From: Gammaproteobacteria bacterium
GTDB taxonomy: Bacteria > Pseudomonadota > Gammaproteobacteria > Pseudomonadales > Pseudohongiellaceae
DNA length: 41,584 nt
Direction of reading: 5' to 3'
Assembly (NCBI GenBank): GCA_030831125.1
Contig: JAURLQ010000079.1
Coordinates: 1 to 41,584 of the forward strand
The number at the start of each line of letters is the position of its first letter. Position 1 is the stretch's first letter. The position numbers and the translations under genes are program-made. Shown piece after piece: positions 1-41,584 of the stretch. The notes beneath the pieces are model-generated. The model saw only the letters and a list, made by a program, of their open reading frames with translations, was not told the origin of the DNA and did no database searches.

Positions 1-124
1 ATTGCGTCACGAGCGATGCCAGTACAAGGCGCCAAGGTTTGGGACGAAGGAGCGTACATCAGGTACGTGACTGAGGAGCAATACCGAAGGCAACGCAGTA
101 ATGGCGAGCGTAGTAGCAAGAAAC
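1..124. repeat. REP-like structured intergenic repeat upstream of tRNA-Phe (cut by window edge)
   Basis: No gene is visible in this stretch. It is rich in short repeated words (GAGCG, ACGAAGGAGCG, GCAACGCAG) and can fold. CGTAC at 53-57 pairs with GTACG at 63-67, and ATTGC..GTCAC at 1-10 can pair with GTGAC..GCAAT at about 67-82. The core GAGCGTACAT is shared with the multi-hairpin element between rho and ubiD. It resembles intergenic REP-type repeats of marine gammaproteobacteria from memory. The left end lies outside the window, so its extent is unknown. Confidence 0.4.
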
Positions 125-200
125 GCCCAGATAGCTCAGTCGGTAGAGCAGGGGATTGAAAATCCCCGTGTCGGTGGTTCGATTCCGCCTCTGGGCACCA
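125..200 (+). tRNA. tRNA-Phe (anticodon GAA)
   Basis: A complete 76-nt cloverleaf is present. The acceptor stem GCCCAGA (125-131) pairs perfectly with TCTGGGC (190-196), and the discriminator plus encoded CCA is 197-200. The D arm is AGCTC..GAGCA. The anticodon stem GGGGA/TCCCC (151-155/163-167) encloses loop TTGAAAA with anticodon GAA at 158-160. The T arm carries GGTTCGATTCC. The anticodon and encoded 3' CCA identify an ordinary bacterial tRNA-Phe. Two partial copies of its 3' half follow within about 130 bp. Confidence 0.97.
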
Positions 201-218
201 CTTCTTTTTCCCGACAAC

Positions 219-258
219 GTCGGTGCTTCGAAGTCCGTCCTCTATGGGGCACCACTTC
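219..258 (+). repeat. Degenerate copy of the tRNA-Phe 3' half
   Basis: This stretch aligns to tRNA positions 170-204. It keeps GTCGGTG, TTCGA, CCG, CCTCT and the closing GGGCACCACTTC, with small insertions and substitutions. It includes sequence beyond the CCA end (CACTTC), so the duplicated unit extended past the mature tRNA. It cannot form an acceptor or anticodon stem and is not a functional gene. It may be a remnant of a tandem tRNA array or of an integration event. Confidence 0.6.
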
Positions 259-303
259 CAATAATTATCCCTGCCTACCCAAGGTTTACGCACCTGGATT
301 TCC

Positions 304-326
304 AATCCCCGTGTCGGTGGTTCGAT
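304..326 (+). repeat. Exact 23-bp copy of the tRNA-Phe anticodon-stem/T-arm segment
   Basis: Positions 304-326 are identical to tRNA positions 161-183, from the 3' side of the anticodon loop to the T loop. Identity ends abruptly on both sides. An exact internal tRNA fragment downstream of an intact tRNA is the appearance expected of an attachment-site duplication or of tRNA array decay. No integrase or other mobile gene remains between the copies. Confidence 0.7.
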
Positions 327-428
327 GGACTCACACATCCATCTACTCAAAGTTCGCCCAACCTGCAGCTGTGGTCATCCTGCGCACTCTTTATAAGAGC
401 AAGCACATGATTTTAATCGTCACACCCT

Positions 429-434
429 TATAAT
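429..434 (+). promoter_or_regulatory. Probable -10 box of the cyclase-PilZ gene
   Basis: TATAAT lies 35 bp before the proposed start codon at 470. No good -35 hexamer is found at 16-18 bp spacing, so only the -10 is supported. An AGGA at 458-461 would serve as the ribosome binding site. Confidence 0.4.
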
Positions 435-469
435 AAGACATAACCCGCAGTCAACCCAGGACACATCAA

Positions 470-1501
470 TTGAAACTCAGGGGTACCCCACAGCTTCCGG
501 AAGCCAATTCATTTGAAAACCGGCTGAGACAACGGTTAATGGGCTCTTCTCCTGGATCGTCCGGTCCCGCACTGGTTGATGCCAGCATTTTGATGTGTGA
601 TATCCGCGGGTTTACGCGTCTTTCGGAGAGGTTTACAGCTTCAGAGATATTCGATGTCCTCAATGCCTATTACGCCCGCTTGCTGCCATTGATCGACAAA
701 TACAATGGCACTGTAGACAAGTTTATCGGTGATGCATTGATGGCAGTTTCCCCTGCCCAAACCCCGCAGCAGGTGCTGGATACATTGCGTTGTGCCATAG
801 CCTTGCAGGTGGAGATGGAACTGCTGAATGAGGAATTCGAAAACAGCCTTGTTGACAGCTTGCACATGGGTATAGGCATCAATACCGGCAAAGTAGCTGC
901 CGGGAGTCTGGGTTCTGATCTTTATCGCGAATTCACTGTGATCGGCAGCGAGGTGAATCTCGCTTCCAGAGTTGAATCGTACAGCATGCGCGGGCAGATA
1001 CTGATCAGTGAAAATACCTATTCAATTTGTCACCGGGATATAGAGATAGGCAGTACTTATTATGTATTGCCCAAAGGCAAAACCGAAAAAATCCGGGTAT
1101 TCGAACTGACCGGCATCTCCATGCCTGATTTCCTCCAGGTCCACAGGGTCACCCGCAGGAAATATGTCAGGGTCAATGTCGACCTGAGCCTCAACTTCAA
1201 TATCGTCGAGGGCAAGAACATTACCGACAGGGTTTACGATGCCCGCGTTTTTGATATCAGCTACTGTGGTATGGGCATGTATGTCAAATCCCCACTGGAA
1301 CTGTTGACCGATATACGGGTGTTGCTTTCAATGTCCATTCTGGGCGCAGGAGTTACCGATATTTACGGCAAAATCATGCGCTGTGAGGAAGATGACAAAG
1401 GCTTCCGGCATGGTCTTGAATTCACGGCAATAGATGATCAAACCCACAACGCAATAAAAACTTTCATTGACGCTAACATTGCCAGCAATGACACTTTCTG
1501 A
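470..1501 (+). CDS. Class III adenylate/guanylate cyclase with C-terminal PilZ domain
   Basis: A 343-residue soluble protein with two domains. Residues about 36-215 are a class III nucleotide cyclase catalytic domain. Metal-binding aspartates are visible as D44 in CDIRGF and D88 in FIGDAL. K84 is at the base-selecting lysine position, and N163/R167 in NLASRVE are the transition-state residues, so it looks active and adenylate cyclase-like. Residues about 228-335 are a PilZ domain with both c-di-GMP signatures: RKYVR (R230-R234) and DISYCG (D262, S264, G267). The inferred role is cAMP synthesis controlled by c-di-GMP; product specificity is unproven. The start is TTG, chosen for AGGA eight bases upstream; the next candidate is an ATG at codon 24. 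No transmembrane segment is seen. It stands alone between the tRNA and a convergent small gene. Confidence 0.85.
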   Translation: MKLRGTPQLPEANSFENRLRQRLMGSSPGSSGPALVDASILMCDIRGFTRLSERFTASEIFDVLNAYYARLLPLIDKYNGTVDKFIGDALMAVSPAQTPQQVLDTLRCAIALQVEMELLNEEFENSLVDSLHMGIGINTGKVAAGSLGSDLYREFTVIGSEVNLASRVESYSMRGQILISENTYSICHRDIEIGSTYYVLPKGKTEKIRVFELTGISMPDFLQVHRVTRRKYVRVNVDLSLNFNIVEGKNITDRVYDARVFDISYCGMGMYVKSPLELLTDIRVLLSMSILGAGVTDIYGKIMRCEEDDKGFRHGLEFTAIDDQTHNAIKTFIDANIASNDTF

Positions 1502-1908
1502 GCTGTCTGGTCCGGACAGATTCCTGAAACTCATTCCTTTTCCGGCAACACTGAACAAACACTCATGAAATATGCATTTTTTCCTGGAGTATCCGTTGCT
1601 GCAGATAACTGCATGGCATTGGAGCCGGATCCACCGATCAGTTACACACTTTGTGAAGCATGGATTCAGCGTTGTTTGTAAAGCATGAACGCTGGCAGGT
1701 AACTTCCCTTGCGGAAGCGTTTATCAAAATCGGAAGTTGCACAAACCATGGTGCTGATGCGCAGAACACTCTTGAAGCAAGACTGGCCAGCGAGGAAGCA
1801 GCGAAATAGACAATTGAAAACTTGCAGAACTGCCAGTTTGAAAGGCAGGCAACCCGATTACCGGAGTAGCTGTTGTACAACTGCTCCGGGAACGGGAACA
1901 GGCTCAAC
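1502..1908. other. Gene-poor gap with hairpins and two unconvincing small ORFs
   Basis: No secure gene is present. CTGTC/GACAG (1503-1507/1515-1519) just after the cyclase stop could help end its transcript. A stronger hairpin spans 1861-1889 (CCGGAGTA..TGCTCCGG arms, GTTGT/ACAAC core). CAACTC/GAGTTG (1905-1910/1913-1918) overlaps the stop codon of the minus-strand DUF6447 gene; these two probably end that gene. A 38-codon ORF (1565-1681) begins MKYAFFPG, like the opening of HdrB/CCG-domain proteins, but lacks the cysteine. A 49-codon ORF (1660-1809) follows in another frame. Neither has a clear ribosome binding site. Confidence 0.4.
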
Positions 1909-2133
1909 TCAGGAGTTGGCTGACTCTTCTTTCTTGGGCAGCGGGGTTTCGCTTTCCAGCGCTTTTTTCAGATGCGCTACATATACCTGACGTGCAGTTT
2001 CAAGCGTGGCAGCCTGGGCCTGCAGACGACGCAGTTCATTATCAACAAAGCCCAGATTGGTGAGCTGAGCCCTGGTGTCATTGGACAGCTTGTCGCCGTC
2101 GTAATCAGTACCGTCAATGGTGATTGTGGCCAT
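1909..2133 (-). CDS. DUF6447 family small protein
   Basis: A 74-residue protein that begins MATITIDGTDYDGDKLS, continues with a leucine- and alanine-rich helix (LRRLQAQAATLETAR), and has a charged tail. This architecture and the opening match the DUF6447 family of small proteins common in marine gammaproteobacteria; the function is unknown. An AAGGGG about ten bases upstream of the ATG supports the start. It lies 61 bp downstream of cysQ on the same strand and may share its transcript. The hairpins at 1861-1918 probably terminate it. No signal peptide or metal motif is present. Confidence 0.75.
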   Translation of the reverse strand: MATITIDGTDYDGDKLSNDTRAQLTNLGFVDNELRRLQAQAATLETARQVYVAHLKKALESETPLPKKEESANS

Positions 2134-2194
2134 GGATTTCCCCTTGGAATGGTGAACAATGCGCGCTTTTTACCAGAAACAGAGCATAAAGTCG

Positions 2195-3001
2195 CTATAA
2201 GTCCTGATATTTAAAGGCAGGATCGCCAATTGCAAAGAAAAAGGGATTGAGGATATTTTCCTTGGTGTTGTAGCGATACTCATTGAAACCGGTATCCACC
2301 AGCACACCGCCGGCAGCTTCCAGCACGGCCTGCGCTGCTGCGGTATCCCACTCTGAAGTCAATGCGAGACGGGGATAGATATCGGCAGCCCCTTCTGCCA
2401 CCAGACAGATCTTCAGTGAGCTTCCCATACTGACAAGTTCCAACCCGGGAAAGCGCTTTTCTGCATTCTGCAGCCATTTGTCGAGTACTTCACCCCTGTG
2501 GCTGCGACTGGCCACTACTTTCAATGTTTGCTGGTCAGGCGAAATGGTGCTGGTGGTAATTGCGGCGCGTTTTCCTTGCACTTCTTTCCAGGCACCCGAC
2601 TGCCGGCAGCCTGCATACAGCACATCGAGTACAGGCACAAACACAACTCCCAGCACTGGCACACCATGCTCAACAAGCGCTATGTTGACCGTAAATTCTC
2701 CATTTCGCTTGATGAACTCCTTGGTACCGTCGAGCGGGTCAACCAGCCAGTAGCGTTGCCATTGCCTGCGCTCTTCCCAGGACACATCCCCTGACTCTTC
2801 CGAGAGTACCGGGATTTGAGGCGTCGATGCCTGCAACAGCGCCGAGATACATTGATGTGAGGCCATGTCTGCCCTGGTGAGGGGTGATTCATCATCCTTG
2901 TGCTGAATGCCAAAATCATCTTCAGCGTAGATTTCCAGAATAGCGGCTCCTGCCTTGCGGCTGATTTCGGAGACTGTTTCGACAAGTACTGCTGTATCCA
3001 T
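2195..3001 (-). CDS. cysQ: 3'(2'),5'-bisphosphate nucleotidase CysQ
   Basis: An inositol-monophosphatase-family enzyme of 268 residues. It hydrolyses 3'-phosphoadenosine 5'-phosphate, removing the inhibitory product of sulfate activation. Diagnostic motifs are the metal-binding LSEESGD, then LVDPLDGTKEFI, and near the C terminus SEWDTAAAQAVLEAAGG, all in the expected order and spacing. The start is taken at the second of two adjacent ATGs (3001), five bases after GGAA. An in-frame ATG at 3004 and a TTG at 3016 are alternatives. It is divergent from yrfG with under 100 bp between starts, so both promoters must lie there. The likely cellular location is cytoplasmic or peripheral at the inner membrane. 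Confidence 0.92.
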   Translation of the reverse strand: MDTAVLVETVSEISRKAGAAILEIYAEDDFGIQHKDDESPLTRADMASHQCISALLQASTPQIPVLSEESGDVSWEERRQWQRYWLVDPLDGTKEFIKRNGEFTVNIALVEHGVPVLGVVFVPVLDVLYAGCRQSGAWKEVQGKRAAITTSTISPDQQTLKVVASRSHRGEVLDKWLQNAEKRFPGLELVSMGSSLKICLVAEGAADIYPRLALTSEWDTAAAQAVLEAAGGVLVDTGFNEYRYNTKENILNPFFFAIGDPAFKYQDL

Positions 3002-3038
3002 CATGTTTCCAGTCAAAGCACTGCAAAAGCTGGCACTA

Positions 3039-3044
3039 TATAAT
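3039..3044 (+). promoter_or_regulatory. Probable -10 box for yrfG-hslR
   Basis: A perfect TATAAT occurs in the 97-bp space between divergent cysQ and yrfG, 54 bp before the yrfG start. The -35 region (about 3014-3021) is poor. Position and consensus make it the best candidate promoter for the yrfG-hslR pair. Confidence 0.45.
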
Positions 3045-3098
3045 GCGGGAGCATGCTGGACTACCCTGCATTACAACTGTAAACCGGAGCGCAGTATT

Positions 3099-3752
3099 TT
3101 GGTGAACTGGGAGAATATCGATACCGTGCTGCTGGACATGGACGGCACGCTGCTCGATCTGTATTTCGACAACTATTTCTGGCTGCATTTTCTGCCCGAG
3201 CGCTATGCCAGCCATCATGAATGCTCACTTGAAGAGGCCACCAGCTGGTTGAAGAGCCTGTCTGATTCGCTGCATGGTCATTTGAACTGGTACTGCCTTG
3301 ATCACTGGACAGAGCAATGCGAGATGGACATACATGCCCTCAAGGAAGAAGTGCGTCACCTGATCCGTTTCAAAACCGGCACCAGCGAGTTTCTGGAGTT
3401 TCTGCGTCGCATGAACAAACAGGCAATACTGGTAACCAATGCCCACCCCAAAGCCATGGCGCTCAAAATTCAAAGCTCCGGCTTGCATGACCATCTGGAA
3501 ACCTGCTACAGCTCACACATCTTCAAACTGGCCAAGGAAAATGACGGCTTCTGGGCGGCCCTGCAATCCCATGCCGACCTGGATTACAGCCGCTGTCTGT
3601 TCATAGATGACAGCCTCAATGTATTACGATGTGCTCAACGTGAGGGGTTGCCTTATATCATTCAGGTGTTGCAGCCCGATTCAACGCAGCCTCCCCGTTC
3701 ACCCTCGGAATTTCCCGGCGTGTTGAGCCTGACCGAGTTGATAACTGCATGA
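3099..3752 (+). CDS. yrfG: GMP/IMP nucleotidase YrfG (HAD family)
   Basis: A HAD-superfamily phosphatase of 217 residues, close in length to E. coli YrfG, which dephosphorylates purine nucleoside monophosphates. The nucleophile motif is DTVLLDMDGTLLDL (catalytic D13 and D15), followed by DNYFW typical of YrfG. Motif II is LVTNAHP, motif III lysine lies in KLAKEND, and motif IV is LFIDDS. The TTG start follows GGAG by nine bases; GTG at 3102 is a near alternative. The frame is open back to 2955, but that part overlaps cysQ and has no family similarity. The stop codon overlaps the hslR start as ATGA, so the two genes are translationally coupled. Confidence 0.9.
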   Translation: MVNWENIDTVLLDMDGTLLDLYFDNYFWLHFLPERYASHHECSLEEATSWLKSLSDSLHGHLNWYCLDHWTEQCEMDIHALKEEVRHLIRFKTGTSEFLEFLRRMNKQAILVTNAHPKAMALKIQSSGLHDHLETCYSSHIFKLAKENDGFWAALQSHADLDYSRCLFIDDSLNVLRCAQREGLPYIIQVLQPDSTQPPRSPSEFPGVLSLTELITA

Positions 3753-4186
3753 ACAGGACAGCAGACAAGCCCACCTCTGTGCAGAAAGTGCGCATAGACA
3801 AATGGCTTTGGGCTGCCCGGTTTTTCAAGACCCGCTCACTGGCCAAGTCGGCCATCGAGGGCGGCAAGGTGCACTGCAATGGTGAACGTTGCAAAAGCAG
3901 CAGGGAACTTGAAGTTGGCGCCCTGCTGAAAATACGCCAGGGCTGGGATGAGAAGTCGGTTGTGGTAAAAGTGCTTTCGGACCAGCGCAAGGGAGCACCG
4001 GAAGCTGCCTTGCTGTACGAGGAAACTGCCGAAAGCATTGCAACACGGGAAGCAGCTGCCGCTCAGCGCAAGGTGCTCAATGCATCACTGCAGCCGGAAA
4101 GCGGACGCCCCACCAAACAGGACCGGCGTCGCATCAATCGCTTCAGGCAGGACCTGCATGCATCACAGGACCAGCAAAAAAACTGA
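3749..4186 (+). CDS. hslR: Heat shock protein 15 (Hsp15), S4-domain RNA-binding protein
   Basis: A 145-residue basic protein. Residues about 13-60 form an S4 RNA-binding domain (VRIDKWLWAARFFKTRS then GGKVHCNGERCK), and the C terminus is rich in Lys, Arg and Gln. Hsp15 binds 50S subunits carrying stalled nascent chains and helps recycle them after heat stress. Length and motif order match E. coli HslR. It overlaps the yrfG stop by four bases, the same pairing seen in enterobacteria and pseudomonads. About 210 bp without a gene follow before gshA. Confidence 0.93.
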   Translation: MNRTADKPTSVQKVRIDKWLWAARFFKTRSLAKSAIEGGKVHCNGERCKSSRELEVGALLKIRQGWDEKSVVVKVLSDQRKGAPEAALLYEETAESIATREAAAAQRKVLNASLQPESGRPTKQDRRRINRFRQDLHASQDQQKN

Positions 4187-4394
4187 CCCACATAACCTGG
4201 TTCGGCTTACTGCCAGGCAAGGTGATCCGGGCGTTTACCGCCATTGAGGAAAGCTGTGGCATAATGCCGCCCCTGAAAAAATGCCCGTGTGAATGTCCCT
4301 TATTTTTCAAAAATTTGTGTGTTAAATCCCGGTAATGTAACAAGACCTCTCCGGGTCTCTCCAACGGGACTACGCTCATCATCAGGAATATCCC

Positions 4395-5963
4395 TTGCCG
4401 GAACAACTCAAGCAGAATCTCAGCAAGCTGAAGCAGGACTCCGGCATCAGCTGCCTTGCCCGTATCAGCCACGGCCTGGAAAAGGAAAGTCTTCGTGTAA
4501 ACAGCGAAGGCCATATTGCCATGACACCCCATCCTGCCGGGCTCGGATCTGCGCTCACCCATTCGTGCATCACCACCGATTTTTCAGAAGCACTGATGGA
4601 ATTCATCACGCCGGTTTACCAGAACCCGGCGGAGAGTCTGGCATTTCTGGGCGACATCCATGCATACACCTACAGCCAACTTGAGCCGAATGAGCTGCTG
4701 TGGACTTCAAGCATGCCCTGCATCGTATCCAGGGATGAAGACATTCCTCTGGCACAGTACGGTTCATCCAATATTGGCAAACTCAAGACCCTTTATCGTC
4801 GCGGCCTGGGATATCGCTATGGCCGCACCATGCAGACGATTTCAGGCATTCACTACAATTTTTCCCTGCCTGAAGAATTCTGGGAGCTGTACCACAAGCT
4901 GGCAAATTCTGGTGACAACCTGCAGGAGTTCAGGACTCGCCAGTATTTCGGCCTGATCCGCAATTTCCGTCGCTACAGCTGGCTGTTGCTTTATCTGTAT
5001 GGCGCCTCACCTGCACTGTGCAAGAGCTTTGTGCGCCATAACCAGAACCACGGCCTGGAGAGCTACGACCAGTATTCGCTATACAGTCCTTATGCAACCT
5101 CACTGCGCATGGGCGATCTCGGATATACAAGCAAGGCACAGTCAGAGCTATACATCAGCTATAACAGCCTCCATGAATATGCTGATGGCCTGCTCAAGGC
5201 TATCAAGACACCATATCCGCCCTACTCCCGATTTGTGACTCCTGACGGCCAGCCTGCCCAGATAAATGACAGCGTGCTGCAGATCGAAAACGAGTTCTAC
5301 AGCACCATCAGGCCCAAGCGCATTACCAAAACCGGCCAGCGTCCTGTGCATGCCTTGCGCCAGGAGGGTGTTGAATATATCGAGGTCCGCTGTCTGGATC
5401 TGAACCCTTTCCTTGCAGTGGGCATTGATGAGCCACAGATGCAGTTCCTGAACTGTTTCCTGTTGTTCTGTTTGTTGCGCGCAAGCCCGGCTTCTGACCG
5501 GCTGCAGTATCAGGAAATTGAAGCCAACCTGCAGGCCGTGGTCAAACGGGGCAGAGACCCCAAACTGTTGCTGCAGCGCCATGGCAAGTCGGCAAGCCTC
5601 AGCGACTGGGCCAATGAAATCATGCTTGAAGTGATGGACATTGCCGTCCTGCTTGACGATATCCACCACAGCAGCTCTCATGCAAATGCCACACGCAATG
5701 AGCTTGCCAAGGTTGGCAACCCGGCCCTTACCCCTTCCGCAAAAGTGCTGCAGCGTATGGATGAACTGAAAGTCCCCTATTTCCGGTTTGCCATGGAGCA
5801 GTCGCTTGGCAACAGCGACTACTTCAGAAACAGACCGCTGGATGCATCAGGCATGGAAGGGTTCCGGAAAATGAGTGCTGTATCAAACCTTGAACGGGAA
5901 AGCATTGAGGCAAGCGATACCATGGACTTTGAATCCTATGTGGCAGCACTCAATGCGAGCTGA
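4395..5963 (+). CDS. gshA: Glutamate-cysteine ligase (GshA, type 1)
   Basis: The first enzyme of glutathione synthesis: ATP-dependent joining of cysteine to the gamma-carboxyl of glutamate. The 522 residues match the usual length of the gammaproteobacterial type. Motifs include GLEKESLRV (27-35), TDFSEALMEFITP (61-73) for the glutamate/Mg site, and EYIEVRCLDLNPF in the second half. The start is TTG at 4395, seven bases after AGGA (4384-4387); no ATG suits the family N terminus. The 208 bp upstream carry a CATAAT at about 4258 without a good -35. dsbB begins 64 bp downstream on the same strand; gshB is not in the window. Confidence 0.95.
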   Translation: MPEQLKQNLSKLKQDSGISCLARISHGLEKESLRVNSEGHIAMTPHPAGLGSALTHSCITTDFSEALMEFITPVYQNPAESLAFLGDIHAYTYSQLEPNELLWTSSMPCIVSRDEDIPLAQYGSSNIGKLKTLYRRGLGYRYGRTMQTISGIHYNFSLPEEFWELYHKLANSGDNLQEFRTRQYFGLIRNFRRYSWLLLYLYGASPALCKSFVRHNQNHGLESYDQYSLYSPYATSLRMGDLGYTSKAQSELYISYNSLHEYADGLLKAIKTPYPPYSRFVTPDGQPAQINDSVLQIENEFYSTIRPKRITKTGQRPVHALRQEGVEYIEVRCLDLNPFLAVGIDEPQMQFLNCFLLFCLLRASPASDRLQYQEIEANLQAVVKRGRDPKLLLQRHGKSASLSDWANEIMLEVMDIAVLLDDIHHSSSHANATRNELAKVGNPALTPSAKVLQRMDELKVPYFRFAMEQSLGNSDYFRNRPLDASGMEGFRKMSAVSNLERESIEASDTMDFESYVAALNAS

Positions 5964-6027
5964 TTTTCGCAGAATCCGGTCCTCTGTCGTAGAATCCCAT
6001 ATAAACTGGAACCAGAACTGACTACTC

Positions 6028-6525
6028 ATGAAATATCTCAGCACCCGGCTCGTCTATCTGTACATATTCCTGTTCACGGTTTCCATGATTGCCATTGCGC
6101 TGTACATGGAACATGTCATGATGCTGGAGCCCTGCCCGCTTTGCATCATGCAGCGTGTATTTTTCATCGCAACCGGACTGGCTTCTCTGGCAGCCTTTCT
6201 GCACAACCCGGCAGAGAAGGGAAAATTCATCTATGGACTGACTGCCGCAGGCCTCGCCCTGGCAGGCAGTGGCTTTGCGATTCGCCAGATCTATCTGCAA
6301 CATTTACCGCCCGATGAAATTCCTGCCTGTCTGCCCAGTATCGGTTACATGATAGAAACAGACTTTCCCATGGCAGACATCCTGAAAACCCTTTTCTCAG
6401 GTGATGGCAATTGCGCCGAAGTGCTTTGGGTCGATCCCGTTATCGGTCTCGGCATTCCACAATGGGCGCTGGTTGGCTTTGCCATGCTGGCAGGCACCTG
6501 TGTCTGGCAGGCTATTCGCAAGTAA
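6028..6525 (+). CDS. dsbB: Disulfide bond formation protein B
   Basis: An inner-membrane protein of 165 residues with four predicted transmembrane segments (about 8-28, 41-60, 68-86, 143-162). It reoxidises DsbA in the periplasm and passes electrons to ubiquinone. Both periplasmic cysteine pairs are present: C36-x-x-C39 in EPCPLC, and C101/C129 in the second periplasmic loop. The arginine in MQRV after the first pair is the conserved quinone-site residue. The start is ATG with no clear Shine-Dalgarno. TATAAA at about 6000 may be a -10. It lies next to rsd as in Pseudomonas (dsbH-algQ). No dsbA is in the window. Confidence 0.93.
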   Translation: MKYLSTRLVYLYIFLFTVSMIAIALYMEHVMMLEPCPLCIMQRVFFIATGLASLAAFLHNPAEKGKFIYGLTAAGLALAGSGFAIRQIYLQHLPPDEIPACLPSIGYMIETDFPMADILKTLFSGDGNCAEVLWVDPVIGLGIPQWALVGFAMLAGTCVWQAIRK

Positions 6526-6554
6526 CAACCGGCTTACCGGCAGACAGAAAAAAA

Positions 6555-6584
6555 TTGGCCAAAGTGTAATCGGGCACCTATAGT
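6555..6584 (+). promoter_or_regulatory. Promoter of rsd
   Basis: TTGGCC (6555-6560) and TATAGT (6579-6584) are separated by 18 bp. The predicted transcript start at about 6591 would give a short leader carrying the strong AAGGAAGGAG ribosome binding site before ATG 6612. Confidence 0.6.
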
Positions 6585-6611
6585 GAATTTCCGCAAGGAA
6601 GGAGTTTCACT

Positions 6612-7100
6612 ATGGACCGTGCCAACTTTCTTTCCCGACAAACTGACAGTGGCAACTATGCCTTTGTCGTGAAGCAGTGGCGTGAGCAACGCCTGACTTT
6701 ACGAGACGAACTGGGACAACTTCTTGCGGCAATTGTACTGCCGCTTTCAGGACAGCAATTGCAGGAGCAGGTTACGGAATTCTGCGCCAACCTGCTTGAC
6801 TATGTTTGTGCCGGCCACTTTGTCATTTACCACAATCTGCTTGCATCAGAACCGGCAAACCAGCCTGAAACCAGATTGCTCTGCCGTAAAATCCAGCAGT
6901 ACATAGGCAGCTCTACAGACCAGATACTGCTATTCAACGCCTACTGTGAAGACACAGGAAGAAGCGGTCGCTTCAACAGCAGCCTGGAGCAGGTACTGGG
7001 AAGATTGACCCGGATACTGCTGATGCGCTTTGCGCTTGAAGAGCAGTTGATGGAACTTGGCAATATTGATTCTGTCCGACCGCTTACCCCCTGCGCATGA
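6612..7100 (+). CDS. rsd: Rsd/AlgQ family anti-sigma-70 regulator
   Basis: A 162-residue, mostly helical protein of the Rsd/AlgQ family. These proteins bind region 4 of the housekeeping sigma factor and alter sigma competition; AlgQ also affects alginate and siderophore genes in Pseudomonas. Family features are the N-terminal VVKQWREQRLTL..ELGQLL, the central FCANLLDYVCAGHFVIY, and the late FNAYCEDTGR..RFALEEQLM. A strong AAGGAAGGAG and a recognisable promoter fix the start. The last 17 bp overlap the 3' end of the convergent flavoprotein gene. The assignment to the family is good; which Rsd/AlgQ phenotype applies is not decidable. Confidence 0.85.
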   Translation: MDRANFLSRQTDSGNYAFVVKQWREQRLTLRDELGQLLAAIVLPLSGQQLQEQVTEFCANLLDYVCAGHFVIYHNLLASEPANQPETRLLCRKIQQYIGSSTDQILLFNAYCEDTGRSGRFNSSLEQVLGRLTRILLMRFALEEQLMELGNIDSVRPLTPCA

Positions 7101-9225
7101 ATTTCTGCCACCGTTCCAGCCACCGATACAACCATTCAGGGGCATGATTACGCTGCCATAGCCCCGCCACATGCTTGTTGGCTTCGCCCCAGGTGGGGTA
7201 TACATGGATGGTGCCGAGAATTTTTTTCAGACCCAGACCATGGGTCATTGCGAAGACGAATTCATTGAGCAGTTCACCTGCATGTGTGCCAACCATGCTC
7301 ACTCCCAGTATTCTGTCACTACCGGGTACTGTCAGCACCCTGATAAATCCGTGGTTATCGCTGTCCGTAATTGCCCGATCCAGATCCTGAAGGCTGTACT
7401 CGGTCAACTCAAAGGCAATCAGCTTTTCCTGTGCTTCCTTTTCGTTGAGACCGACACGCGCCACTTCGGGGTCGGTAAAGGTTACTCTGGGAACAACCCG
7501 GTAGTTGATCCGAAAGCGCCAGAGCGTTCCGAACATGGCATTGATTGCGGCATACCAGGCCTGGAAGGCCGCCATGTGAGTGAATTGCCACGGCCCCACG
7601 AGATCGCCACAGGCATAGATGTGCGGGAAAGCCGTTTGCATATATTCATTCACGGCAAGTTTGTTTGAGGCCAGCTCAATTCCTAGCGCTTCCAGACCCA
7701 GGCCTTCGGTATTCGCCTGCCTGCCTGTTGCAACAAGCAGGACATCGAATGACTCCTGCTGCGTTACACCCTCATCTGCACCTGTCAACAGCGCAACATG
7801 CCCCTCCATGGCAAGGTCGAATCCCGAGATACTGCAACCATTCAACAAACGGATACCTTCCTTTTCCAGGCTTGTTTGTAAAAACAGGGACACCGCCCTG
7901 TCTTCGCGTGGCAGCAGAGTTTCAGACTGATTGACTATCGCGACCTTGCTGCCCAACCTGGCGAATGCCTGGGCAAGTTCACAGCCAATGGGACCACCGC
8001 CCAGTACCAGCAGCCTTTTTGGCAGGGTCGTGAGATTCCAGATCGTATCCGAAGTGAAATAGGGCACAGTATCAAGTCCATTGATATGCGGTATGTGCGG
8101 TCGCGCACCTGTTGCCAACACAATACTGCGCGCTGTAATGACCTGGTCTCCAACCTGTACACTCCAGGGAGAAAGAAGTCTTGCCTCACCGGCAATGCAT
8201 TCAACGCCCAGTGCCTCGAATCTTTCTACTGAATCATGTGGTTCGATTGTGGCAATTGCCTGTTTTACTCGCGCCATCACTGCAGAAAAATCAACTTGTG
8301 GATTACCTGCCCTGATACCGAATTCACCTGCCCTGGAAACCAGATGCGCTACGCTGGCTGCACGCAGCAGGGTTTTGCTTGGTACACAGCCGGTATTCAG
8401 GCAGTCTCCACCCATGCGTTGTTTTTCTATCAGTACAACTTTTGCCTTTGCGTGTGATGCAATCCAGGCGCTTACCAGGCCGGCCGAACCTCCCCCTATA
8501 ACGATTACATTGGCATCATAGCTGCGAGGCCGATTGAATTTGCGCAGCATCTTATGACTGCGAACCCGGTTGACCACGGCTCTGGCCAACCACGGAAACA
8601 GGCTGAGCGCGACCACAGCCCTGATAACACCAATACTGAAAATGCCTGGAATCGAAGTTGCGAGACCGAGTTCCGCCCCCACCTCCACATACAGTGCTGT
8701 GCCGAACAACATGCCAAGCTGACTTACCCAGTAATAGGAAAACGCCGGTATGGATGTAAGACCCATGACCATGTTGACCAGAAAAAACGGGAATACCGGG
8801 ATCAGACGCAGCGTGAACAGATAGAAAATGCCATCCTTTTCGATACCCCTGTTGATCGGTTCCAGCCAGGCAGCAAATCTGCGTTGCACCCATTCGCGCA
8901 GGATGGTTCTGGCCAGCAGAAAAGCCAGTGTTGCCCCGATGGTGCTTGCAAACGAAACCAGCAACAGAGCCCACCAGAATCCGAAAACGGCGCCACCAAC
9001 AAGCGTGAGTATCGCCGCAAAAGGGAGTGACAGCGCAGTTACCGCTATATAGACCACGAAAAAAACTGCACTGCTGACCACGGGGTTTGCGCGACTGAAT
9101 TCGATCAGCTGGTTTCGGCTGCTCTGGAACGCTTCCAGGCTGAGCCAGTCCTGCAGCCCGAATGCATAGAAGGTGGCAACCAGCAGCACCACCATTAGCA
9201 GCAGTATTTTCCGGGATTTTGTCAT
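7084..9225 (-). CDS. TVP38/VTT membrane domain fused to mercuric-reductase-like flavoprotein
   Basis: A two-part protein of 713 residues. The first 225 are a TVP38/TMEM64 (VTT) membrane domain with about five hydrophobic segments and the signature FTLRLIPVFPFF (137-148). Residues about 236-700 are a class I pyridine nucleotide-disulfide oxidoreductase with FAD motif VIGGGSAG, redox-active C275-LNTG-C280, NAD motif VLGGGPIGCELAQAF, second FAD motif YACGD, and a dimerisation domain. Where Lpd and glutathione reductase have the catalytic His before Pro-Thr, this has Tyr676 (HVYPTWGE), as in MerA-like enzymes. MerA's C-terminal Cys pair is absent, so it is not a mercuric reductase. The likely role is membrane-tethered NAD(P)H redox chemistry with an unknown substrate. 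The start is ATG with a weak ribosome binding site. It is divergent from hemB and overlaps rsd tail to tail. Confidence 0.85.
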   Translation of the reverse strand: MTKSRKILLLMVVLLVATFYAFGLQDWLSLEAFQSSRNQLIEFSRANPVVSSAVFFVVYIAVTALSLPFAAILTLVGGAVFGFWWALLLVSFASTIGATLAFLLARTILREWVQRRFAAWLEPINRGIEKDGIFYLFTLRLIPVFPFFLVNMVMGLTSIPAFSYYWVSQLGMLFGTALYVEVGAELGLATSIPGIFSIGVIRAVVALSLFPWLARAVVNRVRSHKMLRKFNRPRSYDANVIVIGGGSAGLVSAWIASHAKAKVVLIEKQRMGGDCLNTGCVPSKTLLRAASVAHLVSRAGEFGIRAGNPQVDFSAVMARVKQAIATIEPHDSVERFEALGVECIAGEARLLSPWSVQVGDQVITARSIVLATGARPHIPHINGLDTVPYFTSDTIWNLTTLPKRLLVLGGGPIGCELAQAFARLGSKVAIVNQSETLLPREDRAVSLFLQTSLEKEGIRLLNGCSISGFDLAMEGHVALLTGADEGVTQQESFDVLLVATGRQANTEGLGLEALGIELASNKLAVNEYMQTAFPHIYACGDLVGPWQFTHMAAFQAWYAAINAMFGTLWRFRINYRVVPRVTFTDPEVARVGLNEKEAQEKLIAFELTEYSLQDLDRAITDSDNHGFIRVLTVPGSDRILGVSMVGTHAGELLNEFVFAMTHGLGLKKILGTIHVYPTWGEANKHVAGLWQRNHAPEWLYRWLERWQKFMRRG

Positions 9226-9305
9226 GATAGCTATTCAGAGGATCCTGCTGAATCTTATCACTACATGGACTTGAGCACGTTCACCCATTACAGTACCTGT
9301 TCTGA

Positions 9306-10343
<1,038 letters not shown>

Positions 10344-10374
10344 AAGGCCTTCCTGCAACAATGCCTGACAACTC

Positions 10375-10406
10375 CCTGTTTCTGCCCTTGAAACGGCAGA
10401 AACAGG
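10375..10406 (+). terminator. Terminator-like hairpin after hemB
   Basis: A perfect 12-bp inverted repeat, CCTGTTTCTGCC (10375-10386) and its complement at 10395-10406, with an 8-nt loop. Only CCTTATTAT follows, so the uridine tract is weak. A second hairpin, AGGGCAT/ATGCCCT (10429-10435/10443-10449), lies between it and trxA. Confidence 0.55.
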
Positions 10407-10472
10407 CCTTATTATGCAGAACTTGTTCAGGGCATCTGTTTTATGCCCTACCCTTAACACAAGGAAATAATT

Positions 10473-10799
10473 ATGAGCGAGCATCTTTCACACATTACCG
10501 ATGACAGCTTTGAAGAAGATGTACTGAAGGCTTCAGGGCCTGTTCTGGTGGACTTCTGGGCCCAATGGTGCGGCCCCTGCAAGATGATCGCCCCTGTACT
10601 GGATGAACTTGCCGAGGAATACGCCGGGAAGCTCAAAATCTGCAAACTGGACGTTGATGCAAACCCGTCCACTGCCCCCAAATACAATGTAAAAGGCATT
10701 CCGACACTGATCATTTTCAAGAATGGCGATGTCGCTGCCAAGAAAGTGGGCGCGCTTTCCAAGTCCCAGCTTGCTGCCTTTATCGACAGCACCATCTGA
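10473..10799 (+). CDS. trxA: Thioredoxin 1
   Basis: A 108-residue cytoplasmic thioredoxin, the usual length. The active site is [14 protein letters not shown] with C33 and C36. The cis-proline motif GIPTLIIF follows, and DFW and the buried aspartate (LVDFWA) are present. It reduces protein disulfides with electrons from thioredoxin reductase. AAGGAAATA before the ATG is the ribosome binding site. It lies upstream of rho, the same order as in E. coli and Pseudomonas. GGGACAG/CTGTCCC (10812-10818/10828-10834) just after the stop could fold in the mRNA, but no T-run follows. Confidence 0.97.
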
Positions 10800-11189
10800 T
10801 TACTTGTGGTCGGGACAGTCTTGTTGGCTGTCCCTGATCCTCAAAATCGCAAAAGGGCTGCTTTTGTCAGGCTGATTACCTGTTTTTTTTGCTGGACAAG
10901 CCTCAAAGTGGGTGCTAGATTTCAGCCTGCTTGTCGCTTCGACACCTATCCCTGAGCAAAAATTACGCGAATCCCGGCACCCATCGGTTCGAGTCGCGAA
11001 CAAGAAAAATCCGCAATTTGAAGATCGGCCTACAAAGCCAGCCAACGGAATTATTCAAATCCTGCGTATTGTTTGACAACCGTATACAGACCACCAATTC
11101 CTGATACCCGGTAGAAATATCCAGACCAACCATAATTTTCATCAACCTCATACTCCTTCCGGAGCATTTCTCTCATCCTCGCCTCTCCT
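10800..11189. other. 390-bp trxA-rho intergenic region (rho leader)
   Basis: No gene is visible. The first part holds the 7-bp hairpin at 10812-10834. The middle and right parts are C-rich and G-poor on the plus strand near rho (for example CTCCTTCCGG and CTCTCATCCTCGCCTCTCC). Unstructured C-rich RNA is what Rho loads on, so autoregulation of rho by attenuation in this leader, as in E. coli, is plausible. TTGACA at 11073-11078 is a possible -35, but the -10 at the correct distance is poor. The rho start codon has no purine-rich ribosome binding site. Confidence 0.45.
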
Positions 11190-12449
11190 ATGAATTTATC
11201 CGAACTGAAAACCAAACCCATTTCCGAGCTGTTGATTACTGCCGATGAAATGGGCATCGAAAACGTAAGCCGAACCCGCAAACAGGATGTCATCTTCCAG
11301 ATGCTCAAGCGTCACGCCAAGAACGGCGAGGACATCTACAGCGACGGCGTATTGGAAATATTGCAGGATGGCTTCGGCTTCCTCCGTTCGTCAGATGCCT
11401 CTTATCTGGCAGGCCCGGATGATATCTATGTTTCACCCAGCCAGATTCGCCGCTTCAACCTGAGAACAGGTGACACGATTTCCGGCAAGATCCGGCCGCC
11501 CAAAGACGGCGAACGCTATTTTGCCTTGCTCAAGGTTGACCAGATCAACTTCGACAAACCCGAAAATGCCCGCACCAAAGTCCTGTTTGAAAACCTTACC
11601 CCGCTATTTCCCGATCAGCGCATGTCACTTGAAGCCGGCAACGGCAGTACAGAAGATCTGAGCGCTCGTGTTATCGATCTTGTTGCCCCAATTGGCAAAG
11701 GTCAGCGAGGTTTGATCGTGTCGCCACCGAAAGCCGGTAAAACCCTTATTCTGCAGAACATTGCCCAATCGATTACCCGCAATTCACCGGAATGCCGCCT
11801 GATCGTACTGCTGATCGACGAACGTCCAGAAGAAGTAACTGAAATGCAGCGCAGTGTGCGCGGTGAAGTGGTAGCAAGTACATTCGATGAGCCACCCTCA
11901 CGACACGTGCAGGTTGCCGAAATGGTGATTGAAAAAGCCAAGCGACTGGTCGAGCACAAGGAAGATGTTGTTATCCTGCTCGATTCCATCACCCGCCTGG
12001 CGCGTGCCTACAACACTGTAATCCCTTCTTCCGGCAAGGTACTCACCGGTGGTGTGGATGCACATGCACTGGAACGTCCCAAGCGTTTCTTTGGTGCCGC
12101 CCGTAATATCGAGGAAGGTGGCAGTCTCACCATTATCGCCACCTGTCTTACCGAAACCGGTTCCAAAATGGACGAGGTCATTTACGAAGAGTTCAAGGGC
12201 ACAGGCAACATGGAGCTGCATCTTGATCGCAAGATGGCAGAGAAGCGCGTATTCCCGGCCATCAACGTACGTCGTTCCGGTACCCGTCGCGAAGATCTGC
12301 TGACCTCTGAAGACGAATTGCAGCGTATGTGGATTCTGCGCAAGCTGCTGACTACGATGGAAGATGTTCCGGCAACCGAATTCATTCTGGACAAACTCAA
12401 GGACACCAAGACCAATGAAGAGTTTTTCCAGTCGATGAAACGCAAGTAA
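11190..12449 (+). CDS. rho: Transcription termination factor Rho
   Basis: The hexameric RNA helicase that ends Rho-dependent transcripts. The 419 residues match the standard short Rho. The N-terminal helical domain begins [15 protein letters not shown]. The primary RNA-binding cold-shock-like domain contains DGFGFLR (60-66). The ATPase core has Walker A SPPKAGKT (178-185), Walker [14 protein letters not shown], and the Q/R loop residues [20 protein letters not shown]. No insertion or loss is seen. The start is fixed by the conserved N terminus despite lacking a Shine-Dalgarno. A large multi-hairpin element begins 22 bp after its stop. Confidence 0.98.
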
Positions 12450-12470
12450 GAATCTTCAACAGACTTGAAG

Positions 12471-12580
12471 CTGACCGTCGTGGCACCGCATGCGGGGACG
12501 TCGAAGGCCATGGATGGCCTTCGCCGAGCGTACATGGATGTACTCGTAGCGTTCCCCGTATGTGGTGCCTCGACGGTCGG
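12471..12580. repeat. Multi-hairpin (three-way junction) intergenic element between rho and ubiD
   Basis: A 28-nt left arm (12471-12498) pairs with 12553-12580 almost completely, and its mismatches are mostly G-U compatible in RNA. Inside sit two perfect hairpins. CGAAGGCCA-TGGA-TGGCCTTCG occupies 12502-12523 (9-bp stem). GTACAT-GG-ATGTAC occupies 12530-12543. The whole resembles a REP/BIME-type or MITE-like element, or a structured RNA. It shares GAGCGTACAT with the repeat upstream of tRNA-Phe. It could act as the rho terminator or as a transcript stabiliser. Confidence 0.75.
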
Positions 12581-12606
12581 CCTGCATCAGGTTCCGGTAA
12601 TTGCCA

Positions 12607-14073
12607 ATGTTTACTGACTTGCGCGAATTCATCTCCACGCTGGAAAAACAGGGCGAACTGAAGCGAATTACTGCCGAAGTCGACCCCTATCTTGAATTCA
12701 CCGAAATCTGCGACCGCACGCTCAGGGCCGGCGGCCCTGCCCTGCTGTTTGAAAACCCCAAAGGTTATGCAATGCCCGTACTGGGCAATCTGTTCGGTAC
12801 GCCCAAACGTGTAGCCATGGCAATGGGCCGTGATGATGTTGGCGCACTTCGCGAAGTGGGCAAACTGCTGGCCTTTCTGAAGGAGCCGGATCCACCCAAA
12901 GGTTTCCGGGACCTCATGGACAAGGCACCCCTGTTCAAACAGGTGCTGAATCTTGCACCAAAGGAAGTGAACAAGGCTCCCTGTCAGGAAGTCGTACTCG
13001 AAGGCGACGCAGTTGATCTGGACATGTTCCCGATCCAGACCTGCTGGCCAGATGATGCCGGTCCGCTGATGACCTGGCCGCTGGTAATAACCAGAGGTCC
13101 ACGCAAGGAAAGACAGAATCTTGGTATCTACCGCATGCAGAAGATCGGCAAGAACAGGCTGATCATGCGCTGGCTTTCACATCGTGGCGGCGCGCTGGAT
13201 TTTCGCGACTGGCAGGAAATGCACCCTGGTGAACCCTTTCCGGTTTCTGTGGCGCTTGGTGCCGACCCTGCCACTACACTGGCCACCGTAACACCCATTC
13301 CCGACACCCTGTCTGAATATGCCTTTGCCGGACTGTTGCGCGGCAGCAAAACAGAAGTGACCAGTTGCAGGACCAACTCACTACAGGTGCCTGCCACGGC
13401 AGAGATAGTACTGGAAGGCTACATTCTGCCCGGCGACATGGCCGACGAAGGCCCTTTTGGTGATCACACCGGTTATTACAACGAAGTGGAAAAGTTTCCG
13501 GTGTTTACCGTGCAAACCATTACCCACCGTCGCAACCCCGTTTATCACAGCACCTACACCGGCAGGCCACCGGATGAACCGGCCATCCTGGGTGTGGCAC
13601 TCAATGAAGTGTTTGTGCCAATTCTGCAAAAACAGTTTCCCGAAATCACCGATTTCTATCTGCCGCCCGAAGGCTGCTCCTATCGCATGGCAATAGTCAG
13701 CATGCGCAAGCAGTATCCCGGTCATGCCAAGCGCGTGATGATGGGTGTGTGGTCGTTCCTGCGACAGTTCATGTACACCAAGTTTGTCATCGTCACCGAT
13801 GACGACATCAATGTGCGCGACTGGAATGATGTAATCTGGGCCATGACAACACGCATGGATCCGGTGCGTGATACGGTGACCATGGAAAACACACCGATTG
13901 ATTATCTGGATTTTGCCTCACCGGTTTCGGGTCTCGGCTCCAAGATGGGTTTTGATGCAACCTCCAAGATGGGTAATGAAACCACCCGTGAATGGGGACG
14001 GCCCATTACCATGGATCCTGAAGTGAAAAAACGTGTCGATGAAATCTGGCAATCACTGGGACTGGATCGCTGA
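12607..14073 (+). CDS. ubiD: 4-hydroxy-3-polyprenylbenzoate decarboxylase UbiD
   Basis: The prenylated-FMN-dependent decarboxylase of ubiquinone synthesis; it needs UbiX, which is not in the window. The 488 residues agree with E. coli UbiD. Family features are the opening [21 protein letters not shown]-like start, the central [20 protein letters not shown] with catalytic-site acidic residues, and the late [16 protein letters not shown]. The ATG at 12607 fits the family start; a TTG two codons upstream (12601) has better spacing from AGG (12589-12591). The gene begins 27 bp after the multi-hairpin element. A 9-bp hairpin with the stop codon in its loop closes it. Confidence 0.93.
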
Positions 14074-14085
14074 AAGCCAGTCCCA
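14057..14085 (+). terminator. Hairpin enclosing the ubiD stop codon
   Basis: TGGGACTGG (14057-14065) pairs perfectly with CCAGTCCCA (14077-14085), with TGA (14071-14073) in the 11-nt loop. No T-run follows. It lies between convergent ubiD and the PQQ dehydrogenase gene, and may act as a stability or termination hairpin. Confidence 0.4.
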
Positions 14086-14105
14086 TATTCACAGTGAAGG
14101 GATGC

Positions 14106-16265
14106 CTATTGCACTGCCATGAGTCCTGCGCGTAGCGACAACAGCCAGTTTTTTACAGCCTCGACTTCCTCTACTGAAATCCACTCTCCAAGATTCGGCA
14201 TACCCCTGCCGCCATAGGCACCATCGCGAACGATATTCTGCATGATGTCGTAAGTGGCTGGCGCTGCATAACGCAGATCTGCCAATGAACCGCCGGAAGC
14301 ACCACCAGCACCATGGCAGATCATGCAGCGCTTGCCGTATATATCTTCACCCAGTGCCAGTATCTCCGGATCATCATTGAAATCGATGGCGGTAAGCTCA
14401 GGCAGCTCCTGCCCCTGCACCGGTTCAATGTTGCGATCGCCACCGAGAGTGAATGTCCACAAACGTCCCTCACCCTTGTAGGCGCCGCTGTCAGAAGGCC
14501 CTATAAGGCCGGCAGACCCTCCCCAGCCAACCAGTACAGAAAGATACTGTTTGCCATCGAGCTCATAGGTTACCGGAGGCGCCATGATACCTACACCCAG
14601 ATCAACTTCCCAGACCAGATCGCCGGCATCCGCTGTAAATGACCGCAGCATGCCGTCAGCACCACCCTGAAAAACCAGATTACCTGCCGTTGCCAGTGTG
14701 CCACCATTGATATTGAACGGGTAGTCAACCACCCAGCGTGGCTCGCGGGCAAGAGGATCCCAGGCAAGCAGGGCACCGGGTGAACGGGTTTCCGGTCCTG
14801 TGCCGGGCGTATACAAACCGTCAGGTCGCAGCGGCACATCCACCATTGATCCCATGGTCACACCGATGTTCCAGGTACCCGGCTTGTGAACAAAGCCTTC
14901 CTCCATGGAATAGGGAAAGCTGGTGCCCTGCATGGTCGGGAGATACACCAGACCGGTAGCAGGATTGAAAGACATCGGATGCCAGTTATGGGCACCACTG
15001 GGGCCTGGCATGACGAAACTGATTGCATTGTCGTAGCGTGCCTGTGCAGTTTCTATCGGGCGGCCACTTTCCAGATCGATGCCGGATGCCCAGGTAACTT
15101 CTGCATAGGGGTCTGCGGAGATGAGGTCACCCGATTCCCTGTCCAGCACATAGAAGAATCCGTTCTTGGGTGCCTGCATTATGACCTTGCGCAGCACACC
15201 GTTGATTGGCAGATCTGCCAGCATCAGGGGCTGAACAGCAGTGTAGTCCCAGTTGTCGGCGGGCGTTGTCTGGTAATACCAATCCACACTGCCGTCATCA
15301 ACATCCAGTGCCACGATGGAAGAAAGATACAGGTTGTCACCTTCCCCATTGCTGCGCAGTTCATGACTCCATGGAGAACCGTTACCTGTACCCACGTAGA
15401 CAAGGCGCAGTTCGGGATCGTAGATGATGGAATCCCATGAATTGCCGCCTCCACCTACTTCCCACCAGTTGCCCGACCAGGTAGTGGCCGCAAATTCGAC
15501 ATCGGCATTTTCAAAACCATCTGCAGGATTTCCGGGTACAACCCAGAAACGCCAGGCTTCAGCTCCAGTGTTGGCATCATAGGCAGTCAAGTAGCCCCGG
15601 GAACCAAGTTCGGCACCGCCGTTGCCTATGATCACCTTGCCGTCAGCAACTCTTGGTGCTCCGGTGATTGTATAGGGACGATCAGGGTCTACGGTCATGA
15701 CTTCCCAGATCACTCCACCGGTTTCGGCATCCAGCGCAATCAGCCTGCCGTCGATAACGCCGACAAAAACCTTGTCTTCATAAATGGCAACACCGCGGTT
15801 GACGACATCACAACAGGCTTTCCAGCCCATGCTCTTGTCTACCAGGGGATCGAAATTCCACAGCTGTTCACCGGTTCTGGCATCCAGCGCAAAAACACTG
15901 CTCCAGGGACGCGTGGCGTAGATCACGCCATTGTGGACCAGCGGTGTGGCCTCATGGCCGCGGTATTCACCGGTATCAAAAGTCCATGCCACGCCCAGCT
16001 CACTTACGTTGGCAGCGTTGATCTGGTCCAGCGGACTGAAACGGCTTTCATGATAGTCCCTGCCATAGGTGAGCCATTGCGAGGCATCGTCGGCGGCACC
16101 GCTCAGTGCAGTGTCATCCACGACTGCATCGATTGTTGCAACAACTGCCTGTTCAGCGTTTGTATCAACCACTGCAGGTGTTTCTGTTTCCGAGTAGCAC
16201 GCTGAAAACAGCATCAGGACCGCTACTGGTCCGACTTTCTGGAGCATGGAAAATCTGTTTTTCAT
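14106..16265 (-). CDS. Lipoprotein PQQ-dependent quinohaemoprotein dehydrogenase (type II ADH-like)
   Basis: A secreted dehydrogenase of 719 residues. The N terminus has a lipoprotein-like signal with Cys at LMLFSAC, so it is probably membrane-anchored in the periplasm. An eight-bladed PQQ propeller follows, with the adjacent-cysteine disulfide C151-C152 (KACCDVVNRG), catalytic D340 in DNWDYTA, and repeated blades ending in W motifs. The residue two after the catalytic Asp is Thr rather than Asp, which argues for calcium rather than lanthanide. The C terminus carries a cytochrome c domain with CMICH and a later GMPNL axial Met. It would oxidise an alcohol or aldehyde and pass electrons to a cytochrome. 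The substrate is unknown. The ATG at 16265 is chosen for the signal peptide; a TTG at 16280 is also in frame. No pqq synthesis genes are nearby. Confidence 0.9.
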   Translation of the reverse strand: MKNRFSMLQKVGPVAVLMLFSACYSETETPAVVDTNAEQAVVATIDAVVDDTALSGAADDASQWLTYGRDYHESRFSPLDQINAANVSELGVAWTFDTGEYRGHEATPLVHNGVIYATRPWSSVFALDARTGEQLWNFDPLVDKSMGWKACCDVVNRGVAIYEDKVFVGVIDGRLIALDAETGGVIWEVMTVDPDRPYTITGAPRVADGKVIIGNGGAELGSRGYLTAYDANTGAEAWRFWVVPGNPADGFENADVEFAATTWSGNWWEVGGGGNSWDSIIYDPELRLVYVGTGNGSPWSHELRSNGEGDNLYLSSIVALDVDDGSVDWYYQTTPADNWDYTAVQPLMLADLPINGVLRKVIMQAPKNGFFYVLDRESGDLISADPYAEVTWASGIDLESGRPIETAQARYDNAISFVMPGPSGAHNWHPMSFNPATGLVYLPTMQGTSFPYSMEEGFVHKPGTWNIGVTMGSMVDVPLRPDGLYTPGTGPETRSPGALLAWDPLAREPRWVVDYPFNINGGTLATAGNLVFQGGADGMLRSFTADAGDLVWEVDLGVGIMAPPVTYELDGKQYLSVLVGWGGSAGLIGPSDSGAYKGEGRLWTFTLGGDRNIEPVQGQELPELTAIDFNDDPEILALGEDIYGKRCMICHGAGGASGGSLADLRYAAPATYDIMQNIVRDGAYGGRGMPNLGEWISVEEVEAVKNWLLSLRAGLMAVQ

Positions 16266-16366
16266 GAAGACAACCGCCAATGTTGCAAAAATGAATATAC
16301 TACCTCAAACAGGGTACAAGTCTGTATGGCCTGAATGACAGCAGCGCTGTCTTGTAATTTACGATA

Positions 16367-16562
16367 TCAATTGGCGTCACGAATTCCGGTACTTGTTACT
16401 TCGACACGCCGTAAACCCGGCCCAGCCATTCGGCATAGCCGAATGTCGCTATACCACACGCAAAGCTTTGCTTTGCATACGTTCGGCTCCGCCCATGGGG
16501 GCTCGACTGCGGCATACATGCCGCAGACGGTTTCAGTCCCAACTACCGGAATTCGCCATTGA
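16367..16562. repeat. About 196-bp inverted-repeat-bounded multi-hairpin element
   Basis: Found in the 388-bp gap between the PQQ dehydrogenase and hemY. A perfect 12-bp arm CGAATTCCGGTA (16380-16391) matches its complement at 16544-16555. With small bulges, the pairing extends outward to TCAA..TGGCG at 16367-16376 and CGCCATTGA at 16554-16562. Inside are CATTCGGC/GCCGAATG (16427-16434/16438-16445), GCAAAG/CTTTGC (16460-16465/16471-16476) and the 9-bp CTGCGGCAT/ATGCCGCAG (16507-16526). No ORF of note lies within it. It looks like a non-autonomous mobile repeat (MITE/REP type) or a structured RNA. Outside it the gap (16266-16653) shows nothing else. Confidence 0.7.
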
Positions 16563-16653
16563 CCATCTGCGAATCCTGACTGGCTTTCAATTATTGGCAG
16601 TGCCGTGTTGGACAGGCCACCGCATCGGGGAAGGCCCGGAGAAAATTCAGGAA

Positions 16654-17886
16654 TCAACGCTGCGGTGGCGGCAGTGGCAAATCCGGCAGTTTGTTTTCCA
16701 TCAGCAGCATGGCTTGCTGATAACAGACCAGGCTGCGTTCGTGTTCTCCAAGATATTCAAGCAGGCGTCCAAGTTCGGCACTGATCTCTGCTGTGAGGGC
16801 CACGGATTTGGATGACCGCAATGCATGCTCGAAATATTCCCTGCCCTTGCCCCACAGTTGGTTGCGCAAACTCAAACGGCCTAGGGTCAGAAGCAGCATG
16901 GTATTGTTGGGTCTTTCCTGAAGGCAGTCTTCCAGCAACAAGAGATGTTGCTGTGGGTTGGTGCTCTTGATGTGACCCAGCAGACTGACCAGGTTGTCGC
17001 TCCAGGCATGTTTCAGATACCTGGCAAGTACGGCACCTGCTTCACTGTCCTGGCCATACATCAACAGTTTTTCGAGATACATGGCATTGAGTGCTTCGCT
17101 GTAACGCAGTGATTTCGGTAATTCCTGCCAGGCCAGCTGCAGGGCCTGCAGATCATGCTGTGATGCCATCACCAGACGATGCAGCATGACGCGCTCAGTC
17201 AGCACTTCAAGCTCGGCATCGCTGACAACTTTCTGCTTTGCAAGCTCAGGCAAAAGTGGCCCCAGACTGTCCCAGTCCGGGAGACTCACGTAGATATCCT
17301 TGATCTGGCGGAGCACAAACGGACTTTGTGGTGCTATTCGATAAAGGGCGCGTAGCATTGCCAGGCCCTGTTCAACCTTGCCGTCGCGGGTTTCAAGAAA
17401 GCCGCGCAGACTCCTGATTCCGTAATTGTTCACACCCGCAAGTTTTTCCGCCTTGTCCAGACAGAAATTCCAGGCCAGACGATCACCTCTTTCAAAAGCG
17501 GCCATGGCACCTGCAAGATAATTGAATATCGGGGTATCAACACGGTCAGCATTCTCTACCAGCAGTTTGTAGGCTTCCTGCCAACGACCCAAAAGCAGAT
17601 ACTGGATACCCTTGTTGGTTTCCTCTGCCGGTTTTCTGGAGCTGAACAGTGCTTTCCAGGTGCTCTTCAGAAACAGTTTGAAAGGGTTGAAAGTCCTGAT
17701 GAACCAGACAAGGCCATTGAGCACCACAAAACCCAGCAACAGCGAGAGCACCACTGTTCCCAGCGTGGCCTCCAGCATCCATCCTCTTATGCTGACCTGG
17801 ACATAACCGGGATCGTCAGCCAGGAACAGGGCAATGGCGGCACCTGCACAGAGGGCTACAAGACAATAGAAAAAAAGGCGACTCAC
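16654..17886 (-). CDS. hemY: HemY, haem biosynthesis-associated TPR membrane protein
   Basis: A 410-residue protein with two N-terminal transmembrane helices (about 3-23 and 42-63) and a large cytoplasmic domain of TPR-like helical repeats. It belongs to the gammaproteobacterial HemY_N family, not to protoporphyrinogen oxidase HemY of Bacillus. It is the last gene of hemC-hemD-hemX-hemY, where it is thought to assist late haem synthesis. The family start is the short cytoplasmic MSRLFFY leader. GTG is the start and overlaps the hemX stop as GTGA, so translation is coupled. The gene ends about 90 bp before the inverted-repeat element. Confidence 0.9.
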   Translation of the reverse strand: MSRLFFYCLVALCAGAAIALFLADDPGYVQVSIRGWMLEATLGTVVLSLLLGFVVLNGLVWFIRTFNPFKLFLKSTWKALFSSRKPAEETNKGIQYLLLGRWQEAYKLLVENADRVDTPIFNYLAGAMAAFERGDRLAWNFCLDKAEKLAGVNNYGIRSLRGFLETRDGKVEQGLAMLRALYRIAPQSPFVLRQIKDIYVSLPDWDSLGPLLPELAKQKVVSDAELEVLTERVMLHRLVMASQHDLQALQLAWQELPKSLRYSEALNAMYLEKLLMYGQDSEAGAVLARYLKHAWSDNLVSLLGHIKSTNPQQHLLLLEDCLQERPNNTMLLLTLGRLSLRNQLWGKGREYFEHALRSSKSVALTAEISAELGRLLEYLGEHERSLVCYQQAMLLMENKLPDLPLPPPQR

Positions 17887-19121
17887 GGGGCAGTGCTACC
17901 GGTTTCAATAAGAGCCTGGGGCAGAACCTGTCTGATTGCAGTCAGGCCATTACTGGCAGGCGGTATGTTGGTCACAATCGGGGTGTCACGCAATGTTGTC
18001 AGGTTAGTGAGCAAGGCTTCGAGGCCTTCGCCCTGCAGATTTTCGCTTATACCGGCAACTGCATCATCCAGCGCTGCCTGCCAGGATTCCTGCTGCCCTT
18101 TCAACAGGGCAATTCTGGCCTGCTCCAGTTTAAGGGCTTCAGCCTGCTTGATTACCCAGGCCTGTTCCGGAGTCAATGCGGGTATCGGCGAGATATCTGT
18201 TCTGGTGATAACAAAGTACTGATCAAGCCTGCTCTTCATTCTGTCCAGCAGGCCCGCATCCCCGGCAAGCCCGGACGGGGCAGGCGCCTCGAATCTTGCA
18301 TCGTCACCAGTGGTCCTGATCTGGAGCTCAAGCACTCTTCCTGCCAAAGCACCCAATTGCGCATACAATCCCGGAATGTCCACTTCCCGCACTCCCTGCA
18401 ATATTGCGAGGTCGTTCGCCAGCGCTTCCCGTGCCGAGAATACAGCCGGGTCATTGAGCTGTTTCAGAAGATCATCTGCAGAGATAAGCAGCCCCATTGC
18501 ACTACGCACGTCCCTTGCCAGCACCAGCCGCTGCTGGGCAAAACGCATCAGGGATTCGGCCTCGGTCAACATCCACGCCTGACTGGCACCTGCGCCACTG
18601 TCGGTGATCCGCATTCTGGTGGCAACAAGATCCCTGTTCAGCGCATCAATCTGTGCAGTCTGTGCATTCATCTGTGTTCTGGCCTGTTGCAGCTGTTCCT
18701 GTATGGAACTTTCAAGTGCCTGCCCGGCCTCCTGTAATGCAGCCAGTTGCGCAGCTGCCTGGGCGGCCGCGGCACTGCGATCCTGGTTGAACCTGTTGTA
18801 TTCCCCGAACAGTACATCAATGGCTTTTTGCTGCTCCCAGGCGAAGTAGCCCAGACCGGCAACAGACAAAATCAGCACGGTGATAATGAACCTGACTAAA
18901 AACGAGGCTTTGGCGCTTTTCCTGTCAGCTGGCGGTTGCGCCGGTTTTCCGGCCTGTATAGCCGCTGCAGCTGCACCGCGCACAGTCTTGTTACTTTCGG
19001 CTTGCGCCTGGCCAGCCTCACCGGAGGATGCAACTTTATCAGGCACAGCGGCAGAATCTGCTGGTACTGACACTGCAGGATCGGTGGTATTACCGGCGCC
19101 GCTTTCCTGAACTTCATTCAT
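17883..19121 (-). CDS. hemX: HemX, uroporphyrinogen-III C-methyltransferase-family membrane protein
   Basis: A 412-residue protein of the HemX family. A disordered Ala/Pro/Ser-rich cytoplasmic N terminus (1-70) precedes one transmembrane helix (about 74-94), then long coiled-coil stretches rich in Ala, Gln and Glu, and a globular periplasmic part. Although annotated as a uroporphyrinogen methyltransferase in many genomes, it lacks the SAM-binding motifs of CysG/CobA; the actual role in haem synthesis is unclear. It overlaps hemD (ATGA) at its start and hemY (GTGA) at its end. The length and order match pseudomonads. Confidence 0.9.
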   Translation of the reverse strand: MNEVQESGAGNTTDPAVSVPADSAAVPDKVASSGEAGQAQAESNKTVRGAAAAAIQAGKPAQPPADRKSAKASFLVRFIITVLILSVAGLGYFAWEQQKAIDVLFGEYNRFNQDRSAAAAQAAAQLAALQEAGQALESSIQEQLQQARTQMNAQTAQIDALNRDLVATRMRITDSGAGASQAWMLTEAESLMRFAQQRLVLARDVRSAMGLLISADDLLKQLNDPAVFSAREALANDLAILQGVREVDIPGLYAQLGALAGRVLELQIRTTGDDARFEAPAPSGLAGDAGLLDRMKSRLDQYFVITRTDISPIPALTPEQAWVIKQAEALKLEQARIALLKGQQESWQAALDDAVAGISENLQGEGLEALLTNLTTLRDTPIVTNIPPASNGLTAIRQVLPQALIETGSTAP

Positions 19122-19897
19122 TTGGAGTCTTCTCCAAGCAAGGCACTGATTATAGCCTCATCACCGGCACCTGCCATGACCCTGATATTTTCAAACCCGA
19201 GTCCTTGTGCATGCTTTTCCAGCCTTTCAGATGCAACCAGCAATGGCAGGGAAATCCATGCAGTACCCGTTTGCTGAAACTGTGCCGCAAAATTGTCCAT
19301 CGCTTCTGCACTGCTCAAAACCACTGCATCGGGATAGCGCTCCTGCAGATACTGCTGAAGTTGATCTTTTTGCCAAATGGCCGGCAAGCGCTCATAAAGT
19401 TCTGCATAATCCACTTTGCAGCCGCGTGCCTCAAGCCCTGAAGCCAATATTTCCCGCCCCCCGACACCCCGGACTATCAGGGCCTTTTTGCCCCTGATTT
19501 GCTGCAGTTCTGGCAAGGCCAGCATCGCCTCACTGCTCATGCGCTCTTGTGGATAAACAACTGCCAGGCCATGGCTTTCGATGACGGCAGCAGTCCCTGA
19601 ACCCACTGCAAAATTCTGGATGCCAAGTGGATATTGAGGCCAGAAGTTGCCAATAAGATCCAGGCCGATACGGGCTGCATTGGTGCTGACAAAAAAGACC
19701 AGATTGTAGTTGTCCAGATTGAGGATACGATCCTTGTCAGCCGGTGAGGGCTCCACGGCTCTGATCACCAACATGGGTAAAGACAACACGGTCGCACCAA
19801 GCGTTTCAATGGCCTGCTGTAGCGCCTGATTCTGCGCCACAGGTCTGGTCAGCCAGACAGTGCATCCTGCCAGCGGATATAGTGCTTTTTCGTTCAC
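19118..19897 (-). CDS. hemD: Uroporphyrinogen-III synthase
   Basis: Closes and inverts ring D of hydroxymethylbilane to make uroporphyrinogen III. The 259 residues are typical. Sequence conservation in HemD is always low, but several family features are clear: [16 protein letters not shown] near the start, [38 protein letters not shown], and [12 protein letters not shown]. The start is GTG, overlapping the hemC stop as GTGA. The stop overlaps hemX as ATGA. Position between hemC and hemX makes the call secure. Confidence 0.93.
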
Positions 19898-20811
19898 AGG
19901 GCTTCCAGTATGGCGGAAGCACCCTGACGCAACAGATCATCTGCAAGTGTAATACCCAGCTCTTCAGCCAGATGAGCCGCACCGCTTATTTCACTGCGCA
20001 GAATGCGACTGCCATCCACCGTACCGACAAGCCCACGCATTTGAATGGTATTGTCCGGGTTCAATTCTGCCAGCGCTGCAATCGGTACCTGACAGCCACC
20101 CTGAAGGCGGGTATTCATGGCCCGCTCTGCCGTTACACATATTGCAGTGGGTTCATGATGCAGAGATTGAAGCAGATCCATGGTTGCCTTGTCGTCCAGT
20201 CTGCATTCAATGCCCACGGCACCCTGCCCACCTGCAGGCAAACTCTGCGCTGTGGGGATGAACTGCCTGATACGCTCAGGCATCCCCAGCCTGATCAAAC
20301 CTGCGCTTGCCAGTATGATTGCGTCATACTCTCCTGAATCCAGTTTGCGCAGACGTGTCCCTACATTGCCACGCAAATCCTTCAATTGCAGGTCGGAACG
20401 CAAGGCACGCAATTGACACTGCCTGCGCAGGCTTGAACTGCCCACAATGGCGCCATGAGGGAGGCTGTCGAGAGTTTCATGATTGTTCGATACAAAGGCA
20501 TCCCGGCAATCTTCCCGTTCGCAAATGGCGGCAAGACCGAGCCCTTCGGGAAACTCCATCGGCACATCCTTCATCGAATGCACAGCAATATCTGCATGTC
20601 CTTCCAGCATGGCCACTTCCAGCTCCTTGATAAAAAGCCCTTTGCCGCCGATACGGGACAACGGCGAATCCAGGATCTGGTCTCCTCTGGTGGTCATCGG
20701 CACCAGTTCTACCCGCAGACCTGAATGTGCCCGGAGCAACTCTGCCTTGACGTATTCGGCCTGCCACAGGGCCAGTGGACTTTCTCGTGTCGCTATTCTG
20801 ATCAGATCCAA
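19894..20811 (-). CDS. hemC: Porphobilinogen deaminase (hydroxymethylbilane synthase)
   Basis: Polymerises four porphobilinogens to hydroxymethylbilane. The 305 residues open with [19 protein letters not shown], and the dipyrromethane cofactor is attached at C240 in [11 protein letters not shown]. Catalytic and cofactor-site residues are seen in HSMKDVP (Asp of KDVP) and SSSLRRQ. The start is TTG: an in-frame TAA lies three codons upstream and no ATG fits, so it is well determined. GGA nine bases upstream is a weak ribosome binding site. It is the first gene of the coupled hemCDXY operon, transcribed from a well-formed promoter at 20843-20871. Confidence 0.96.
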
Positions 20812-20842
20812 GGAAGCTTATCCATGTCGGAAAATTTTCCGT

Positions 20843-20871
20843 ATTCTACGCTACCTTGCCTTGCCTTTCAG
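20843..20871 (-). promoter_or_regulatory. Promoter of the hemCDXY operon
   Basis: Read on the minus strand, CTGAAA (20871-20866) and TAGAAT (20848-20843) are 17 bp apart, 4/6 and 5/6 to consensus. The predicted transcript would begin at about 20836, giving a leader of about 25 nt before the hemC TTG start. Confidence 0.6.
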
Positions 20872-21020
20872 GATTGCCGAACTGCATTTGCAGATAAAGG
20901 AATGGAAGCACACCATGGCTGCAGCTATGCTTTCAATTGAAGCTGGCAGGCTTTTCCGGAATACGAAAGAATCTCCATCGGAACATATATCTACTTGCAC
21001 GCCATGAAAAACACGACGAA

Positions 21021-22073
21021 ATGAACAAAATATCCAAATCTCCTGAATATCTGCGCATCGCCACCGAAGAAGCCTGGGCGCCCGCTGACTTGCTCAAGCG
21101 CTGGCGCAAGCTGCTACATGACAAGTCTTTCCACGACCCCGGTTTCCTCGCCCTCTGGGGTTTCTTCCTCGAGCAGGATGTTGGTTACACCAACACCATG
21201 GTCGAGAAGCTGGTAGACCTGGGCGCAGGGCGCATCGCTGATATGGACGCCACAGGTATCGACCGTCAGTTGTTATTGCTTACAGCACCAGGCGTGCAGG
21301 TTTTCCGCGACCCTGCCGAGGCTCTCGACATGGCCCGGGCCAGTAACGACGAGGTTGCTGATGCCTGTCGCAAGTATCCGGAGCGCTTTTCTGCCCTTGC
21401 TGCCATCCTGCCCCAGGACCCTGTTGCCGCCGCACGGGAAATGGACAGGGCCATCAACCAACTGGGCCTCAATGGCGTGGTGATCAACTCCCACACCCAC
21501 GGCGAGTATCTTGACGACCCGCGCTTCTGGGAAATATTTGAGGCGGCCGAGGCCCTGGATGCTGCCATTTATATTCACCCACAGGCACCACCACCGAACA
21601 TGGTGACGGAATTTGCCAAACGTGGGGTGGAAGGTGCGGTGATGGGTTTCCAGGTGGAGGTTGCGCTGCACACTGTCGCACTGATACTTGCTGGCGTGTT
21701 CGACCGTTTCCCGCGTCTGAAGCTGGTCATCGGCCATGGTGGTGAGGGCTTGCCATTCTGGCTGTACCGTCTCGATTACCAGCAAAAGGTAATTCTGGCC
21801 AACCGGGGTACGAAGCTGGCCCATCCTATCAGTGAGTACCTCAAACGTAATGTCTTCATGACCACCAGCGGCATGGGCTGGGAACCGGCAATTCTGTTTT
21901 GCCAGCAAGTGATGGGCGTAGACAACATTCTGTACGCCATGGACTACCCCTACGAATTCAACGCCGAGGAAGTACGGGTAACTGACAACCTGCCGATCTC
22001 CGACACCGACAAGAAAAAGCTTTACCAGACCAACGCCGAACGGATATTCAAGCTCCAGGCTACGAAGCAGTAG
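21021..22073 (+). CDS. LigW-like (5-carboxyvanillate decarboxylase family) amidohydrolase
   Basis: A 350-residue TIM-barrel protein of the amidohydrolase/ACMSD family. It closely follows what I recall of Sphingomonas LigW and LigW2: LRIATEEAWA (E16/E17 in place of HxH), RIADMDATGIDRQLL, INSHTHGEYLD, IHP (H186), GHGGEGLPFWLYRLDY (H239) and YAMDYPYEF (D308). LigW removes the 5-carboxyl of 5-carboxyvanillate in biphenyl lignin breakdown; related enzymes act on dihydroxybenzoates. The exact aromatic substrate is not decidable here. ATG 21021 matches the family start; the frame is open to 20937 but those residues are not family-like and overlap the hemC promoter zone. The ribosome binding site is weak. 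No other lig genes adjoin it. Confidence 0.85.
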   Translation: MNKISKSPEYLRIATEEAWAPADLLKRWRKLLHDKSFHDPGFLALWGFFLEQDVGYTNTMVEKLVDLGAGRIADMDATGIDRQLLLLTAPGVQVFRDPAEALDMARASNDEVADACRKYPERFSALAAILPQDPVAAAREMDRAINQLGLNGVVINSHTHGEYLDDPRFWEIFEAAEALDAAIYIHPQAPPPNMVTEFAKRGVEGAVMGFQVEVALHTVALILAGVFDRFPRLKLVIGHGGEGLPFWLYRLDYQQKVILANRGTKLAHPISEYLKRNVFMTTSGMGWEPAILFCQQVMGVDNILYAMDYPYEFNAEEVRVTDNLPISDTDKKKLYQTNAERIFKLQATKQ

Positions 22074-22168
22074 TATGTCAGGACGAGCAAGAACACGCTT
22101 CAACGATGCTTATCCGTTGCGGCTTGTGGTTTGCCCTCGCAGCCTGGACAGGCATATTCAGCTTCCTT

Positions 22169-22210
22169 GCAGCTGAGGCGCTTGTTTGACGCTGCAGGAG
22201 CTGCGGTTTT
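22169..22210 (+). terminator. Stem-loop with T-run between the LigW-like gene and metY
   Basis: GCAGCT (22169-22174) pairs with AGCTGC (22199-22204), with an inner GCG/CGC pair (22178-22180/22190-22192) and loop CTTGTTTGA. GGTTTT follows, so the structure could be an intrinsic terminator. A role as a metY leader element is an alternative; no known SAM riboswitch pattern is recognisable. Confidence 0.45.
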
Positions 22211-22293
22211 ACCCTGCTTCGTAATTCATGCTTAAATTCCGCATCCTGGCATTACCGTTTTGACATCTGTGCAGATCATCAAGGAATTCCGTC

Positions 22294-23565
22294 ATGAAGA
22301 AAGAAACCATCGCCATTCACGCCGGCTACCAGTCCGAACCCACCACCAAGGCTGTTGCGGTACCCATTTATCAAACCGCTGCCTATGAATTCGATAATGC
22401 CCAGCACGGAGCAGACCTGTTCGACCTGGCTGTGCCTGGCAATATCTACACCCGTATCATGAATCCCACCAATGATGTCCTGGAACAAAGAATAGCAGCC
22501 ATGGAAGGAGGCATTGCCGGCCTTGCGGTCAGTTCCGGTATGGCCGCCATCAATTACGCGATCCTCACCATCGCCCAGGCGGGTGACAACATCGTCACCA
22601 CACCACAACTCTACGGTGGCACCTACACACTGTTTGCGCACATGCTGCCCAGCCAGGGTATTGAGGTGCGATTTGCAGAAGATGACTCTGCGGCTGCGCT
22701 GGAGAAACTCATCGACGATCGCACCAAGGCCGTCTATTGCGAAACCATTGGTAACCCGGCCGGCAATATCGTGGACTTGTCTGCAATCACAGAAGCCGCC
22801 CATCGCCATGGCGTGGCTGTCATAGTGGATAACACGGTAGCCACACCAGTGCTATGGGCACCCATCGAACACGGTGCCGATATCGTTGTGCACTCACTGA
22901 CCAAATATATCGGGGGACATGGCACATCCATCGGCGGCATCATCGTTGATTCCGGCAAATTTCCCTGGGCTGAGCATGCCAAACGCTATCCCCAGCTGAA
23001 CCAACCTGAACCTTCCTACCACGGGGTGGTTTACACGGAGGCCCTTGGACCTGCTGCCTTTATCGGACGTGCCCGCACCGTGCCATTGCGCAATACAGGT
23101 TCTGCACTGTCACCCATGAATGCCTTCCTGATCCTGCAGGGGCTTGAGACCTTGTCCCTGCGCATGGAAAGGCACTGTGAAAATGCCCTGGCAGTAGCCA
23201 ACTGGCTCAAGTCCCACAGCAAAGTTGAATGGGTCAAGTATGCCGGTCTGCCTGATGATGCCTATCACGCCCTGGCGCAGAGTTACTGTCAGGGCAAGCC
23301 GGCGTCATTACTGACCTTCGGTATCACTGGTGGTTTTGAAGCCGGAGTGAAATTCTATGACGCCCTGAAAATGATCAAGCGACTGGTGAACATAGGCGAC
23401 GCCAAGTCTCTGGCCTGTCATCCGGCCTCCACCACTCACCGACAACTGACATCCGAAGAACAGCTGCGCGCAGGGGTGACTCCGGAAACCCTGCGCCTGT
23501 GTATCGGTATTGAACACATCGACGACATCATTGCCGATCTTGATCAGGCATTTGCAGCTGTCTGA
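22294..23565 (+). CDS. metY: O-acetylhomoserine sulfhydrylase (MetY-type)
   Basis: A PLP-dependent Cys/Met metabolism enzyme of 423 residues that makes homocysteine from O-acetylhomoserine and sulfide (or methanethiol). The long form, above 420 residues, with YTRIMNPTNDVLEQR, SSGMAAINYAI and QLYGGTYTLF, separates MetY from the shorter MetB/MetC/MetZ. The PLP lysine is K204 in HSLTKYIGGHG. SCHPASTTH-type residues near the C terminus (LACHPASTTHRQL) bind the substrate carboxylate. AAGGAA before ATG is the ribosome binding site. It appears monocistronic; metX is not in the window. Confidence 0.95.
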   Translation: MKKETIAIHAGYQSEPTTKAVAVPIYQTAAYEFDNAQHGADLFDLAVPGNIYTRIMNPTNDVLEQRIAAMEGGIAGLAVSSGMAAINYAILTIAQAGDNIVTTPQLYGGTYTLFAHMLPSQGIEVRFAEDDSAAALEKLIDDRTKAVYCETIGNPAGNIVDLSAITEAAHRHGVAVIVDNTVATPVLWAPIEHGADIVVHSLTKYIGGHGTSIGGIIVDSGKFPWAEHAKRYPQLNQPEPSYHGVVYTEALGPAAFIGRARTVPLRNTGSALSPMNAFLILQGLETLSLRMERHCENALAVANWLKSHSKVEWVKYAGLPDDAYHALAQSYCQGKPASLLTFGITGGFEAGVKFYDALKMIKRLVNIGDAKSLACHPASTTHRQLTSEEQLRAGVTPETLRLCIGIEHIDDIIADLDQAFAAV

Positions 23566-23705
23566 ACTCCTTTCCTGCCCAGGGGAAAATAATCAGGGTT
23601 GACTTCATGTCTTCAGCCCGGTGGCGGGGTGCCTGACTTTGCGCAAGGATATGCCCACTGTATTGCAGTACCATATCCGGCATACCAGGACAGCATGAGA
23701 CCGTG

Positions 23706-25517
23706 ATGGAGAAGAAGCACCAGTTCAATTTTGCCTATACGCTGATAGCCCTGTGGGGCATTCTGCTGTTCCAGTACTACTTTGGTCCGGCAACCCGCCA
23801 GGCTGACATCAGTTACAGCCAGTTCGAAACCTACCTGCAGGAAGATCGCATAAACCGGATTGCAGTTGATGATCGTTATATAAGGGGTGAATTCCGCCAA
23901 CCCATTGATGGAAAGACCACTTTCATCACGCCAAGACTTGATCCGGCTCTGGTTGCCACGCTCGAAGACTATGATGTGGAGTACACAGGCATTATCCGCG
24001 ACACTTTTCTGGCCAATCTGATCTCGTGGATAGCACCTGCCATAATTTTCATCAGCCTGTGGATGTTCGTGTTCCGTCGCTATGCAGACAAGCAGGGCCT
24101 TGGCGGCATGATGAATATCGGCAAGACCAGCACCCGCGTACTGGTGGAAACCAATACTGGCGTCTCCTTCGATGATGTTGCCGGCGTTGACGAAGCCAAG
24201 ACAGAGCTGGTGGAAGTAGTGAACTTCCTGAAACAACCGGCAGACTACAGCAAACTGGGTGCACACATTCCCAAAGGTGTACTGCTGGTTGGCCCACCCG
24301 GCACCGGCAAGACACTGCTCGCCAGGGCAGTAGCAGGACAGGCTGGCGTTCCCTTCTATTCCATCAGTGGCTCTGAATTCATTGAACTCTTTGTTGGTGT
24401 TGGCGCAGCCCGTGTGCGTGATCTTTTCGAACAGGCCAAAAAGCATGCACCAGCCATTATTTTCATTGACGAACTGGATGCACTAGGCCGGGCCCGTGGC
24501 GTTGGTAACATCAGCGGTGGACATGATGAACGTGAACAGACTCTCAATCAGCTGTTGGCTGAAATGGATGGTTTCAGTCCTTCTTCAGGCGTGATTATCC
24601 TGGCTGCCACCAACCGACCTGAAATACTTGACCCCGCCTTGCTCCGGGCAGGCCGCTTTGACCGTCAGGTGCTTGTGGACAGACCTGACAAGATTGGGCG
24701 TGAGCAGATACTGCAGGTGCATATCCGCAAAATCCATACAGGAAAATCAGTGGATCTGAAAGTCATTGCATCACTGACAACCGGTTTTACCGGAGCTGAT
24801 CTCGCCAATCTGGTCAATGAAGCTGCATTGCTGGCAACGCGCAGAAAGGCCGATAAAGTTGAAGCAGCTGATTTCACCAATGCGATTGAGCGAATTATCA
24901 CCGGGCTGGAGAAGAGAAACCGCCTGATCAACCCGCATGAAAAAAGCATTGTTGCCCATCATGAGAGTGGGCATGCCCTCACAGGGATGCTGCTGAATCC
25001 GGACCAGGCAATACACAAGGTTTCAATAATTCCGCGAGGTGTTGGCACTCTGGGTTACACGATACAACGTCCCACCGAAGATCGCTTTCTGGTGAGTCGG
25101 GAGGAGCTGTCCAATCGTATCGTTGTGCTGCTGGGCGGGCGTGCTGCCGAAGCCCTGATTTTTGGCGACATCACTACTGGTGCAGCAGATGATCTGGCCC
25201 GGGCGACAGATATTGCCCATGCCATGGTGACCCGATACGGCATGAGTGAGGAGATCGGTCTGCTTTCCCTTGAAGAAAAACAACCGATGTTCCTGAACAA
25301 TGAAGCTCGTGACAGGACTACCGATTACGGTCAGGAAGTTGCCCATCAGGTGAGCACAGCGGTAAAGACCCTGCTGGACAATGCCTTCAAAAGGGCAACT
25401 CAAATCCTGCAGGCCAACAGGAATATTCTTGAAGAAATGGCCAAAGCCCTGCTTCAGCAGGAAACACTGGATGAAAGCCAGCTGGCAGAGTACAAGAAGC
25501 GACTCAATGCAAGCTGA
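23706..25517 (+). CDS. FtsH-type AAA+ zinc metalloprotease (second FtsH paralogue)
   Basis: A membrane-anchored ATP-dependent protease of 603 residues. Two transmembrane helices (about 10-26 and 104-124) flank a periplasmic segment. The AAA+ module has Walker A GPPGTGKT (196-203), Walker [12 protein letters not shown], the pore loop [11 protein letters not shown] and the second region of homology [21 protein letters not shown]. The protease domain has HESGH (H419, E420, H423) and the third ligand in [12 protein letters not shown]. It is complete and looks active. Canonical ftsH in this class sits with rlmE and folP; here the neighbours are metY and an HD-domain gene 29 bp downstream, so it is probably an accessory paralogue. 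GTG at 23703 is an alternative start. Confidence 0.9.
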
Positions 25518-25546
25518 GCTGCTTACAGGCAATACGAGGACCAAGC

Positions 25547-26281
25547 ATGAATGATGACAACAGACCCTGGCCGCAGGCAGGCTATAACCGCATGATCATG
25601 CCATCACCCATAGCCTGGATCGGCACGGGAACACCAGATCCGGAACCTGCACTGGTCCCGCTGATGGATGACTCCAATGTATTCATGATGGGCGACAACC
25701 CTGCCCTGCCTCGCATGCCAGAAAGGCCGACGCTTATCGATTTTTTCAAATACCGTTTCAATCCGATAGCGGTGAATCACCTGTTGGGGTCGGCAAAGCG
25801 GGCCATGGATGATGGCCATAATGACAAGGTCATCATGGCTTGTCTGCTGCATGATGTTTCCAATGGCTGTTTTGTCCGTCCTGATCATGGTTATTGGGGC
25901 GCTCAGATGATTGCCCCCTATGTGGACGAGGAAGTGGCATGGGCAGTGAAATACCATCAGGCCCTGCGTTATTTGCCCGATCCTGAAGTCGGTTATGAGT
26001 ATCCTGAAAGCTACTACAAATTTTTCGGGCAAAATTACCAGCCTCCTGCCTATATCATGCGTGATGCACAGTACGCCAGGGAACACAGGTGGTATATGAC
26101 GGCACGACTGGTCACCATGTATGACATCTACTTTTTCGAAAAAATTGAACCAATAGCGCCTGAATATTTCAGCGATGTTATTGCGCGCAGTTTTCGTCAG
26201 CCACCGGAAGGATTGGGACATGACGACTCGCCAAGCTCCCACATGTGGCGTACCATGATCTGGCCCAACAATTTTCTCTGA
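25547..26281 (+). CDS. HD-domain protein with PhnZ/MIOX-like diiron ligand pattern
   Basis: A 244-residue protein without signal peptide or membrane segment. Residues about 72-200 form an HD-type helical domain. Candidate ligands, by eye, are H78 (NHLLGSAKRA), H102-D103 (LLHDVSN), H114 (PDHGYWGAQMI), H137 (KYHQALRYL) and D193 (MYDIYFF). The order H, HD, H, H, D, and the HQALRYLPDP segment, resemble the mixed-valent diiron oxygenases PhnZ and myo-inositol oxygenase rather than phosphohydrolases. The spacing from HD to the next His is shorter than in PhnZ. The substrate is unknown. It starts 29 bp after the FtsH paralogue and is probably co-transcribed with it. Confidence 0.65.
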   Translation: MNDDNRPWPQAGYNRMIMPSPIAWIGTGTPDPEPALVPLMDDSNVFMMGDNPALPRMPERPTLIDFFKYRFNPIAVNHLLGSAKRAMDDGHNDKVIMACLLHDVSNGCFVRPDHGYWGAQMIAPYVDEEVAWAVKYHQALRYLPDPEVGYEYPESYYKFFGQNYQPPAYIMRDAQYAREHRWYMTARLVTMYDIYFFEKIEPIAPEYFSDVIARSFRQPPEGLGHDDSPSSHMWRTMIWPNNFL

Positions 26282-26404
26282 GCTGCAGACAGGAACAAAC
26301 ACTTTCAGATGCAACTTCACCTGATGACCAGGGTCAATCAGGCAAGGAAGTGTGCGCTGATACCTGTCTGGCAGAACCTACTCACCTTTCGCCTGGAAAC
26401 TCCC

Positions 26405-26971
26405 ATGGACATATCGCCACTTGACGACAACGAGCTCGATTACCTCAACGACATGATATTCAAGTACGGGAGTGATGCAGCTGTAGGAGATGTCTCTGAA
26501 CTGGATGGTTTCCTCACGGCAATCGCTTCCGGTCCACAGGATGTCCAACCTGATGCCTGGTACGCTGAAATCTGGGGTGGAGAACTGCCCGTTTGGGAAG
26601 ATGCCAGTGAACAGACATCTTTCACTACGCTGGTTAACCGCATGATGGGTGTTATATCCGGCACCCTGCTTGAAGATCCCGACAATTACGAAGCACTGTT
26701 TCTTGAACAGGAAATGGGTGACAGGTTTTTTCTTGTAGTTGATCCCTGGTGTGCAGGCTACCTGCGCGGTATCGGCATGAATGCAGAAAGCTGGGGCGAA
26801 ATGCCTGAGGAGCTCATGGCAGAGCATCTGTACCCGGTGATGGTTTTTGCCGGAGATGAAAATGATGAAGAACTGCAGTCATTGACTGAAGAAGCGCTGG
26901 AAGACCTGCAACAAAGGCTTGAACCGGCTGCCTGTGCCATTCACGCCTACTGGCACGGCCAAAGGCAATAG
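26405..26971 (+). CDS. UPF0149 (YecA/YgfB-like) family protein
   Basis: A strongly acidic protein of 188 residues. The opening LDDNELDYLNDMIF with VSELDGFLTAIASGP, then WGGELPVWED, a long acidic helix and FLVVDPWCAGYLRGI are the hallmarks of the UPF0149 family (YecA, YgfB). The YecA C-terminal SEC-C zinc-binding motif (CxCx8CH/C) is absent, as in the shorter members. The function is unknown; YgfB of Pseudomonas influences gene expression. ATG 26405 matches the family start; the frame is open to 26309 but the extra 32 residues lack family features. It lies 123 bp after the HD gene and may belong to the same operon. A terminator follows at 27013. Confidence 0.85.
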   Translation: MDISPLDDNELDYLNDMIFKYGSDAAVGDVSELDGFLTAIASGPQDVQPDAWYAEIWGGELPVWEDASEQTSFTTLVNRMMGVISGTLLEDPDNYEALFLEQEMGDRFFLVVDPWCAGYLRGIGMNAESWGEMPEELMAEHLYPVMVFAGDENDEELQSLTEEALEDLQQRLEPAACAIHAYWHGQRQ

Positions 26972-27012
26972 GACTTTGCTGCTATCGCAGCACCATTCCG
27001 GAATCAGATTTG

Positions 27013-27043
27013 GAAACGGAGCCATTGCAGCCCCGTTTCTTTT
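27013..27043 (+). terminator. Intrinsic terminator after the UPF0149 gene
   Basis: GAAACGG (27013-27019) pairs with CCGTTTC (27033-27039) and is followed directly by TTTT (27040-27043). A small inner GC pair may extend the stem. It is about 40 bp after the stop, as expected for the end of the ftsH2-HD-UPF0149 unit. Confidence 0.65.
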
Positions 27044-27353
27044 ACAACTTGTTGCCTGACGCAATCAGAAGTTCAGATTCAGCGTAAGCTGAGAAACGAC
27101 GACCAAACAGGGTCATGCTGGTTGCAGGGATTGGCCAGGATTGCAGAAGATACTGATAATGCAAACAGGCTTTTGATGATTGTTCACGATTTATTGAGAG
27201 ACATAATCCTCAATGCCTGCCTCTGCAAGACACCTTGTGCATTGCCAAATGACGATATTTATTCAATCCGGGGGCCTAATTGATACCGGGAATAATGGCC
27301 CCGGCTCCTTTGGTTGTTATAATCCATCGCCTTTATGCAAGTGAGCAGGACCC
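27044..27353. other. argH upstream region with -10 box and inverted repeat
   Basis: No gene is visible. TATAAT at 27318-27323 lies 31 bp before the argH ATG and is the probable -10; the -35 is poor. Just upstream, CCGGGGGCC (27268-27276) and GGCCCCGG (27297-27304) form an inverted repeat with a 20-nt spacer, overlapping the -35 zone, and could be an operator. A small GTAA-loop hairpin (TCAGC/GCTGA) lies near 27080. No ArgR box is recognised. Confidence 0.4.
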
Positions 27354-28736
27354 ATGAGTCAGGACAAGCCCTGGGGCGGACGTTTTTCCGAACCCACTGA
27401 TGCCTTTGTAGAGCGCTTTACAGCCTCTGTCGGATTTGACCAGCGCATGTATGCAGCTGATATCCGAGGCTCGATTGCGCACGCCACCATGCTTGAAAAG
27501 GCAGGTATTCTTACGGGTGTCGAGCGGGAGCAAATAGTCACTGGTCTGCAGGCCATTCAGGCCGAGATCGAGGCCGGCAACTTTGAGTGGTCTGTCAAAC
27601 TCGAAGATGTACATATGAACATCGAGAGCCGTCTTACCGCGAATATTGGCGCAGTAGGTAAAAAGCTGCATACCGGCCGTTCACGCAATGACCAGGTTGC
27701 AACCGATATCAGACTCTTCGTACGGGATGAAATAGATGGCCTTTGTGCTCTTGTGCGCAAACTCCAGATTGGCATACTCGGACTGGCCGAGCAGGAAGCC
27801 AACACCATCATGCCGGGCTTCACACATCTGCAAACAGCACAGCCTGTGACCTTTGGTCATCACCTGATGGCCTGGTTCGAAATGCTGCAGCGTGATCATG
27901 CGCGTTTGCTGGACTGTCGCAAACGGGTAAATATCTGCCCGCTGGGTGCTGCTGCGCTTGCCGGTACCACCTATCCAATCGACAGGCACCTGACCGCTGA
28001 ACTGCTAGGTTTTGACAAACCCACAGAGAACTCCCTGGATTCAGTAAGTGACCGGGACTTTGCGATTGAATTGTGCGCTGCTGCCAGTCTGGTAATGATG
28101 CATCTGTCACGTTTTTCCGAGGAGCTCGTGTTGTGGACATCCTCCCAGTTCGATTTTATCGATCTCCCTGATCGTTTCTGTACCGGCTCTTCCATCATGC
28201 CGCAGAAAAAGAATCCTGATGTACCAGAGCTGGTACGCGGCAAGAGTGGTCGTGTAACCGGACATCTGGTAAGCCTGTTGATGCTGATGAAAGGACAACC
28301 GCTGGCATACAACAAGGACAATCAGGAAGACAAGGAGCCCCTGTTCGATACGCTCGATACCGTACGTGACTGTCTCAAGGCCTATGCCGACATGGTGCCT
28401 GCAATCAGGGCAAAAAGAGAGAACATGCGCAACGCTGCGCTGAAGGGCTATGCCACAGCAACCGATCTGGCTGACTATCTGGTCAAAAAAGGCATGCCTT
28501 TCCGGGATGCCCACGAAGTGGTCGGCAAGAGCGTTGCCTTCGGCATACAGCAGGGTCGGGATCTCAGCGAACTGACCCTTGAGGAACTGAAACAGTTCAG
28601 CAATACGATAGAACAGGACATTTATGCCGTACTCAGCCTCGAAGGATCAGTGGCCACGCGCGATCACATTGGTGGCACTGCGCCAGCGCAGGTAATGGCT
28701 GCTATCACCCGCGCCAGGAAACTGCTGGAAGACTGA
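27354..28736 (+). CDS. argH: Argininosuccinate lyase
   Basis: The last step of arginine synthesis, splitting argininosuccinate into arginine and fumarate. The 460 residues match the family. It opens [20 protein letters not shown], has [10 protein letters not shown] and [12 protein letters not shown], then the mobile catalytic loop signature [16 protein letters not shown] containing the catalytic Ser. The catalytic His is in [16 protein letters not shown]. No defect is seen. GAGCAGGA before ATG is a reasonable ribosome binding site. In Pseudomonas argH lies beside algZ/algR and hemC; here about 6.5 kb of unrelated genes separate it from hemC. Confidence 0.97.
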
Positions 28737-28776
28737 CCACAACAATCAAAACGATAACTACCCCAGAATCCCGGGG

Positions 28777-29889
28777 CTATTGCTGATCAGCCTGGCCCTG
28801 GTTTCCGATCTGCAGGCTCTGGTCCTGTGAATTGCGTGAGAACATCGACGCACTTTCCTCTTCACATTCATAAGGAAAGATTTCCGTGTTATCTGCAACA
28901 CGTGGAAATGTCATTCTCGCCTGGTAGGGCCGTGACAGATACACCGGGTCGGTCAGTGTGTATTCGTAGACCAGCGACAAGCCATCCTCGGAAAGACTGA
29001 AACGCTCGGTCAGGGTTTTCTGGTCGCTCGACGGAATGTCAGCACCCCGCCCAAGCGGTTGTACTGCACTGCCAATACCCCAGCCGGATGCCGGAAATCC
29101 CGTGCTCTGCAGAACAACAGCCGCACCATCCCGCCTGCCGGTAATGGTCCCGAACAACCCCTCATGACTTGAGCTAACAGCTGTGCCGTCAAGCGGCACG
29201 GTTCTGTCCACTTCCCAGGGCTGGTTGTAGATGGTAATAGCATTGCTTGCGACAGAAATCCTGAACAGATAGGGCGCATAGAACATATCAGGAAAACTCA
29301 TCGGTTCGCAGGTATTAGCTGGCGACTCTCTTGGATCATAGCTGTCTCTTGCAGCCTGACCGGCTTCGCTCAGGGGCAGCGGCTCATGGTTCTGTGGTCG
29401 CTGCACGCCAATCTGGTAAATGCCATTCATTGCTGCAGGATCACTGGCATCCAGATTGCGGGTTGCACTGACAAGTTCAGGGCGTCGCGCAGAAGCCATG
29501 GCGTACTGACGACCGCTTGCATCAGTAAAGTTGGAAGAATTCACAAAGCGGAAACCCGGCTGCCGGTTTGGCGCTGCAATGACAGTAATCCGGTCGCCGC
29601 TACGGAAGGTATCACGCTCAATACCCATGGCACGCAAACCGGCGGCAGCCTGTGATTCAATTTCCCAGCGCTGGGGCTCTGATTCCTGGGCAATTCCATC
29701 GACATAACTGATACCGTCTATCACCATGGAGGCATGAGGACTGCGCAACTTGAAGTCCACCACGGTGCCGCGAATCTCAATGGACTTGCTGGTATCAAAG
29801 TGGGTTGTTACGGCGTGGTGTGCAAGGGCAGTTGAGGTCAATACCGTGCACAATGTTGCAGCCAGCACAAATCTGGTTCTTTCTGACAT
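28777..29889 (-). CDS. Secreted DUF6152 family protein
   Basis: A 370-residue exported protein. A signal peptide (MSERTRFVLAATLCTVLT..) is cleaved after ALA, leaving HHAVTTHFDTSK. The first about 110 residues (IEIRGTVVDFKLRSPHASM) match the DUF6152 family of small periplasmic proteins. The remainder is an extra region ending in an Asn/Gln-rich tail, with no recognised domain. DUF6152 proteins often occur near PQQ dehydrogenases and other periplasmic oxidation genes, but none adjoins it here. The ATG at 29889 is preceded by GAGG six bases away and is preferred over the upstream ATG at 29901. Function unknown. Convergent with argH. Confidence 0.75.
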   Translation of the reverse strand: MSERTRFVLAATLCTVLTSTALAHHAVTTHFDTSKSIEIRGTVVDFKLRSPHASMVIDGISYVDGIAQESEPQRWEIESQAAAGLRAMGIERDTFRSGDRITVIAAPNRQPGFRFVNSSNFTDASGRQYAMASARRPELVSATRNLDASDPAAMNGIYQIGVQRPQNHEPLPLSEAGQAARDSYDPRESPANTCEPMSFPDMFYAPYLFRISVASNAITIYNQPWEVDRTVPLDGTAVSSSHEGLFGTITGRRDGAAVVLQSTGFPASGWGIGSAVQPLGRGADIPSSDQKTLTERFSLSEDGLSLVYEYTLTDPVYLSRPYQARMTFPRVADNTEIFPYECEEESASMFSRNSQDQSLQIGNQGQADQQ

Positions 29890-30022
29890 GGAACACCTCA
29901 TTCCCGGAATATTGAAAACTGACTGTAGGGCCGCACAGCGATCAGGTCAACCCGGGGCAAGCAGACAAGTTAGCGTGTTTCTGTGCAGGCAGCTGAATCA
30001 TTCACCTGGACGTTGCACTTTG

Positions 30023-31912
30023 TCAGTTGACAGTCTCAGCTTCTTCCAGCGCTTCCGAAAGTCCTATCCATTCCTCTTCAGTTTCCTGCCGGGCGCTTTT
30101 GACTTTGACCTGCTTTTCCAGCAACGCGGCCAGCCTGTCCTTGCTGGCCTCTTCATAGAGCGAAGCATCAGCCAACGCGGATTCAATTTCTGAGGCCTGT
30201 GCGTGCAGTTTTTCCATCTGCTTTTCCAGCTTCTTCAGTTTTTCCTTCAGAGGCTTGAGCTGTTCGCGGTTCTGTGCGGCAAGCTGGCGCTGTTCCCGTC
30301 GACCAGGTGCAGCAGTTTCCTGCTTTGCTCCGGCCTTTACTTCAGAGGTTTTGTCAGTAATGAGATTTTCGTAATCATCAAGAGAGCCATCGAAGAAATC
30401 CACACTGCCTCCCCTGATCAGCAGGAACTGGTCCACTGTGTTGTTCAACAAATGTCGGTCGTGCGACACGAGAATCAGGGCACATTCGTATTCCTGCAAC
30501 GCCCGGGTCAGTGCATGTACCATTTCAAGATCAAGATGGTTGGTCGGCTCATCCATCAGCAACAGATTGGGCCGCTGCCAGGCTACCAGTGCCAGAGCCA
30601 GCCTGGATTTCTCTCCGCCCGAAAACCTGCCGATAACAGCATCAACCTGTTCTCCCCTGAAAGCAAAGGAACCCAGGAAATTCCTTATTTCCTGTTCTGG
30701 TACTTTCGAGTCGAGTCTCTGGAAAAGCTGCAGGGGTGAAGCCTGCTGATCCAGCTCGTCTGTCTGGTGCTGGGCACAGTAACCCACCACAAGATGGTCT
30801 GACTTGTGAATCAGTCCATCCACTGGTGATAACTGGCCACACAGGGTTTTCAGAAAGGTGGACTTGCCCTGCCCGTTCGGTCCCAGCAGGCCCAGACGCG
30901 CACTGCCATTGACCGTGAGATTCAGTTTGCTGAACAGGGGCCTGTTGTATCCCACACCAAGATTTTCGCAACTAAGCAGCACATCCGGCTGTCGAAGCGC
31001 TTCCCTGAAGCGGAAACGAAAAGGGGAATCGACATGGGCAGGCTCGATTTCAACCATTCGCTGCAATTCCTTGAGCCGGCTCTGGGCCTGCTTTGCCTTG
31101 GAAGCCTTGGCCCTGAATCGACGCACAAAATCTTCCATGTGCGCTTTCTGCAGTTGCTGCTTCTCATACGCTGCCTGCTGCTGGGCCAACCTCTCGGCTT
31201 TCTGTTTTTCGTATGAGCTGTAGTTGCCGCGATAGGTAATGAGGTTGCGGTTTTCAAAACTGATGATGTGACCGACCACTTCATCAAGAAACTGACGGTC
31301 ATGCGAAATAAGTACTACTGTGCCTTCATAACGCAGCAGCCATTGACGCAGCCAGAGCGTCGCTTCCAGATCAAGGTGGTTGGTGGGCTCGTCCAGCAGC
31401 AAGAGGTCTGATGGCTGGATCAGCGCCTGGGCCAGGTTCAGCCTGATGCGCCATCCACCGGAAAAGTCGCTTACTGTTCTGTTGAAATCACCGGTGCTGA
31501 AGCCGAGACCCATTAGTAACTGCTCTGCCCTGTTGTTGATGGTCCATCCATCCACGGCCTCAAAACCGGCATACAGTTCTGCCATCGCGTCATGGTTGTC
31601 GTTTTCTTCTGCAATCTTCAGGGCAGCTTCAATCTCGCGGAACTGATGGTGACCGTCGATAACGTAGTCCATGGCAATGCGATTGCTGGCTTCAGTCTCC
31701 TGCAGCATCTGCGCTCTTCTGCATGACTCAGGTATCAGTACTTCACCCGCGTCATGGGTCATCTCACCCATCAACAAACGAAACAGCGTGGTTTTGCCAC
31801 ACCCGTTACGCCCAATGACGCCCAGCTTCTGGCCCTGATAGATCATCAGGGAAGCTTCCTGCAAAAGCGGGGTTGCACTCTGGTAAAGGGTTATGTCCTT
31901 CAGGGAAATCAT
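30023..31912 (-). CDS. ABC-F family ATPase (YheS-like)
   Basis: A soluble ATPase of 629 residues with two ABC modules and no membrane domain. The first has Walker A GRNGCGKTT, signature DFSGGWRIRLNLAQAL and Walker B LLLLDEPTNHLD. The linker (about 235-310) is charged and helical, as in translation-acting ABC-F proteins. The second has GPNGQGKST, RFSGGEKSRLALALV and LLMDEPTNHLD. A long coiled-coil C terminus rich in Glu, Lys and Gln follows. ABC-F proteins bind the ribosomal E site and relieve translational stalling; YheS is the best match by length and linker, while Uup is less likely. The start is ATG at 31912. It is divergent from mscS across 234 bp. Confidence 0.92.
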   Translation of the reverse strand: MISLKDITLYQSATPLLQEASLMIYQGQKLGVIGRNGCGKTTLFRLLMGEMTHDAGEVLIPESCRRAQMLQETEASNRIAMDYVIDGHHQFREIEAALKIAEENDNHDAMAELYAGFEAVDGWTINNRAEQLLMGLGFSTGDFNRTVSDFSGGWRIRLNLAQALIQPSDLLLLDEPTNHLDLEATLWLRQWLLRYEGTVVLISHDRQFLDEVVGHIISFENRNLITYRGNYSSYEKQKAERLAQQQAAYEKQQLQKAHMEDFVRRFRAKASKAKQAQSRLKELQRMVEIEPAHVDSPFRFRFREALRQPDVLLSCENLGVGYNRPLFSKLNLTVNGSARLGLLGPNGQGKSTFLKTLCGQLSPVDGLIHKSDHLVVGYCAQHQTDELDQQASPLQLFQRLDSKVPEQEIRNFLGSFAFRGEQVDAVIGRFSGGEKSRLALALVAWQRPNLLLMDEPTNHLDLEMVHALTRALQEYECALILVSHDRHLLNNTVDQFLLIRGGSVDFFDGSLDDYENLITDKTSEVKAGAKQETAAPGRREQRQLAAQNREQLKPLKEKLKKLEKQMEKLHAQASEIESALADASLYEEASKDRLAALLEKQVKVKSARQETEEEWIGLSEALEEAETVN

Positions 31913-32080
31913 CTGGTTCGGTCTTGGAAAAAAGGGCGCATTATCCGTGTTTTCATACGCCTGATCGAGACAATAAATCAGGAACTACAGTAACAGCCGG
32001 AATCAACACGAATTATCCACGGAATCCGGTCAAGGGATAATCACAAATGCGGCAATTCCCGATTTCAGTCAAGCTGACGC

Positions 32081-32108
32081 TTGTCAGTACTCGGCATCTT
32101 GGTAATAT
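32081..32108 (+). promoter_or_regulatory. Promoter of mscS
   Basis: TTGTCA (32081-32086) and TAATAT (32103-32108) are 16 bp apart. The predicted start gives a leader of about 30 nt that contains the GAGGAG ribosome binding site of mscS. Confidence 0.55.
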
Positions 32109-32146
32109 ACCTGCGAGCAATTTGACTTTTTTGCTGAGGAGCAACT

Positions 32147-32965
32147 GTGGAAGACAGCATGACCATGATCCAGACCTATATAGTGCCGTGGGCCATCAAA
32201 CTGGTGATAGCACTGGCAATATTTATTATAGGCAAATGGGTGGCCCGGGCCATCACCAGCGCGACGACCAAACTGCTGTCAAAATCCGGTCTCGACGAAA
32301 TGCTGGTGAAATTTCTCAGCAATCTCACTTATACGCTCCTGCTGATTGCGGTTGTTCTTGCCGCAATAGACAGCCTGGGTATCAATGTTACTTCCCTCCT
32401 TGCAATTGTCGGCGCTGCTGGTCTGGCCGTTGGTCTGGCACTCAAGGATTCCCTTTCCAATTTTGCAGCAGGCGTGATGATCATCATTTTCCGTCCCTTC
32501 AAGATTGGCGATGTCATCAATGCGGGCGGATCACTCGGCGTTGTCGATGAAATCGGCATGTTTTGCACGCTTATGCATACCCCGGACAACCAGCGCATCA
32601 TCATGCCCAACTCTGCCGTGATCAATGGCACCATCATCAACATCAATGCTCTGGGTACACGCCGTGTGGATCTTGTCATTGGCATCGGTTACGGGGACAA
32701 CATCGGTACTGCGAAAGATATCATCACCAAACTGGTAGAAGCCGATACACGCATCCTCAAGGATCCGGCCTTCAGCATCGGTGTACTCGAACTTGCTGAC
32801 AGCAGTGTCAACCTGTTTGTGCGCCCCTGGGTGAATTCGGCAGATTTCTGGGCGGTGAAAACCGAACTGACGGAAAATATCAAGGTAGAATTGGATGAAG
32901 CAGGTATTACCATCCCCTATCCCCAGCAGGATGTGCACATGCATCAGGTGGAGAAAAGCGCCTGA
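32147..32965 (+). CDS. mscS: Small-conductance mechanosensitive channel MscS
   Basis: A 272-residue inner-membrane channel that opens under hypo-osmotic tension. Three transmembrane helices are seen (about 15-35, 59-78, 82-105). The pore helix TM3 carries the Gly/Ala pattern VGAAGLAVGLALKDSLSNFAAG. The cytoplasmic beta domain follows (FKIGDVINAGG..GVVDEIGMFCT, PNSAVING), and the cage ends in HQVEKSA. Length and features match E. coli MscS. The start is GTG, five bases after GAGGAG. The next gene starts 5 bp after the stop. A strong hairpin 28 bp after the stop, inside the next gene, may end most mscS transcripts. Confidence 0.95.
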   Translation: MEDSMTMIQTYIVPWAIKLVIALAIFIIGKWVARAITSATTKLLSKSGLDEMLVKFLSNLTYTLLLIAVVLAAIDSLGINVTSLLAIVGAAGLAVGLALKDSLSNFAAGVMIIIFRPFKIGDVINAGGSLGVVDEIGMFCTLMHTPDNQRIIMPNSAVINGTIININALGTRRVDLVIGIGYGDNIGTAKDIITKLVEADTRILKDPAFSIGVLELADSSVNLFVRPWVNSADFWAVKTELTENIKVELDEAGITIPYPQQDVHMHQVEKSA

Positions 32966-32970
32966 AGCTG

Positions 32971-34011
32971 ATGAAAGCCTTGATCAACAGAATACGGGCG
33001 CTTTTAGGCGCCCGTACTTTTCAGGACGAAGACTACGAAAGGCGCGTCCGCAATGAACTGGCAAACTTCAGGGAAGTCACCAATGTTCATGATCTGCCGG
33101 AGATCTTCCATTACTGGTCCAACAAGCATCTGGCACCACCCAAATTCCACCCTTACGGTATTACCGATCCGGAACAGTTCTTTTTCCTTTATGCCTCAAA
33201 GTTTCATGACAGGTTTCCTGACGCCTCCATCAGGATGGTCAGTATAGGTAGTGGTAATTGCGACATGGAAGTGAGACTGGCGGCCAAACTCAAAGCAGCC
33301 GGTGTTGCAGATTTCACTATCGATTGTCTCGACATCAACACTGACATGCTTGCACGTGGAAAGGTACTGGCCCGGGAGCATGGTGTCTCGCAGCACATAA
33401 AGGGCTCAGAGGCAGATTTCAACAGATGGAAACCCTCCGGCACTTATGACATTGTGCTGGCAAACCAGTGCCTGCATCACGTAGTAGAACTTGAATCCCT
33501 TTTCAGTGCCGTGCGCAAATGTCTGAACCCACAGGGCTATTTTCTGGTATCAGACATGATAGGCCGCAACGGACACCAGCGCTGGCCAGAAGCCCTTGCG
33601 CTTGTGCAGCAGTTCTGGGAAGAACTACCCGAAAGTTACCGCTATAACCAGTTACTGAAACGCCAGGAACCGCAATACATCAATCACAATTGTGCTGAAG
33701 ACAGCTTTGAGGGTATCCGGGCACAGGACATTCTGCCCCTGTTGATAAGTAACTTTCATTTTGAACTGTTCCTGCCCTTTGCCAACATCATCATGACATT
33801 CATCGACAGGCCTTTCGGTCACAACTTTGATGCCAAAGCACAATGGGATCGCGACTTCATTGATCGTGTGCATGCACGGGATGAGGCTGGCATGCTCAAC
33901 GGAGAGCTCAAGCCCACCAGCATGCTGGCAGTGCTGCGTACCACAAAGGTTGAAACTACCCAGCTTCATCCGAAACTGAGTCCCACCTTCTGCGTTCGCA
34001 ACCCCGACTGA
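32971..34011 (+). CDS. Class I SAM-dependent methyltransferase
   Basis: A 346-residue protein with a helical N-terminal domain (1-85) and a Rossmann methyltransferase domain. Motif I is MVSIGSGNCDMEVRLA (89-104), the acidic residue that binds the SAM ribose is D121 (CLDIN), motif IV is IVLANQCLHHV (161-171), and GYFLVSDMIG is motif VI. The C-terminal part (about 210-310) has no recognisable features and probably forms the acceptor pocket. The acceptor is unknown. The ATG is 5 bp after mscS, so the genes are likely transcribed together. A terminator-like hairpin lies in codons 8-16. An SDR gene follows 42 bp downstream. Confidence 0.8.
   Translation: MKALINRIRALLGARTFQDEDYERRVRNELANFREVTNVHDLPEIFHYWSNKHLAPPKFHPYGITDPEQFFFLYASKFHDRFPDASIRMVSIGSGNCDMEVRLAAKLKAAGVADFTIDCLDINTDMLARGKVLAREHGVSQHIKGSEADFNRWKPSGTYDIVLANQCLHHVVELESLFSAVRKCLNPQGYFLVSDMIGRNGHQRWPEALALVQQFWEELPESYRYNQLLKRQEPQYINHNCAEDSFEGIRAQDILPLLISNFHFELFLPFANIIMTFIDRPFGHNFDAKAQWDRDFIDRVHARDEAGMLNGELKPTSMLAVLRTTKVETTQLHPKLSPTFCVRNPD
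32993..33021 (+). terminator. Intrinsic-terminator-like hairpin inside the start of the methyltransferase gene
   Basis: TACGGGCGC (32993-33001) pairs perfectly with GCGCCCGTA (33008-33016), loop TTTTAG, followed by CTTTTC. The stem is GC-rich and nine pairs long. It covers codons 8-16 of the methyltransferase and begins 28 bp after the mscS stop, where an mscS terminator would be expected. Confidence 0.5.
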
Positions 34012-34053
34012 GAGTCTGGCAATCACAAAAATGCACCACTGAAGGAGGCTTCA

Positions 34054-34743
34054 ATGCAGACTATAGTTATCACGGGCGCCAATCGTGGTATCGGACTTGC
34101 CTTGTCCAGAGAATTCACCGAAAAGGGCTGGCATGTTATTGCCACCTGCAGAAATCCGTCTTCAGCCTCTGCTCTTCAGGCACTGGCAAATAAAGGACAA
34201 CTTGAAATATTCCAGTGTGATGTAAGCAGCGCTTCTGAAACAGCAGCGTTGTGTGATGCGCTTTCCGGCAAACCAATAGATGTACTTGTCAACAATGCAG
34301 GCATCATGGGAGGTGAACATCAGGATCTTGACGATATGGATTACGAGGCCTGGGCCAGCACCATGGATATCAATGTCCTGGCGCCATTTCGCATCAGCAC
34401 ATCCTTGCTGCCCTGCCTGCGACTGTCGACAAACCCCAGAATTATCACAATTTCCAGTCAGATGGGTGCATTTGGCAAAGTCATGGGCACCGGACAGTAT
34501 GCCTATCGCAGTTCCAAGGCTGCAGTGAGCAAGGTAATGCAGGTAATGGCACTGCAACTTGCGAATGAAGGAATTATTGTATGCCCCGTGCACCCCGGAT
34601 GGGTCCAAACCGATATGGGAGGCCCTTCTGCCACCATCACAACAGCTGAAAGTGCAGCAGGTCTCTACAAATTGATTGATGGTTTGACAATGGAAAAAAG
34701 CGGCCGTTTCTGGACCTGGGATGGAAACGAGCATGTCTGGTAA
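34054..34743 (+). CDS. Short-chain dehydrogenase/reductase (SDR, C-factor-like)
   Basis: A 229-residue NAD(P)-dependent oxidoreductase of the classical SDR fold. The cofactor motif is TGANRGIG (7-14), followed by CDVSS, NNAG (80-83), the catalytic S134/S135 region and Y151-x-x-x-K155 (YRSSK). TCR after the second strand suggests NADP. The short size and C-terminal pattern VHPGWVQTDMGGPSA..SAAGLYKLIDGL resemble the C-factor/YciK-like subgroup. The substrate is unknown. AAGGAGG seven bases before the ATG is a strong ribosome binding site. It follows the methyltransferase by 42 bp and is convergent with the GGDEF gene. Confidence 0.88.
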   Translation: MQTIVITGANRGIGLALSREFTEKGWHVIATCRNPSSASALQALANKGQLEIFQCDVSSASETAALCDALSGKPIDVLVNNAGIMGGEHQDLDDMDYEAWASTMDINVLAPFRISTSLLPCLRLSTNPRIITISSQMGAFGKVMGTGQYAYRSSKAAVSKVMQVMALQLANEGIIVCPVHPGWVQTDMGGPSATITTAESAAGLYKLIDGLTMEKSGRFWTWDGNEHVW

Positions 34744-34782
34744 TAACTGCAGACAAAGTTGACATGAACCGATAGGCCCCTT

Positions 34783-35910
34783 TCAGGAAAGTACTGCCTG
34801 ATTACCGCCTTTTTGCCGTGCCTTCTGGAGATTGTCATCTGCTTCCAGCAATATCCTCCAGGGCTCTTCATCTCCCCTGATTTGTACGCCTCCAATGCTG
34901 ACCGTGGGATGCACAATGGCCCCCCTCAGATTGAGCGCATTGGCCGGAAACTCCTTGAGCAGTCGCTGCGTAAGCAATTTGGCACCTTCTACAGGTGTTT
35001 CAGGCAACAGCAACATGTAACGCTGACCATCCCATCTGCCGGGGATATCCTGCATGCGTAACCTGGTGGTAAACACCCGGGCAAACATGTTCTGCATCTG
35101 CTCCAGATAGTCGGTACCGAATCTGCCCACGAGAGCATGCCCCTGGTCATTCTCCACAAAGAGTATTGTGCAAACCGAACCATATCGCTTGATACGGTTG
35201 ATTTCGGCATGCAGTAATTTGTCGAGCAGGGCTCGGTTGGCCACACCTGTTTCCATGTCACCAAAAGTCATCTGCCGCAGATCATTCTCAATAAGCAGCA
35301 ATGCCTGTTCAGCCCGATGACGAAAATAGGAGAAGATGAACGACAGAATTGAAATGATCAGATAAATACTCAGCATCCTGATGAACAGGACATCGCTGTA
35401 CTTTTCGGTATCAAAACCGAAAACTCCGCTGCTCTGCATGAAACTGGTCAACAGCATCAGCACAATGACTGATATCACACCAGTGCGAGTACCCTGCAGA
35501 AAAAGGGCTACGAGCGGGAAAATGAAGTAGTAGAGCAATCCGGTGTTTTCTGTACCCCCTGAATAGAACAGGAACAGACACAGAACACCCATCAGCCCGG
35601 TAATGAGATGGTTGGCAAGATAGTAGGCCTTTGCCAGCCAGATACCGCCATAGATAAGTACGGTAGCTACTGCAAAACCCACAATAGTGTAGGAGTAGGT
35701 GAACTCTTCCCTGAGATAGACTGCAATACCGAAGATCAGCAGGAAAGTAATGGCAACCAGGCAATAAAATCCGCATAGCAGGAAATGGGTATATTCAGCA
35801 TCACCCTTGTAATCAAGCAGCATCCTGTTCCTGATATCTTCAGGAACATACCACAGGGGCTCGGATTTGATATGGAAGTCTTTTTCTATCATTACTGGAT
35901 ACGGAACCAT
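34783..35910 (-). CDS. Membrane protein with degenerate GGDEF domain
   Basis: About six transmembrane helices in a MASE-like N-terminal sensor module, then a short coiled coil (RHRAEQALLLIENDLRQM) and a GGDEF-like domain opening with DMETGVANRALLDKLL. The active site that should read GG(D/E)EF is WDGQRY, and the metal-binding aspartate region reads FVENDQGHAL. It therefore should not make c-di-GMP; it may bind nucleotide or act through protein contacts. With the start at 35910 it has 375 residues. ATGs at 35973, 35934 and 35892 are alternatives; 35910 is chosen because GGGGG lies just upstream, but this is uncertain. A 7-bp hairpin, GTCCCCC/GGGGGAC (35912-35928), covers that site and could block ribosome binding. 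Confidence 0.8.
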   Translation of the reverse strand: MVPYPVMIEKDFHIKSEPLWYVPEDIRNRMLLDYKGDAEYTHFLLCGFYCLVAITFLLIFGIAVYLREEFTYSYTIVGFAVATVLIYGGIWLAKAYYLANHLITGLMGVLCLFLFYSGGTENTGLLYYFIFPLVALFLQGTRTGVISVIVLMLLTSFMQSSGVFGFDTEKYSDVLFIRMLSIYLIISILSFIFSYFRHRAEQALLLIENDLRQMTFGDMETGVANRALLDKLLHAEINRIKRYGSVCTILFVENDQGHALVGRFGTDYLEQMQNMFARVFTTRLRMQDIPGRWDGQRYMLLLPETPVEGAKLLTQRLLKEFPANALNLRGAIVHPTVSIGGVQIRGDEEPWRILLEADDNLQKARQKGGNQAVLS

Positions 35911-36127
35911 TGTCCCCCGCTGGGGGACTGGCATTGTCGGCTTGCCAATTTGGTACAGCCTATTACAAATCATGGGATCGTGACAGTGTACAAATTGCCA
36001 CTATGTGGCCTTGCAGGCACAATACCCCTCTTCCTGGTGTCCCGCGCGGATAATGACAGGCTTTTAGGCTGACAATCCCTGCCGGCCTTTATGGTAGGAT
36101 GCCGCGAATTTTCCAGTTTCCAATGTA

Positions 36128-36643
36128 ATGTCTCTTTCAAATTCAAATATTGTTCTTATCGGGATGCCCGGCTCCGGGAAAAGCACCATTGGTGTAATAC
36201 TGGCAAAGCGCAGCTCCCATGATTTCGTTGACACAGACCTGTTGATTCAGTCTGCAGCCCAGCGCTCACTGCAGGATATCCTTGACCAGGACGGCTATCT
36301 CCGCCTGAGAGAACTGGAAGAAGAAGCCCTTTTGACCCTGGATGTGCATAACCATGTGATCTCCACCGGAGGCAGCGCAGTTTACAGTGCCCCTGCCATG
36401 GAACATCTCAAGCGAAATGGCATCTGTGTATATCTCAACGTAAGCCTCGATACACTGCGCAGCCGCATCGCTGATTATGAAACCCGCGGCATCGCCAGAA
36501 GACCGGACCAGAGTTTTGAGGATCTTTTTGAAGAAAGAACCCGTCTCTACCGGCAATATGCAGATATTACCGTTGATGGGGATGGACTGACCCAGGAGGC
36601 AGTCTGCAGCGAAATCCTGGAAAAGCTGGGCACAATAAACTGA
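36128..36643 (+). CDS. Shikimate kinase-like protein
   Basis: A 171-residue P-loop kinase of the shikimate kinase fold. Walker A is LIGMPGSGKST (10-20), the shikimate-binding motif is FVDTD, and RLRELEEEAL carries the Arg and Glu of the FRxxE region. The GGG motif that lines the substrate site is STGGSAV, with one Gly changed to Ser, and the lid region reads ARRPDQSFEDLFEERTRLY rather than the usual RPLL. This subgroup is annotated as shikimate kinase but occurs alone, away from aroB as here, so another small hydroxylated substrate is possible. It is divergent from the GGDEF gene. A weak ribosome binding site precedes the ATG. Confidence 0.8.
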   Translation: MSLSNSNIVLIGMPGSGKSTIGVILAKRSSHDFVDTDLLIQSAAQRSLQDILDQDGYLRLRELEEEALLTLDVHNHVISTGGSAVYSAPAMEHLKRNGICVYLNVSLDTLRSRIADYETRGIARRPDQSFEDLFEERTRLYRQYADITVDGDGLTQEAVCSEILEKLGTIN

Positions 36644-36756
36644 ACATACCGCACCTCGCTTCCCCTCACACTAGCCTTGTTCCAGGCGGCCCCACTGGAA
36701 ACCCCGCATTACCCTTGAGACAGGTCAACCGGTTTGCAGTAACAGATTCTCCCCGA

Positions 36757-36785
36757 TTGTAAATCGAAGATCCGTTCTGTTTAAT
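36757..36785 (+). promoter_or_regulatory. Promoter of the carotenoid oxygenase-family gene
   Basis: TTGTAA (36757-36762) and TTTAAT (36780-36785) are exactly 17 bp apart, 4/6 and 5/6 to consensus. The predicted leader is only about 17 nt and contains AAGGAG (36797-36802). Confidence 0.65.
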
Positions 36786-36808
36786 CCGAAGCAAAAAAGG
36801 AGTTGATC

Positions 36809-38263
36809 ATGGCTTATTTCCCGCCAACACGGGCCTTTTCGGGCATACTTCGCCCCCTGCGTTTTGAAGGTGACATTCTTGACATGGAAGTAGAGGGTGA
36901 AATCCCCGCTCAGCTGAATGGCACCTTCCATCGTGTGCATCCCGACCAGCAATTTTCCCCGATGTACGAAGATGACCAGTTCTTCAATGGCGATGGCATG
37001 ATTTCCATGTTCCGCTTCCACAAGGGGAAAGTCGATTTCAAACAGCGTTATGCACAGACAGACAAGTTCAAACTGGAACGCAACGCAGGCAAGGCGCTGT
37101 TTGGCGCCTATCGCAATCCGGCAACAGATGATCCTGCAGTAAAAGGGCAAATAAGAGGAACAGCCAATACCAATGCCATTGTGCATGCAGGCAAGTTGCT
37201 TGCGCTCAAGGAAGACAGTCCCGCGCTTGTCATGAATCCCCTGACACTTGAAACAGAAGGCTATACCGACTGGGGCGGACGGTGCACCAGCCAGACCTTT
37301 ACCGCCCACCCAAAGATAGATCCTGTTACCGGGAACATGGTGGCTTTCAGTTATGCCTCTTCCGGCCTGCTCACGCGCGACTGTACCTACATGGAAATCA
37401 GTCCAAACGGTGAGCTGCTGCGCGAGCTATGGTTCGAAGTACCCTACTACTGCATGATGCACGACTTCGGTGTAACTCAGGATTACGCCTGCTTTCACAT
37501 AGTGCCCAGCACTTCCAACTGGCAGCGGCTTGCAGACGGACTGCCCCATTTCGGCTTTGATACCAAACTCCCGGTTTACTTCGGCCTGTTGCCGCGCCGG
37601 GGTGAAGCCAAAGACATGAAGTGGTTCAAGAGCCCCAACCTGTTCTGCTCCCATGTCATGAATGCTTTCAATGATGGCAGCAAGGTGTACTTTGATACAC
37701 CCGTTGCCAAAAACAACATGTTTCCCTTCTTCCCTGACATTGACGGCATTCCCTTCAACCCTGAGGAAGCAAAGTCTTACATGACACGCTGGACCGTAGA
37801 CTACAACAGCAAGGGTGAGGAATTCGAAAAAATTGAAAAGCTTACCGACATGGTTGGGGAGTTTCCGCGTATTGATGATCGCTATGCCACACAGGCGCAC
37901 AGCTATGGCTGGCTGCTGGTTACTGACCCTTCCATGCCCTACAACGGCCCCAATGCCAGGGCTTCCGGATTGCGCATCAACAAACTGGGCTTCATGAATT
38001 TTCGTACAGGAGAACAGAAGCACTGGTTCTGTGGTCCGGACAGCCTGATTCAGGAACCATGCTTTGTACCGCGAACTCCGGATTCCCCGGAAGGGGATGG
38101 CTTTATCATTGCGCTGGTGGATGACATCACCAATAACTACTCCGATCTGGCAATCTTTGAAGCACTCGAGATTGATCAGGGCCTAATAGGCAAAGCGCGA
38201 CTGCCGTTCAGATTGCGACAGGGGCTGCACGGCAACTGGGCTGATGCCATCCAGTTTGGCTGA
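36809..38263 (+). CDS. Carotenoid/lignostilbene cleavage dioxygenase family protein
   Basis: A 484-residue seven-bladed propeller enzyme of the non-haem iron carotenoid cleavage dioxygenase family. The four iron-binding histidines are H167 (FTAHPKID), H218 ([10 protein letters not shown]), H282 (FCSHVMNAF) and H474 ([12 protein letters not shown]). [12 protein letters not shown] near the N terminus is a family landmark. The length and lack of a signal peptide fit the bacterial lignostilbene dioxygenase-like branch, which cleaves the central double bond of stilbenes. The substrate, stilbene or apocarotenoid, is not decidable. ATG 36809 is six bases after AAGGAG; an in-frame TTG at 36803 is less likely. 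A cytochrome P460-family gene follows. Confidence 0.9.
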
Positions 38264-38270
38264 TTACCCG

Positions 38271-38313
38271 ACAGGGACATCCTTGCACCTTGCTGCAAGG
38301 ATGTCCGGGTAAT
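38271..38313 (+). terminator. Long hairpin after the dioxygenase gene
   Basis: GGACATCCTTGCA (38275-38287) pairs perfectly with TGCAAGGATGTCC (38294-38306), 13 bp with a 6-nt loop. Outside a short bulge, ATTACCC (from 38263) continues to pair with GGGTAAT (38307-38313). No long T-run follows, so termination may be partial. It separates the dioxygenase gene from the P460 promoter. Confidence 0.5.
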
Positions 38314-38335
38314 TGCGATATTCAAAAAAAGAGTG

Positions 38336-38364
38336 CTGACATCGAAAGCCGGGCAATGGACAAT
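38336..38364 (+). promoter_or_regulatory. Promoter of the cytochrome P460-family gene
   Basis: CTGACA (38336-38341) and GACAAT (38359-38364) are 17 bp apart, 5/6 and 4/6 to consensus. The predicted leader is about 18 nt and contains AAGGAGGA just before ATG 38389. Confidence 0.55.
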
Positions 38365-38388
38365 ACAACTTGCACAAGGAGGAATTCC

Positions 38389-38958
38389 ATGCCCGCCAAA
38401 AAGATTAACAAGATAGCAATGCTCGGCCTGCTTTCAGCATCCGCAGCAACCCTCGCTCAGCCTGATCTCGGTATTGCACGATATACAGACGAAGGAGAAC
38501 TCTATTTTCCGGCAGACACTGCCCGCTGGTTCCATGCGGGCTCTGTGCTGGGGGGGCGATACGCCGAAGGAGAAGCTGCTCCTGCCTTCGATCCCGCCAA
38601 CCCGGAAAACACCGGTGTGGTTCAGATGGAGCCTCAAGCCTGGCAGTATTTCATGGAGCATGGCGAATATGCCGATGGCACCATGTTCCTGCTGTCCTTC
38701 TATGCAAGTGAAGCCAAATCAGATCCCCAACTCAACGGCTTTGTGCAGGGTGCACTGCAGGCCCGGGAAATTCATGTCATAGACAAGGGACGGTTTACCG
38801 AAGGCAGGGGATTCTTCATTTACAATGATCCGGCGCAGCGCACCAGCGCAAAAGTACCCGATGGCAGCGACTGTGTTGTCTGCCATACTTCCGAAGGTGA
38901 TCATGACGGCACCTTTGTGCAGTTCTATCCCCATCTGCGAGACAGAATCGGCAACTGA
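38389..38958 (+). CDS. Periplasmic cytochrome P460-family haem c protein
   Basis: A 189-residue exported protein. A signal peptide (MPAKKINKIAMLGLLS.., cleaved near LAQ) precedes a beta-rich domain with WFHAGSVLGG, then QAREIHVIDKGRF, FFIYND, and a C-terminal haem c site CVVCH (C162, C165, H166). Gene length, late CxxCH and the FF.YND segment match the cytochrome P460/cytochrome c'-beta family. P460 proteins oxidise hydroxylamine or bind NO, and need a lysine-haem crosslink. Whether that lysine is present cannot be decided by eye. AAGGAGGA six bases before ATG 38389 fixes the start. It lies 125 bp after the dioxygenase gene, with its own promoter. Confidence 0.8.
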   Translation: MPAKKINKIAMLGLLSASAATLAQPDLGIARYTDEGELYFPADTARWFHAGSVLGGRYAEGEAAPAFDPANPENTGVVQMEPQAWQYFMEHGEYADGTMFLLSFYASEAKSDPQLNGFVQGALQAREIHVIDKGRFTEGRGFFIYNDPAQRTSAKVPDGSDCVVCHTSEGDHDGTFVQFYPHLRDRIGN

Positions 38959-38965
38959 CTCCCCG

Positions 38966-38983
38966 CACCTGTTAGAACAGGTG
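38966..38983. terminator. Convergent terminator-like palindrome
   Basis: CACCTGTT (38966-38973) and AACAGGTG (38976-38983) form a perfect inverted repeat with a 2-nt centre between the convergent P460 and ankyrin genes. TTCTG follows on the plus strand. It can work from both sides but lacks a strong T-run. Confidence 0.45.
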
Positions 38984-39015
38984 TTCTGCTGATTGGTTTG
39001 TGCCGGCAGGACTGA

Positions 39016-40770
39016 CTACTTGCAGATGTCGACAACGCAGATAGAGTCGAGAGTACGCCCTTCCGGAGGCACCTCCAGTCCGCGCTCCGTCATGAGATTG
39101 CGAATAAGCGCAGCAGTTTCAGGATGCGCTACCGCAGACTGTACACCAACCCTGACCAATCCTTCGGAATAATCATGCGCCTGCCAGGTCTGACCTGCCA
39201 GCTTGTTCAGCGAATCCCTGCTGCCTATATCGCGCAGGGCAAGATCGGCACCGGCATCAACCAGCATCTGGACGGCATAGTTCCTGCCCTTGTGCGCAGC
39301 ACCCATCAGTGCTGTACGACCATCTTCAATGTCCTGGGCATTCACATCATTACCCAGTTCGATGAGTTTTCTGATGACGGCCTCATTGGCCTCTGCAGAC
39401 CATTCGAATGTGACACCTTCCACCCAGCCGATTCCGGCGGCCACCATCAGCGGAGTAACACCCACCAACGTATTGATACCGGGATCTGCACCATATTCGA
39501 GCAACAGTTCCATGAGCTCAAGGTCACTGGACTGTGCTGCCCGCAGGAAAGGCGTGGCACCTTCTTCCCTTAACCACTGATGCGTGAAGATGGTACGGGT
39601 TTCAGTACTGGAGCTCATGCGCAGGTTTGGATCTGCACCTGCTGCCAGCAGGAGTTTGATGTATGCCAGATGATCCATGTCCGGCTTGCGAGTTGGGTAG
39701 TCACCACCCTCAATATTGCGATTGTCTGTGGCAATGTAGAGAGGGTTCCAGCCGCCTTCGTTGGCAATATCGGGATTCGCACCATGTTCAAGCAACCAGG
39801 CGCCCAACTGGTAAAAGCGGTTCTGCGTAGCAGTCAGCAGTGGTGACCAGCCGAACTCACTGACCTGATTGACATCGGCGCCGGCCTCAACGAGAACCCT
39901 TACCGACTCGATATCATTTTCACGCACAGCAAAATGCAGTGCGGCAAGACCGCCGCGCTTTTTCTTTGCCGGCAAAGGATCAACATTGCCCTGTGCCCGG
40001 TTGCGTTCATCCCGCATGAAATCCTCTACCAGCTCGGCCGGCAGCAGTTTCAGTAATTCCTCACGCGTAACAACAACATCAGGAATATCTATGCCTGTGT
40101 CGGTATTGCCGGCGAGACCCAGTGCTGAACTGTTTTCATAGAATTGCCGGATACGGGTACGCGCTGTTGGCGCAAGATAGGGGTTGGTACGCCCTTCATT
40201 GGTTGCCAGGGATACTGTGTCAATGGAGGCGCCATTCTCAATCAACAATTTTACCGCCGGGGCATTGCGATTGGCCGCAGCCCACATCAGTGCTGTGGTA
40301 CCACGCAGAGACTCTTTGGCATCTATTTCCGCACCCCGATCCAGAATCAGCTGGATCACTTCCGGATTGCCTGTTCTTGCTGCCATCATCAACGGCGTTT
40401 CACCATTGGCCAGGGTATTGCTGACACTGGCTCCGGCATCAAGCAGCAACTCGGCAATGGCCGGATTACCGGTCTGCGCTGCCAGTACCAGAGGGGTAAT
40501 ACCTTCCCTGTTGGTCTGCTCAACATCTGCTTTCGCTTCCAGCAGATATTCCACTATCTGCGGATTCTCGTAATAAATGGCCCATTGCAATGGAGTAGAA
40601 CCATCCTTTTCCCTTGCATTGACGTCTGTCTCACGACGCAAGAGCGTACGTACAAGGGCTGCATCCGAATTCATGATGGCAGATGTGAGCTCACTTTCGG
40701 CCATCACGGGTTGGGTATTGGCAAGCAAACCGGCAAGTCCAGCAACTATTGCAAGTCTCTTCAGTTTCAT
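39016..40770 (-). CDS. Secreted ankyrin-repeat protein
   Basis: A 584-residue exported protein. A signal peptide (MKLKRLAIVAGLAGLLANTQ.., cleaved after VMA) is followed by about ten ankyrin repeats in two blocks. Residues about 27-190 carry repeats such as GSTPLQWAIYYENPQIVEYL. A linker at about 190-275 is poor in repeats. The second block (about 275-540) contains GLAALHFAVRENDIESVRVL. The C terminus ends DSICVVDICK with two cysteines. Ankyrin repeats bind proteins; no enzyme domain is present. It starts 19 bp after the DUF1552 stop on the same strand, so the two are almost certainly co-transcribed. Similar ankyrin proteins accompany DUF1552/DUF1592 genes in marine gammaproteobacteria from memory. 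Confidence 0.88.
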   Translation of the reverse strand: MKLKRLAIVAGLAGLLANTQPVMAESELTSAIMNSDAALVRTLLRRETDVNAREKDGSTPLQWAIYYENPQIVEYLLEAKADVEQTNREGITPLVLAAQTGNPAIAELLLDAGASVSNTLANGETPLMMAARTGNPEVIQLILDRGAEIDAKESLRGTTALMWAAANRNAPAVKLLIENGASIDTVSLATNEGRTNPYLAPTARTRIRQFYENSSALGLAGNTDTGIDIPDVVVTREELLKLLPAELVEDFMRDERNRAQGNVDPLPAKKKRGGLAALHFAVRENDIESVRVLVEAGADVNQVSEFGWSPLLTATQNRFYQLGAWLLEHGANPDIANEGGWNPLYIATDNRNIEGGDYPTRKPDMDHLAYIKLLLAAGADPNLRMSSSTETRTIFTHQWLREEGATPFLRAAQSSDLELMELLLEYGADPGINTLVGVTPLMVAAGIGWVEGVTFEWSAEANEAVIRKLIELGNDVNAQDIEDGRTALMGAAHKGRNYAVQMLVDAGADLALRDIGSRDSLNKLAGQTWQAHDYSEGLVRVGVQSAVAHPETAALIRNLMTERGLEVPPEGRTLDSICVVDICK

Positions 40771-40789
40771 TTGTCTTTATGCTCCAGAA

Positions 40790-41584
40790 TTACACCAGTC
40801 CTGCCAAACGACCAGTTGAATCCCCGATATTGCCCTGATCAACACCAAACATATCAAGGACACTGAGCAGCATGTTGCTGGTTGGTACAGTTCTGGATTC
40901 AAATTCAAGATGCTGGTTTCCTTTGAGCCGGCCACCCGCTCCACCGACAAGCACCATCGGAACATCGTAGTGCAGATGCTGGTTGGAGTTGCCCATGTTG
41001 GAACCATACAGGGTGACAGAATTGTCCAGCAGGGTGCCCTCACCTTCCTGGATGGAATTCAGTTTGTCAGCAAAGTACGCAATCATGCTGGCGTGGTAAC
41101 GGTTGAGTATGGCGTACTGCGCGATACGGGAAGGATCTTCCGCATGATGTGAGCCGCCGTGGAAACTGATATCAGTGCCAGCCTCAGGGTATACGCGGCC
41201 AGTCAGGTCGCGAGCCATCAGCAGTGTACCAACGCGGGTGATGTCGGCCTGGAACGCCAGTGCCAACAGGTCGAACTGCAACTTGATATGTTCATCAAAG
41301 GATTCGGGCACCCCATACGGTACGCTGATGCTTGGTACCGCTGCCGACTTGGTCATGGCAATTTGCAGACGTCGTTCAATTTCACGCACATCTTCGAAAT
41401 ACTGGTCGAGCCGAATACGATCAGGGGCTGCAACGCGGGTTTTCAGTGCTGCCAGATCCTGGGTGACCGAATCCAGAATACTGCGCTGCTGTGCCCGTCG
41501 CAGGGCGCGTTCCTCGGCAGTACCCCCACTACCAAACATTCTTTCAAAGACAACCTGTGGGTTGATTTCCATTGGCAGCGGACG
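40790..41584 (-). CDS. DUF1552 family protein (5' end outside the window)
   Basis: The frame is open to the window edge, so the N terminus is missing; about 264 residues of a family usually around 440 long are seen. Features include FEDVREIERRL, LQFDLLALAFQADITRV, ISFHGGSHHAEDP, and LYGSNMGNSNQHLHYDVPMVLVGG. These match DUF1552, related to the DUF1501/alkaline-phosphatase-like secreted proteins. DUF1552 genes are typically next to DUF1592 cytochrome-like genes; that partner would lie upstream, beyond this window. The ATG at 41572 is internal to the family pattern and not the true start. The ankyrin gene follows by 19 bp. Confidence 0.85.
   Translation of the reverse strand, partial: RPLPMEINPQVVFERMFGSGGTAEERALRRAQQRSILDSVTQDLAALKTRVAAPDRIRLDQYFEDVREIERRLQIAMTKSAAVPSISVPYGVPESFDEHIKLQFDLLALAFQADITRVGTLLMARDLTGRVYPEAGTDISFHGGSHHAEDPSRIAQYAILNRYHASMIAYFADKLNSIQEGEGTLLDNSVTLYGSNMGNSNQHLHYDVPMVLVGGAGGRLKGNQHLEFESRTVPTSNMLLSVLDMFGVDQGNIGDSTGRLAGLV

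Follow-up and report, generated by a model that had tools for sequence, protein, structure and literature searches.

A probable diiron oxygenase of the HD superfamily, related to PhnZ and TmpB, encoded by a gammaproteobacterium

Introduction

Is the HD-domain protein encoded at this locus an oxygenase or a phosphohydrolase? The first-pass annotation had argued for an oxygenase, largely from the spacing of the putative metal ligands. According to the accessible sections of a review (PMC8177086), the known HD oxygenases are myo-inositol oxygenase (MIOX), PhnZ and TmpB, and more are thought likely. The same sections state that neither sequence nor crystal structure suffices by itself to tell nuclearity, cofactor, chemistry and substrate, that the phosphatase YqeK has a set of six ligands too, that YqeK and HD-GYP proteins have extra histidine ligands as well, and that some HD hydrolases use iron. 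Another paper (PMC10574752), in its accessible sections, describes four PhnY/PhnZ-type phosphonate pathways, one of them a fungal fusion. Our literature search, with subscription journals mostly outside its coverage, returned papers that included reviews, work on SAMHD1 and on another diiron family and, among those listed, none on the family described here; the annotation's statement that the family has no known substrate agrees with our findings.

We conclude, with a probability of about 0.65, that the protein has the HD fold, belongs with the PhnZ/TmpB/MIOX branch of these enzymes and is a probable diiron oxygenase, whose substrate is other than the known aminophosphonates.

Results

The gene and its surroundings

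The window, that is, the whole 41,584-nucleotide stretch of DNA that we analysed, contains the gene and the following adjoining features.

25547..26281, plus strand: HD-domain metalloprotein gene, 244 aa, predicted from sequence and model to encode a probable diiron oxygenase (ORF; Pfam HD, 5.3e-5; model and fold search)
25536..25539, plus strand: GAGG, a plausible ribosome-binding site 7 bases 5' of the ATG (read in the sequence)
23703..25517, plus strand: FtsH-family protease gene, directly upstream with a 29-base gap (TIGR01241, 763.8 bits); context only
26309..26971 (ORF as listed), plus strand: UPF0149 gene, directly downstream (PF03695, 5.5e-32); context only

The HD reading frame runs from an ATG start through to a stop codon, and its conservation across homologues rules out a spurious ORF. 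In the UPF0149 frame, the PF03695 match begins at residue 46, and an in-frame ATG at 26405 is the likelier start. By Pfam, the two genes adjoining the HD gene are the FtsH and UPF0149 genes, and no hydroxylase gene stands beside it. The genome, as assembled, holds a single copy of the HD gene and no detectable member of the bridging family described below.

On contigs C134 and C138 the genome has two more FtsH matches, strong but partial, and the FtsH gene of the window may be a second copy; no FtsH gene was found beside the HD gene among the scanned neighbours at other loci, which are a part of all neighbours. Elsewhere in the window, positions 28777-29901 (minus strand) encode a DUF6152 protein; at locus L085, the gene that directly follows the HD gene is of this DUF as well.

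Relatives and putative metal ligands

A search of GTDB genome contigs found at least 533 stretches that encode a relative, and we kept the best 80, all at least 54% identical. Among these best 80 of 533 are loci from Novosphingobium, Sphingomonas, Caulobacteraceae, Rhodospirillales, uncultured gammaproteobacteria, Steroidobacteraceae, Nevskiaceae and Pseudonocardia, many of them from metagenome-assembled genomes (MAGs). Within 57 related genomes, matches of at least 45% identity occurred in the window's own genus and two other genera of its family, the other matches being weak. A scan of 369 genomes of the class gave, apart from the window's own genome, nothing but weak matches, which fell within residues 63-223. 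Viral contigs (single-protein scan) and a plasmid collection (protein mode) returned no match, and PHROGs held no family for the protein. We then aligned the window protein with 73 of the best 80 loci (alignment A2, the core family), leaving out L082, L090, L094, L098, L102, L109 and L142 by hand. Its putative metal ligands are as follows.

25778..25780, plus strand: H78, ligand 1, invariant in 74/74 rows; aligns with the first PhnZ/TmpB ligand (protein and family profile)
25850..25855, plus strand: H102-D103, the HD pair, ligands 2 and 3, invariant in 74/74 rows (profile alignments)
25886..25888, plus strand: H114, ligand 4, invariant in 74/74 rows (profile-profile alignment)
25955..25957, plus strand: H137, ligand 5, invariant in 74/74 rows (profile-profile alignment)
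26123..26125, plus strand: D193, ligand 6, invariant in 74/74 rows; aligns with the last invariant Asp of bridging family A3

All six residues are therefore shared by the window protein and its 73 homologues (54-76% identity), and they are also invariant in a 17-row alignment that includes paralogues at 41-44% identity; given this invariance in both alignments, we regard the ligand pattern as exceeding chance.

A script check placed the six residues where the first-pass annotation had put them and returned the same spacings, namely 24, 11 (D103 to H114), 23 and 56. As for the PhnZ values that the annotation gave, 24, 21 and 24 were borne out by counting on an alignment to a PDB chain (residues 34, 58/59, 80 and 104). 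The fourth, 57, comes from PhnZ-like loci rather than from that chain: it occurs in five of the six (L150-L155), the other giving 58 in a row where the pattern started one residue early. (In three of these six rows the script picked the wrong first histidine, giving 8 or 11 in place of 24.) The likeness of the HQALRYLPD segment to the PhnZ motif also stood, since a profile-profile alignment sets it against HVAAKRYLCA of PhnZ-like proteins with one gap.

The spacings themselves are a weak argument for an oxygenase, and we rejected them as a diagnostic: a histidine 24 residues before the HD pair is found in all 18 RelA/SpoT-type domains as well, and the D-to-H spacing is 11 in the window protein versus 21 in PhnZ. 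In HD-GYP domains the histidine lies 32 residues before the pair (13 of 14). The invariant positions of bridging family A3 are spaced 24/10/23/40, and the closeness of 56 to the 57 of PhnZ is therefore probably coincidental.

Predicted fold

The annotation had called for an AlphaFold model to be compared with PhnZ and MIOX, and we made that comparison. The model has a mean pLDDT of 92.4 and a pTM of 0.89, and in it H78 lies within the helix 73-88, the HD pair falls just after the helix 93-101, H114 opens the helix 114-125, H137 lies within 128-140 and D193 follows 183-192. In a Foldseek search against the PDB, all ten matches at E<=0.001 were PhnZ or TmpB (2.8e-5 to 5.7e-4), the next match being at 0.36 and that to MIOX weak, at 0.81.

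VIA-align 2, which aligned 588 chains and listed 50 entries, put TmpB first (Z 13.7, rmsd 3.6, 156 aligned), followed by PhnZ (Z 12.1-13.2, rmsd 3.1-3.5, 147-154 aligned) and then MIOX (Z 8.2 and 7.8), with every other row among the 50 listed at 7.0 or below. The aligned range spans model residues of about 60-220 and includes all six ligands; together with the helix positions, this suggests that the six side chains may converge in the model. The lower rows include a tRNA-processing enzyme (7.0), a predicted HD hydrolase (3ccg, 6.9), YqeK (8wmy, 6.1), Ddi2 (5.7-5.8) and the HD-GYP protein DvhD (5.7 and lower). By the tool's own guidance, Z scores lower than 8 (lower than about 13 in helical bundles) may reflect a mere common arrangement, which makes the rank of MIOX weak evidence; PhnZ and TmpB stand clear of the other matches to the predicted model.

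The fold list bears on the possibility that the scaffold serves some other chemistry, such as that of a lyase or of a hydratase like Ddi2, or belongs to a non-catalytic metal-binding protein. The superfamily already has a hydratase in Ddi2, which uses zinc and carries Thr in place of the last Asp (PMC8177086, accessible sections), Ddi2 does appear among the listed entries, and the residues around the ligands of the window protein differ from those of PhnZ/TmpB and of A3 alike. However, the last Asp is invariant in the core family and the gap in fold score between Ddi2 and PhnZ/TmpB is large, and we consider this explanation improbable.

Kinship by sequence profile

Pfam recognises only the general HD domain in the window protein. 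Its two best NCBIfam models are the phosphonate HD oxygenase models TIGR03276 and NF049941, both far under their cut-offs, and the TIGR03276 score means little by itself, since in the scan of the class long HD proteins of different kinds (frames of 449-754 aa, one of them at an HD-GYP match) scored a similar 19.5-22.1 bits. Searched against PDB sequences, A2 found TmpB first (7.6e-4) and PhnZ second (0.014-0.018), followed by glutamate synthase (0.28) and Lmo0812 (0.48).

By hhalign, A2 matched the PhnZ-like set with 97.4% probability (8.9e-12), with ligands 1-5 inside the alignment, versus 59% (9e-5) for the HD-GYP control and 14.5% (0.0019) for the RelA/SpoT HD control; after cropping to the motif, these controls held 14 of 20 and 18 of 20 loci. 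The PhnZ-like set itself matched HD-GYP at 80% and RelA/SpoT HD at 83%. Two further controls were sought, and neither yielded a profile: a YfbR type (PF13023) matched in 0 of 36 genomes, and for YqeK (TIGR00488) 8 of 94 genomes had a match, with none over the cut-off.

A family of about 190 aa, which we call bridging family A3, is linked by profile to both sides. It comprises 28 of the 32 weak-match loci L017-L048, with L019, L037, L047 and L048 left out as short or long ORFs. It matched A2 with 99.2% probability (3e-19), all six ligands aligned, and the PhnZ-like set with 99.0% (8e-18); against the PDB its profile found PhnZ (5.2e-13), TmpB (3.5e-11) and then a dGTPase-like chain (0.0042).

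In a tree with HD-GYP and RelA/SpoT rows, the core family and a Tat-like branch (see below) fell on one side of a branch (100/100), with the RelA/SpoT HD domains apart. PhnZ, HD-GYP and the core family each leave the bridging family on long branches in an unsettled order, and the tool warns of a false joining of PhnZ and HD-GYP. With its long branches, the tree cannot separate the core family from HD-GYP, and it was not used for placement.

These results can be set against the main rival reading, in which the protein is a phosphatase or phosphodiesterase with six ligands, like YqeK or HD-GYP, and shares only ancestry with PhnZ. The general HD match in Pfam, the existence of six-ligand hydrolases (PMC8177086, accessible sections) and a tree compatible with HD-GYP kinship would all suit such an enzyme. 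Against it, all three known oxygenase families top the listed fold rows, the family profile ranks TmpB and PhnZ first and matches HD-GYP and RelA/SpoT HD weakly, and the HDIG model scores 11.5 bits, below its cut-off of 27.6; together with the residues considered in the next section, this leads us to regard a phosphohydrolase as unlikely. Because the fold and profile rankings favour PhnZ and TmpB, the kinship with oxygenases holds, and spacing is not its support. The annotation's preference for an oxygenase over a phosphohydrolase thus survives on kinship (fold, profile against the PDB, and profile-profile alignment with two controls); its spacing argument is weak, and the tree does not set the family apart from HD-GYP. 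We favour the oxygenase reading on this kinship, with the chemistry as the conditional part of it.

Residues around the ligands and class marks

Three positions outside the ligand set distinguish the core family.

25754..25756, plus strand: R70, invariant; it precedes the first His in a segment that holds the YxxE loop in PhnZ/TmpB, with the exact alignment uncertain, as two alignments gap differently
25862..25864, plus strand: N106, where PhnZ/TmpB-like proteins have the second His of HDxxH; N in 64/74 rows
25967..25969, plus strand: R141 (H137+4), invariant in 74/74 rows, at the same offset as the Lys of the PhnZ-like HxxxKRYL (alignment and script)

The HDxxH histidine, a mark of PhnZ/TmpB that is present in all six PhnZ-like loci, is absent from the 74 rows of the core family, where position 106 is N in 64, M in 6, V in 2, and C and I in one each. 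At H137+4, the script found Lys in five of the six PhnZ-like loci (the remaining one being a row in which the pattern starts a residue early) and Gln in all 28 rows of A3; the gapped profile alignment sets R141 over the Arg of KRYL rather than over the Lys. From the PhnZ structure paper, both this Lys and the HDxxH histidine are said to contact the substrate.

The YxxE loop is likewise absent. The window protein reads YRFN at 69-72 and has no Glu at 61-77, and in the 74 rows the six most frequent residues at 69 and at 72 do not include Glu: position 69 is L in 32, Y in 20, C in 10, H in 6 and others in the rest, and position 72 is mostly G or N. One alignment sets the TmpB Glu over 72 and another the PhnZ Tyr over F66 and Glu over 69, so that the loop alignment is uncertain. 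In PhnZ and TmpB, YxxE is the substrate loop (PMC8177086, accessible sections). Taken together, these comparisons read as a second sphere replaced relative to PhnZ/TmpB around ligands that are kept, which would suit the same metal site with a different substrate.

Membership of the PhnZ or TmpB family was accordingly rejected, as the YxxE loop, the HDxxH histidine and the curated scores all fail: TIGR03276 (PhnZ) gives 22.9 bits (21.1 in the class scan) versus a cut-off of 214.6, and NF049941 (TmpB) gives 18.3 versus 300. These same absences and scores make us think it very improbable that the protein is a true, divergent phosphonate oxygenase of either type acting on a hydroxyphosphonate, even with PhnZ and TmpB as its nearest named relatives and with an R141 that could hold a phosphonate from the offset of the PhnZ Lys.

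The marks of other classes were also sought. A conserved Arg, usually three residues before the first His, marks phosphohydrolases (PMC8177086, accessible sections). In the core family Arg is not conserved there, position 75 being T in 45 rows, A in 20, V in 4, S in 3, and Y and G in one each of the 74; the invariant Arg sits eight residues before the first His instead. That speaks against a phosphohydrolase, but 27 of the 28 A3 rows do carry this Arg, which is a point for one and weakens the mark for both readings. The extra His that HD-GYP proteins carry beside the last His is also missing (position 138 is Q in 71 rows and E in 3), as is the resulting HH pair, and the window protein has no GYP triad. 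No MIOX Pfam model matched, PF01966 being the only one reported at E<=1.

Gene neighbourhoods of the core family

The neighbourhood survey that the annotation had suggested gave a mixed context, which suggests carbon catabolism without proving it. Neighbouring genes were called by a simple longest-ORF rule, under which the largest cluster (the HD gene itself) holds 50 of the 80 loci and, at 19 loci, a cluster of longer minus-strand ORFs (for example at L115) overlies the HD gene; as the rule hides genes, the counts below are lower bounds.

An SBF-like transporter gene, forming one blastp cluster, adjoins the HD gene in 7 of the 80 loci (best 80 of 533), on the same strand and with its end -13 to +42 bases from the estimated HD start. 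The loci are L069, L071, L073, L075, L114 (a Sphingomonas MAG), L131 (a Nevskiaceae MAG) and L133, and the assignment comes from Pfam on one member (PF13593; L049, on the same contig as L069) and from the cluster for the rest. The first four are not independent, since all come from the window's own genus (contigs of G003, G009, G008 and G001). In six loci, five from Novosphingobium and one from a Sphingomonadaceae MAG, a thiolase-cluster gene on the same strand ends 53-218 bases upstream, itself preceded by a gene of an acyl-CoA synthetase or 3-hydroxyacyl-CoA dehydrogenase cluster (Pfam on one member per cluster). Neighbours seen at single loci include a tannase (L084), an AMP-binding enzyme (L139) and GTP cyclohydrolase I (L125), and at L113 an RPE65-type gene precedes the HD gene and one for a TPP enzyme follows it. 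Among the scanned neighbours of core-family genes, which are a part of all, this RPE65-type gene stood alone, with no TauD-, PhyH-, Rieske- or JmjC-type gene and no phosphonate gene, a further point against a phosphonate oxygenase.

A Tat-like sister branch

All ten paralogues at 41-56% identity (L012, L013, L014, L015, L062-L065, L067 and L068) have DRRx(F/L)(L/I/F) close to the N-terminus, then a hydrophobic stretch, then A-D-A, an arrangement that we judged by eye to be Tat-like; of the three genera with matches of at least 45% identity among the 57 related genomes, the third has only this type. A scripted pattern, RRx[FLI][LIFMV], also matched within the first 60 residues of six A2 rows; we presume that these are trimmed rows in which the pattern picks up RRHLL, the stretch at the first ligand His, as it does in L008-L011.

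Near several of the Tat-like loci lie genes for a DUF3500 protein (3 loci), a 491-537 aa protein without assignment (3) and a protein of metallo-beta-lactamase fold (6), and many of these neighbours also start with signal-like segments, again by eye. A LigB-type dioxygenase cluster (Pfam on one member) lies near four loci. From these sequences, the paralogues and their signal-bearing neighbours could possibly form a periplasmic HD enzyme system. If so, the branch would represent an exported HD oxygenase, of which none is described in the accessible sections of PMC8177086 or PMC10574752.

Iron oxygenase genes beside the bridging family

At no fewer than 10 of the 32 bridging loci (L017-L048), a gene for a non-heme-iron oxygenase lies directly upstream on the same strand. 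These are of TauD type (L018, L024, L028, L030), PhyH type (L026, L040, L041, L043), Rieske type (L022) and JmjC/cupin type (L019), assigned by Pfam in six (L024, L028, L026, L041, L022, L019) and by blastp cluster in the other four. The scanned neighbours cover part of the loci. Other neighbours scanned were an abhydrolase, saccharopine dehydrogenase, CN hydrolase, HlyIII, aldolase II, GCV_T, ketoacyl synthase, MFS, IlvD and a TPP enzyme, and two had no match. An upstream oxygenase gene is the kind of pairing that the reviews, in their accessible sections, describe for PhnY/PhnZ and TmpA/TmpB (PMC8177086, PMC10574752), and we regard these pairs as candidate two-step oxidative cleavage modules.

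Discussion

New here are the Tat-like sister branch, the adjacency to an SBF-like transporter gene, and the bridging family with its upstream iron oxygenase genes. By analogy with PhnZ and MIOX (PMC8177086, accessible sections), the core enzyme might work as follows. Its four His and two Asp would hold a two-iron centre, which in a mixed-valent Fe(II)/Fe(III) form would bind the substrate on one iron and O2 on the other; an Fe-superoxo species would then take a hydrogen from a C-H bond, and the adjacent bond would be cleaved or oxidised with no outside reductant. The substrate may be a small organic anion, which the invariant Arg residues (R70, R141 and possibly R187, R214 and R235) would hold; in a phosphohydrolase such residues could equally hold phosphate. 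The known aminophosphonates are disfavoured because the YxxE loop and the HDxxH histidine are absent, and the role would probably be catabolic, on an imported carbon compound.

More tentatively, and with considerable doubt, these proteins could constitute a further class of HD diiron oxygenases whose role lies outside the metabolism of phosphonates. Its members, from sphingomonads, Caulobacteraceae, gammaproteobacteria and Pseudonocardia, would cleave an imported organic anion oxidatively and have a Tat-exported periplasmic sister. The class would be kin to a bridging family in which HD oxygenases are paired with iron oxygenases of several unrelated types (TauD, PhyH, Rieske, JmjC), each pair acting as a general module that first hydroxylates and then cleaves. 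Core-family proteins are soluble candidates whose ligands are invariant and whose conserved residues form a set of their own; if they use O2, the reach of HD oxygenases extends beyond phosphonates and inositol. With its varied partners, the bridging family offers testable two-gene modules for new bond-cleaving chemistry.

Comparison with known systems

The closest named system is TmpB, (R)-1-hydroxy-2-trimethylaminoethylphosphonate oxygenase (6NPA), which is the first PDB match by both profile and VIA-align Z and has the HD fold and the six-ligand set in common with the window protein. Unlike TmpB, the window protein lacks the YxxE loop, the HDxxH His and a TmpA-like neighbour, has a shorter stretch from the HD pair to the next His, and has extra N- and C-terminal parts. 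PhnZ (4MLM, 4MLN, 4N71, 4N6W; TIGR03276) shares the fold, the ligands and a His-containing segment ending in RYL, and differs in the same ways, as well as in the score against its curated model given above. MIOX (2HUO, 2IBN) has the HD fold with the same order of ligands (PMC8177086, accessible sections) and comes next in the VIA-align ranking, with the lack of a Pfam match and the weak Foldseek score on the other side. HD-GYP, RelA/SpoT HD and YqeK likewise share the HD fold, the first two matching the core family weakly by profile and YqeK (8WMY) standing well down the fold list. Finally, bridging family A3 has six ligands that align with those of the core family and a similarly short HD-to-His stretch, but it has Asp (26/28) where the core family has Asn, Gln rather than Arg at His+4, the Arg at -3, and often an iron oxygenase gene as its partner.
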